Positions 1-40,883 of a stretch of DNA of 40,883 nt are shown here, in pieces. The notes under the pieces were generated by a model. It saw nothing but the letters and a program-made list of their open reading frames with translations. It ran no database searches and was not told the origin of the DNA. The stretch lies in the NCBI GenBank assembly GCA_030600655.1, contig JAUVLP010000010.1:1-40883 (forward strand), in the 5' to 3' direction. This stretch comes from Candidatus Eiseniibacteriota bacterium. Lineage in GTDB: Bacteria; Joyebacterota; Joyebacteria; Joyebacterales; Joyebacteraceae. Numbering within the stretch: position 1 is the first letter of the stretch; the number at the start of each line of letters is the position of its first letter. The translations under genes and the position numbers were made by a program.

Positions 1-42
1 GGAAAACTCTTCTACAAGGACGGACAGTTCGTCATCGACTAG
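1..42 (+). CDS. C-terminal end of an upstream M29-like aminopeptidase (partial)
   Basis: Only the last 13 codons and the TAG stop are inside the window. The peptide reads GKLFYKDGQFVID and matches the end of the next gene (GRIIHRDGKFVLK) in spacing and character. This suggests a tandem paralogue of the M29 aminopeptidase at 61-1167. The stop is followed after 18 bases by the next start, so the two probably share a transcript. The body of the gene lies outside the window, so the family call rests on this short similarity. Confidence 0.5.
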   Translation, partial: GKLFYKDGQFVID

Positions 43-60
43 TGTCGCACCGGAGGAGCA

Positions 61-1167
61 ATGAGAGACGAGAGATACACGAGTCTGGCGAAGGTTCTGG
101 TCAACTACTCGGTCGCTGTGCAGAAGAACGACCTTGTTGCGATCCTGGCTCCCCACCTGGCCGAACCGCTCATTAGAGAGGTCTATGCCGAGGTCCTGAA
201 GGCAGGAGGCCATCCCAGCCTTCGTCTCCATTTCCCCTCACTCACGAGCATCTACTTCAAGACAGCAAGACAGCATCAACTCAAATATGTGAGTCCGATA
301 GAGGAGTTCGCGACTGAGAAGGTCGACAAAGTCATCTCCATTTGGGCCGACGAGAACACAAAGGCTCTTACAACCACCGATCCAAGGAAGATGGCCATCG
401 TGGGCGCCGCACGACGCAAGACTTTCACACGCTTCCTCGAAAGAGAAGCGGCGGGGGAACTCAGGTGGGTCGGTACACAGTTTCCCTGCAACGCCTCAGC
501 TCAGGACGCCGAGATGTCACTCGATGAGTACGAGGATTTCGTTCTCCGAGCATGCATGGTACATATCAAGGATCCTATTGCCGCCTGGAAGAGGATCCAC
601 AACAAGCAGGAGAAGATCTGCAAGGTCCTCAATACAAAGAAGAAGATACGCATCGTTGCCAAGGACACAGACCTGACCATGAGCGTTGCCGGGCGCAGGT
701 GGATAAACTGTGACGGCGGCGCAAACATGCCGGACGGCGAGATTTTCACGGGTCCCGTCGAGGATTCAGTGGAGGGCAGGATCTCTTTCTCCTTCCCCGC
801 TTGCTATGCAGGCCGCGAGGTGCATGGTGTTACGCTGACGTTCAAGAAGGGTAAGGTCGTTAAGGCGACAGCTGACAAGGGCGAGGATTTTCTGCTCGCC
901 ACACTGGACACCGACGAGGGGGCAAGGCGTGTCGGTGAATTCGCCATCGGCACAAACTACTCGATTCAGACGTTCACCAAGAACACGCTTTTCGATGAGA
1001 AGATAGGCGGGACAATGCACATGGCCGTTGGCGCCTCACTCCCGGAATCCGGCGGGACAAACGAGTCGGGTGTGCATTGGGATATGGTAAACGACATGAG
1101 GAACGGCGGGACAATCTACGCCGACGGTAGGATCATACATCGCGACGGCAAGTTCGTGCTCAAGTAG
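61..1167 (+). CDS. Aminopeptidase, M29 family (AmpS/PepS/aminopeptidase T-like)
   Basis: This 368-residue protein has the length and layout of cytosolic M29 metallo-aminopeptidases, which release N-terminal residues from peptides using two metal ions. The C-terminal half carries the family's metal-site landmarks: FTGPVEDSVEG, then GEFAIGTN, TLFDEKIGGTMHMAVG and the ESGVHWDM block, giving the expected Glu, His and Asp ligands. No signal peptide is seen, so it should act in the cytoplasm. The ATG is preceded by a strong ribosome site (GGAGGAG, 3 bases spacing at its end). It follows the tail of a probable paralogue and precedes a mechanosensitive channel gene by 22 bases. Natural substrates cannot be read from the sequence. 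Confidence 0.93.
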   Translation: MRDERYTSLAKVLVNYSVAVQKNDLVAILAPHLAEPLIREVYAEVLKAGGHPSLRLHFPSLTSIYFKTARQHQLKYVSPIEEFATEKVDKVISIWADENTKALTTTDPRKMAIVGAARRKTFTRFLEREAAGELRWVGTQFPCNASAQDAEMSLDEYEDFVLRACMVHIKDPIAAWKRIHNKQEKICKVLNTKKKIRIVAKDTDLTMSVAGRRWINCDGGANMPDGEIFTGPVEDSVEGRISFSFPACYAGREVHGVTLTFKKGKVVKATADKGEDFLLATLDTDEGARRVGEFAIGTNYSIQTFTKNTLFDEKIGGTMHMAVGASLPESGGTNESGVHWDMVNDMRNGGTIYADGRIIHRDGKFVLK

Positions 1168-1189
1168 AGAGCCCTGGAAGGAGAAGTCT

Positions 1190-2191
1190 GTGGATTGGTC
1201 ACAATTGATTAGCATGGAGAGCATAGCCACCTGGGTAATAACAACAGGACTCCGGATACTCGGCATCGTGATCGGCGCCTACATCACGATCCGCCTCGCC
1301 GCGCTTGTGACCCGCAGGGTAGAGGGCGCCTTTGATGACGACGACCCCTCGACAATGAACGAGCGCGAGAAGCGGGCAGCGACTTTGGGGAAAGTTCTCA
1401 GAAATATACTAAGAATAGTCATATGGTCCATCGCGCTCCTGATGGTCTTGAACGAGCTTGAGATCGACGTCGGACCTCTTCTTGCCGGAGTCGGAATAGT
1501 CGGGCTCGCCGTTGGATTCGGCGCCCAGTCACTCGTCAAAGACATAGTCGCAGGAATGTTCATCCTCGTTGAGAATCAGTACGATGTCGGAGACGTCATT
1601 AAGGTGGCCGGCGCCTCCGGAAAGGTCGAGAGAGTGACGCTGAGATCGACGAGACTCCGCGATTTGGAGGGAAAGATCCACATTATTCCAAACGGCAGCA
1701 TGGATGTCGTTACGAACATGACGAAGAGGTATTCCCGATTCGTGCTCGATATCGGTGTGGCCTACAAGGAGGATGTGGACGAGATCATGGCTCTTCTTAA
1801 GGAAATTGGCGACGAACTCCAGGCAGATCCAGAGTACGGCAAGAAGATATTGGAGCCTCTTCAGGTTCTCGGCGTACAGGATTTCGCAGATTCCGCCGTC
1901 GTCATACGATCACTCTTCACGACGAAGCCGATGGAGCAATGGGGAATAGGACGAGAGTTCCGGCGCAGAATCAAGAACACGTTTGATGCGAAAGGCATCG
2001 AGATCCCGTTCCCCCACCAGACCATTTATCTTGGCGAGGCTGAGCCCGCCAACGGACGATTGAAAGTGGAGCTGGTCGATGACGGAGATGTCACGAGGAG
2101 GTCGGCGCCCGGCTCGAGACCACATCGCGCCGCAACCACGGACTCGCACCAGCCGGATCCCTCCGGTGGATTGATCGACGGAGAAGACTGA
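1190..2191 (+). CDS. MscS-family small-conductance mechanosensitive ion channel
   Basis: This is a 333-residue inner-membrane protein. It has three N-terminal hydrophobic helices (about residues 10-38, 66-88 and 92-125). The third is the Gly/Ala-rich pore helix (LLAGVGIVGLAVGFGAQSLV), followed by the MscS beta domain (ENQYDVGDVIKV, IIPNGSM) and the alpha/beta C-terminal domain. Members of the family open under membrane tension and let solutes escape during hypo-osmotic shock. The start is GTG, chosen because AAGGAG lies 7 bases upstream. The last 40 or so residues are charged and Pro/Ser-rich and look disordered. The gene sits 22 bases after the aminopeptidase and 20 bases before a universal stress protein, so a small stress-related operon is likely. 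Confidence 0.94.
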   Translation: MDWSQLISMESIATWVITTGLRILGIVIGAYITIRLAALVTRRVEGAFDDDDPSTMNEREKRAATLGKVLRNILRIVIWSIALLMVLNELEIDVGPLLAGVGIVGLAVGFGAQSLVKDIVAGMFILVENQYDVGDVIKVAGASGKVERVTLRSTRLRDLEGKIHIIPNGSMDVVTNMTKRYSRFVLDIGVAYKEDVDEIMALLKEIGDELQADPEYGKKILEPLQVLGVQDFADSAVVIRSLFTTKPMEQWGIGREFRRRIKNTFDAKGIEIPFPHQTIYLGEAEPANGRLKVELVDDGDVTRRSAPGSRPHRAATTDSHQPDPSGGLIDGED

Positions 2192-2211
2192 TACGCTATC
2201 AGGAGGAACTG

Positions 2212-2649
2212 ATGTTCAGAAGCATTCTCGTGGCGGTCGACGGTTCACCTAACGCAGACCGCGCTGTCTCCGCCGCTGCAGAGATAGCCAGAATCCACAA
2301 TTCAAAGATGACCATCTGCCACGTGTTCTACATCCCGGAACACTACAGGTCGGACATGAGCCAACCGCTGCGCGAGTCCGTTCGCCATGATGGCGAGGAG
2401 ATTCTCGCTCATGCAGCAAGGGTTGCAGCAAAGGAAAGCATTAACGCCGAAACGAAGCTTCTGAGCGAGGGACACCCGGCCGAGGCAATTATACGATTTG
2501 CGAAAGAACTCGGTGTTGGGCTTCTTGTCGCAGGTGCGCGAGGACGTGCCCGGGACGATACCAGGCCCATGGGCTCGGTCGCAACCGGGATTCTCCTTGG
2601 TGCTGGATGTTCGGTTCTTCTTGTGAGGAAGGACAACATGGCTGCCTAG
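2212..2649 (+). CDS. Universal stress protein, UspA family
   Basis: This is a 145-residue single-domain Usp protein. It starts with the typical strand and loop FRSILVAVDGSPNADRA and ends with the nucleotide-loop region GARGRARDDTRPMGSVATGIL followed by CSVLLVRK. The G-x2-G-x9-G(S/T) ATP-binding pattern is nearly but not perfectly kept, so ATP binding is probable rather than certain. The ATG follows AGGAGGAACTG, a strong ribosome site. It is the last gene of the rightward group. Its TAG stop lies inside a CTAG that also holds the TAG stop of the convergent trehalose-phosphatase gene, leaving no intergenic space. Usp proteins accumulate in stress or stationary phase; the partner pathway is unknown here. 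Confidence 0.93.
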   Translation: MFRSILVAVDGSPNADRAVSAAAEIARIHNSKMTICHVFYIPEHYRSDMSQPLRESVRHDGEEILAHAARVAAKESINAETKLLSEGHPAEAIIRFAKELGVGLLVAGARGRARDDTRPMGSVATGILLGAGCSVLLVRKDNMAA

Positions 2650-3539
2650 AGAACAACGGCGACCATTGCGGAGAGCGAAGACAGGAGATCGTAGACCTCA
2701 TCTGTGTCTCTTACGAACAGTGACGCCAGTGAAGGCCGGGGCTTTTCAGTCACAAGGATGGTGATCGCACCTGGAATGTGATCACCGTCGTAGTCGTCGC
2801 TGATCATGAACCAGGGTTCCATGTCGGTGTTCTCGCCCGACCACCGCTCAACCGCGGCGAATGCATCCTCGTCGGTCACATCATCCCCTACGTATATGGT
2901 CAGATCGAGGTCCGGATTCGCATTCGCCAGCATGTGAGAAAGAACATCACCTTTGCTCCAACCTGCGATCCTGACCTCTACGGTGCCATCCCCGTAGAAC
3001 ATCTCCAGAATCCGCAGCGCGTCGAGCTGACTCACGAGTTCAGCGAAGCGCTGCACAACCTCACGTTCAACCTCTCCGGCCAGGCCACGAGTATGAAGCA
3101 CGAGACCGTAGCCACGATTCTCCAACTGAGTGTCGGGAACCGAATGGAGCAACCCTGACATTTCCAGTTCAATATGGTGAATCAGTTCTGTGGCGGCGCT
3201 TGTGTCAACTGGGAGAAAGACAGGAAGACCCGGCATTGCTATCTCGAAGCCTCGCCGGCCTATGAACCCAAGCCCCGGCACATCAACCAGCGACCTGAGT
3301 TCCTCAACAGACCGGCCGCTCACAATGAATACCGAGAAGCCTTCGGCTTTGCAGAGCTGTTTAAGTTTCTCGAGAACACCTTTGGACGGCCGCAGGGGCG
3401 CATCTCTTGGCCCCGAGACAAGCGTGCCGTCATAGTCAAGAAAGAGCCTGACACTGATCGCGCCGCCCAATGCGCGGGACAGTACGCCGACCTCCTCGGA
3501 GAGATGTCTCGGATACTCCAACCCCATTGATTTCAGCAC
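2646..3539 (-). CDS. otsB: Trehalose-6-phosphate phosphatase (HAD superfamily)
   Basis: This is a protein of up to 297 residues with the OtsB form of the HAD phosphatase fold. HAD motif I is RLFLDYDGTLV (nucleophile and acid Asp pair), the SGR of motif II is in FIVSGRSVEEL, a Lys lies in GWSKGDVL, and motif IV is YVGDDVTDEDAF. The enzyme removes phosphate from trehalose-6-phosphate to give trehalose, a compatible solute and stress protectant. No trehalose-6-phosphate synthase is encoded in this window, so the substrate supply must come from elsewhere. The start is uncertain: a GTG at 3539 gives the full length, while an ATG at 3527 removes four residues, and neither has an ideally spaced ribosome site. 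The stop overlaps the stop of the convergent Usp gene. Confidence 0.88.
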   Translation of the reverse strand: MLKSMGLEYPRHLSEEVGVLSRALGGAISVRLFLDYDGTLVSGPRDAPLRPSKGVLEKLKQLCKAEGFSVFIVSGRSVEELRSLVDVPGLGFIGRRGFEIAMPGLPVFLPVDTSAATELIHHIELEMSGLLHSVPDTQLENRGYGLVLHTRGLAGEVEREVVQRFAELVSQLDALRILEMFYGDGTVEVRIAGWSKGDVLSHMLANANPDLDLTIYVGDDVTDEDAFAAVERWSGENTDMEPWFMISDDYDGDHIPGAITILVTEKPRPSLASLFVRDTDEVYDLLSSLSAMVAVVL

Positions 3540-3564
3540 AGCTCCGTTGCTCCATGAACAGGCA

Positions 3565-3620
3565 AAGAAAAACCGGGACGGCTAGCCGCCGAATGTTAGC
3601 ACATGACTAACCGCCCCGGT
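3565..3620 (-). terminator. Rho-independent terminator of the C25 peptidase gene
   Basis: The arms at 3572-3581 and 3611-3620 pair over ten positions on the minus strand with one G-U pair. They are followed by TTTTTCTTT. The loop holds two smaller palindromes (GGCTAGCC, and GTTAG...CTAAC), so the folded RNA would be branched. It lies 11 bases after the stop of the C25 peptidase and before otsB, which argues that the two minus-strand genes are separate transcripts. Confidence 0.75.
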
Positions 3621-3631
3621 ATGCTCAACAT

Positions 3632-6600
3632 CTACTTGAGAAGGACCATCCTCTTGTCGACCACTCTGTCACCAGCATGCACCCTGTAGAGATAGACGCC
3701 GCTCGCGACCTTGTGACCGCTGTCGTTGGTGCCGTCCCAGATAGTCGACTTGTAACCCGGCTCCTGGCGCTCATCAACGAGTACCCTGACACGCTTACCG
3801 GCGACGTTGTAGACCTCAATGGTCACGCGCGCCGACTCAGGCAGCTGGTAGCTGATAACCGTCATCGGGTTGAACGGGTTCGGGACGTTCTGCAGAACCG
3901 CAAACGTGAGAGGAGTAGCAGGATTCTCAACGCTCGTGCCGCCGCCTGAACTCGTTATGTTGATATCATCGACATACCAACCCTCTTCGGTAATATATCC
4001 GTCCGACACGAACCGGAACCGGATCTGAATCGTCCCGCCTTCATAGGCTGAGAGATCGAACGTCTCCTGACACCAGTTGAAGCTTCCTGACCAGCACGGC
4101 GTGCCGGTCGGGAGCGGATTGTCAGGGTTGTAGTTCTTCGCGTGCGAGTACCCACCGTCCGGCGTGAGCACATCCCACGTCGATCCGCCATCATCACTGA
4201 TCTGAACCAGACCACAATCCCACGCGGAGGTTGAGCTTTCCTCCTCAGCGTCCATCCAGTGCCACATGCTCATCTGGCCGTCGGACCCGATGCAGAGCTC
4301 CCGTGTGTACAGGGCGCCGTCCGCCGAGTCGGTGTAGCCCGTTGAGCCGCTTCCACCGAACTTCCAGCTATGGCTCGTTGAGTTGCTCCGATATGTCTCT
4401 ATGTGCCACTGGTCTGTGAATCCGGCGGTCACAACACCGTGCGTCCACTCACCCTGCCCCGCCTCGATATCATCCATGAAGTCGCCGCCGGCCGTGGCTA
4501 TGCTGAACGATGCGCTGCTCGAGTAGCCCCAGTCACCCACAACATCCACATCGAAATCGATCGAGTAATAGTCGGGCGTGTCCGCCAAGAGCGTTATCGA
4601 AAAGTCGGTGAATTCTCCCACCACACCGGCGTTGATGAACGGAAGATTATCAGTTGCATCGTTCATCTGAATGTAGGGGTCACTCGTTGAGATGGTGACC
4701 GTGAGACCATCGGCCCGCGCGCTTCCGGTGTTCAGAAGCGACACTGAGATGTCGATCGTCTCACCCGCCTCAAGGCAGCCATTCCCATTGCTTGGGGCAT
4801 CGCTTGCGTCATGGTCGGCGTAGATCAGATCGGGAGCCGAAACCTGTACGCTAAGACCAGACAGCCAGTTCGTTCTGCTATCGTCGGATTCAATAGCGAG
4901 GTCGAATGTGATCACCTCGCCGTCCGGAGCATCGGATGAGATCACGATACAATAGTCATCGTACGACAGCGCCGTGGCTGTCGCAGCGATGTCGCCGTAC
5001 TCCTCATAGTCATCAGCAATCGCCGCATAACCACTTGTCGTGCTGAGGGTTGCGCGGACATTCGTCGCGGGATCACTACCGACATTCTCAAGCGTCGTGG
5101 GAAGCTCGATCGTCTCTCCCGCATTCACGATCGCATCGTCGTTACCATTGCTCTCGCCGCTCGTGTCGTCGTCCACCACGTAGCTGCTGTAGACAACATA
5201 CGGGCCCGACGCCGGAGCGACTTCCAGATCGCCAGTCCAGACAAGCCGGTCGTGCGCGTTAACCTTGAGGTAGAGCGTGCCCGGTACCTGCGGATCAGGA
5301 CTCAGTGTAACCTGCCCGGCCGCATTCGTGACGCCGGTTGCGTAGACGGAATAGTCGTCGTAGTAAACCGTGACGACAGCACCCACTACGGTCGCTCTGC
5401 TCCCATCGGAGACAGTAACCACTATGTCCGACTGACCGACGACCATGCCGCTCGGATGCGAGACGTTCATGGCTATCGGCGAGGCGGTCCAGAGATGCAT
5501 TGCTGGATCGCCGAAGAGGTTCAGTTGGTAGAAGCACCACCTGTTCGCGCCATAGTTGATGTTCCAGATGACGTCTATCTTTGAATCACTGTTAACGAAG
5601 CCCAGTGGGTAGATGTCCTCGTCGAACATCGCGTCGAAGAACTCACGGTCGAAGAACTGCGATGAACCATTCGTTCCGCCTGGATCTCCCCAGCCGTAGC
5701 GCGAGTTCAGGACGCAGGCGACCGCGCCGTCGTCGTCACAGTTAAACTCTTCACCGAAACAATCGCCCGTGTAGCTGCCGACGGTCGTCGTCCGGTTATC
5801 AATGGAACCGTTGTAGCAGCCCTGCGAGTAGAAGAAGTTGTATGTGTGAACCGTTCCATCGTTATCAAAGGAAGGAATGTCTGAGTTGTACATCTTCGCC
5901 GAGTACTGGACATTGCAATGCCCAAGATGATTTACGATGTTGATACCATTCTCCATCATGTTGATGAGCGTGCTCTTGCTCCACGTAGCGTCCATGTCGT
6001 AGAGCGTGTCCACGTTCATCGTGCCCGGGAAACCAACAGTTGTGTAGCCGTTGGCGCTCGAGCCATTCTTGATCTCGTTCTTGTACGTTCCGCCGTAGGT
6101 AAGCGGACTTGACCAGAGAAGCTCGCCCACCATCAGCGCCTCGCCGCTCTCCGATACGATCGGTGAGTTGACGTAGCGCGTCACCTTGGTGACAAAGTTC
6201 TGAACGTGGGTTGCATTACTGGCGCAGGCGCGGCCAACACCGATCTCGGGATAGAGATCGTCTTCACCCGGCTCTCCCCAGTACCCGTCGCCATCGTTGT
6301 TCCAGTTTCCATCCAGACAGCTGTAGTAGAGATCAGCGGGGATGTCCGCATCGCTCTCGCCGTAGGCGGTGTCGGAGTAGAGACCCCTGTGTGGGATGCC
6401 ATTTGCGTCTTTGGCATCACCGACCAGGAGTACGTACTCAACGTCCCACGTGCTGTATGCATCGATGATGAAGTTGCGGATCTGATCCTGCTCATCGACG
6501 CCCGTGTAGTTGCTCTGAATCCACGAACTCAGGAAGATCGCTGCCTTGCGTCCCATCGTCGTCTCAAAGTCGACGAGCGTGTCGAGATACTCATCCCACG

Positions 6601-7330
6601 ACTCCGTTGTGATGATGAGGTACTTGTAGGCATCGGCCGGATCAAGAGAACGGCTTCCGGAGTACATGTGCTCCACGTTCCTATAGGCGGCAAGATCGGC
6701 CACATTGTCGATCATCCGCTCTGCGCGGGCCACGGTCGACTCGTCGTGTCTGATCATCCGCTCGACGGCCATTCCTGCATCCATCTCTGGAGCCGTTGTA
6801 ACGATGACATCCATACTCGTGTAGTACGAGAGCGCCCCGCTCTCCGGGATGTACTCGACCGGGTGCAGCGCGATATTGGCGATCCTGTGTCCGCGGAATG
6901 ACCCAACTATCTCTTCGTCGTGCGTCCGTCCAGGATACGCCCCGCGCACGTCGTAGATACCAGGATCCGGAACAGCAATATTGACAGGACCTGTGAAGCT
7001 CAGTGGATACTGCATCTGCCCCGGCTCTACAATGAAGCCGTCGCCAAGGGACCGCTTCTCGCCTGGGACGATCGCCACGCCAGTGACAACCTCGCCGGGC
7101 GGCAGGAGAATCCGTGCACCCACCATGGGAAGAATCGGGGTGCCCGGGTCACCGTAGTGCCACGCGCCGTCAATACGAACGCTGACGTAGTCACCCGCCG
7201 ACTTCACCACTGGCTCGGTGAACTCATAGTGCTGGGTAATGACACCGGCAAACGCGCTGCCGGCCACGAGGAAAACGCTTGCGATCGCGATAACCGCAAC
7301 CGGAGCCATACGGACTCGAGCCAGAACCAT
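3632..7330 (-). CDS. Secreted gingipain-like cysteine peptidase (C25 family) with FlgD-like C-terminal sorting domain
   Basis: This is a precursor of 1232 residues. It starts with a signal peptide (Arg-rich n-region, hydrophobic core VAVIAIASVFLVAGSAFA), then a C25 propeptide-like region to about residue 220. The catalytic domain (about 235-620) has a candidate catalytic His in VNHLGHCNVQ (near residue 471) and Cys in FFYSQGCYNGSID (near residue 505), as in gingipains. After it come two Ig/CARDB-like domains with repeated NGNxxxxxGETI motifs, a MAM/immune-inhibitor-A-like beta domain (about 970-1130, ending GWYVDDINI) and a FlgD-like domain containing NVPNPFNP and ending KRMVLLK. Such tails act as secretion or surface-anchoring signals in type IX systems; that role is inferred here. 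The ATG at 7330 is preferred to an in-frame TTG 15 bases upstream because GGAGGAGG lies just before it. Confidence 0.9.
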   Translation of the reverse strand: MVLARVRMAPVAVIAIASVFLVAGSAFAGVITQHYEFTEPVVKSAGDYVSVRIDGAWHYGDPGTPILPMVGARILLPPGEVVTGVAIVPGEKRSLGDGFIVEPGQMQYPLSFTGPVNIAVPDPGIYDVRGAYPGRTHDEEIVGSFRGHRIANIALHPVEYIPESGALSYYTSMDVIVTTAPEMDAGMAVERMIRHDESTVARAERMIDNVADLAAYRNVEHMYSGSRSLDPADAYKYLIITTESWDEYLDTLVDFETTMGRKAAIFLSSWIQSNYTGVDEQDQIRNFIIDAYSTWDVEYVLLVGDAKDANGIPHRGLYSDTAYGESDADIPADLYYSCLDGNWNNDGDGYWGEPGEDDLYPEIGVGRACASNATHVQNFVTKVTRYVNSPIVSESGEALMVGELLWSSPLTYGGTYKNEIKNGSSANGYTTVGFPGTMNVDTLYDMDATWSKSTLINMMENGINIVNHLGHCNVQYSAKMYNSDIPSFDNDGTVHTYNFFYSQGCYNGSIDNRTTTVGSYTGDCFGEEFNCDDDGAVACVLNSRYGWGDPGGTNGSSQFFDREFFDAMFDEDIYPLGFVNSDSKIDVIWNINYGANRWCFYQLNLFGDPAMHLWTASPIAMNVSHPSGMVVGQSDIVVTVSDGSRATVVGAVVTVYYDDYSVYATGVTNAAGQVTLSPDPQVPGTLYLKVNAHDRLVWTGDLEVAPASGPYVVYSSYVVDDDTSGESNGNDDAIVNAGETIELPTTLENVGSDPATNVRATLSTTSGYAAIADDYEEYGDIAATATALSYDDYCIVISSDAPDGEVITFDLAIESDDSRTNWLSGLSVQVSAPDLIYADHDASDAPSNGNGCLEAGETIDISVSLLNTGSARADGLTVTISTSDPYIQMNDATDNLPFINAGVVGEFTDFSITLLADTPDYYSIDFDVDVVGDWGYSSSASFSIATAGGDFMDDIEAGQGEWTHGVVTAGFTDQWHIETYRSNSTSHSWKFGGSGSTGYTDSADGALYTRELCIGSDGQMSMWHWMDAEEESSTSAWDCGLVQISDDGGSTWDVLTPDGGYSHAKNYNPDNPLPTGTPCWSGSFNWCQETFDLSAYEGGTIQIRFRFVSDGYITEEGWYVDDINITSSGGGTSVENPATPLTFAVLQNVPNPFNPMTVISYQLPESARVTIEVYNVAGKRVRVLVDERQEPGYKSTIWDGTNDSGHKVASGVYLYRVHAGDRVVDKRMVLLK

Positions 7331-7713
7331 CTTGTCCTCCTCCAACGGTGGACCTGCGCCACACCGCTGCGCAGCCTTTGGGCCTCACAAGTTCGGGCGA
7401 ACAACCCACGCCCTTACCTACCGGACACTCTCAGCACAAATCCGCGACAGATCGAACTATGTCGATTCCCATCGCGGACCAATGTGACGTCATCTCCACC
7501 GTGCGGCGATATGGGTGAAAGTGCCGTAACCTCTAATAGATTATAGCACTTAGCAAGTCCGTATTCAACGAGAAACGCCGTTTATGCTATGCTCTATGGA
7601 TGCGCGCGCCGGGAACACCCCAGAACTAGGGCTTGATGATACGACTCGGGCCGAGCGGGGCACGGCTCAACGCGTGAATACCACGATGTATCGAATGATG
7701 AGAGAGGTGTTGA
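7331..7713. other. Divergent intergenic region between the C25 peptidase and nfo
   Basis: About 380 bases separate two divergent genes and I see no credible coding frame in them. The region holds a good minus-strand promoter (7540-7568, listed separately), which would give the peptidase mRNA a 5' leader of about 200 bases. For nfo the ribosome site GAGAGG lies just before the GTG at 7714, but no convincing plus-strand promoter was found. A TATGCT at 7588 is a weak -10 candidate only. Confidence 0.6.
7540..7568 (-). promoter_or_regulatory. Sigma70-type promoter for the C25 peptidase gene
   Basis: On the minus strand, TTGAAT (7563-7568) and a perfect TATAAT (7540-7545) are 17 bases apart. Transcription would begin near 7533, about 200 bases before the ATG at 7330. 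The match is good but unproven, and the FCB primary sigma factor may prefer other elements. Confidence 0.55.
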
Positions 7714-8586
7714 GTGAGATTCGGGATTCATGTGCCCAAGCAGAGCAGCCTCACAGCCACTGCCCGGTATGCCAATGATATCGGGTGTGAGACGATGCAG
7801 ATATTCTCAGGCAATCCCATGGCTTGGCAGATCGGAATCCTGAACCCGGATGATCGCGGCGGTTTCGTCCGCACCAAGAAGAGCGCCGGCATCGACCCTG
7901 TTCTCGTCCACTCCCCATATCTGATCAACATCGCGTCGCCCGATCAACGACTCCGCGAACTCTCAACGGGCACACTCGTAGACGCGATGGTCCGCGCATC
8001 CGACCTTGAGTCGGGGCCAGTTGTCGTCCACGCAGGTAATCACAAGGGCGTGGGAGTGGCTGCCGGTATCAGCGCCGCACGCTCGATGATCAAGCGTGTG
8101 CTGGCCTTCTCCCCGTCTGAGGTCACACTCGCCATAGAAAACTCTGCCGGAATGGGGACAGCCATAGGCGTTTCTCTTGATGAACTCGCAGACATCGTTG
8201 GACCGTTCCCCGCCGAACGCGTCGGTATCCTCCTGGATACGGCTCACCTGTGGGCCGTCGGGTATGATCTCAGACAGCCGGATGAAGTGGATCGCCTTGT
8301 CGATGACGTCCACCGTGGACCAGGTCTCGAACGGCTCTGGGCCATTCACGCGAACGACTCGCTGAAGGAGCTGGGAAGCAGGCGGGATGTCCATGCGATG
8401 TGGACAAGTGGCAGGATGGGTATGCGAGCCATGAGGAATCTCATCCGCTCACGCGAGCTGCAGAGACTTCCAGTCATCTTCGAGGTGTCGGGCGAGGCAG
8501 CCGAGCTCGACCGCATACGCCTTTCCTCTATGAGAAGACGCGACCAACGATACGGCCACCGCCCGGTGAGGGATGCCTCAGTTTAG
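7714..8586 (+). CDS. nfo: Endonuclease IV (apurinic/apyrimidinic endonuclease)
   Basis: This is a 290-residue TIM-barrel enzyme of the Nfo/AP endonuclease 2 family, which cuts the DNA backbone 5' of abasic sites in base-excision repair. The zinc-ligand motifs appear in order: VHSPYLIN, VVHAGNHKG, ENSAG, LLDTAHLWAVGYD, IHANDS, the RRDVHA block and a final FEVSG. The length is close to the usual 280-290. The last 20 residues are Arg-rich and beyond the barrel. The start is GTG with GAGAGG seven bases upstream, and translation begins directly with the typical MRFGIHV. It stands alone on the plus strand between two intergenic regions of more than 300 bases. Variation in the last metal motif (FEVSG rather than ETP) is modest. 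Confidence 0.92.
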   Translation: MRFGIHVPKQSSLTATARYANDIGCETMQIFSGNPMAWQIGILNPDDRGGFVRTKKSAGIDPVLVHSPYLINIASPDQRLRELSTGTLVDAMVRASDLESGPVVVHAGNHKGVGVAAGISAARSMIKRVLAFSPSEVTLAIENSAGMGTAIGVSLDELADIVGPFPAERVGILLDTAHLWAVGYDLRQPDEVDRLVDDVHRGPGLERLWAIHANDSLKELGSRRDVHAMWTSGRMGMRAMRNLIRSRELQRLPVIFEVSGEAAELDRIRLSSMRRRDQRYGHRPVRDASV

Positions 8587-8930
8587 CCTGGGCGCGATCC
8601 CCCACCCGCTGCTGTTTCGCGCTATCCACACACAACCGCCTGGTCGTACGGCCATCCGCGAAGTACGGACTTCTCCTTGCAGACACACATTCCTGAAGAG
8701 TATAATGATTCTTGTCCCCAGAGAACCAAACTGATTATTGCCCCGTCGGCTGGATCGTGACCAGACGCGACGCCGGTTTTCGGTATGCGTGCATGATCAT
8801 CCGACAAACTCATCCCACCGCCGGCGTCATCTCATCGATGGCGCCGGCGAGCGGTCGATTGATGGGCTCCAGCTTCCCGAGACACTGGACCATTTGTGAT
8901 GAGTTGTCTCGGCGCGATGGGTGGATGGCA
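8587..8930. other. Non-coding stretch before the GNAT gene
   Basis: About 340 bases precede the GNAT gene. The GNAT frame is open across the right part (from a TTG at 8712), but the peptide there has no recognisable domain, has no ribosome site at its possible starts, and lies at or after a candidate transcription start near 8713. I therefore treat it as a leader. No hairpin of terminator quality was found after nfo. Confidence 0.45.
8677..8706 (+). promoter_or_regulatory. Candidate promoter for the GNAT gene
   Basis: A perfect TATAAT lies at 8701-8706, with TTGCAG (8677-8682) 18 bases upstream as a poor -35. If used, transcription starts near 8713. This would rule out the in-frame TTG at 8712 as the start codon and leave a leader of about 215 bases. 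Confidence 0.4.
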
Positions 8931-10418
8931 ATGACACGCCCCCCGACAATGAAGCTCAAAACCCTGACATCCGACATCGCGAAGCTCGTCATTCGCCCTG
9001 CGCGTCGCGCCGACCGCGATGCGATCTTCGCGATGTCAAAGAAGATCTGGGGCGGAACCGACTACCTGCACCTGGTCTGGGACGGATGGCTCGATGATCC
9101 AAACGGCGGACTCTTGACCGTGACTCTCAACGGAAGGCCCGTCGGTGTCTCAAAGGTAACCCTCCTTGCGCCTGGAGAGGTCTGGCTCGAAGGACTCAGA
9201 CTTCACCCGGAACTCCACGGCCATGGTCTCACCGGGCAGATCAATCGTTACTCATTTCAAGTCGCAATGAAGCACAATCCAAAGAGCATCCGCTATTCGA
9301 CCGGCACCGGCAACACCGCCTCCCGTCACCTCGGTGAAGCACGCGGTTTCTGGCTGATCGCCAGATCAAGATGGATGTCGGGAAAGGCGCGTAAGCGAGG
9401 CCGGCTGTTAGGTCGGCTTGCTCAGGCTCGCGAACTCAGCGCCCTCCACAGGTTCGTCACAAACAGCGACTGCTACAAAGCTACTGGTGGCCTCTATGGC
9501 TTAGGATGGAAATTCCCTGAACTCACACGTAGCCGCTTGCAGGACCTGGTCACAGCCGAGCGCGTGTTGCGCTACCCCAAGCAGGGACCGCTCACGGCTG
9601 TGGCCATTTATGACATAGGGTTGATCGACGGCGATGTGTGCCTCGGCTTCGTAGACGGCCCCGACGCACAGGTTGCTGCGCTCGTGCGCGATGTGCTGCG
9701 CGTCGCCGGAAGACTCGGACACAGCGATGCAAGCGCCATGCTACCGGAGGGAAGGCACGCCAATCTCGCCTTTGAAGCCGGTTTCAACCTGGCAGAGCCG
9801 GCGCGCGCCGTAGTCTACGAACTCGGCGCCAGAGGTATTGCCGGCAACGGGGAGTCGTTCGAAGAAACCAACTGGCGGGCGGTCTACTCTGTGGAAGAAG
9901 AGATCGCTGATGCGCTCACGAACATCCTCATCGCCCGCACTTCCGGACGGCTTGCCGAACAGAACGTCCGCGACTTCGTAACGCGACATCTGCTGCCCGG
10001 CACTCGGAAGGAGATCTACGGCAAGCTTGAACGACTGACTGGAAAACTCAAGACCTATGAACTTCGCAATATAGCACGTGCTACCTTCGAACACTTCATG
10101 GTCGAGTATGGCATGGCAGGGAACTTTGTTCGCTTTGGAAAAGCCGGAGTCTCGTTCCTCTATCGCGGGAAGAAGATCGCCGCCATGAGAATCAACTCTC
10201 GTTCGTTCGACCTCACTCTTGGCCCGGGTGCCGGGTCATGCTTCCCACGCGAATTCAATCCGGTAGCTGATTCGATTCGCTTCGATGAGCGCCGTTTTGA
10301 TCCCGGTAGTGGAATGTATGAATCTGTGACACTCCGCCTCTCAAAGGAAGAGCACAAGCGGAGCGCCAAGATTGCGATAGACATGCTTATGGCGTGCGCC
10401 TTGAGCAACGGCACATAG
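8931..10418 (+). CDS. GNAT-family N-acetyltransferase with a long C-terminal region
   Basis: This protein has about 495 residues. The N-terminal 150 or so form a GNAT domain: the first strand is VIRPARRADRDAIFAM and the acetyl-CoA loop is in LRLHPELHGHGLTGQI. GNAT enzymes move an acetyl group from acetyl-CoA to an amine; the acceptor is unknown. The rest (about 200-495) shows no motif I can name. It includes a second part resembling a degenerate acetyltransferase fold around the sequence GNGESFEETNW. The start is uncertain. ATG 8931 is chosen because GGTGGA lies five bases upstream, but ATG 8925 and ATG 8949 are possible, and the frame is open back to 8712. The gene ends at a strong terminator facing the convergent transketolase. 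Confidence 0.75.
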   Translation: MTRPPTMKLKTLTSDIAKLVIRPARRADRDAIFAMSKKIWGGTDYLHLVWDGWLDDPNGGLLTVTLNGRPVGVSKVTLLAPGEVWLEGLRLHPELHGHGLTGQINRYSFQVAMKHNPKSIRYSTGTGNTASRHLGEARGFWLIARSRWMSGKARKRGRLLGRLAQARELSALHRFVTNSDCYKATGGLYGLGWKFPELTRSRLQDLVTAERVLRYPKQGPLTAVAIYDIGLIDGDVCLGFVDGPDAQVAALVRDVLRVAGRLGHSDASAMLPEGRHANLAFEAGFNLAEPARAVVYELGARGIAGNGESFEETNWRAVYSVEEEIADALTNILIARTSGRLAEQNVRDFVTRHLLPGTRKEIYGKLERLTGKLKTYELRNIARATFEHFMVEYGMAGNFVRFGKAGVSFLYRGKKIAAMRINSRSFDLTLGPGAGSCFPREFNPVADSIRFDERRFDPGSGMYESVTLRLSKEEHKRSAKIAIDMLMACALSNGT

Positions 10419-10483
10419 GTCCACCTTGAGCGATGGCGCTCGCGTGTGAACCATCCGCCAACAGGTCTCAACGCAACATGTAA

Positions 10484-10524
10484 CAAGGGGGCGCTCCGTC
10501 AAACGGGACGCCCCCTTGCTTTAT
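10484..10524 (+). terminator. Strong hairpin terminator between GNAT and transketolase genes
   Basis: CAAGGGGGCG (10484-10493) pairs perfectly with CGCCCCCTTG (10509-10518), and the loop adds a TCCGT/ACGGGA stem with one bulge. CTTTATCTACTT follows on the plus strand, so it should end the GNAT transcript. The same hairpin lies just after the transketolase stop on the minus strand and may act in both directions, although the T-run there is weaker. Confidence 0.8.
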
Positions 10525-10538
10525 CTACTTCTATATCG

Positions 10539-12749
10539 CTACTTTTTCTTGGCCGAACGGCGCGCCGCCTTCTTCTTCGGCTTTGCCGCGGTCTTCTTCT
10601 TGGATGCCACCTTCTTCGCAGGCTTCGCCTTCTTTGCTGCGGCCTTCTTCTTAGACTTTACCGCGATCTTCTTTTTGGGCGCCACCTTCTTTACGCGCTT
10701 TGCAGCGATCTTCTTAGGTGCGGCTCCGCCCACCTTTTTCATCTTGAGATCATAGAGTCTCTTAGCCTCAGCGGCGATGTGCTCCGCTGAGACCTCGAAC
10801 TCCTTAACGAGTTCCCATGCCGATCCTGACTCACCAAAGCGATCCTTCACACCAACCATACCAATGATGACCGGCTTGCCGTAGACCCTGCCACTCCTGG
10901 AGACGGCGGCTGCCACCTTGTTTCCGAACCCGCCGATCTGGTGTTCCTCGGCTGTCACGATGACACCCGTCTCAACAGCCGCTTTCACTATAGCAGCTTC
11001 GTCGAGCGGCTTGATGGTGTGAACGTTCACGACCCTGGTCTCAATGCCGAAGTCAGCCTTGAGAATCCACGCGGCCCTCATAGCTTCAGGCACCGATGGC
11101 CCACAGGCAATGATCGAGATGTCTTCGCTCTCGCTCTTGTACTTAGACGCGAGTGTATGATCGAACGCGTCTTTGAATCTCGCCTTGGCGCCCCGGAAGC
11201 GAATGACATTGGCCTTGCCGTACTTGTACGGTGTCTTCATGTCTGTGACTACCGGAGTCGCTTCGCGCGCGAACCGCACGTACTTGGGTCCCTTCACCTT
11301 GAAGAGCAGGTGCTCGGTCGCACGCTTCGTCTCAAGAGCGTCGCACGGTGCGACTACGTGCATCCCTGGGATGCCGCACATCTGGAAGAACTCCTCGAGC
11401 GCCTGATGCGTCGCTCCGTCAGGTCCAACCGAGACCCCCCCGTGCGCTCCTGCGATCATGACATTGAAGTTGCCGTATGCCACCGTCGTGCGGAGCTGGT
11501 CGAGGTTCCGCCCGGAAGCAAACACTCCGTACGTTCCGAAGACGGGGAGTTTCCCCTCCTTGGCGAATCCTGCCGCTACTGCAGTCCCTGACTGCTCAGC
11601 TATGCCCATTGAGAACCAGCGATCCATGCGCTCGGGATAACCATCATAGAACTGGCTGATCGTGATCGACCCGGATATATCTGCCCCAAGGCAGACTACG
11701 CGCTTGTCATCACCGTGCTCGGCGAGAGCCCGACCGAATCCCTTTCTTGTGGGATCCATATCGACTTTCATGTTCCTGGTCTTGTTCCAGAAGTAGTCCT
11801 TAGAGAACTGCGGCTGCTTCGCCGCGAGCTTCTTCTCCGCCTTCTTCTGCCAGTCGGCGGCCTTCTGGAGCATGCGCTTCACTGGGATCTTCTTGTCGAC
11901 GCCGAGCTGCTTGAGACCGTCCCACATCTGTTCTCTGTTGGGCGTCTTGCCGTGCCAGCCGGCCACATCTTCCATGAAGTCAACGCCCTTGCCCTTGACC
12001 GTGTGAGCGAGAATAAGCGTCGGCTTGCCCTTGACCTGACGTGCCATACCAAACGCGTCGACGATCTCCTGTATGTCATGACCGTCGCACTCAATGACCT
12101 CCCAGCCAAAGGCGCGGTACTTCTCCACGAGACAATCCACATCCATTACATCCTCAACCCAACCATCGATCTGAAGTCGGTTCTTGTCGATGATGGCACA
12201 GAGATTGTCCAGCTTATAGTGGGCGGCCTCCATCACTGCTTCCCAAACCTGGCCTTCCTGCTGCTCGCCGTCGCCCATGATGCAGTAGACACGGTTGTCG
12301 CGCTTATCAAGACGCGCAGCAAGAGCAAGACCGATTGATATCGAGAGACCCTGACCAAGAGAACCGCTTGAGACCTCAACGCCTTCGAGCTTCAACCAAT
12401 GTGGATGTCCCTGGAACGGCGAGTATAGTTTCCTGAGTGTGACAACATCTTCGATGTTGAAGTACCCGGCCATGCCGAGACCTATATAGAGCGCCGGCGC
12501 TTTGTGCCCGGCCGACCAGATGATGCGGTCGCGGTTCTTCCAGAGCGAATCCTTCGGATCATGGTTGGCCTCGTGCAGATAGAGTGCGGCCGTGATATCC
12601 ATTATGGAAAGCGTTCCGCCAGAGTGACCTGAGCCGGCCGCATTGAGCGTGACGAGGTTGTATCCGCGCATAAGGCTCGCGGCTTCCTCCAGCTGCTCAA
12701 CCGTGTACTGCTTGCGAATCTTGCCGGCCTTCGAGTTCATAATCGGCAT
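10539..12749 (-). CDS. tkt: Transketolase with a histone-H1-like Lys/Ala-rich C-terminal tail
   Basis: This is a 736-residue cytosolic thiamine-diphosphate enzyme that moves two-carbon ketol units in the pentose phosphate pathway. The TPP domain has AAGSGHSGGTLS, SSGSLGQGLS and the GDGEQQEGQVWEA...DKNRLQ motif. The pyrimidine domain begins near residue 330, with GIAEQSGTAVAAGFA, and the C-terminal domain has EEHQIGGFGNKVA. The sequence resembles archaeal-type transketolases whose two halves are separate subunits, fused here. Unusually, residues from about 670 to the end form a tail of 67 residues with about 29 Lys, many Ala and several AAKK/PKKK units, like the tail of histone H1 or bacterial HctA-type proteins. 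The ATG has AAGGAGGA five bases upstream. Confidence 0.93.
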   Translation of the reverse strand: MPIMNSKAGKIRKQYTVEQLEEAASLMRGYNLVTLNAAGSGHSGGTLSIMDITAALYLHEANHDPKDSLWKNRDRIIWSAGHKAPALYIGLGMAGYFNIEDVVTLRKLYSPFQGHPHWLKLEGVEVSSGSLGQGLSISIGLALAARLDKRDNRVYCIMGDGEQQEGQVWEAVMEAAHYKLDNLCAIIDKNRLQIDGWVEDVMDVDCLVEKYRAFGWEVIECDGHDIQEIVDAFGMARQVKGKPTLILAHTVKGKGVDFMEDVAGWHGKTPNREQMWDGLKQLGVDKKIPVKRMLQKAADWQKKAEKKLAAKQPQFSKDYFWNKTRNMKVDMDPTRKGFGRALAEHGDDKRVVCLGADISGSITISQFYDGYPERMDRWFSMGIAEQSGTAVAAGFAKEGKLPVFGTYGVFASGRNLDQLRTTVAYGNFNVMIAGAHGGVSVGPDGATHQALEEFFQMCGIPGMHVVAPCDALETKRATEHLLFKVKGPKYVRFAREATPVVTDMKTPYKYGKANVIRFRGAKARFKDAFDHTLASKYKSESEDISIIACGPSVPEAMRAAWILKADFGIETRVVNVHTIKPLDEAAIVKAAVETGVIVTAEEHQIGGFGNKVAAAVSRSGRVYGKPVIIGMVGVKDRFGESGSAWELVKEFEVSAEHIAAEAKRLYDLKMKKVGGAAPKKIAAKRVKKVAPKKKIAVKSKKKAAAKKAKPAKKVASKKKTAAKPKKKAARRSAKKK

Positions 12750-13125
12750 ACTCGTCCTCCTTCTCCTCTTCCAATGGACACAGGACGTAACTCTTCACCC
12801 GCGCCGCGCGCGTCTGTCGTCCGGCGTCGCTCGTTATATCTGTGAGTCTCACACCAAGCGCATATCGTCCAGAAAAAGCCCTTGATTTGGGCCCATTCTC
12901 AACATGAAAGGGTAGCACGCGCGTGTGATGGGTGTAAAGAGAGATACCCCAAGGATGATCAATGCCACGATACACTCTTTCAGGTTACTTATCTTAGCAG
13001 AATATAGCTAGCCGAGATCTCAGCCGGGCCGCTCAACAACCTCCACAATGGTCAGACTCTGGTGATAGATCTGGCTGTAGCTGCTCCGGGCCCCATCTTC
13101 CTGTGTGGAGAGGAAGCTGTGTCAA
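12750..13125. other. Intergenic region upstream of the transketolase gene
   Basis: About 375 bases lie between hflX and the transketolase gene, both on the minus strand. No credible gene is present. The part near transketolase holds a perfect palindrome next to a -10-like element (listed separately). A second weak promoter candidate on the minus strand is TTTACA with TACCCT 18 bases downstream, around 12912-12941. No clear rho-independent terminator follows hflX; a six-base stem at 13098-13117 lacks a T-run. Confidence 0.5.
12833..12853 (-). promoter_or_regulatory. Candidate operator and -10 element of the transketolase gene
   Basis: On the minus strand a perfect 13-base palindrome TGTGAGACTCACA (12841-12853) is followed two bases later by TATAAC (12833-12838). 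The -35 position shows only GCGCTT, so if this is a promoter it may need an activator bound at or near the palindrome, or the palindrome may be a repressor site. The half-sites resemble the CRP/FNR type (TGTGA/TCACA) but the gap is three bases instead of six. Confidence 0.35.
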
Positions 13126-14403
13126 TCAAACTGCTCGGCTCTCAACCACGCCCATCTTTCTCAGACGCGCCGCCTCCGGTTTAGACAGGCGTACTCGCAT
13201 CGCGATTGACTCATCCCCCACTTCTCTTGACAACACCTCGCCAACCTCATGAAGAAGAGCCATCGTTCTGCCGTCCTCGTGCGACAGCGTCACTTCGACT
13301 ATTTCCTCCTGGCTCTCCACGAAGGCTACTATCGCTTCCTTCACCTCGTCGAGTCCCTGTTCTTCCGTGGCGCTCGTAAAGATTGCACCGGGATACTTCC
13401 TCCCGAGCCGGTCGATCTCTGCATCCTCACGTACGCGGTCGATCTTGTTGAACACTATGCGAGTTGGTTTGCCGCGCGCACCGATGTCCGTGATCACGTT
13501 TTCTGCCAACTCCATGTAGCGCTCGCAGTTGGGGCGCGAAACATCGACCACATGGAGCAGAAAATCCGCATCTGCAACCTCTTCAAGTGTCGCGTGAAAA
13601 CTATTGACGAGGTGATGTGGTAGTTTCTTGATGAACCCAACCGTGTCGGTCAGAAGCGCCGCGTGCCCGCCGTGAAGGTCTATCCTGCGTGTCGTGGCAT
13701 CCAGTGTCGCAAAAAGGAGATCCTCGGTAAACGTGTCCGCACCTGAAAGCACGTTCATAAGCGAGGACTTACCGGCGTTCGTATAGCCAACGAGCGCGAC
13801 GCGTGGCATCGAGCCCCTCCTTTTGCGCTGCACCGCTCGATCCACTTCCACGTCCTTCAGCCTCTTCTTAAGAATCTTCACACGCTGGCGCACGAGGCGG
13901 CGGTCACTTTCAAGCTGGGTCTCTCCAGGGCCTCTCGTTCCTATGCCGCCCCCAAGACGCTCAAGGTGGTCCCAGAGCCGTCTCAATCGGGGGAGTTCGT
14001 ACTCAAGCTGCGCAAGTTCAACCTGCGCTCTGGCGACCTTTGTCTGCGCCCGCCTTGCAAAAATATCGAGAATAAGCTCCGTTCGGTCGATGACTTTGAT
14101 CTCCGAGATCTGCTCAATCTCCCTGCCCTGCGAAGGTCTGAGATCGTTGTCGAATATGATCAGATTCGCCTCGTGAACGTCCGCCGCGCGCTTGATCCGT
14201 TCTATCATCCCACTCCCGACGTACGTCTTGCCGTCTATTCTGGTCCGATTCTGAACGAACCGGTCAGCAACGGTCGCACCGGCCGTTCGCGCCAGCTGTG
14301 CGAGTTCATCCAGCGACTCATGCTCATCCTCGACCGATGTATTGGGTAGACTGACCCCCACGAGGATCGCTCGCTCGTTCTTTGGAATAAACTTCTTCTT
14401 GAT
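13126..14403 (-). CDS. hflX: GTPase HflX
   Basis: This ribosome-associated GTPase has about 425 residues. Its N-terminal HflX domain includes DELAQLARTAGA, YVGSGMIERI, DNDLRPSQGREIE and RTELILDIFARRAQT; the GGIGTRGPGETQLE linker precedes the G domain (GYTNAGKSSLMN, DTVGFI, NKID). HflX splits stalled 70S ribosomes and is linked to stress survival. The first ATG/GTG/TTG in frame is a GTG at 14361 without a ribosome site, and it would cut off conserved residues. Fourteen codons upstream an ATC at 14403 has GGAGG six bases before it and starts a peptide (IKKKFIPKNERAIL) that fits the family. I therefore propose the rare AUC start, or a single-base error of an ATG. It follows the lipoprotein gene by 35 bases. 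Confidence 0.9.
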   Translation of the reverse strand: MKKKFIPKNERAILVGVSLPNTSVEDEHESLDELAQLARTAGATVADRFVQNRTRIDGKTYVGSGMIERIKRAADVHEANLIIFDNDLRPSQGREIEQISEIKVIDRTELILDIFARRAQTKVARAQVELAQLEYELPRLRRLWDHLERLGGGIGTRGPGETQLESDRRLVRQRVKILKKRLKDVEVDRAVQRKRRGSMPRVALVGYTNAGKSSLMNVLSGADTFTEDLLFATLDATTRRIDLHGGHAALLTDTVGFIKKLPHHLVNSFHATLEEVADADFLLHVVDVSRPNCERYMELAENVITDIGARGKPTRIVFNKIDRVREDAEIDRLGRKYPGAIFTSATEEQGLDEVKEAIVAFVESQEEIVEVTLSHEDGRTMALLHEVGEVLSREVGDESIAMRVRLSKPEAARLRKMGVVESRAV

Positions 14404-14438
14404 GGTGAACCTCCAAACCGGGCCGCCGTGCGATGGCT

Positions 14439-14915
14439 CTATAGTTCCGTCAGCCAGGAAGGCGAGTGTATGATCCCACTCTCGGAGAACGGAAAGGTCT
14501 TAGTGATAAGACCCTTTCTCAACTCCACACTCCCCCCGAGCTGCCATTCGTGCTTGCTGTCATCAAACAAGCTCTCGAGAATCGTCCTGCTACCCTTCCA
14601 TCTGAGGATGAAGGGTATTTTGACTTCGGCGCTTCCGTGCGCAGGAACAGGCACCCCTTCAGTCCGCTCCCCCTTCGCCAGCTCGATTCCGTCGCCGTGG
14701 ATGCTGTACTCCACCCGCTCAATGCTCGCACTGAAATCGTTTGGATTCTCCATGAGAGCCGTCATCTCGAATTCGATCCCGTCGCCTGATATCCCCACGA
14801 GCTCCACATCGGTCAGGGTTACCTTGGGTTCCCTGAAACCCGAGCAAGAGGATAGCGCTATGGCAACCGCCACGATCGCTGCCAGAAGGATGCTGTGGTG
14901 TTTCCATGTCCTCAT
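14439..14915 (-). CDS. LEA14-like (WHy-domain) lipoprotein
   Basis: This is a protein of about 158 residues. It begins with a lipoprotein signal: a basic start, hydrophobic LLAAIVAVAIA, and the lipobox LSSC. The mature part has the features of an LEA type 2/WHy domain: VTLTDVELVGI, then ALMENPNDFSASIERVEYSI and the PAHGSAEVKIPF block. This fold occurs in bacterial envelope lipoproteins and in plant desiccation proteins; its molecular role is not defined. The ATG at 14915 is chosen over an upstream start because GGAGG, overlapping the stop of hycI, lies eight bases before it. The gene lies between hycI (four bases upstream) and hflX and is probably cotranscribed with both. Confidence 0.82.
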   Translation of the reverse strand: MRTWKHHSILLAAIVAVAIALSSCSGFREPKVTLTDVELVGISGDGIEFEMTALMENPNDFSASIERVEYSIHGDGIELAKGERTEGVPVPAHGSAEVKIPFILRWKGSRTILESLFDDSKHEWQLGGSVELRKGLITKTFPFSESGIIHSPSWLTEL

Positions 14916-14919
14916 GATG

Positions 14920-15399
14920 CTAACCTCCGTGCAGGCTAAGAATCTGTAATAGAACACCTGTCACTGCTTCGATGGCGAGCACCACCCCCGGCGTAGGCTC
15001 TCCACCGAGTGTTGTATCCACTGCCTGAATCGCGACAAGATGAGCCCCGCACCCCATGTCCTCCGAGAGCGCCTTCATGAAGAGTCCAAGCGGCGCCGAG
15101 TGCGTTCCAATCATGAGACCCGAAATATGGTCGGGGGTTACGAGTTCTATCTCGCCTGCGACGCCACCAAAATCAGCGGCGTCAACGAAGACCAACGTCC
15201 CCGGCTCTGCCCGACGAATCGGGCCGACATAGTTTTCGGGTGTCTGTCCTACATCGAAGGCGCGCTCCGGGTAGGCCTCAGCAAGACGGCCGGCAACAAG
15301 GCAACCGGCGCCATCATCGGCGCGCATGGTGTTGCCGACGCCGAGAACGACCACCTTGCCATCTATCACTGCCTGAAGTTCCTCGAGAAGCGGATGCAT
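14920..15399 (-). CDS. hycI: [NiFe]-hydrogenase maturation protease, HycI/HyaD family (M52)
   Basis: This is a cytosolic protease of about 159 residues that trims the C-terminal peptide of a hydrogenase large subunit after nickel insertion. The N-terminal motif VVLGVGNTMRADDGAGCLVA carries the Asp that senses nickel. VDAAD and THSAPLGLF (a His position typical of the HycI branch) follow, with QAVDTTLG later. The obvious client is the group 4 large subunit at 35326-36498, which keeps the DPCYSCTER site and a C-terminal extension. The ATG at 15399 gives the usual family length; the frame is open to a GTG at 15480 that would add 27 unlikely residues. A weak GAGAG lies before the ATG. It heads the small group hycI-lipoprotein-hflX. 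Confidence 0.9.
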   Translation of the reverse strand: MHPLLEELQAVIDGKVVVLGVGNTMRADDGAGCLVAGRLAEAYPERAFDVGQTPENYVGPIRRAEPGTLVFVDAADFGGVAGEIELVTPDHISGLMIGTHSAPLGLFMKALSEDMGCGAHLVAIQAVDTTLGGEPTPGVVLAIEAVTGVLLQILSLHGG

Positions 15400-15557
15400 T
15401 GCTCTCTCATACAGATTGGGGATCTGCAGCACGGCGCGTGACCCCCGACTGATGTTGTTTGTATTGCTTGATTCAACCACATAGGGAGCGACCGGCCAAG
15501 ACGAGATACGCCGGCGTTGGTCTTCCAGGGAACCAGTCCCTGCTCTGAGAGACCTGG

Positions 15558-17609
15558 CTAGTCGAGGACTTCTCTGATAGTACCGAGGAGATTGGCGAGG
15601 GAGTAGGGCTTCTGGAGAAACGGGAGCCCCTTGTCACTAATGGTCGCCCACTGGGATTTGTCGTCTGTATAGCCACTGCTCAGAAGGATGCGGAGTTTCG
15701 GGTCAAGAGAAAGAAGTTCCTCCGCGAGCTGGACACCGCTCTTTCCTGGGAGAACGACATCGCTGAACACAGCATCGAAATCCCCGCTCTCCCGCCCGTA
15801 AACCTCGAGACCCTCCTCAGCACTCCCCACATCGAATACGTTGTATCCTCTGTCGCGCAGGGCCTTGCAGGCGAAATTCCTGACAACATCCTCGTCTTCC
15901 ACAACAAGAATGCGCTCGCTATGCACAGAGAGGTCCGGGGAGATCGGGACGGCTGCTTCCGGCTTCTCACTCTCGGGCTCCGCGACCGGCAGATAGACAC
16001 AAAACACGGTTCCCTCTCCTGGGACGCTGTCCACCTCGATCCACCCACCGTGCTGCTGCACGCTGCCGTAGACCACCGAGAGACCAAGACCTGTGCCCCG
16101 ATCTTTCTCTTTGGTCGTGAAGAACGGTTCAAATATGCGATCAAGCGTCTCCTTGCTCATGCCGACACCGGTGTCCCTGACCGACAGACACACGAATTCG
16201 CCTTCCCTGGCATCAAGATTGGCAGCGCTTGCTTCCTCGTCAACGACGACGTTACGTGTTGTGAGGGTGACCGTTCCGCCTCCCAGCATCGCGTCGCGCG
16301 CGTTGACGACCAGATTCATCATCACCTGTTCGAGGAGCGATGGGTCGGCATTGACAGTCTGTAACTCCCCGTCGAGTTCTGTGACAAGCTCGATATCCTC
16401 GCCGATCAACCGCTTCAGCATGTCCTGCATATTCGCAACACGATCGTTGAGCTGAAGCGCTTGGAGCTTAACAGGCTGTTTCCGGCTGAAGGCCAGGAGT
16501 TGGTGTGTGAGTGAGGCCGCTCGGCCCGCTGCCTTCTCGACCTGCTGCAAGAGACCTCGGTTGGGGTCATCCTGCTCAAGTCGATACAGCATCAGCTGTG
16601 TGTAGCCGGAAATGGCCGTCAACAGGTTGTTGAAATCGTGAGCGATCCCCCCTGCCAGCCGCCCAACAGCCTCCATTTTCTGAGATTGCCGGAGCTCGTC
16701 TTCCTTGCCAAGCAGTTCCCTCTCCACACGAACACGGTCGGTGATGTCAATCGCTAGACTGATAACTCCCGTGACGTTTCCATTCTGGTCCCGATAGGGA
16801 ATCTTGTCGGTCATCAGCCAGCCATCACCTTTGACAGTCCTGAACGGCTCCACAATTGCGCGTTTGGGCTGCCTTGTCCTGATGACCTCCTTGTCGTCCT
16901 CGTGATACCGTGCGGCCAGGCCCGGTGAGATTTCGAAGGCCGTCTTCCCGACCCATTGCTCTTGCGGGATGCCGGTCGCCTGCGCAAGCGCGCGGTTGAT
17001 ACGAAGATAGCGCCCATCAAGATCCTTGTAGGAAACGAGCGCCGGCACCGAATCGAGGATAGTTTGCATCTCCTCGCGCTGTTTGTGCAGCTCCTCCATC
17101 GCGCGCTTTCGCTCGATAGCGAGACCAATCTGATCCGATGCGAATGTCAGGAGCTTGAGGTCACTCTCGCCGAACTCCTCGCTGTCGGTGTAGCTCTGCA
17201 CAACCAGGACACCGGTCACCTCATCGCCGACCCGCAGTGGAACTCCTAACCAGACCTGGGATGACGTACCGATCATCTCGATCTCGCCGCACGCGATCAT
17301 CGCATCCGCCTCTTCCCGGGTGACGAAAAGGGGCTCATTGCGCTTTATGACATATGCGGTCATAGTCTTGCCGGCGGGAAAAACCTGGAACTGTTCCTGG
17401 TCCACAGAATCAATGAAGTACGGCAGGGAGATTGTATCTGTCTCCCCGTCATACAACGCGATAAAGAAGTTCTCCGTGTCCAGGAATTCGCTCAGCTCAT
17501 CCTTGATGGTATGGTAGAGCTGGCCGATATCCTTGGCCTCGTGCACCGCATTAGTTATGCGATATGCAAGATGTTGAACATCCTTCATGAATAGAGACCC
17601 CTGCTCCAT
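15558..17609 (-). CDS. Hybrid sensor histidine kinase (GAF-PAS-HisKA-HATPase-REC)
   Basis: This is a soluble hybrid kinase of about 683 residues. Domains from ATG 17609 are: GAF (about 24-170, ending in LLTFASDQIGLAIERKR), PAS (about 183-295), HisKA with phospho-acceptor His in GGIAHDFNNLL (near 324), HATPase with N-box MMNLVVNARDAM and G-boxes RDTGVGMS and GTGLGLSVVYG, and a C-terminal receiver with Asp in VFSDVVLPGKSG (near 617) and Lys in LQKPYS. No transmembrane segment is seen, so it should sense a cytoplasmic signal. No DNA-binding response regulator is nearby, so the output is unknown. Starts at 17684, 17609 and 17588 are all possible; none has a clear ribosome site. Confidence 0.93.
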   Translation of the reverse strand: MEQGSLFMKDVQHLAYRITNAVHEAKDIGQLYHTIKDELSEFLDTENFFIALYDGETDTISLPYFIDSVDQEQFQVFPAGKTMTAYVIKRNEPLFVTREEADAMIACGEIEMIGTSSQVWLGVPLRVGDEVTGVLVVQSYTDSEEFGESDLKLLTFASDQIGLAIERKRAMEELHKQREEMQTILDSVPALVSYKDLDGRYLRINRALAQATGIPQEQWVGKTAFEISPGLAARYHEDDKEVIRTRQPKRAIVEPFRTVKGDGWLMTDKIPYRDQNGNVTGVISLAIDITDRVRVERELLGKEDELRQSQKMEAVGRLAGGIAHDFNNLLTAISGYTQLMLYRLEQDDPNRGLLQQVEKAAGRAASLTHQLLAFSRKQPVKLQALQLNDRVANMQDMLKRLIGEDIELVTELDGELQTVNADPSLLEQVMMNLVVNARDAMLGGGTVTLTTRNVVVDEEASAANLDAREGEFVCLSVRDTGVGMSKETLDRIFEPFFTTKEKDRGTGLGLSVVYGSVQQHGGWIEVDSVPGEGTVFCVYLPVAEPESEKPEAAVPISPDLSVHSERILVVEDEDVVRNFACKALRDRGYNVFDVGSAEEGLEVYGRESGDFDAVFSDVVLPGKSGVQLAEELLSLDPKLRILLSSGYTDDKSQWATISDKGLPFLQKPYSLANLLGTIREVLD

Positions 17610-17711
17610 GCACCTATGCGACGATAGGTATTGGCCTATCTTGTCATCAGGTACATGATTAGCAAGAGGCGTGCCCTGCCCCACTCAGCGAGCTCCAGAC
17701 CGGGGCCGTTG

Positions 17712-18725
17712 CTATCTTGCCTCCCGGATTCTCACCGTGCCATCGTTCATCTGGATTCTGACGGAACCTTCCCCAGATCCGATCTTCCCACTCACATGAT
17801 TCCTTCCCTCCACAAGATCGACGATCCCGGGAAGATTGACTTTGGCGCTTCCATCATCCATGGTGATCGTGAGCATGGCAGAGACCTCATCTACCAGACT
17901 CACCGAGATATCTCCATCATCCATCAGGATATCGATATCGACAGCTCCTCCATTGGTCAGCTCGACAACGAGACTGCCGTCATCGCCTCTCATCGCAAGA
18001 TGCTCGGCACTCACCTCCCGCAACGTGGCATCCCCATCGTCCAACCGGATCTCAAAGCTCCCCTCGGATTCAACAATCTCTATGTCACCATCGTCCGCAG
18101 CTATCGTCACGTCCGTCATCTGTCCATCGAAGATGGTGATATCACCGTCATCGGCGAGGATATCCAAGCTCCCCTGGAAGTGCATGATCTCAACATCGCC
18201 GTCGTCAAGCACCAGTCTGACTCTGTTACACGACACTTCCGAGAGCGAGATGTCACCGTCATCGAGGCTGCACTCTATGTCTGCGTTCCAGTCCTCGATC
18301 AGAATATCGCCATCGTCTCCGCTCAGGTGGAGCATGACGTAGGGCGGAGCGGAGATCGTGTACGAGTACTCTTGCTTCCGTACGCTGATGTACCCGACAA
18401 CATTGAAACCGCTCTCCTCACCCGTGACGTAGACTGCATCATCCGTGCTCTTAAACTCGACGTCGAAACCCGGTTCGGTTCCCCAGCCAACCATTTCGAT
18501 CTCGGCGCGGTATCGCACCTTGATGTTGATAACATCTCGCTTCCAGGGAGTGATCGTTACGTCTCCGTCGCCGTGTGTGACGTGAAGATGCGCGCCTTCG
18601 TTGATGTCGAAACTCTCCTCGAAATCCTTCTCTATCAGTCTGGCATCTGCCGGGCCGGCAAGAACCAGCAACACAAATCCTGCGAGTGCCAGGGCTGCTA
18701 CGGTCTTCCTGGAAACAACCTTCAC
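17712..18725 (-). CDS. Secreted DUF4097-like beta-strand repeat protein with DDGD motifs
   Basis: This protein has about 337 residues with a signal peptide (VSRKTVAALALAGFVLLVLAGPADA). From about residue 40 it is built of units of roughly 18-25 residues, each with a (D/G)DGD(I/V) turn followed by a short strand. At least eleven such turns occur (HGDGDV, DDGDI, DDGDV, DDGDA, DDGSL, DDGSA, NDGTV). This matches the putative adhesin/DUF4097 type of beta-helix. Its role is unknown; the acidic turns could bind calcium, which is inference. The GTG start at 18725 has GGGAGGT six bases upstream, while the longer frame to 18824 lacks a site. It is divergent from pepF. Confidence 0.82.
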   Translation of the reverse strand: MKVVSRKTVAALALAGFVLLVLAGPADARLIEKDFEESFDINEGAHLHVTHGDGDVTITPWKRDVINIKVRYRAEIEMVGWGTEPGFDVEFKSTDDAVYVTGEESGFNVVGYISVRKQEYSYTISAPPYVMLHLSGDDGDILIEDWNADIECSLDDGDISLSEVSCNRVRLVLDDGDVEIMHFQGSLDILADDGDITIFDGQMTDVTIAADDGDIEIVESEGSFEIRLDDGDATLREVSAEHLAMRGDDGSLVVELTNGGAVDIDILMDDGDISVSLVDEVSAMLTITMDDGSAKVNLPGIVDLVEGRNHVSGKIGSGEGSVRIQMNDGTVRIREAR

Positions 18726-18815
18726 GGAGCACCTCCCTCTTGTAGCCGTCCGATTCACGTCATTGCGGATAGTAAGCGCTGCCATCCATTCTGTTCGACA
18801 CCCGGCGAGCGCACG

Positions 18816-18861
18816 GTGTTTCATTTGCGGGCACTGATCTCACTCTATAAGTGTTTCATTT
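18816..18861. repeat. Two direct repeats of GTGTTTCATTT in a divergent intergenic region
   Basis: The 11-base sequence GTGTTTCATTT occurs at 18816-18826 and 18851-18861, with starts 35 bases apart. Both copies lie between the DUF4097 gene (minus) and pepF (plus). They could be tandem regulator sites or part of divergent promoters. No good -35/-10 pair was found here. Confidence 0.4.
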
Positions 18862-18909
18862 ATGGTACTATGTAGGAGTTAACAACACCTTGAATCCGGG
18901 AGGTCTGGA

Positions 18910-20724
18910 ATGCAGAATACCAACGAGAAGCTTCCACACTGGGACCTGTCCAACATCTACTCCGGCCTTGAAGCAGAGGATTTTGTGGCTGGAAAGAAAC
19001 AATATGAGGGGCTTCTTGCAAAACTGGAGTCTTTGATTGAGAGCAAAGGGATCAAACGACTTGAGACCGTGCCGGGGGATCTTGATGCTGCGGCCGCCGC
19101 TCTTGAGGATATGATCAACCTCCTGAACGAGACCATGGTTCTTGGAAGAACACTCGGTGCATTCATCTATGGATTCACCACGACTGACACGTACAACAAG
19201 GTCGCTGCCAGGAAGGACAGTGAGCTCAGACAGCTCGGCGTCAAACTCTCAAGTTCCTTCGTTCTGTTTGAGGCCTGGATTGGCTCTATCGCCCCGGTTC
19301 TTGATGCGCTCTGCGACAGATCGCCCGTCATCAAGGAGCACCGACAGAGCCTCCTCGACATCGCGGAGCAGAGCAGGTACCGGATGACGCCCGAGATGGA
19401 GAACCTGGCATCCGAGCTCCTGGTCTTCTCCGGCGCGGCGAGCCTCAGTACGCTTCAAGGTACGGTCACGAGCCAGCTGAAGATGCCGTTCGAGCTGGAC
19501 GGAAAGACGGAGCTGTTGCCTATGACGGCGATCCGCAACCTCTCGAACAACCCGGATGAGGACATCCGACGGCGCGCTTACGAGACAGAACTTGAAGGTT
19601 GGGAACTGCTGCGCGAACCCGTGGCCTTCGCTCTGAACGGCGTCAAGGGCACCGCTGTGACGCTCGCAAAGCGCCGCGGCCGCGCGAGCGTGCTCGACAA
19701 ATCTCTCGATGACAATATGATAGACAAGGAAACTCTCGATGCGCTCCTGACATCAATAAAGGACTCCCTACCCACTTTCAGGCGGTACTTCAAGTCGAAG
19801 GCAAAGAAACTGGGCAAGGAGAGCCTGCCGTGGTGGGATCTCTTCGCGCCGGTCGGTTCGGTTGAGCTCTCGTACACCTGGTCGGAAGTACAGGACTACA
19901 TTGTCAAACAGTTTGGGACTTTCAGCAGTGAGCTTGCCGATTTCGCGAGCAACGCATTCGAAAAGAGCTGGATTGATGCTGAACCACGCGACGGCAAGGT
20001 GGGCGGCGCTTTCTGCATGCGCGTTCCTGGGATCGACGAATCACGCATTCTCGCCAACTTCGACGGCAGCTTCGACCAGATGAGCACGCTGGCCCACGAG
20101 TTGGGACACGGATTCCACAATCACTGTCAGATCGGCCTTCCGATGATGCGCCAGGGCTCTCCCATGACACTGGCAGAGACGGCTTCCATCTTCTGTCAGA
20201 CGATAGTCATCAATGCCGCGCTGGAATCATCACCGCCAGAGGCACAGCTGGGCATACTCGAGAACCAGATCATGGACGCCGCCCAGGTCACCGTGGATAT
20301 CTACTCGCGCTACATCTTCGAAACGGAGGTGGTCTCACGGAGAGCCGAGTCCACTGTTTCAGCGGACGATTTCTGCGACATCATGCTCGATGCGCAGCGC
20401 CAGGCCTACGGCGATGGGCTTGATGGCAACTACTTGCACAAGTACATGTGGTTGTTGAAGCCTCATTACTACAGCCATGGCTTCAATTTCTACAATTTCC
20501 CCTACGCATTCGGCCTGCTGTTCGGGCTTGGCGTCTATGCGATCTACCTGAAGGAGGGTGAGTCATTCCTCCCGCGCTACAAGGAACTCCTAAGAAGCAC
20601 AGGTGAAGGAAAAGCTGCTGACCTGGCAGCCCGCTATGAGATCGATATCCGTTCGCGCGACTTCTGGGATGCCAGTGTCTGTGTGTTGGCAAAGCAGATC
20701 GACAGGTACTGCGAGCTTGACTAG
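18910..20724 (+). CDS. pepF: Oligoendopeptidase F (M3B family)
   Basis: This is a 604-residue cytosolic zinc peptidase that cuts short peptides. The zinc motif is in LAHELGHGFHNH (H396, E397, H400), with the downstream Glu in MTLAETASIF, which fits the M3 family. The N-terminal helical domain and the MAKQ-like region around YNFPYAFGLLFGLGVY near the C-terminus are also typical of PepF. Length is normal. The ATG has GGGAGG seven bases upstream. The DNRLRE-protein gene follows after 49 bases. Peptides from the secreted proteases encoded nearby could be substrates, which is only an inference from context. Confidence 0.96.
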   Translation: MQNTNEKLPHWDLSNIYSGLEAEDFVAGKKQYEGLLAKLESLIESKGIKRLETVPGDLDAAAAALEDMINLLNETMVLGRTLGAFIYGFTTTDTYNKVAARKDSELRQLGVKLSSSFVLFEAWIGSIAPVLDALCDRSPVIKEHRQSLLDIAEQSRYRMTPEMENLASELLVFSGAASLSTLQGTVTSQLKMPFELDGKTELLPMTAIRNLSNNPDEDIRRRAYETELEGWELLREPVAFALNGVKGTAVTLAKRRGRASVLDKSLDDNMIDKETLDALLTSIKDSLPTFRRYFKSKAKKLGKESLPWWDLFAPVGSVELSYTWSEVQDYIVKQFGTFSSELADFASNAFEKSWIDAEPRDGKVGGAFCMRVPGIDESRILANFDGSFDQMSTLAHELGHGFHNHCQIGLPMMRQGSPMTLAETASIFCQTIVINAALESSPPEAQLGILENQIMDAAQVTVDIYSRYIFETEVVSRRAESTVSADDFCDIMLDAQRQAYGDGLDGNYLHKYMWLLKPHYYSHGFNFYNFPYAFGLLFGLGVYAIYLKEGESFLPRYKELLRSTGEGKAADLAARYEIDIRSRDFWDASVCVLAKQIDRYCELD

Positions 20725-20773
20725 CCCGCGGTCCGTACGTGCGTTGAGTATCGACGGTACAGGAGGTTCAAAG

Positions 20774-22549
20774 ATGTGCAAGTCGCGTGTTCCCTTCACG
20801 TTCCTGCTTGCAGTCCTTCTCCTCACCTCAGCCACATACACAGCGGATGCTGTCGACATCAATGCCTCTGACGATACCTGTATCCGGATGGATGAACCGG
20901 ATGCCAACTACGGCGCAACCGAACTCCTCCTGGTGAGAAACCGGTACGGCCATTCGACGGGTAGCGATGACTTCGAGTACGACACGCTCGTACAGTTTCT
21001 CCTCTCGGAGGTTCAGTACGGCTGCGATGTAGTGTCGGCAACACTTCATATCTATTACGATGACCACGGCAGCACAGATCCTGCCGGACGTACGCTGACA
21101 TGCCACCGAGTCATGGCAGCGTGGAACGAGAACGACATCACATGGACCTCACAACCGGCATTCGAGAGCGTCCCAACGGCCGCGATCACCGTTCCGGCCT
21201 CCACTGGACAGTGGTTGTCGTTCGATGTGACGGCTGATTTCGATTATCTCACCGACCCCCACGGACTGTACGGATGGGTCATACGTGACACGACCAAGTG
21301 GGGGAATGTCAGCATCCCGCTTGTGATGCTTCTCAGCAAAGAGCACGGCGAGTTCGCTCCACACCTTGAAATCGAAGCATCGGGCTCAGCGGACTATGTA
21401 GTCACAATGCTCGAAGACGCTTCTTCTCCCCGTTGGGAAGAGTGGGATTATGGACTTCAGTCTCAGGACATCGTGCCAGATACCCCAACCCCACTTGTCG
21501 GCGAAACAGTGATGATTACGGTCAACGTCCACAATTACGCCCTATGTCAGGCTCGCGCCGCCCATGGATGGTACTCGCCCATCGGACGCTCGTGCTGGGG
21601 TGAATGGGATTTTCTGTACCCGACTTCGCAGACGATCGACATCTCCTGTCGCTGTCGCGACGACTATGATGTCGACTGGCGGTTCGAACTCGACGGCCTT
21701 CATCTCGCGACGACGACCGTACCGGGGTTGGGAGACACCAACACATGGCGGGTGGTCACGATCGCCGACGTGCCTATCGCGGCTGGACCTCATCGCATCT
21801 TCATGGGCACCTACCAGATGGACTATGATCCCGACTACTTCCTTGACTGGATCCAGATCGGAGACGTACGGGTCGAAGCAGAGAACTATGACCGGTCTGG
21901 CGGCAACAACCCCGATCACAACCGCCGAGGATTGACGATCGAACCAAGAGCTTCCGATCCTCCGGATAGCGCTCGTATCACGGTGCAGCTATGGGAGGGA
22001 GAACCCGGCAATGGAGGCGTGCTGCTTGTCGATGACTTCGTGGGGGATACAAATATCGTGGCGGATGTGCACGACGAGTATGATGAGAGCTGGTTTGAGG
22101 CGCACTACATCCCGAGCAACGATGTCGGAACTATCTCCTGCGAATGGACGCCACAAAGCGCCGGCTCCCATGACTTCTATGTGATCGTCGATCCGGAATC
22201 ACTCCTGCTTGAAATCAACGAGCAGAACAATGTAGCCCACGCTACCTTCACCGCCGTGCTGCCGGACTACTCGATTTCTCAGAACTTCCCGAACCCGGTT
22301 ACGGGTCAGACCGGCCTCACCCAGATCGCCTACTCGATTCCGGCTGACGCCGACGTGAGTCTGATCCTCTACAATCTCAGTGGGGAATTCGTGCAGGTTC
22401 TGATATCGGGCACAAGAACGGCCGGAAGCCATACCGTCTCGTGGGATGGAAAGGACTCGTCGGGTAAGGGTGTTGGTTCAGGGATCTACTTCTACCACTT
22501 CAAGGTCGACGACTACGAAGCTAGAAAGAAGCTCGTTCTTCTGAAGTAG
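20774..22549 (+). CDS. Secreted DNRLRE/CARDB-domain protein with FlgD-like C-terminal sorting domain
   Basis: This 591-residue precursor has a signal peptide (FTFLLAVLLLTSATYTADA). A DNRLRE-like domain follows (about 27-200), seen in ASDDTCIRMDEPDANYGA, the acidic FLVQFLLS-type strand and WNENDITWTSQPAF. The middle region contains Ig/CARDB-like parts (VNVHNYALCQARA, ITVQLWEGEPG, LEINEQNN). The last 85 residues are a FlgD-like domain with SQNFPNPVTG, GSGIYFYHFKV and the end KKLVLLK, the same layout as the tail of the C25 peptidase. It is probably secreted and surface-bound through that tail, by inference. The ATG at 20774 is fixed by AGGAGG eight bases upstream; the frame is open far into pepF, but that part is a shadow. 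Confidence 0.85.
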   Translation: MCKSRVPFTFLLAVLLLTSATYTADAVDINASDDTCIRMDEPDANYGATELLLVRNRYGHSTGSDDFEYDTLVQFLLSEVQYGCDVVSATLHIYYDDHGSTDPAGRTLTCHRVMAAWNENDITWTSQPAFESVPTAAITVPASTGQWLSFDVTADFDYLTDPHGLYGWVIRDTTKWGNVSIPLVMLLSKEHGEFAPHLEIEASGSADYVVTMLEDASSPRWEEWDYGLQSQDIVPDTPTPLVGETVMITVNVHNYALCQARAAHGWYSPIGRSCWGEWDFLYPTSQTIDISCRCRDDYDVDWRFELDGLHLATTTVPGLGDTNTWRVVTIADVPIAAGPHRIFMGTYQMDYDPDYFLDWIQIGDVRVEAENYDRSGGNNPDHNRRGLTIEPRASDPPDSARITVQLWEGEPGNGGVLLVDDFVGDTNIVADVHDEYDESWFEAHYIPSNDVGTISCEWTPQSAGSHDFYVIVDPESLLLEINEQNNVAHATFTAVLPDYSISQNFPNPVTGQTGLTQIAYSIPADADVSLILYNLSGEFVQVLISGTRTAGSHTVSWDGKDSSGKGVGSGIYFYHFKVDDYEARKKLVLLK

Positions 22550-22575
22550 CTCTATCAACATCCGCCATGTAACGC

Positions 22576-22596
22576 TCGGTGCCGGTCCGGCGCCGA
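22576..22596. terminator. GC-rich hairpin between convergent genes (possible terminator)
   Basis: TCGGTGCCG and CGGCGCCGA (22576-22584 and 22588-22596) pair over nine positions with one G-T pair and a GTC loop. It lies between the stops of the DNRLRE gene and the convergent methyltransferase gene. No T-run follows on either strand, so it may only help termination or protect 3' ends. Confidence 0.4.
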
Positions 22597-22608
22597 CGCC
22601 TACGCACA

Positions 22609-23358
22609 CTACGCTCCTCTCTTCTCCGCCACCACGACGATCCACATGCTCTCTTCGACGTACTGGCCTCGATTGAAATCGCCATACATCGCCGTGCGTG
22701 AAAGCCCTGCATAGTCGAGGGCTTCCTCGATAATTTCAGGAGTGATGATCGCCTTTTCCGTTTCCTCCCGGTATGTGTCGTACTTCGTCCTCCCGGGGAT
22801 ATGCTCCTTGTATAGGATGTTGAACGCTGCCGTCTCGTCGCCCTCGAAGTAGCTCTGCGCAACGAAGCGGACAACGACCCGTCCTCCAGGAAGTTCACGC
22901 TCCTCCGGTGGGACGTTGATCGTGCGCCGGAGATTGTACGGAGACATCACGTCAAATGCGAATGTCCCACCCTCCGTCATCTGATCGGCTGCCGAGCGAA
23001 ACATGCCTCTCAGATCGTCGGCGCTGTCTCTCTGAATGCTCGAGGAAGCTGCATATACGAAACCGAACTGGTGATCCAAATCGAACGACAGCCGGTCCGC
23101 CACAATCAACCTGCTTCTGCCGGATATCTCCGGATAGTAATTTCTCCGCTTCCTCTTCGCCTCTTTGATCATTTCCGGTGAGTCGTCTATCCCCCAGACA
23201 TCTCGACCCTGCTTGGCGATCTCGAAGAGCTGGTGCCCCATGTTTACGCCGAGTTCAAGTACATCACCGGCTGTCTCGCGGGCCAGATCCAGATAGAATT
23301 GGAGACCGGCCCTCGTGTCGAAATATTCATCGAATTGGACGCTTCTTCCGTAACTCAT
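22609..23358 (-). CDS. Class I SAM-dependent methyltransferase
   Basis: This protein has about 249 residues with the Rossmann-like methyltransferase fold. Motif I is VLELGVNMGHQLFEIA (a variant of LDLGCGTG), the acidic strand end is VWGIDDSPEMI, and later motifs are FGFVYAASSSIQ and FAFDVMSPYN. It resembles the family often found as unassigned class I methyltransferases acting on small molecules; the acceptor is unknown. The ATG at 23358 is chosen because GGAGG lies nine bases upstream; an ATG three codons earlier overlaps that site. The gene is convergent with the DNRLRE gene and divergent from yjbQ. Confidence 0.85.
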   Translation of the reverse strand: MSYGRSVQFDEYFDTRAGLQFYLDLARETAGDVLELGVNMGHQLFEIAKQGRDVWGIDDSPEMIKEAKRKRRNYYPEISGRSRLIVADRLSFDLDHQFGFVYAASSSIQRDSADDLRGMFRSAADQMTEGGTFAFDVMSPYNLRRTINVPPEERELPGGRVVVRFVAQSYFEGDETAAFNILYKEHIPGRTKYDTYREETEKAIITPEIIEEALDYAGLSRTAMYGDFNRGQYVEESMWIVVVAEKRGA

Positions 23359-23462
23359 TCTCCACATCCTCCGTAGCGAACAGTCTTCCCGAAATGCCGT
23401 GTTCAGGATAACATGACCAGGGCAAGAGGGATAGCCGACTGAACAACAAAGGGGAAAGATAG

Positions 23463-23882
23463 ATGACTGTCACCACCGATATCATCAGCTGTCAAACAGA
23501 GGGCGATGGAGACACAATTGACCTTACGAGTGGTCTCGCACGTTCTATCGCAGCCTCGGGGCTCAAGAACGGTGTGGCCACGCTCTTTATCGGGGGATCA
23601 ACGGCGGGAATTACTACAATCGAGTTCGAATCCGGGGTTATCGATGATATCAAAGAGGTCCTTGAGACGCTTGCCCCCAGCGGCAGGGACTGGCAGCACC
23701 ACCAGTGTTGGGGAGACCACAACGGACACAGTCACATCCGCTCGGCCCTCGTGGGGCCGAGCCTCTCAGTGCCGTTCGTGAACGGCAAGCTGGTTCTGGG
23801 AATGTGGCAGCAGGTCGTTCTTCTCGATTTCGACGAATGTCCAAGATCCCGTGAAGTGGTCGTCCAGCTCCTGGGTGAGTAG
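23463..23882 (+). CDS. yjbQ: YjbQ/UPF0047 family protein
   Basis: This 139-residue protein covers the whole UPF0047 fold. Conserved blocks are GVATLFIGGSTAGITTIEFE, the His-rich NGHSHIRSALVGPSLSVPF and LGMWQQVVLLDFDECPRSREVVVQ. E. coli YjbQ can complement loss of thiamine-phosphate synthase at low efficiency, but the true role of the family is unsettled. GGGGAAAGATAG precedes the ATG. It may begin a rightward group with the epimerase and nucleoside hydrolase, although a 99-base gap follows. Confidence 0.93.
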   Translation: MTVTTDIISCQTEGDGDTIDLTSGLARSIAASGLKNGVATLFIGGSTAGITTIEFESGVIDDIKEVLETLAPSGRDWQHHQCWGDHNGHSHIRSALVGPSLSVPFVNGKLVLGMWQQVVLLDFDECPRSREVVVQLLGE

Positions 23883-23981
23883 CACCGCTCTGTCTCTCGG
23901 TTTTCCCTTCAGGCTATTGCGCTATTGACACACCGGCAGTAGGATGAACTTGATCTGAATGTGCCTTGGGGAGCGCTTACA

Positions 23982-24821
23982 ATGCGTGTTGTCGTCACAG
24001 GCGGAAGCGGGCTTCTTGGCCTGCGGATCATGAGCAGGCTCGCAGGAGAGCATGATGCCATCAATCTCGACATCCGCTCCCCACGGAATGCCGCGGGTGA
24101 ATACGTCCGCTGCAACATCCTGGATGGACAGAGCGTAGCTCGAGCCTTAAGAGGAGCAACTGCTGTCGTCCACGCCGCCGCACTCCCAGGCCCCTCCTTC
24201 GGCACACCGGAAGAGCTCGCCACTGTGAATACCGGTGGAACTGCCGAGGTCGCCCGCGCAGCGCTCGAGGCCGGCGTTCAGCGATTTATCTATATTTCAA
24301 GCGAGTCCGTCCTGGGTTTCGTCTTTGGTGAGGGTGTACAAAGGCCTCGTTACCTGCCAATCGACGAGGGTCACCCCACTCTCCCCTCTGAGCCCTACGG
24401 CAGCAGTAAGTTCAGCGCCGAGGCCATCCTTGAGCTGGAGATCGGAACTGTGCTCCCGCTCGTCATTCTGCGTCCTCCATGGATATGGGTACCGAGCGAA
24501 TACGACCGCTACCGGACACTGGTGGAGAACCCTGATGAATGGTCGGCTGGACTCTGGGCATATGTGCACGGAGACGATGTGGCTGAAGCGATCGCCCGGG
24601 CACTCGTTGCTGAATTGCCCACCGGAACTCACACCGCCTATGTGTGCGCACCAGACAACGGAACAGCCTATCCCACTGCCGAGCTGGTCGAGAGACACTA
24701 CCACAACCTCACACTCCCAGACGGGTTCCCGGAACACGGCAGCCTTATATCCTCCGATAAGCTTGAAGCCCTCACGGGTTTTCGCCCGGTGATGCGCTGG
24801 CGGGAGTTCCTTACAGCATGA
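23982..24821 (+). CDS. NAD-dependent epimerase/dehydratase (extended SDR)
   Basis: This protein has about 279 residues. The NAD-binding Rossmann motif is VVVTGGSGLLGLRI, with NLDIRS after strand 2, VVHAAALPG, and the catalytic region YISSESV ... YGSSKFSAEAI (Tyr and Lys of YxxxK). Extended SDR enzymes of this kind act on nucleotide sugars or related compounds; the substrate cannot be given. The ATG at 23982 starts directly with MRVVVTGG and has GGGGAG about eight bases upstream; a start seven codons earlier is less likely. The stop overlaps the start of the nucleoside hydrolase gene (ATGA), so the two are translationally coupled. Confidence 0.9.
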   Translation: MRVVVTGGSGLLGLRIMSRLAGEHDAINLDIRSPRNAAGEYVRCNILDGQSVARALRGATAVVHAAALPGPSFGTPEELATVNTGGTAEVARAALEAGVQRFIYISSESVLGFVFGEGVQRPRYLPIDEGHPTLPSEPYGSSKFSAEAILELEIGTVLPLVILRPPWIWVPSEYDRYRTLVENPDEWSAGLWAYVHGDDVAEAIARALVAELPTGTHTAYVCAPDNGTAYPTAELVERHYHNLTLPDGFPEHGSLISSDKLEALTGFRPVMRWREFLTA

Positions 24822-25786
24822 GAATCGTCCTCGATATGGATACCGGTGTTGATGATGCGATCGCGATGGTGCTCGCGATGAACTCCCCTGAGTTCGAGAT
24901 TGAGGCCATTACAACGGTTGCTGGAAACGCGCCCATCCTTCAATGCACACGCAATTCCCTTCTCATTACCGAACTCATCGAGCCGTGGACTCCCCCACCG
25001 GTCGCGCATGGTGCGTGCGAGCCGCTCATACACTCTCTGATTATCGCACCCGAAGTTCACGGTCACGATGGCCTTGGCGGGCTACTGAACTCGCTCCCGA
25101 CGCCCCACCACACCATGGATACCAGGCCCGCGGTCGAGCTCCTCACGGCCATCCCGCACGACGGACCGGATGATGTAACGCTGATCGCTACCGGACCTCT
25201 CACAAATCTGGCCGTGGCACTCCGGGCTGATCCAGTTGCAATGGCAGCCTACAGGCGGATCGTTATCATGGGAGGTGCGTTCGCTGTGCCTGGAAACACC
25301 GGGCCGTTTGCTGAATTTAACTTCTACGTCGATCCGGACGCGGCATCAGAGGTCCTTGCCTCGGGACTGAATGTGACCCTTCTACCTCTGGACGTAACGA
25401 CAAGCACGGCTCTCACACGAAGAGCGCTGGAGTCACTGGTGAAGAGTGGTGGTCGGACCAACATCCCCGCTCAAGCCAGGCCCGGCCGAAACCTGGCCGC
25501 GATCCTCTATCGCGCCATCGATTACTATATGAGTTTCCAGAAGGACGAATCGGGACAGGATGGCGGTTTCATGCACGACCCGCTCGCCGTTGCCGTTGCC
25601 CTCTTACCCTCCATCATCACGACGAAGCCGGCATCCATTGAGGTCGTGACGAGCGGACCTGAACGCGGGCGTTCTCTCCTGCATCCACCTGTAGATGGGC
25701 GCACGGTCGACATCGCCGTCGATCTCAAGGAGAGTAGATTTCACCAGATCCTCGAAGAGAGAGTACTTTCGCCGGTGTGGGGATGA
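24818..25786 (+). CDS. Inosine/uridine-preferring nucleoside hydrolase family protein
   Basis: This is a 322-residue member of the IUNH family, which hydrolyses the N-glycosidic bond of ribonucleosides to give ribose and base. The calcium-binding N-terminal motif is VLDMDTGVDDAIAM. VTLIATGPLTNLAVAL, the IVIMGGAF strand and NFYVDPDAA follow, and the late FMHDPLAVAVAL supplies another calcium/ribose ligand. The length is normal, so the gene appears complete. It overlaps the epimerase gene by ATGA. Its TGA stop is directly followed, in the same frame, by a patatin fragment, which suggests a deletion or rearrangement just downstream. Confidence 0.93.
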   Translation: MRIVLDMDTGVDDAIAMVLAMNSPEFEIEAITTVAGNAPILQCTRNSLLITELIEPWTPPPVAHGACEPLIHSLIIAPEVHGHDGLGGLLNSLPTPHHTMDTRPAVELLTAIPHDGPDDVTLIATGPLTNLAVALRADPVAMAAYRRIVIMGGAFAVPGNTGPFAEFNFYVDPDAASEVLASGLNVTLLPLDVTTSTALTRRALESLVKSGGRTNIPAQARPGRNLAAILYRAIDYYMSFQKDESGQDGGFMHDPLAVAVALLPSIITTKPASIEVVTSGPERGRSLLHPPVDGRTVDIAVDLKESRFHQILEERVLSPVWG

Positions 25787-26390
25787 ACCCTCTCCACCAT
25801 CGTGCTGTCTGAGAAAGCCTCCGGCATCTGCGCGAGCTCCGCCATACCAAGTGTCTCCACACCTGTAGAGATGAACGACACGATTCTCGTCGACGGTGGC
25901 CTGATCAATCCTCTACCTGTCGGCGTAGCGAGAGGAATGGAAAGTGATTTCGTGATCGCCGTGGATGTCGGTCGTGCGACCACGGGTTCAACGACTCCTC
26001 CGGTTCTGCAGGCACACGAGACAAACAACGACTGCAACAGGGACAGTTCCAGCTCTTCGGTGGGAGTGCAGTTGTTCAAGTCCCTGAGCGACCTCATAGA
26101 TACACTCGACATTGCCCCACTGGCTGCCCTCCGCCGGCGCTCCCAAAAGATGCCTCTTCCGCACGTCTTTGAGGTGCTCATGGCCTCGATCAACATCATG
26201 GAGATGGAGATCACAGAGACGCGACTCAAGACTGAACCCGCTGATCTGCTGATCGATCCGCCCAGCGCTCGGGCACATCGGCTTCTTCGAATTCAACAGG
26301 GCCGAAGAAGCAATCGCTGGGAGCTACCGCGCTACGAAGGATGGACTCAACGCTCCCCCCGATCGCGGCCGTTTCCTCGTGCGCGACTAG
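25787..26390 (+). pseudogene. Remnant of a patatin-like phospholipase gene (5'-truncated, frameshifted)
   Basis: Read in the same frame as the nucleoside hydrolase and starting right after its TGA, the sequence encodes the C-terminal half of a bacterial patatin: ASSAIPSV, then LVDGGLINPLPVGVARGM with the catalytic Asp of DGG, and DFVIAVDVG. The N-terminal half with the oxyanion loop and the GxSxG serine is absent. Near 26261-26270 the frame shifts: after LLIDPP the family-typical LGHIGFFEFNRAEEAI continues in another frame and ends at the TAG at 26388-26390. The longest single frame would instead run through unrelated sequence to 26614. Loss of the nucleophile and the frameshift make this a decayed gene. 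Its end overlaps the radical SAM gene on the other strand by 44 bases. Confidence 0.82.
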
Positions 26391-27873
26391 ATAGAAATCT
26401 TGCCGGCAACCAGGTCCGGTGGCTATGCCCGGCCTCTTCTCCTGGCAGATCAGCATACTCTTTCCGCCAGATTGGGTCTGTCAGACGCTTGATCTCCTCC
26501 CCGTACTCCACCATCCCTTCACAATACACCGTGTCGTCCAAAGCTACTGCGGCCTCGTTGTTCAAAGGTTTTGCTCCGCTCTTCTCAATGGCTTCCTTTA
26601 CGATGGGGAAATGATCCCGAATCACACAGGGACACAACCAGTTGTCAACCTGCCCAGCTGCCCGATCGTATCCATACTCATCCTGCCATTTGCGTATGCG
26701 CTTGAAGAAATCCATGTCGAGCACCGTATTGAGGTCTCCCCCCGACTCGAAGACATCATATATGTTGCCGCATACGTACGGCACAAAGGCACAGGGAGTG
26801 ATGTCCCCGTTCCAATCGATGTAGAAGTAGCCATCCCCGCGCCCGGCTGCGATACATCCGCAGGACACAGCCCCACTGTTCCAGAAATCCGCGATGAAGT
26901 ACTTTTTCTCCACGACGAGCCGGAGCATCCGCTCACGCATCTCAACTCGCTGATCCGGCGTCGGCGCAAGATCCAGCGTCTGTCCGCGGCCGACAGGCAT
27001 ATACTGGAACAGCCACGCGAAGATCGCTCCCTGTTGCTCAAAGTAGAAATCGGCGAACTCATCACTTGTGATAAGTTCCCAGTTGTGGCGCGTCGGTGTC
27101 GCAGAGATGCCAAAGGGTACACCGTGCTTCCGAAGACTTCCCATCGCAGCAAGCACCTTGCGGTGAACACCTTTCCCCCGCCTCGCGTCCGTCTCTTTCT
27201 CGAATCCCTCGATGGATATCGCGGGCATGATGTTCCCAAGCTCACTCATGCGCTTTGCGGCTGCATCATCTATCAATGTCGCGTTGGTGTAGACCATGAA
27301 CATGTCGGAATCATGCTTCTCGACCATATCAAGGAAGTCCCGTTCCCCGTCCCGCCACATGAACGGCTCCCCACCCGAGATCACAGTGAAGTGGGACCTC
27401 CAGAGCTCTCGCTTCTCTGTCAGAATCCGGTCAAAGGTATCGAAATCCAAGCTTCCGTGCGTGCCGGGGTTACTCTCCGCATAGCAACCTTTACAGCGCA
27501 GATTGCACTTGCCGGTCGGACTCACAAGCACGAACTTCGGAGGGTAGAAACCAAGATTCTCAATGATCTCTTCTTTACTCTTCTTGGTCAGCATAACATT
27601 GTTCCAGAAGACATCCGCCATCCGACGTGCAACGTGTTCGCAGATCAGTGATTTCTCTACCGCTCTATCGAAACCCGTGATCATGGCCGTGAAATATGTG
27701 TAGATTTCTTCGTGGACTCCGTAAGGGCGCCTGGCTGGATTCTGCTTGACCATCAGCTTGTAGACTTGGTGTCCAATGTGGCTGGTGATGACTCTCCTTA
27801 TGTGTCGCTCCCTCGCCAGGTGCAAGGCCATCCCCCGTACCGGGCGACCTGCCAGAGTTGCAATCATGCTCAT
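26347..27873 (-). CDS. Radical SAM protein with SPASM-like C-terminal Fe-S region
   Basis: This is a 508-residue protein. After about 115 residues of helical N-terminal sequence, the radical SAM cluster motif is GKCNLRCKGCYAES (Cys 123, 127, 130), followed by ISGGEPFMW. The C-terminal third holds further Cys groups (VSCGCIAAG, ITPCAFVPYVCGN, NWLCPCVI), which fits auxiliary [4Fe-4S] clusters of the SPASM/twitch type. The substrate is not known. AGGAGGTGA precedes the ATG. The last 40 or so residues are Arg/Gly-rich and read through the antisense of the patatin remnant, so the natural stop may have been lost in the same rearrangement (inference). The TetR gene ends 45 bases upstream and is probably cotranscribed. 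Confidence 0.9.
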   Translation of the reverse strand: MSMIATLAGRPVRGMALHLARERHIRRVITSHIGHQVYKLMVKQNPARRPYGVHEEIYTYFTAMITGFDRAVEKSLICEHVARRMADVFWNNVMLTKKSKEEIIENLGFYPPKFVLVSPTGKCNLRCKGCYAESNPGTHGSLDFDTFDRILTEKRELWRSHFTVISGGEPFMWRDGERDFLDMVEKHDSDMFMVYTNATLIDDAAAKRMSELGNIMPAISIEGFEKETDARRGKGVHRKVLAAMGSLRKHGVPFGISATPTRHNWELITSDEFADFYFEQQGAIFAWLFQYMPVGRGQTLDLAPTPDQRVEMRERMLRLVVEKKYFIADFWNSGAVSCGCIAAGRGDGYFYIDWNGDITPCAFVPYVCGNIYDVFESGGDLNTVLDMDFFKRIRKWQDEYGYDRAAGQVDNWLCPCVIRDHFPIVKEAIEKSGAKPLNNEAAVALDDTVYCEGMVEYGEEIKRLTDPIWRKEYADLPGEEAGHSHRTWLPARFLSSRARGNGRDRGER

Positions 27874-27918
27874 TCTTCACCTCCTGTGCGCATCGCGCGC
27901 CACGGGAAACACTCATAA

Positions 27919-28536
27919 CTATCCGGCCAGGCTTCCCTTGAGAAACAGCTTTGATATTGTACTGATGTTATCCTCGTATGGGTGTCGTTTGGGGTCCTTT
28001 AGCCAAGACAGGAGGAATGCGTTTGTCAGCCCCTCCAGAGCAATGGCCATGTCGTGCGGGTCCAGATCTCTGAGAACCTTCGCCCGCACACCCTTCTCCA
28101 TCACTGATGCCAATCGCTCAATGAGATCATCGTGGAGCAAGTCTATCTCCTCGTGTAGTCCCGCTCTGAGGTTGAAGCTCACGCCTCCCGTCTCCGCGAA
28201 ATACAGGTAGAAGATCTCGATGTTCGGCGCGAACATCCTGCCTTTCGCGCTGATGTACGCGTTGAGGGCCGCAAGCACTTCCTGTTCCCTGGAGAGCACA
28301 TCTGTCAGTGTCCGATGGTACTCTCCCACCTTCTCCAGCATCGCGGCCTTGTAGAGATCCTCCTTGTTCGAGAAGAATCGGTAAATTGTTCCCAGCGCGA
28401 ACTCCGCTCTCTTCGCGATGGCCTTCATTGAGACGTGGTGATATCCCCTCTCCGAGAAGAGCTCAAGTGCCGCAGTGAGCATGTCTCCTCTCTGACGGCG
28501 CTTCTCCTTCTCTCTGCGTGAGAGCCCTGCCCCCAT
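27919..28536 (-). CDS. TetR/AcrR-family transcriptional regulator
   Basis: This regulator has about 205 residues. The N-terminal helix-turn-helix is clear: ALELFSERGYHHVSMKAIAKRAEFALGTIYRFF, followed by the NKEDLY helix. The C-terminal ligand domain is of usual length. The ATG at 28536 has GGGAGG eight bases upstream; a TTG two codons earlier lies too close to that site. It is followed by the radical SAM gene and preceded by a promoter at 28600-28627. TetR proteins usually repress their own operon, so it may control the radical SAM gene. Confidence 0.93.
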   Translation of the reverse strand: MGAGLSRREKEKRRQRGDMLTAALELFSERGYHHVSMKAIAKRAEFALGTIYRFFSNKEDLYKAAMLEKVGEYHRTLTDVLSREQEVLAALNAYISAKGRMFAPNIEIFYLYFAETGGVSFNLRAGLHEEIDLLHDDLIERLASVMEKGVRAKVLRDLDPHDMAIALEGLTNAFLLSWLKDPKRHPYEDNISTISKLFLKGSLAG

Positions 28537-28599
28537 GTTCAAGCCCTCCCATCATTGGAACCACGTGGATAGCTGCTCAAAAATAGAACATATCGTCAT

Positions 28600-28627
28600 A
28601 CTATAGAACGCGACGTCACATTGTCAA
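28600..28627 (-). promoter_or_regulatory. Promoter of the TetR-radical SAM operon
   Basis: On the minus strand a perfect TTGACA (28622-28627) is followed by 16 bases and TATAGT (28600-28605). The start of transcription would be near 28593, about 57 bases before the ATG. The heptamer GTTCTAT occurs twice (around the -10 and just after the start), 20 or so bases apart, and could be part of the TetR operator. Confidence 0.7.
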
Positions 28628-28670
28628 GCTCTTTCTTCCGTCTCACTCTGGGACCCCCGGGAAGGAGCAC

Positions 28671-28707
28671 AAAGGAAAAGAGCGGGCCCCTATCGAGGGA
28701 CCCGCTC
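28671..28707 (-). terminator. Rho-independent terminator of the hydrogenase-antiporter operon
   Basis: On the minus strand GAGCGGGTCCC (28707-28697) pairs with GGGCCCGCTC (28689-28680) and TTTTCCTTT follows. It lies about 30 bases after the stop of the NuoI-like gene and marks the 3' end of the operon. Confidence 0.85.
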
Positions 28708-28735
28708 CAGTGTGTTCTCTCATGCATAACAGAGG

Positions 28736-29341
28736 CTAGCCCTGCCAGTCCTCCGTGATGTATACCTCCCGCCTGCACGACGGACACAGAACCCTGTATG
28801 CATCCCCTCTCCCGAGCGGTTTGTCGCCACGCACCGACGGATCGGTCGTTGCATCAAGTTCCATGTTCAAAGCCGTTACAAGAACAGGATTGGCTACGGC
28901 CAGCGAGCCGGTCTTCCGCGCGATCCACAACAGATGTTCCCGTGTCGTGATCACTCCACCGCACGACTCGCACCGGACGAGTTCCTTCTCGATTTTCGTC
29001 ACGGCTTGTTCCCTATCGAAGACCGCAAGCTCGAATTTCTCATTCGAGAGGATGATGCCCTTTGTGGTTGTACAGTACGCCTCGCATTGGCCGCAATAGA
29101 TGCAATTGTCAAAATGGTGAACCAGTGTTCTGGTGTTACCCTCGTCCAATACGTCGATCGTCCTGGCTGGGCATACCTCCGCACAAGCCCCACACCCAAT
29201 ACAACCATCCTCTTGGAACTCCGGCTGTCCGCGAAAGGCGTCAGCCGGCTTCAAGGGGGTGAACGGGTACGAGGTCGTATACGGCCCCTTGATCACAGCG
29301 GTGATCGCTTCCTTCAACTCCCGCACCTTTGGTGTCTTCAT
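28736..29341 (-). CDS. mbhN: NuoI/HycF-like ferredoxin subunit of the membrane-bound hydrogenase
   Basis: This 201-residue protein has two [4Fe-4S] motifs, CIGCGACAEVCP and CIYCGQCEAYCT, as in NuoI, HycF and MbhN. These subunits pass electrons from the soluble donor to the small subunit. The C-terminal part carries two more CxxC pairs (CESC and CPSC) with the spacing of a zinc-ribbon-like knuckle, as in HycF-type proteins. AGGAG lies five bases before the ATG. It is the last gene of the operon; in Pyrococcus-type mbh operons the corresponding gene is also last. Confidence 0.9.
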   Translation of the reverse strand: MKTPKVRELKEAITAVIKGPYTTSYPFTPLKPADAFRGQPEFQEDGCIGCGACAEVCPARTIDVLDEGNTRTLVHHFDNCIYCGQCEAYCTTTKGIILSNEKFELAVFDREQAVTKIEKELVRCESCGGVITTREHLLWIARKTGSLAVANPVLVTALNMELDATTDPSVRGDKPLGRGDAYRVLCPSCRREVYITEDWQG

Positions 29342-29368
29342 GGCTGCTCCTGTCTTCGTCGATAGATC

Positions 29369-29707
29369 CTACCGACCGGTGTCTTCCTTGTACTTGTCGA
29401 CGATCGAGCCTTCCCACAGCTTAACGCCGGCAATGTGCGCCCCGCGAGCAAGAGCATGGCTTCCGGTCGGGGACGTCCACAGCACGAAGATCGCCGCCAG
29501 GAGCGCTTTGATGCCCATCGCGTTCCATCCTGAGTGCACGAGCACCCCGATAAGGATGAGAAACGTGCCGAGTGTGACACACTTCGTCGCAGCCTGAAGC
29601 CTGTTGTAGACATCGGGGAGTCGAATCAGTCCGAGCGCACCAACAAGATCAAACGTAACACCGATAGAGATCAGGATGATGGGTACCAGTCCTATCTGAC
29701 TACTCAT
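29369..29707 (-). CDS. mrpG: Mrp/Mnh cation:proton antiporter subunit G
   Basis: This small membrane protein has 112 residues and three hydrophobic helices. The first carries VPIILISIGVTFDLVGALGLIRLPDVYNRLQAATK, characteristic of MrpG/MnhG (and MbhC). The ATG at 29707 is chosen because GGAGGGGAGGGG lies just upstream and overlaps the end of mrpF by eight bases; a longer reading frame into mrpF is not needed. It works with the other Mrp subunits to exchange cations for protons. Confidence 0.92.
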   Translation of the reverse strand: MSSQIGLVPIILISIGVTFDLVGALGLIRLPDVYNRLQAATKCVTLGTFLILIGVLVHSGWNAMGIKALLAAIFVLWTSPTGSHALARGAHIAGVKLWEGSIVDKYKEDTGR

Positions 29708-29954
29708 CGAATCCCCTCCCCTCCAGGTACTTCGCCAGGGCCAGCGTCGCGATGAACGAAAGCAGGGCCCAGGCGATGGCAATGTTGAGATAGAAATCTT
29801 GACCGGTCACAATTCCAAAGACACCACAGATCCCCACCACCATCACACCGATCGTGTCTATCCCAACCGCCCTGTCGGGTGGCGTTGGTCCCTTTGCTAC
29901 CCTGTAGAGGCACATGAAGCACCCCATGATCAGCAAGAACAGGATTACGGTCAT
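29700..29954 (-). CDS. mrpF: Mrp/Mnh cation:proton antiporter subunit F
   Basis: This 84-residue protein has three transmembrane helices, and the signature KGPTPPDRAVGIDTIGVM defines MrpF/MnhF/MbhB. The start codon shares its A with the TGA of mrpE (TGATG), a form of tight translational coupling. The stop overlaps the start of mrpG. Confidence 0.94.
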   Translation of the reverse strand: MTVILFLLIMGCFMCLYRVAKGPTPPDRAVGIDTIGVMVVGICGVFGIVTGQDFYLNIAIAWALLSFIATLALAKYLEGRGFDE

Positions 29955-30457
29955 CAGTCGAACACCCTCCTCAAGGTAACCTCGAAGCGACCCGCGATGT
30001 CCTTGGTAATCGCCTCCGCATCCTCGAGATTCTCGTGGACATTGATCCAGTGTACATAGAGCCAGTCGTCGATGATGTCGATGGTCAGTGTACCCGGTGT
30101 CAGTGTGATCGAGTTCGCGAGAAACGCTTTGGCCTCGTCACTCTTCAGTGTCGTTTTGATCTTCACGATTCCCGGTCGGATAGGCAGGTTCGGATGAAGC
30201 ACTCTGTAGAGAACATCGAAATTGGCCATGACAATCCAGAACAGGAGCGAGATCAAATGTATTATCGCCCAGAACCATCGCACCGGACTGAAGAGCCTCT
30301 CCGCCCCCTTCGGCAGGAGACCCGACAGTGCAAGCGCAAACACCATCGCCAGCACCGCCCCCACAACCACTCCCTGCCAGTCGAAAGACCACGTCAGAAG
30401 CAGCCAAAGGACAAAGTAGATTACGAAATCCAGGAGCCTTCGCTTCAGTGTGTCCAT
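29954..30457 (-). CDS. mrpE: Mrp/Mnh cation:proton antiporter subunit E
   Basis: This 167-residue protein has two or three N-terminal hydrophobic helices (DFVIYFVLWLLLTWSFDW, GAVLAMVFALALSGL, FWAIIHLISLLFWIVM). A cytoplasmic domain follows with the MrpE signature KTTLKSDEAKAFLANSITLTPGT and DDWLYVHWINV. The ATG at 30457 has AAGGAG five bases upstream, so the longer frame to 30508 is rejected. It lies 16 bases after mrpD and overlaps mrpF by one base. Confidence 0.92.
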   Translation of the reverse strand: MDTLKRRLLDFVIYFVLWLLLTWSFDWQGVVVGAVLAMVFALALSGLLPKGAERLFSPVRWFWAIIHLISLLFWIVMANFDVLYRVLHPNLPIRPGIVKIKTTLKSDEAKAFLANSITLTPGTLTIDIIDDWLYVHWINVHENLEDAEAITKDIAGRFEVTLRRVFD

Positions 30458-30473
30458 CAGTGCTCCTTGTCCT

Positions 30474-32006
30474 CTATCCGAGGACCAGCTGGATATACTC
30501 CGCGCCATTCATGAGAGCGTCGCGGGCCGGCTCCAGAATATGCACCCCTATCACGGGGTAGAGGAGTCCGAACCCGACGCAGGCTATCGCCAGTAGGATG
30601 AGAGGCACATACATGAGAGCGGGAACCTCCCTTGCCTTCTCAACCAGCTTCGATACGGTCCCGTAGAGGATCTCGCGCTGGACTTTGATATAGTAGGCCA
30701 GTGTCACAAATGCGAAGACGATGGCCACGATCGCAATTGCCGTGTACCCGGCCTTGACTGTAGCGACCAGGATCACGAGCTTGCTCCAGAATCCGCTGAA
30801 TGGAGGTACTCCAGCGATGGAGAGCGCAGCCATGTTTGTTGTGAACGCCGTGATCGGCATCTTCTCTCTCAAGCCGCCCAGCTGCTTCATGTCTCTGGTC
30901 CCGGTCGCATGCTGGATAGCGCCGGATGAAAGGAACAACAGGGACTTGAACGCAACATGGTTGAACATATGAAAGAGGCCGCCCAGTATCGCAAGTCCCG
31001 CGATGGAGATCTGCCCACCGGTCGCGAGCACGCGCGCGCCTACTCCGATTCCCAGCATGACGTAACCGATCTGGCCGATCGAACTGTACGCCAGGAGCCG
31101 CTTGTAGTCCCACTGGCCGATCGCAAGAATGCCTCCGATGACGATCGACAGGAGCGCGAACGCTATCATAGCGTTTGCGAAAATAACACTGCCTGCACCA
31201 CCAGCTGCTATGCCGTAGACGTTGAAGAACACACGACAGATCGCGTAGATGCCCAAACTCTTAATGACTACACCCGAGAGCATCGCCGAGATCGGCGCGG
31301 GAGCCGAAGGATGCGCATCAGGAAGCCAAGCGTGGAACGGCACAAGGGCTGCCTTCAGACCGAAACCCATGAGGAAAAACGCTCCGGCAAGAAGCAGTCC
31401 CGGATTCATCTGGCCGCCAAATTGAGTCGCGATCTCTCTCGCCACGTCGGCCATATTGAGACTGCCGGTAACCGCATAGACCGTTCCGATGCCAAACAAC
31501 AGCATCACCGATGCAACGCTACCGAGGATGAGATATTTGAAGCCCGCCTCGAGTTCCTCGGCGCCGACTCCGAACGCGACAAGAGCATATGACGCGATCG
31601 ACGCTACCTCGAGGAACACGTAGAGATTGAAGAGGTCTCCCGACACAACCACCCCGTTCATCCCGGCAACCATCAGCATGAAGAGCGAGTAGTACTTGGT
31701 GAGGCCCGTGTATCTCTGCATGTACTTGATCGAGAAGAGGACACAGAGGAATCCCACCAGGTTGATCGCTATGAGCAAGAGAGTAGAAAGACCGTCGCTG
31801 ACAAGAGCGATCCCCCAGGGTGGTGGCCAACCTCCCATGTGATACACGGCCGCCGGCCTGCCAACCTGCAGCACCGCCATGATCCCCAGTATCAGCGTGA
31901 ACAGGGGGGCAAGTGTCTCTCCGCTCTTCTTCCACCAGAGCCCCAGAAGAGGGATGAGAAAGGCCGCTCCGAGCGGGATCGCAACATAGAGTGGTAAAGG
32001 GTTCAT
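30474..32006 (-). CDS. mrpD: Mrp/Mnh antiporter subunit D (NuoN/MbhH-like proton channel)
   Basis: This 510-residue protein has about 14 transmembrane helices and belongs to the NuoL/M/N-MrpA/D antiporter family. Key charged residues of the proton path appear in FLEVASIASY (Glu), GLKAALVPFHAWLPDAHPSAP (Lys), QWDYKRLLAYSSIGQIGY (Lys), and FHMFNHVAFKSLLFL (His and Lys). GAGGGGA precedes the ATG and lies at the very end of mrpC, with a three-base gap between the genes. Translation of this subunit is thus likely coupled to that of mrpC, which matters because mrpC carries an internal stop. Confidence 0.95.
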   Translation of the reverse strand: MNPLPLYVAIPLGAAFLIPLLGLWWKKSGETLAPLFTLILGIMAVLQVGRPAAVYHMGGWPPPWGIALVSDGLSTLLLIAINLVGFLCVLFSIKYMQRYTGLTKYYSLFMLMVAGMNGVVVSGDLFNLYVFLEVASIASYALVAFGVGAEELEAGFKYLILGSVASVMLLFGIGTVYAVTGSLNMADVAREIATQFGGQMNPGLLLAGAFFLMGFGLKAALVPFHAWLPDAHPSAPAPISAMLSGVVIKSLGIYAICRVFFNVYGIAAGGAGSVIFANAMIAFALLSIVIGGILAIGQWDYKRLLAYSSIGQIGYVMLGIGVGARVLATGGQISIAGLAILGGLFHMFNHVAFKSLLFLSSGAIQHATGTRDMKQLGGLREKMPITAFTTNMAALSIAGVPPFSGFWSKLVILVATVKAGYTAIAIVAIVFAFVTLAYYIKVQREILYGTVSKLVEKAREVPALMYVPLILLAIACVGFGLLYPVIGVHILEPARDALMNGAEYIQLVLG

Positions 32007-32009
32007 TGG

Positions 32010-32357
32010 CTATCCCCTCAGCTTGCTGATCACGGACATGTCAAAGGTCCCGTGCTTCTCGTAGAGCCGAATGCACATCGCCACCATGAGTGATAGAACC
32101 CCCAGGCCGATAACGATGGATGTGAGCACCATCGCTTGTGGAAGAGGATCCACGAAACGCTCAAGTGTAGCAACGGGCATGTCCGGTTCGATGATCGGCG
32201 CCACGCCGCCGGTCTTGTACCCGATGATGATGAGATACAGATTCACGGCGTAGTCCATAATAACTATGCCGAGAACCTACTTCACGATGTTCTTCTTGGC
32301 CACGAGACAATAGAGCCCCATTGTCAGAAGAACTACGCATAGGAAATAGACGGTCAT
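32010..32357 (-). pseudogene. mrpC: Mrp/Mnh antiporter subunit C (NuoK/MbhG-like) interrupted by an in-frame TAG
   Basis: The full frame would encode 115 residues. It starts at ATG 32357, which overlaps the stop of mrpB as ATGA, and encodes VYFLCVVLLTMGLYCLVAKKNIVK. An amber codon TAG follows at 32279-32277 (codon 27). The same frame then continues with VLGIVIMDYAVNLYLIIIGYKTGG, which is exactly the next conserved MrpC helix, to a TAG at 32010-32012. No frameshift is involved. An ATG at 32258 could restart translation, but it has no ribosome site and would lose the first helix. TAG ends many other genes here, so it is not a sense codon genome-wide. The gene could be truly broken, read through, or affected by a single-base sequence error. 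Confidence 0.85.
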
Positions 32358-32809
32358 GCTAGTTCATCCTCGATCATGGCCCTGAAGGAACGTCTACGGA
32401 AGATCGCCAGCGCCGAGAAGACCAAGAAGAGCGAGCTGGAAACCTTGAACGCTATGGCGATATTGAGCGGCAGAATCATCCCCGAACTCAAGAGCCGGAA
32501 GACTTCCCCTCTGCCAAAGGCGTTCATAAAGAAGGCACCGACTGTTACGCCAAACCACCCGATGAGCAGGAACGCGAGAGCTCCACCACTGTCGATGATG
32601 TGGGCTGCCTTCTCGGGCAACTTGGAGAAAGCCACGTCCTTCCCATGCGCCAGCATCGCAAGAATGAATGCGCATGCGATGATCACGCCCCCCGCGAATC
32701 CCCCTCCCGGTGTCAAGTGACCATACAGCACAATATACACGCCGAAAACGATGATGAAACCAACAACGAAGTCCGTGATCGTCTTAACGATAAGAGTCAT
32801 ACCGATCAT
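32354..32809 (-). CDS. mrpB: Mrp/Mnh antiporter subunit B (MbhF-like)
   Basis: This is a 151-residue membrane protein with four helices. The signature GHLTPGGGFAGGVIIACAFIL marks the MnhB domain. The ATG overlaps the stop of the preceding gene by four bases (ATGA) with GGAGGT nine bases upstream, and the stop overlaps the mrpC start in the same way. Confidence 0.94.
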   Translation of the reverse strand: MIGMTLIVKTITDFVVGFIIVFGVYIVLYGHLTPGGGFAGGVIIACAFILAMLAHGKDVAFSKLPEKAAHIIDSGGALAFLLIGWFGVTVGAFFMNAFGRGEVFRLLSSGMILPLNIAIAFKVSSSLFLVFSALAIFRRRSFRAMIEDELA

Positions 32810-33363
32810 GCGGCGACCACCTCCTCTTCCTTCCTCTTCCCATCTCTTCTCAACAGAGCCATCGCTCCGAGAATCGAGGTGAAGAGCACCGAGGCCTCAC
32901 CCATCGTGTCGTATGCCCGGAAATCCAGAATCACCGCTGTGACAATGTTGGCGCAGTACGTTGCCGGCAGTCCCGTGTGCACATACACCTTCGACACACG
33001 CATGACCGGCTCACCAAACTCCGGGAAGCCCCTGCCACCGAATATCATCGCCCCGAACCCAAGGAGCAACCCAAAGAAAATCAGTGATGTCACGACCGCC
33101 AGCGTATCTCGATGCGATTCGACCGCCGTATTGTCAAGAAGGATCGTCCCCCTGATCAGGATGATCAGTACGAGAACTTCGACAACAAGCTGTGTGATCG
33201 CGATGTCGGGCGCTCCAAGAAAAAGGAACGCGACAGACAGCGCGAAACCGACCGCAGCCACCGAGATCACAGCGGACAGGAGGTTCCTGGTCTCAATGGC
33301 CACAACCGATCCCACGATCATGAACACCAGGAGTGCATAGAGCTGAGGAGTGATATTTTCCAT
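32806..33363 (-). CDS. MbhD-MbhE-like fusion (C-terminal domains of MrpA)
   Basis: This 185-residue membrane protein joins two modules. The N-terminal part (about 1-80) is DUF4040/MbhD-like: NLLSAVISVAAVGFALSVAFLFLGAPDIAITQLVVEVL. The C-terminal part (about 125-175) is MbhE-like: YCANIVTAVILDFRAYDTMGEASVLFTSILG. In canonical Mrp systems both modules are the C-terminal end of MrpA, and in Pyrococcus Mbh they are separate small genes. Here they are fused to each other but separate from the NuoL-like subunit encoded just upstream. GGGAG lies before the ATG; the gap to the NuoL-like gene is 54 bases. Confidence 0.88.
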   Translation of the reverse strand: MENITPQLYALLVFMIVGSVVAIETRNLLSAVISVAAVGFALSVAFLFLGAPDIAITQLVVEVLVLIILIRGTILLDNTAVESHRDTLAVVTSLIFFGLLLGFGAMIFGGRGFPEFGEPVMRVSKVYVHTGLPATYCANIVTAVILDFRAYDTMGEASVLFTSILGAMALLRRDGKRKEEEVVAA

Positions 33364-33417
33364 TAACTCGTCTCCCGCCTGTCTTGAACAACCTTGTGTG
33401 TCATCCCAGAATGCCTA

Positions 33418-35307
33418 CTACTTGCCTGCCATCTCCTTGAGCAGTGCCGTAAGCACTGCGAACACTATCGCGCCGAGACCGATGACGCACCACGCGAGGT
33501 ACGTCGACAGGACGCCACTGTGCAGCGATCTCAGTGCTTGAACAAAGACATCGCCGATCCGGCCCCCAACCACATGCACATCGAACACCTTCTGCTCGGC
33601 GTTCATATAGAAGTCCTTGAACGGAGCCATCTCTTTGATCGTGTTGTAGAAACCGGTCCCCGGCACACGCATTGCATCCATACGCTCCGGCGGCCTGACG
33701 CCACCCACGAAAATGCGTCCGACCCGGCGAGTCGTAAACTTGCCTACAAACACTACGACCAGACCCATAATAATACCAACAATGATAAGACTCGTCGCAC
33801 CCGCAGAATCCCAGAAGCCCATCGTGCCGGCGATACCATCCACCGATGCTGAGCCGACCGCCCCATGAACAATCGGGTCGATGAATCTGTCGATTGGGAA
33901 TTTCGCCCATACGCCGAAGAGGATGCAGAGACCGGCAAGAACCAACATCGGAACCCGCATGAACCAAGACGATTCTCTGACGTGGCTGAGCGCACTCGGC
34001 TGCTGCCCAAGGAAGGCCGAATACAGAACCTTAACGAACGATGCAAGCGTCAGCGCGCTCCCGAAGACCGCCACCAGAACGAAGATCCAGTACGCGCTGA
34101 ACCCCCTGTTCCCGAGTTCAACGATGCCTGAGTAGATCATCCACTTCGAAACAAAACCGTTAAAGGGCGGCACGCCTGAAATCGCCAGAGCCGAGATCGT
34201 CATCGTAATGAACGTGACCGGCATCAACTTGGCAAGGCCTCCAAGCTTCGATATCTCGGTCGTCCCGGTCTGTTTCTCGATAGACCCGGCCCCCAGGAAG
34301 AGGCCCGCCTTGTAGATCGCATTGTTGAGCATGTGAAAGAGCCCGCCGGCAATGGCCAGGGGAATCCCTGTACCGATGCCGAGTATCATATACCCGACCT
34401 GACTGACTGCGTGATACGCGAGCAGGACCTTGAGATCGTGCTGGATGAGCGCCATCATCACTGCCGCGAATATAGTCACCGCACCGATGATCATCAGCAC
34501 CAGAGACAGACCCGGCCCGATGCTGAAGATATCAAGGCTGATTCTCGCAAGAAGGTAGATGCCTAGAAGCTTGTCGATCGATGCCGGAAGGAGTGCCATG
34601 ACCGGAGTCGGCGCGCCTTTGGCCGCGGCCGGAACCCAGGTATGGAACGGCATTGCGCCGGCCTTAGTGATGGCGCCGATCATCAGCAACAGGTAGATGA
34701 AAGTGGACGTCCCGTCCCCTACGAATATCCTGAGGTGACTCATCGAAAGGGTGCCGTAATTGACCCAGATAAGAGCAACAGCAAGGAACAGCGCAGCATC
34801 GGAGAATCCCAGCATGAGGAAACTCTTGGACGCTCCCGCCGAGGCCTCGTCCTTCTTCCGGCCGAGATTGATATACAGGAAAAGAATTGCGGTCAGCACC
34901 TCCCAGAAAATAAGGAGGACGAGCAGGCTGTTCGAAAGCACCGCTCCACAGCTGGCTGCCACGGTCCAGAGTAGATAGGCATAGTAGCGCCTGCCATCGT
35001 GCTCCTTCTCGAGCCAGCCGATCGAGTAGATCCCTACGCCGAGACCAAACAGTGCTATGAATATTATGACAAAGGCACTGAACTGGTTGAGCAGGAGATC
35101 AAACTGAATGTCAAGGCCGCCAAACACCATCCAGTCCGTCGTAAGCGAAAGCGGCCACTGTCCGAATAGCTGGAGCGCCGCTACGAACGCCCACGCGGTG
35201 CCCGCGAGTGCGATCACCTCCCTGACACCTTTGACCCGTCCAGGCACAAAGAGACAGAGCAGGCCGGCTATGGCAGGGATAACTATGGGAACCAGAATCT
35301 GTGGCAT
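33418..35307 (-). CDS. NuoL/MrpA-N/HyfB-like antiporter subunit
   Basis: This 629-residue protein has about 16 transmembrane helices and is the second antiporter-like subunit of the operon. Functional residues appear in LIFWEVLTAILFLY (Glu), ITKAGAMPFHTWVPAAAKGAPTP (Lys), LIQHDLKVLLAYHAVSQVGY (Lys) and FHMLNNAIYKAGLFLG. The C-terminal 120 residues contain a long amphipathic stretch and a final helix, as in NuoL- or HyfB-type subunits. GGGGGA precedes the ATG and the gap after the large subunit gene is 18 bases. It should translocate protons or sodium, driven by hydrogenase electron flow. The combination with a separate MrpD is discussed in the findings. Confidence 0.93.
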   Translation of the reverse strand: MPQILVPIVIPAIAGLLCLFVPGRVKGVREVIALAGTAWAFVAALQLFGQWPLSLTTDWMVFGGLDIQFDLLLNQFSAFVIIFIALFGLGVGIYSIGWLEKEHDGRRYYAYLLWTVAASCGAVLSNSLLVLLIFWEVLTAILFLYINLGRKKDEASAGASKSFLMLGFSDAALFLAVALIWVNYGTLSMSHLRIFVGDGTSTFIYLLLMIGAITKAGAMPFHTWVPAAAKGAPTPVMALLPASIDKLLGIYLLARISLDIFSIGPGLSLVLMIIGAVTIFAAVMMALIQHDLKVLLAYHAVSQVGYMILGIGTGIPLAIAGGLFHMLNNAIYKAGLFLGAGSIEKQTGTTEISKLGGLAKLMPVTFITMTISALAISGVPPFNGFVSKWMIYSGIVELGNRGFSAYWIFVLVAVFGSALTLASFVKVLYSAFLGQQPSALSHVRESSWFMRVPMLVLAGLCILFGVWAKFPIDRFIDPIVHGAVGSASVDGIAGTMGFWDSAGATSLIIVGIIMGLVVVFVGKFTTRRVGRIFVGGVRPPERMDAMRVPGTGFYNTIKEMAPFKDFYMNAEQKVFDVHVVGGRIGDVFVQALRSLHSGVLSTYLAWCVIGLGAIVFAVLTALLKEMAGK

Positions 35308-35325
35308 CTACTTTCCCCCGAGCTT

Positions 35326-36498
35326 CTAGAGGTTCTTCCTAAGCCATTCGGTCCTCTGGTGACTCAGCTTTATGAGATCGTGTCCGTTCGCGACCCTGCT
35401 TCCGTCAGAATCTATCGCGGCCATCCGCTCTGTGCAGCTATAGCACGGATCGATAACGGCGAAGATGAGCGTTGCGTCCGAGATGGTCTCACCTTTCACG
35501 CGCGGTCGATAAGACGGGATATTCAGGAAGGTCGGCGCTCTCATTTTGTGTCGCTCCGGCATGTTCGTACCATTGGAGCGGATGAAGTGAAAGCACTCCC
35601 CTCGCGGCGCCTCGATATGCCCGATTCCCTCACCCCTGGGAATTTCGCGCACCTCGTTTCTGATCTCTCCCTTTGGCAGCTTCTTGATGCATTGCTTGAT
35701 GATCTTGGTCGCTTCGATCATCTCAAGAAGTCTGACCACTCCTACTGCCAAGCAGTCCCCGTCGGGCTGGACTATCACTTTCCAGTCCACTTCATCGTAA
35801 GCACCATAGGATTCGTCGCGACGAACGTCGATATCGACACCTGAACCCCTCGCGGTCGGACCAAGCACCCCATAGGCGATCGCGTCCTCTTTGCTCAGAA
35901 TGCCGACGCCCTTGAGGCGACAGAGTATCACTGGGTCGTTGAGGATGACGTCTATAAGGAGATTTGTTTTCTCTGCGAACTCGTCCATCGCCTTCACAAT
36001 TGGCGGCCAGATGTCATCCGGGACATCGCGCCTGACACCGCCAGGGCAGTACCACGCGTAGTTGTTCCGGTTGCCTGTGATAGCCTCGAGTGCATCGAGA
36101 ACCGGCTCACGGTACTTCCAGCCCCACATGAAGACGGTCCAGTACCCAATAATGTGTCCGGCAAGGCCCACCCAGAGCATATGACTGTGGAGCCGCTCCA
36201 GCTCGTGGACAATAGTCCTCAGGTAGCGCGCTCTGTCCGGAACCGTGATCCCCGCGATGTCTTCCATAGCAAGGGTCGCCGTCCAGCTGTGTGAAGCCGA
36301 ACAGATACCGCAGATCCGCTCAACCAGGAACACGTCCTGGTCGAACGTCTTCTCCTCGGCCAGAAGCTCCATCCCCCTGTGGATGCGCCCCAGTTCTATG
36401 TCGGCGCTGACCACGGTCTCTCCCTCAACCTGCAGAGTGATGTACTCCGGCTCCTCGAGGACGGGATGAAATGGCCCAATGGGAATAGTAGTGCTCAT
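35326..36498 (-). CDS. mbhL: Group 4 [NiFe]-hydrogenase large (catalytic) subunit, NuoD/MbhL-like
   Basis: This 390-residue protein is the catalytic subunit. The N-terminal nickel motif is RICGICSASHSW (Cys 63 and 66) and the C-terminal one is DPCYSCTER (Cys 352 and 355), so all four Ni-Fe ligands are present; complex I NuoD proteins lack them. The enzyme makes or uses hydrogen at the cytoplasmic side of the membrane. After Arg 358 there are 32 residues (MAAID... to RKNL), the expected extension cleaved by a HycI-type protease. The ATG directly follows the TAG of the NuoC-like gene, with GAGGAG about ten bases upstream. Confidence 0.96.
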   Translation of the reverse strand: MSTTIPIGPFHPVLEEPEYITLQVEGETVVSADIELGRIHRGMELLAEEKTFDQDVFLVERICGICSASHSWTATLAMEDIAGITVPDRARYLRTIVHELERLHSHMLWVGLAGHIIGYWTVFMWGWKYREPVLDALEAITGNRNNYAWYCPGGVRRDVPDDIWPPIVKAMDEFAEKTNLLIDVILNDPVILCRLKGVGILSKEDAIAYGVLGPTARGSGVDIDVRRDESYGAYDEVDWKVIVQPDGDCLAVGVVRLLEMIEATKIIKQCIKKLPKGEIRNEVREIPRGEGIGHIEAPRGECFHFIRSNGTNMPERHKMRAPTFLNIPSYRPRVKGETISDATLIFAVIDPCYSCTERMAAIDSDGSRVANGHDLIKLSHQRTEWLRKNL

Positions 36499-36927
36499 CT
36501 ATTCATCTCTCCTCATTGGATGAAAATCCGCCGGCCTGTCGTGAGAAGAGAGGATCTTGCGTGGGTCCGGGTGGCCGACAAATTCGACACCCAGAAAGTC
36601 AAAGATCTCTCGCTCGATGAAATCCGCGGCAGGATAGTACTTTGTGAGCGCCTCTATCTTCGGAAACGGCTTGTCGAGAGTGGTCCTGATGTTCACCACC
36701 GTGCCCTCACGGTCGAATGCGAAGTGGTACAGGAGTTCCACCCCCGTCGACCGGTCACTCCCCGTTGCCGTCGTAAGCCTCCCACCCTCCACCTCGTACA
36801 TGTGCCGCGTCACAGCAATCCAGTCGGCGTTCGAGACCGCCACATATGCCCGTTTTGGGCTCTGCTCGTGGATGTCCACGCGGTCTCCGAACTTCATCCT
36901 CAAGGCCTCGAGAACCTTCTTGCTCAT
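36499..36927 (-). CDS. mbhK: NuoC/MbhK-like hydrogenase subunit
   Basis: This is a subunit of about 142 residues. It shows the NuoC 30-kDa signature: LLYHFAFDREGTVVNIRTTLDKPFPKIEALTKYYPAADFIEREIFDFLGVEFVGHPDPRKIL. NuoC-type subunits help attach the large and small subunits to the ferredoxin arm. ATG 36927 is chosen because it begins a family-like MSKKVLEALRMKFGD and has GGGGAG ten bases upstream; the open frame further upstream overlaps the small-subunit gene and encodes unlikely Gly/Arg-rich sequence. Confidence 0.9.
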   Translation of the reverse strand: MSKKVLEALRMKFGDRVDIHEQSPKRAYVAVSNADWIAVTRHMYEVEGGRLTTATGSDRSTGVELLYHFAFDREGTVVNIRTTLDKPFPKIEALTKYYPAADFIEREIFDFLGVEFVGHPDPRKILSSHDRPADFHPMRRDE

Positions 36928-37001
36928 CGTCTCGTCACTCCCCGAGCCCGGGCCGCATCCGGCGATCCTGCGCCGCGATTCGACCGCGCTCTCCTGTTTC
37001 G

Positions 37002-37415
37002 CTAGAGCTTCCCCAAGAGCTTCACCACCGCACCGATGATCGCCTCTGGGCGCGGCGGACAACCCGGGACGTACGCGGCGACCGGAACGTGCTTGTCAAC
37101 CGGCCCCGCGAAGTTGTACCCGTCCTTGAAGATCCCGCCCGTACACGCACACGCACCAATAGCTATCACCACCCCCGGCTGGGGTAGCTGTTCGTATGCT
37201 TCAATAAGATCGGGCACAACCCTTCGCGGTACACTGCCCGAGACCAAGAGCACGTCGGCGTGCTTCAAACTACCGACCAACTTCATACCGAAGCGCTCTA
37301 TGTCGAACTTGGGGCACAGACAATCGAGAACCTCGATGTCGCAGTTGTTGCACGCGCCCGCGTTCAGGTGAAACACCCACAGTGACTTCTTGAATCCCCA
37401 TTTGGTTGCGTTCAT
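37002..37415 (-). CDS. mbhJ: Group 4 [NiFe]-hydrogenase small subunit, NuoB/MbhJ-like
   Basis: This 137-residue protein carries the proximal [4Fe-4S] cluster: LNAGACNNCDIEV (two Cys), IAIGACACTGG (Cys) and YVPGCPPRPEAI (Cys), as in NuoB, HycG and MbhJ. It hands electrons to the Ni-Fe site of the large subunit. The short length without a twin-arginine signal is typical for group 4. ATG 37415 is chosen because GGGGAG lies three bases before it; a GTG at 37448 would add 11 residues. Confidence 0.94.
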   Translation of the reverse strand: MNATKWGFKKSLWVFHLNAGACNNCDIEVLDCLCPKFDIERFGMKLVGSLKHADVLLVSGSVPRRVVPDLIEAYEQLPQPGVVIAIGACACTGGIFKDGYNFAGPVDKHVPVAAYVPGCPPRPEAIIGAVVKLLGKL

Positions 37416-37437
37416 TTGCTCCCCGTCCGCTCTCGAC

Positions 37438-38376
37438 CTAGAACCCAAGGATCGCCAGTATCATGCTGACGACTGCGATCACGGTAACGGGCCCCCAGAA
37501 GAACCTGACGGCCTGATCGATTCTTACTCTCGGGTTCACGTTCTTGATGAGGACAATGATCACGATGATTATCACATACTTCACGATCGTGTAGAGGATG
37601 CCCCAACCTGAGAAGACCAGCCCGCCCCAGAAAACCGTAATCAAGAAAATGGGCAGCGTGAAGAGCATCATGGCTTGCTGGAGCTTGATGACGGCAAGCG
37701 CCGCGCCCGAGTATTCTATGTGCGTTCCATCCATGATCTCGGTATCGGCTTCGGGAATATCAAACGGTGGATACGTGAGCTTGGCCTGCGTAACAAGGAT
37801 GCACACGATGAACGCGAGAATGCAGGAGACGTTGCCGAGAAGCGCGCCGTTAGCCGCCTGATACTCAAGGATGCCGTCCAAACGCAGTGTCATCGGAGAC
37901 ACCTTGGTGACGGCTGTGAAGATAGCAATGATGAACGGAAGCTCGTAAGCAAGAACCAGCTTCATCTCGCGACTGGCGCCTACGCTCGCAAGTGGATTAC
38001 TGGAGGCCGAGGCGCCAAGGATGATCCCCAATGAAGGAATGGTTAGCAGGTAGATGACGCCGATCAAATCTCCTACGAAACTTGTTCCGTGCAGATTCGT
38101 GAGCCAGAGGATTGTGGAAACCACACCTATGGCTGCGAAGCCGGCCATGGGGGCGAAGAGGAATCCCGCTCGTCTCGCACCCGCTGGGACAATTATCTCT
38201 TTGCCCAGGAGCTTGAGGATGTCGGCGAACGGCTGGTACCACGGTGGGCCAACCCTCCACTGAACCAGAGCGCTCACCTTCCGGTCGATCCACTGCGTCG
38301 CCAGTCCCATTACGGCCGTGAAGAACAGGCCAGGGAAGATGAGAAAGCTCAGAACCAACCCGAGTGTTGAAGCCAT
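37438..38376 (-). CDS. mbhM: NuoH/HycD/MbhM-like membrane anchor subunit
   Basis: This 312-residue protein has eight transmembrane helices and anchors the hydrogenase arm to the antiporter arm. Conserved blocks are DRKVSALVQWRVGPPWYQPFADILKLLGKE and the acidic loop TYPPFDIPEADTEIMDGTHIEYSG, both typical of NuoH and its hydrogenase relatives. GAGAGGT precedes the ATG. The gap to the small-subunit gene is 22 bases. Confidence 0.94.
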   Translation of the reverse strand: MASTLGLVLSFLIFPGLFFTAVMGLATQWIDRKVSALVQWRVGPPWYQPFADILKLLGKEIIVPAGARRAGFLFAPMAGFAAIGVVSTILWLTNLHGTSFVGDLIGVIYLLTIPSLGIILGASASSNPLASVGASREMKLVLAYELPFIIAIFTAVTKVSPMTLRLDGILEYQAANGALLGNVSCILAFIVCILVTQAKLTYPPFDIPEADTEIMDGTHIEYSGAALAVIKLQQAMMLFTLPIFLITVFWGGLVFSGWGILYTIVKYVIIIVIIVLIKNVNPRVRIDQAVRFFWGPVTVIAVVSMILAILGF

Positions 38377-38430
38377 CCTGTTACCTCTCTCGTTGACTTG
38401 AATGCAAAGGGGTCTCTTCCGACTGGTCCG

Positions 38431-38913
38431 CTACCTCGTCCTCCGCACCGTCTTCATCACACTACGGGACCCGCGCATCGGAACGCCCTTCTGAGCCTCC
38501 ATGTCGCTGATATCCTCGAAGGTCCGAGCTCCCGAGACACACGTCCCGGCGCACATTGAATCTTTCCCCTCGAGCGTCCGCCAGTTGCAGAGATCGCACT
38601 TCTCGAGTGTGTGCCGCGTCTTCAGGAGATCGATGGCTCCAAAGGGGCACGCCTGCGCACACGATGTGCAACCACTGCACTTGATGTTGCTTCGAACGAC
38701 CAGGCCGTCGTCGCGGCGTTTGATCGCCTCCTGAGGGCACGCCGCTTCGCAGAGCGGCAGCTCGCAGTGCCGGCAATTCATCTGCAGCACGATGTTCGTC
38801 ATGATCGGCGAAGCCTCGAGCTGGTTCTGCATGTTGTGCGAGTAGAAGCATGCCGCGAGGCAGCTCTTGCAGCTGATGCAGCGCCCGTAGTCCAGGACGT
38901 TTCTGTTGTTCAT
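38431..38913 (-). CDS. Four-cluster ferredoxin (HycB/CooF/FdhB-like)
   Basis: This 160-residue protein has 16 Cys in four groups suited to four [4Fe-4S] clusters: CISCKSCLAAC, CRHCELPLCEAACP, CSGCTSCAQACP and CDLC...CAGTC. Proteins of this DmsB/HycB type link a molybdopterin subunit to a hydrogenase or quinone module. Its place between the molybdopterin subunit and the NuoH-like gene suggests it carries electrons from one to the other. AGGAG precedes the ATG. Confidence 0.93.
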   Translation of the reverse strand: MNNRNVLDYGRCISCKSCLAACFYSHNMQNQLEASPIMTNIVLQMNCRHCELPLCEAACPQEAIKRRDDGLVVRSNIKCSGCTSCAQACPFGAIDLLKTRHTLEKCDLCNWRTLEGKDSMCAGTCVSGARTFEDISDMEAQKGVPMRGSRSVMKTVRRTR

Positions 38914-38971
38914 CCAGCTCTCCTGCGAATCACGCTTCTGCAGGCCGCCTGTAGCGGCCCGGCGTCAGCCG

Positions 38972-40660
38972 TTAACCCTCTGACTTGATTTTCACGTCGG
39001 AGGAGGTCACGTCGAACCATTTGGTGCTGGGGTTCAAGGTCCAGACCATGAGCCCCCGCGCATCCGGAACATACGTGGGAACACCCACAAGCCCCGGCGG
39101 CATCCTGTCGGTCACCGTTGTAATTATGCGCGTTTCACCTCTGGCGGTTGATATCACCGTTATCGATCCCTGCTCAATGCCCGCCTCGGCCGCAGCTTCT
39201 TCAGAAACCCACACTTCACAGTATGGATTCTGCGTCTGCGGGAAACTCATCCGCCCTGTCAGTGTCCCATCCCATCGGTGAAGCGGACTGATGGTTTCTA
39301 CGAGTCCAAGCCCGTCTCCCGGCTTGCTCGCCGTTTTCGCGAGCGCAGCATCAACGTTCACATCCAACTCCTGGTGCGTAGCCGGCCCTGCAACGACAGT
39401 AATCGCCGTTCCTATCTCGGACGCGACATCGGCGAGCATTCCACCGACAGACTTCGCGTCACCCTGAGGCCTGACACACGCATCAAGCGATGTCGAAAAA
39501 CCAAACGATGGCGTGTAGCTCCCCTTGAACTCCGTCCAGACCGCCAGTGGCAGCCCGACCTCACTGTGCTTCGTGGTATCGTTCTCGAAGATTGCGGAGG
39601 CGGCGAGGAAGTCGAGGTTCTCCAGATCATCCGGACTGACTGCCCCGGGGTAGAGTTGCACGGGGTCAGGACCGAATACCATAAGTCCCTTGATGCGTTT
39701 GTCCGCGACGCCGGCCAGGATCTCGGCTGCCGTGCAGTCGGAGCTCACGCGCTCATATGCGCCGATGGTGTTCCCGCCCCGGAATAGCGGCGCGTACTTG
39801 CCACCCGCTGCCGACGCGAGCTTGGCTGCGAGCATGCCCGTCAGATAACCAGACGTTGAATCGCCAAGCCTCGACGAGACTACAACCACGACCTTGTGGA
39901 AGTTACGGAGCCTTGTGGCCACTCTCTCGAGTCCGACCTTCGACATCCCACCCGCTGCGGCAGCCGCCTCGATATCCACCTGCGGCGAGCCTTGTACGTT
40001 CATGGCCTTGAGCAGACCGGCCAGAATGAGTGGCTCGCTCCCGACCGGCGGTTCGATGTGCAGGTCGGCAAACCAGTCTGTGTTGGAGCGGTATGGATTG
40101 ATGGTGATAATCTGATTGGATCTGCTCTTGTGCCTCGCCTCGATGATGCGTTTCGATACAGTTGGGTGCCCCCAGAACACGTCGCCGATCAGGACAAAGC
40201 AGTCCGCTTCGTCGAGATCCTCCGGCGTCGCGTTGCCGATTCCGCCGCCCGTGAGCAGTCCGTAGTCGTTGCCGTCGTAGGCAACACCTATGTTTGTGGT
40301 GCCAAGAACGTGTGTAGCAAAACCCACGGCTGCCTCGTAGTCCTCGTTCGAGAGCTCCGTCCCGACGATGACGCCTAGCGCACCCGCACCGTGCTCTTTC
40401 TTTATCTCGTCTATTCTCCCGGCCATCTTCGTCACCGCAACAGGCCACGGCACTCTCCGGCGGTTCACTGTCGCCGCAAGGAATCGCTTTGGGTGAAGAA
40501 GTATCTCGAGGTTGTAGTGCCCTCTGGCGCAGAGCGCACCACGGGCCAGAGGCGACTCCTCATCGAAGTCCACCCTCACGGGCACCCCCTGGTCGACCTC
40601 CACGCTGAACCCACACTGGAGGGAGCAGATGAGACAAGACGCCTTTCTAATCTCTGGCAT
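38972..40660 (-). CDS. Molybdopterin-oxidoreductase/NuoG-like subunit, no catalytic Cys/Sec seen
   Basis: This 562-residue protein begins with a [4Fe-4S] motif CLICSLQC (Cys 9, 12, 16) plus Cys 44 in GALCARGH. The bis-MGD-type core follows with EDYEAAVGFATHVLGTTNIG, DEADCFVLIGDVFWGHPTVSKRI and INPYRSNTDWFAD, and it has a C-terminal cap like other DMSO-reductase family members (NPYCEVWVSEEAAAEAG, PPGLVGVP). In formate dehydrogenases a Cys or Sec lies where this protein reads AYDGNDYGLLTGG; none is present, nor is there an in-frame TGA. It may thus be an electron-transfer subunit like NuoG, or bind cofactor for another reaction. AGGGGA precedes the ATG. The next gene upstream encodes a flavoprotein. 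Confidence 0.85.
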   Translation of the reverse strand: MPEIRKASCLICSLQCGFSVEVDQGVPVRVDFDEESPLARGALCARGHYNLEILLHPKRFLAATVNRRRVPWPVAVTKMAGRIDEIKKEHGAGALGVIVGTELSNEDYEAAVGFATHVLGTTNIGVAYDGNDYGLLTGGGIGNATPEDLDEADCFVLIGDVFWGHPTVSKRIIEARHKSRSNQIITINPYRSNTDWFADLHIEPPVGSEPLILAGLLKAMNVQGSPQVDIEAAAAAGGMSKVGLERVATRLRNFHKVVVVVSSRLGDSTSGYLTGMLAAKLASAAGGKYAPLFRGGNTIGAYERVSSDCTAAEILAGVADKRIKGLMVFGPDPVQLYPGAVSPDDLENLDFLAASAIFENDTTKHSEVGLPLAVWTEFKGSYTPSFGFSTSLDACVRPQGDAKSVGGMLADVASEIGTAITVVAGPATHQELDVNVDAALAKTASKPGDGLGLVETISPLHRWDGTLTGRMSFPQTQNPYCEVWVSEEAAAEAGIEQGSITVISTARGETRIITTVTDRMPPGLVGVPTYVPDARGLMVWTLNPSTKWFDVTSSDVKIKSEG

Positions 40661-40685
40661 GTCGACTTCCCCTGAGAGTGATCGC

Positions 40686-40883
40686 CTAGAATGGATCCTC
40701 GAACTTGGAGACTTCCGCTGCTGTCATAACGGGTCCATCCTTACAGATGTAGAGTTCGCCCATCATGCAGTGTCCGCACTTGCCCAGTCCACAGCTCATG
40801 TTGCGCTCCATCGAGTGGTAGATGTTCTCAGGCTTGAAGCCTTTCTCCAGAAGCGCCATATTGACAAATTTCAGCATGATCGG
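40686..40883 (-). CDS. FAD/NAD(P)-dependent oxidoreductase with [2Fe-2S] tail (partial, C-terminal end)
   Basis: Only the C-terminal 65 residues lie in the window; the gene continues past the right edge. PIMLKFVNMALLEKGF is the last part of the NAD(P)-binding domain, and SCGLGKCGHCMMGELYICKDGPVM is the [2Fe-2S]-binding Cys pattern of the dihydroorotate dehydrogenase PyrK/sulfhydrogenase gamma (HydG) family. Such proteins move electrons between NAD(P)H and Fe-S partners using FAD. It ends 25 bases before the NuoG-like gene and is probably in the same operon. It suggests that NADH or NADPH feeds or drains the complex. Confidence 0.88.
   Translation of the reverse strand, partial: PIMLKFVNMALLEKGFKPENIYHSMERNMSCGLGKCGHCMMGELYICKDGPVMTAAEVSKFEDPF

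Follow-up and report, generated by a model that had tools for sequence, protein, structure and literature searches.

What feeds electrons into a group 4 [NiFe] hydrogenase that is encoded together with Mrp antiporter genes, a four-cluster ferredoxin, a molybdopterin-like subunit and a flavoprotein? For group 4 enzymes HydDB lists formate, CO or ferredoxin as donors, and an earlier note on the same DNA had proposed NAD(P)H, or NAD(P)H with ferredoxin by a bifurcating route. The window, that is the whole stretch of 40,883 nucleotides analysed here, is a complete contig (G000:C13) of a 2.6-Mb MAG (99% complete, 248 contigs) whose family includes Ca. Effluviviacota; the source is an uncultured sediment bacterium. 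We consider it likely that the operon encodes a 17-subunit, ion-pumping and reversible NAD(P)H:H+ oxidoreductase, with NADH or NADPH as the nucleotide and a molybdopterin-free, NuoG-like relay.

Pfam and NCBIfam models bear out each operon gene named earlier, and the hydrogenase subunits, Mrp genes, ferredoxin, molybdopterin-like subunit and flavoprotein were all found where the earlier note had placed them, on the minus strand. Together with a second contig of the same genome (C164), the window gives the full gene order hydB-hydG-moly-hycB-nuoHBCD-mrpA'-mbhDE-mrpBCDEFG-nuoI (17 genes). The last 65 codons of hydG (AsrB/HydG-like), including the [2Fe-2S] motif, lie at 40686-40883 on the minus strand (coding part 40689-40883); its first 221 codons and hydB are carried by C164 (locus L054), a contig that shares 17 nt at its end, one of them mismatched, with the end of the window. 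Upstream of position 40883 there are thus hydG and hydB, neither unrelated genes nor a normal formate dehydrogenase (FDH). In related genomes with longer contigs hydB-hydG-moly-hycB is unbroken, and the same order, which the earlier note had thought worth seeking elsewhere, is present across all 17 genes in further genera of this family as well as in families beyond it; because of this recurrence the operon is not a chance assembly. Upstream of hydB on L054, and also on L023 and L026, lie two HflK/HflC-like genes and a CDF-transporter-like gene (named by eye). Directly downstream of the operon, a TetR regulator and a radical SAM/SPASM protein (26347-28542, minus strand) have no counterpart in ten scanned loci of relatives.

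The hydrogenase core, all on the minus strand, comprises a nuoH-like membrane subunit recognized by Pfam/NCBIfam (37438-38376), a nuoB-like small subunit (37002-37415, likely ATG at 37415 in an ORF open to 37448), a nuoC-like subunit (36499-36927, likely ATG at 36927, ORF open to 37062), the nuoD-like large subunit (35326-36498) and a nuoI/HycF-like protein (28736-29341) with two [4Fe-4S] clusters and a C-terminal CxxC...CxxC (Cys 124, 127, 186 and 189), which scores highest with formate-hydrogenlyase iron-sulfur models. The large subunit keeps RICGIC and DPCYSCTER and has a C-terminal tail of 32 aa, and both CxxC pairs are kept in every large subunit of its clade. The RxCGxC and DPCxxCxxR pairs, the NuoB/C/D/H/I-like set and the antiporter-like subunits are those of group 4 [NiFe] hydrogenases, and sequence places the enzyme in this group, outside 4b and not with Mbh (4d). 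The active FDH or CODH module of HydDB group 4b is missing, with no CODH among the annotated operon genes, and MbhL of P. furiosus, a single reference among long branches, falls outside the 42-row large-subunit clade. The group-4-like hydrogenase large subunits of other operon types (L145 8274-8276, L149 10470-10472 and L143 10382-10384) have an in-frame TGA for the second Cys of the L1 CGIC, which is probably a selenocysteine codon; hairpins lie just downstream of these sites, one only being better than shuffles. Known NiFeSe enzymes have Sec in L2.

No gene is missing from the Mrp set, in which MrpA is divided into a 629-aa NuoL-like antiporter subunit (33418-35307) and an MbhD/MbhE fusion corresponding to the MrpA C-terminal part (32806-33363). 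The set continues on the minus strand with mrpB (32354-32809), mrpC (32010-32357), mrpD (510 aa, 30474-32006), mrpE (29954-30457, likely ATG at 30457, ORF open to 30508), mrpF (29700-29954) and mrpG (29369-29707). An in-frame TAG at 32277-32279, which the earlier note does not mention, interrupts mrpC where Lys is expected, and we count this interruption against our main reading; it is possibly a real nonsense mutation or a single-base consensus error in the MAG. Recoding of TAG was rejected, the site being Lys in relatives and a TAG in moly of genome G002 sitting two codons before the normal end. A genuine stop would fit an operon that is decaying in the window's organism, yet the remaining operon genes in the window are open and conserved, all family relatives compared have Lys at the site and a consensus error would mimic the lesion, which makes decay improbable.

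The input side is of a different kind from that of complex I: the NuoE/NuoF partners are not in the operon, and HydB and HydG are there instead. Wherever the operon start is visible, hydB, hydG and hycB lead it, and HydB was found in all 20 family genomes. Among solved structures, the best match of HydB is the beta subunit of P. furiosus sulfhydrogenase I (SHI; 9nez_B, 1.2e-40) and that of HydG (relative P0002) the gamma subunit of the same enzyme (9nez_C, 6.9e-49); HydB contains the Fe-S domains and HydG those for FAD, NAD(P) and [2Fe-2S]. Both proteins score below the NCBIfam equivalog cut-offs and are hence homologous, not orthologous, to the sulfhydrogenase subunits. The HycB-like ferredoxin (38431-38913, minus strand; 16 Cys, or four [4Fe-4S]) best matches HycB3 of hydrogen-dependent CO2 reductase. 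An NAD(P)H-type flavoprotein input, as claimed earlier, is upheld by the kinship of HydG/HydB with NAD(P)H-dependent sulfhydrogenase; the use of HydBG homologues by sulfite reductase (AsrAB) is counted against it. The epithet 'unusual' has to be dropped, as HydBG input occurs in many bacteria and Saganbacteria RX5A has an operon with matching gene content, noted without a donor (PMC6349859). HydB-HydG genes also adjoin another kind of group-4-like complex, one that has several MrpD-type subunits (L145, L149 and L146), and in two of these loci, L145 and L149, an FDH-like gene stands beside them.

Between flavoprotein and ferredoxin lies moly (38972-40660, minus strand), which encodes a 562-aa subunit of the FDH/NuoG fold. 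Its AlphaFold model (pLDDT 91.7) matches the folds of FDH, Nap and NuoG, with a TM-score of 0.82 (FDH-like), and its family-model score is closer to FDH than to NuoG (123 vs 49 bits). The catalytic residues of T. onnurineus Fdh3 are Cys-His-Arg (PMC8965080). The earlier note was right that Moly is without the FDH Cys/Sec, and the His is missing as well: both are lost in all sequences, where the intact FDH of genome G379 has ...RLCHSS... (this FDH, on L080, adjoins HydBG in a locus in which no hydrogenase gene was found). The N-terminal cluster ligands are C9, C12, C16 and C44. In 23 sequences C9, C12 and C44 never vary and position 16 holds either Cys or Asp, so that the cluster site has survived the loss of the active site.

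Markers of molybdopterin cofactor (Moco) synthesis were looked for in the same genomes. MoaC is absent from 19 of 20 family genomes and from all six moly-bearing genomes outside the family (94-98% complete), i.e. from 25 of 26 overall, in a search that was positive in 11 of 14 control genomes; MoeA exceeds its cut-off in one of the 20 family genomes, and only G006 has both, the window's own genome (G000) having neither. The maturation protein HypD is present in G000 and in 18 of 20 family genomes; the hydrogenase can thus be matured, and the molybdopterin enzyme apparently cannot be made. Moly is probably an FDH fold without Moco that has kept its N-terminal cluster and resembles NuoG, the lack of cofactor being suggested by the absence of MoaC and MoeA. 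The missing markers in most of these genomes, like the 21 operons without moly described below, take the case further than the earlier note had. That Moly works as a Mo/W enzyme, on formate or another substrate, could be argued from the FDH-like fold, from Arg294, a counterpart of the FDH catalytic Arg kept only in the window's family, and from the Moco genes of G006, which we also count against our main reading; but with Cys and His gone throughout, a chain about 100-150 residues shorter than FDHs and MoaC lacking in 25 of 26 genomes, such an activity is very improbable, and a catalytic molybdoenzyme was rejected for the missing active-site pair and Moco markers. A statistical tie between moly and Moco loss was likewise rejected, as MoaC is rare in moly-free genomes too (7/21) and the contrast weak; our argument uses the absence alone. 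So was a hidden FDH elsewhere as donor, since the search of G000 for FDH-like genes matched only the NuoG-like half of a transhydrogenase. This protein (L063 4962-10713, on G000:C63), a fusion of NuoF-like and GltD/NuoG-like parts of about 1280 aa, is Nfn-ABC/Stn-like and gives this genome, which has neither MoaC nor MoeA, a further FDH-fold domain.

How constant the parts of this complex are was seen from a large-subunit search of 386 genomes, 366 of them outside the family, which gave 40 neighbourhoods, with two more from a search with Moly. The operon type occurs in 27 of the 366 sampled outside-family genomes, in 23 families as counted from their codes. Within the family, Moly was found in 18 of 20 genomes, the contig ending at that point in the other two; outside it, moly is present in six of the 27 operons and absent from 21, and in the latter hydG abuts hycB with a gap of -306 to +175 nt. 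From these 21 operons it follows that the constant part of the input is HydBG, moly being an insert that may or may not be present. The operon type forms one clade in the hydrogenase-core tree (support 100/100), as do the HydBG modules in theirs (support 97), which indicates that the two have been inherited together. All moly-bearing operons fall into one exclusive clade of the HydBG tree (support 99); the corresponding group of the hydrogenase tree (support 99/98) includes a long-branch, moly-free row (L132). The simplest history, with weak rooting of the trees, would be that a pre-existing HydBG-linked hydrogenase acquired an FDH-like protein once. This pattern also bears on whether the enzyme could be a ferredoxin-driven hydrogenase of the ordinary Mbh type, in which HydBG would form a side branch that, for example, produces NAD(P)H from H2 or ferredoxin. 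Pyrococcus Mbh (HydDB group 4d) works with ferredoxin, and the NuoI-like subunit could dock it, a point that we also count against our main reading; the leading place of HydB, HydG and HycB, their co-inheritance with the core and the separation of the clade from Pfu MbhL nevertheless make this unlikely.

The composition, order and motifs of the operon, the loss of the catalytic pair, the missing Moco-synthesis markers and the relic-free complex are read from sequences; cofactor use, electron path, ion, stoichiometry and direction are what we infer. In an NAD(P)H:H+ oxidoreductase of this kind, electrons would move between NAD(P)H and H+/H2, coupled to the translocation of an ion (probably Na+) by the Mrp-type subunits. 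Judged by cluster counts and by analogy with formate hydrogenlyase, they would pass from NAD(P)H to the FAD and [2Fe-2S] of HydG and the [4Fe-4S] of HydB, on through the N-terminal [4Fe-4S] of Moly to the four HycB clusters, and finally via the two clusters of the NuoI-like subunit and the NuoB cluster to the NiFe site, with Moly a non-catalytic relay or scaffold as NuoG is in complex I. Forming H2 from NAD(P)H releases energy only when the H2 pressure is low; the complex would evolve H2 under such conditions and may for the same reason run either way. Joint use of NAD(P)H and reduced ferredoxin (confurcation), with the HydG flavin as the bifurcating site, would have precedents in Nfn-type enzymes, which use related flavoproteins, and ferredoxin metabolism is evident from the Rnf and the Nfn-ABC-like transhydrogenase of G000. 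Confurcation is quite unlikely all the same: the predicted cofactors are one FAD and an unbranched series of Fe-S clusters, and none of the 27 other operons has a second donor module. Of the donors proposed earlier, NAD(P)H is retained, sulfhydrogenase-type subunits leading the operon, and the bifurcating route with ferredoxin is given up. Rnf and the transhydrogenase link the NADH, NADPH and ferredoxin pools, and they could share the redox work, which we count against the NAD(P)H:H+ oxidoreductase. The Rnf locus (L155, G000:C21) holds rnfC, rnfD, an rnfG-like FMN-binding gene and an Rnf/Nqr membrane subunit. On L156 (6559-8479), an aldehyde dehydrogenase stands beside a Complex1_51K protein (PduS-like), a pair that suggests a microcompartment.

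If true, an NAD(P)H-fed, ion-pumping member of group 4 that occurs in 23 outside families among 366 sampled genomes would change the fermentation energetics of uncultured bacteria in sediments: energy would be conserved when NAD(P)H is re-oxidized with release of H2 at low H2 pressure, and cells could obtain NAD(P)H by taking up H2. There is about an even chance that HydBG-linked, Mrp-coupled group 4 hydrogenases make up a widespread class of NAD(P)H:H+ respiratory complexes still without a name, and that one branch of it took up an FDH which, having shed its cofactor, came to act as a NuoG-like relay, in an independent replay of complex I gaining its NADH arm. The standing question of how a molybdoenzyme could become a relay without cofactor, as in NuoG, can be tested here, because the same complex exists with and without Moly.

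A literature search for any named hydrogenase that is fed by NAD(P)H and linked to Mrp found only the account of Saganbacteria RX5A (Matheus Carnevali et al. 2019), which lists a group 4 operon of the same content as enigmatic, likens it to Mbh, leaves the donor open and notes relatives in Zixibacteria and Omnitrophica; the portions of it available mention neither an active-site or Moco analysis nor a moly-less form (PMC6349859). Within the literature searched, the moly-less form, the breadth of distribution, the missing Moco markers and the NAD(P)H assignment are new with respect to that account. The 2024 description of the phylum Ca. Effluviviacota presents fermentative bacteria from seeps that have group 4 [NiFe] hydrogenases and mrp genes, the input module going unmentioned in its available parts (PMC11323493). 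Fdh2-Mfh2-Mnh2 of T. onnurineus (HydDB 4b) similarly joins an FDH-type module, a group 4 hydrogenase and an antiporter in one cluster (PMC8965080), but its FDH is active, whereas the counterpart here lacks both catalytic residues and the operon opens with subunits of the NAD(P)H type. T. onnurineus Fdh3, an NADP-dependent FDH, also brings together an FDH-type catalytic subunit, Fe-S proteins and an NAD(P)-binding flavoprotein (PMC8965080); it is, however, a soluble tungsten enzyme with Cys-His-Arg intact. P. furiosus Mbh (HydDB 4d) is likewise an Mrp-linked membrane [NiFe] hydrogenase, and 6cfw_L is the best structural match of the present large subunit, yet Mbh is ferredoxin-fed and its own large subunit lies outside the present clade. 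P. furiosus has also served as host for a Thermococcus CODH-hydrogenase cluster (PMC4731540). Sulfhydrogenase I of the same organism (HydBGDA, group 3b) shares the HydB and HydG input subunits but is soluble, is without an antiporter and belongs to another hydrogenase group. With complex I (NuoEFG + NuoBCDHI) the operon has in common an NAD(P)H flavoprotein, an FDH-derived, apparently Moco-free subunit, a hydrogenase-like arm and antiporter subunits; unlike complex I, it has HydB/HydG in place of NuoE/F, it keeps the NiFe site, and its electrons would go to H+ instead of quinone.

Follow-up and report, generated by a model that had tools for sequence, protein, structure and literature searches.

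A private in-frame TAG codon in mrpC of a membrane-bound [NiFe]-hydrogenase/Mrp operon, probably a wrong consensus base or a very recent nonsense mutation

It has been reported that MrpC consists of three helices, of which helices 2 and 3 lie in the hydrated ion path (PMC9568556), and, according to a review, Mrp activity generally depends on every one of the subunits (PMC5703873). Related modules are joined to other enzymes in Thermococcus onnurineus, whose Fdh2-Mfh2-Mnh2 clusters are made up of formate dehydrogenase, membrane hydrogenase and Na+/H+ antiporter modules (PMC8965080). A literature search for Eisenbacteria together with membrane-bound hydrogenase found no papers. The window analysed here, i.e., the whole stretch of 40,883 nucleotides of contig JAUVLP010000010.1 from a Candidatus Eiseniibacteriota bacterium, contains a gene cluster with the following members:

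28736-30508, minus strand: mrpE, mrpF, mrpG and a NuoI/HycF-type ferredoxin gene, all intact
30474-32006, minus strand: mrpD-type antiporter subunit, intact; its ATG at 32006 lies three bases after the mrpC terminator
32010-32357, minus strand: mrpC/mbhG-type gene (NuoK/MrpC family), 115 codons plus a TAG terminator, interrupted at codon 27
32354-32809, minus strand: mrpB (MnhB domain), intact; ATGA overlap with mrpC at 32357-32354
32806-33363, minus strand: MbhD/MbhE-type subunit, equivalent of the C-terminal part of MrpA
33418-35307, minus strand: NuoL/MrpA-N-type antiporter subunit, intact
35326-36498, minus strand: NuoD/[NiFe] group 4 hydrogenase large subunit (PF00346, PF00374), with the CxxC motifs ERICGICSASH and DPCYSCTERM

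Further members of the cluster are NuoB, NuoC and NuoH homologues, an FeS subunit and a molybdopterin-family subunit. It can be seen that MbhDE and MrpB, C, D, E, F and G are clustered with homologues of NuoB, C, D, H and I, the gene content of an MBH/MBS-type complex with an Mrp module, and that the sequence of the 390-aa large subunit holds the CGIC and CYSC motifs of [NiFe] ligation. An intact same-genus orthologue of mrpC matches chain G of the P. furiosus MBS (6U8Y) and MBH (6CFW), and also subunit C of Mrp antiporters. Because of these family matches and the neighbouring genes, the cluster is assigned to a membrane-bound group 4 [NiFe] hydrogenase with an Mrp module. At 562 aa, the molybdopterin-family subunit (38972-40660, minus strand) is short, and visual inspection gave no obvious Cys/Sec-His motif of an active site. 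Formate dehydrogenase alpha is its best NCBIfam match, with a score far below the cut-off, and its substrate may be something other than formate. The hydrogenase module is adjoined by two large subunits of antiporter type, one NuoL-like (33418-35307) and one MrpD-like (30474-32006, both minus strand), an arrangement retained in relatives; to our knowledge, the P. furiosus MBH is without an MrpA-N equivalent.

Within mrpC, the following parts are distinguished:

32280-32357, minus strand: piece before the stop, 26 codons, covering the first transmembrane helix only (translation; MrpC topology of PMC9568556)
32277-32279, minus strand: in-frame TAG, codon 27; Lys (AAG/AAA) in 17/17 same-family relatives with the gene
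32010-32258, minus strand: ORF from a possible restart ATG, 82 codons, lacking helix 1 and the start of helix 2, with no Shine-Dalgarno-like sequence

The preliminary description, which placed a TAG at codon 27 of mrpC (32279-32277) with the same frame continuing behind it, is correct in both coordinates and substance, and the tight fit of the gene to its neighbours that it pointed out, by the ATGA overlap with mrpB and the three bases to mrpD, agrees with the coordinates above. Read on the minus strand from 32357 to 32010, the gene translates as MTVYFLCVVLLTMGLYCLVAKKNIVK, a stop, then VLGIVIMDYAVNLYL and onward to KLRG and the terminal stop; past codon 27 the frame is intact and conserved until it ends with TAG at 32012-32010. 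Translated through the stop, it shares 91-96% identity with the intact mrpC of four same-genus genomes, and a profile search gives a PF00420 match that runs through the stop (1.8e-23, positions 2-94 of 95), so that mrpC is not just a frame left open by chance. Only in this genome is the three-helix MrpC interrupted, by the TAG at codon 27.

The family comprises 19 other genomes, 17 of which carry mrpC at 80-96% identity. No internal stop was found in any of these 17 genes, and codon 27 encodes Lys in all of them, as AAG in 16 and AAA in one; the absence of the stop from all relatives, which the preliminary description had proposed as the sign of a private mutation, thus came out as such, and the TAG is private to this genome. 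Among the source codons suggested there (CAG, AAG, TTG and TGG), AAG is the one that the relatives have; AAG to TAG is one substitution, A to T. Outside the family the position is occupied by Lys, Ile or Leu, and is thus not an invariant catalytic residue. Compared with the four same-genus genomes, the TAG is the sole private difference of mrpC at the amino-acid level, beside three private synonymous changes, and the nonsynonymous/synonymous ratio of 0.33-0.42 lies inside the range of the neighbouring genes. Since the stop is the only private amino-acid-level difference, mrpC is without signs of decay, and an old pseudogene, with several lesions or relaxed constraint, was rejected on the same ground. 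With no other private amino-acid change and a ratio like that of the neighbours, either there has been no time for decay or the lesion never existed. Some relatives (seven genomes) have a second, more distant MrpC homologue in another cluster, with 40-43% identity in six of them and 22% in the seventh; this copy is absent from the present genome.

These comparisons suggest that the TAG is one private A-to-T change and that mrpC, as part of a membrane-bound [NiFe]-hydrogenase/Mrp operon, is otherwise normal and was under constraint until recently. The change would be either a wrong consensus base in a draft metagenome-assembled genome (MAG) or a nonsense mutation that arose very recently in the population sampled, a reading to which we assign a probability of roughly 94%. 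Of the four options in the preliminary description, this retains the private null mutation and the base or assembly error, while stop-codon read-through and a two-piece MrpC are not supported; the genetic code is standard.

A further possibility is decay of the whole operon in this lineage, with mrpC as one among several lesions. The neighbouring patatin-like gene is indeed a true private pseudogene, but the remaining genes of the operon have their full length and show nonsynonymous/synonymous ratios as in the relatives, and mrpC has no private amino-acid change besides the stop, which leaves operon decay a negligible chance. The patatin-like phospholipase gene (25787-26387, plus strand) carries, unlike mrpC, several lesions: the N-terminal half, which holds the serine motif, falls within a loss of about 440 bp, and a 4-bp GATC duplication near the 3' end causes a frameshift, whereas two same-genus genomes have the gene intact, at 325 and about 320 aa. 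It is the only comparable lesion among the other real window genes that were compared with close relatives. This true private pseudogene in the window means that the lineage does lose genes, which counts against the reading of an error or a very recent mutation. Other apparent stops in the window were rejected as over-extended N-termini, as lying at the very C-terminal end (one case) or as antisense ORFs; those in transketolase, HflX and other genes come from over-extended upstream frames. A codon-usage scan for split genes, run over 480 kb of the genome, did not have the power to part them from antisense frames or adjacent genes; domain counts and orthologue comparison were used in its place, with the genome sampled in stretches.

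The preliminary description also listed a two-piece MrpC with a restart at ATG 32258; the pieces would be a 26-residue peptide with helix 1 and the part translated from the restart. This ATG is in frame 18 bases past the TAG, and termination-reinitiation is possible in principle; nevertheless, it is an ancestral Met codon conserved in relatives with intact genes, and for this reason it is not an adaptation. In addition, no Shine-Dalgarno-like sequence lies upstream of it, the second piece would start inside helix 2, and a split mrpC occurs in no relative, so that the proposal has found no positive evidence and a two-piece MrpC is considered very unlikely.

Reading of the TAG as an amino acid, by a suppressor tRNA, pyrrolysine or UAG-selenocysteine, would give a full-length MrpC, in keeping with the conserved frame beyond the stop. 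The tRNA set, with 44 matches of which 43 were called by ARAGORN, is incomplete and leaves room for an unassembled suppressor, but no CUA anticodon, for which the preliminary description had suggested looking, is present among the 43 tRNAs. Trp, Asn and Ile are the tRNAs not found among the 43, probably through assembly gaps despite the estimated completeness of 99.4%. The incompleteness is largely immaterial because of the use of TAG as terminator: it ends 12 of the 16 operon-region genes examined, mrpC itself included, often at the identical codon position where several relatives have TAA or TGA. TAG at the ends of long ORFs (164 of 352) is a mechanical count, which was replaced by this comparison of terminators at orthologous positions. 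Release factor 1 is present and intact (535 bits); UAG has thus not been dropped as a terminator nor RF1 lost or altered, and reassignment was rejected. A pyrrolysine system was likewise rejected: PylS gave no match above the cut-off, and similar weak matches occur in most control genomes. The RNA structure 3' of the TAG is weakly more stable than shuffles (z -1.9), which is not evidence. Together with the Lys codon, never a stop, in the same-family relatives, the intact RF1 and the usual role of TAG as terminator contradict the read-through or suppressor option, which is regarded as extremely improbable, and the TAG does not point to an altered genetic code. There is hardly any chance of a real TAG that has become fixed in the species and is suppressed at this one site by context-dependent read-through, yielding a single-copy pump subunit at a low level.

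Within the preferred reading, a wrong consensus base (about 55%) stands against a recent true mutation, fixed or polymorphic (about 45%). The assembly is a draft of 248 contigs (99.4% complete), and the named relatives found in public genomes are all MAGs; several of the nearest are labelled Candidatus Eisenbacteria or Effluviviaceae. No internal stops were found in 32 ABC, 22 radical-SAM and 21 response-regulator domains of the genome; the assembly is on this account not grossly error-prone, which somewhat favours a true mutation, yet a single wrong base in such a draft would still be unremarkable. Meanwhile, a profile search found no second MrpC/NuoK (PF00420) gene that could serve as a backup paralogue, and no other Mrp-type antiporter subunits were found, the only two PF00361 genes of the genome both lying in this operon. 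A fixed null would for these reasons probably be costly, which tips the balance slightly towards an error or a minor variant. Should the base be real, translation would end after 26 residues and one transmembrane helix, a product that should be inactive; there would be no working MrpC, and the complex would be expected to be inactive or unassembled. A fixed null would deprive the genome of its only pump of the Mrp/MBH kind, and a real base would be a natural null of the only such pump found in it, of use as a population-genetic marker at most. If the base is an error, it would warn against taking lone in-frame stops in draft metagenome genomes for recoding. In either case the mrpC stop is ordinary and opens no new question.

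Compared with known systems, this mrpC resembles MrpC/MnhC and MbhG/MbsG (PF00420; 6CFW and 6U8Y chain G) in homology over the full length across the stop and in the MrpB-MrpC-MrpD order, but the aligned archaeal chains G of P. furiosus MBH and MBS have Ile or Leu where it has the stop. As in the T. onnurineus Fdh2-Mfh2-Mnh2 clusters, a molybdopterin-family subunit, group 4 [NiFe] hydrogenase modules and an Mrp module are clustered together (PMC8965080), whereas the present cluster is bacterial, with Candidatus Eisenbacteria-type relatives, and its molybdopterin subunit has 562 aa. The lesion itself is like the private nonsense mutations and consensus errors of MAGs, with one substitution, absence in all relatives and no other decay, and differs from them in nothing notable.
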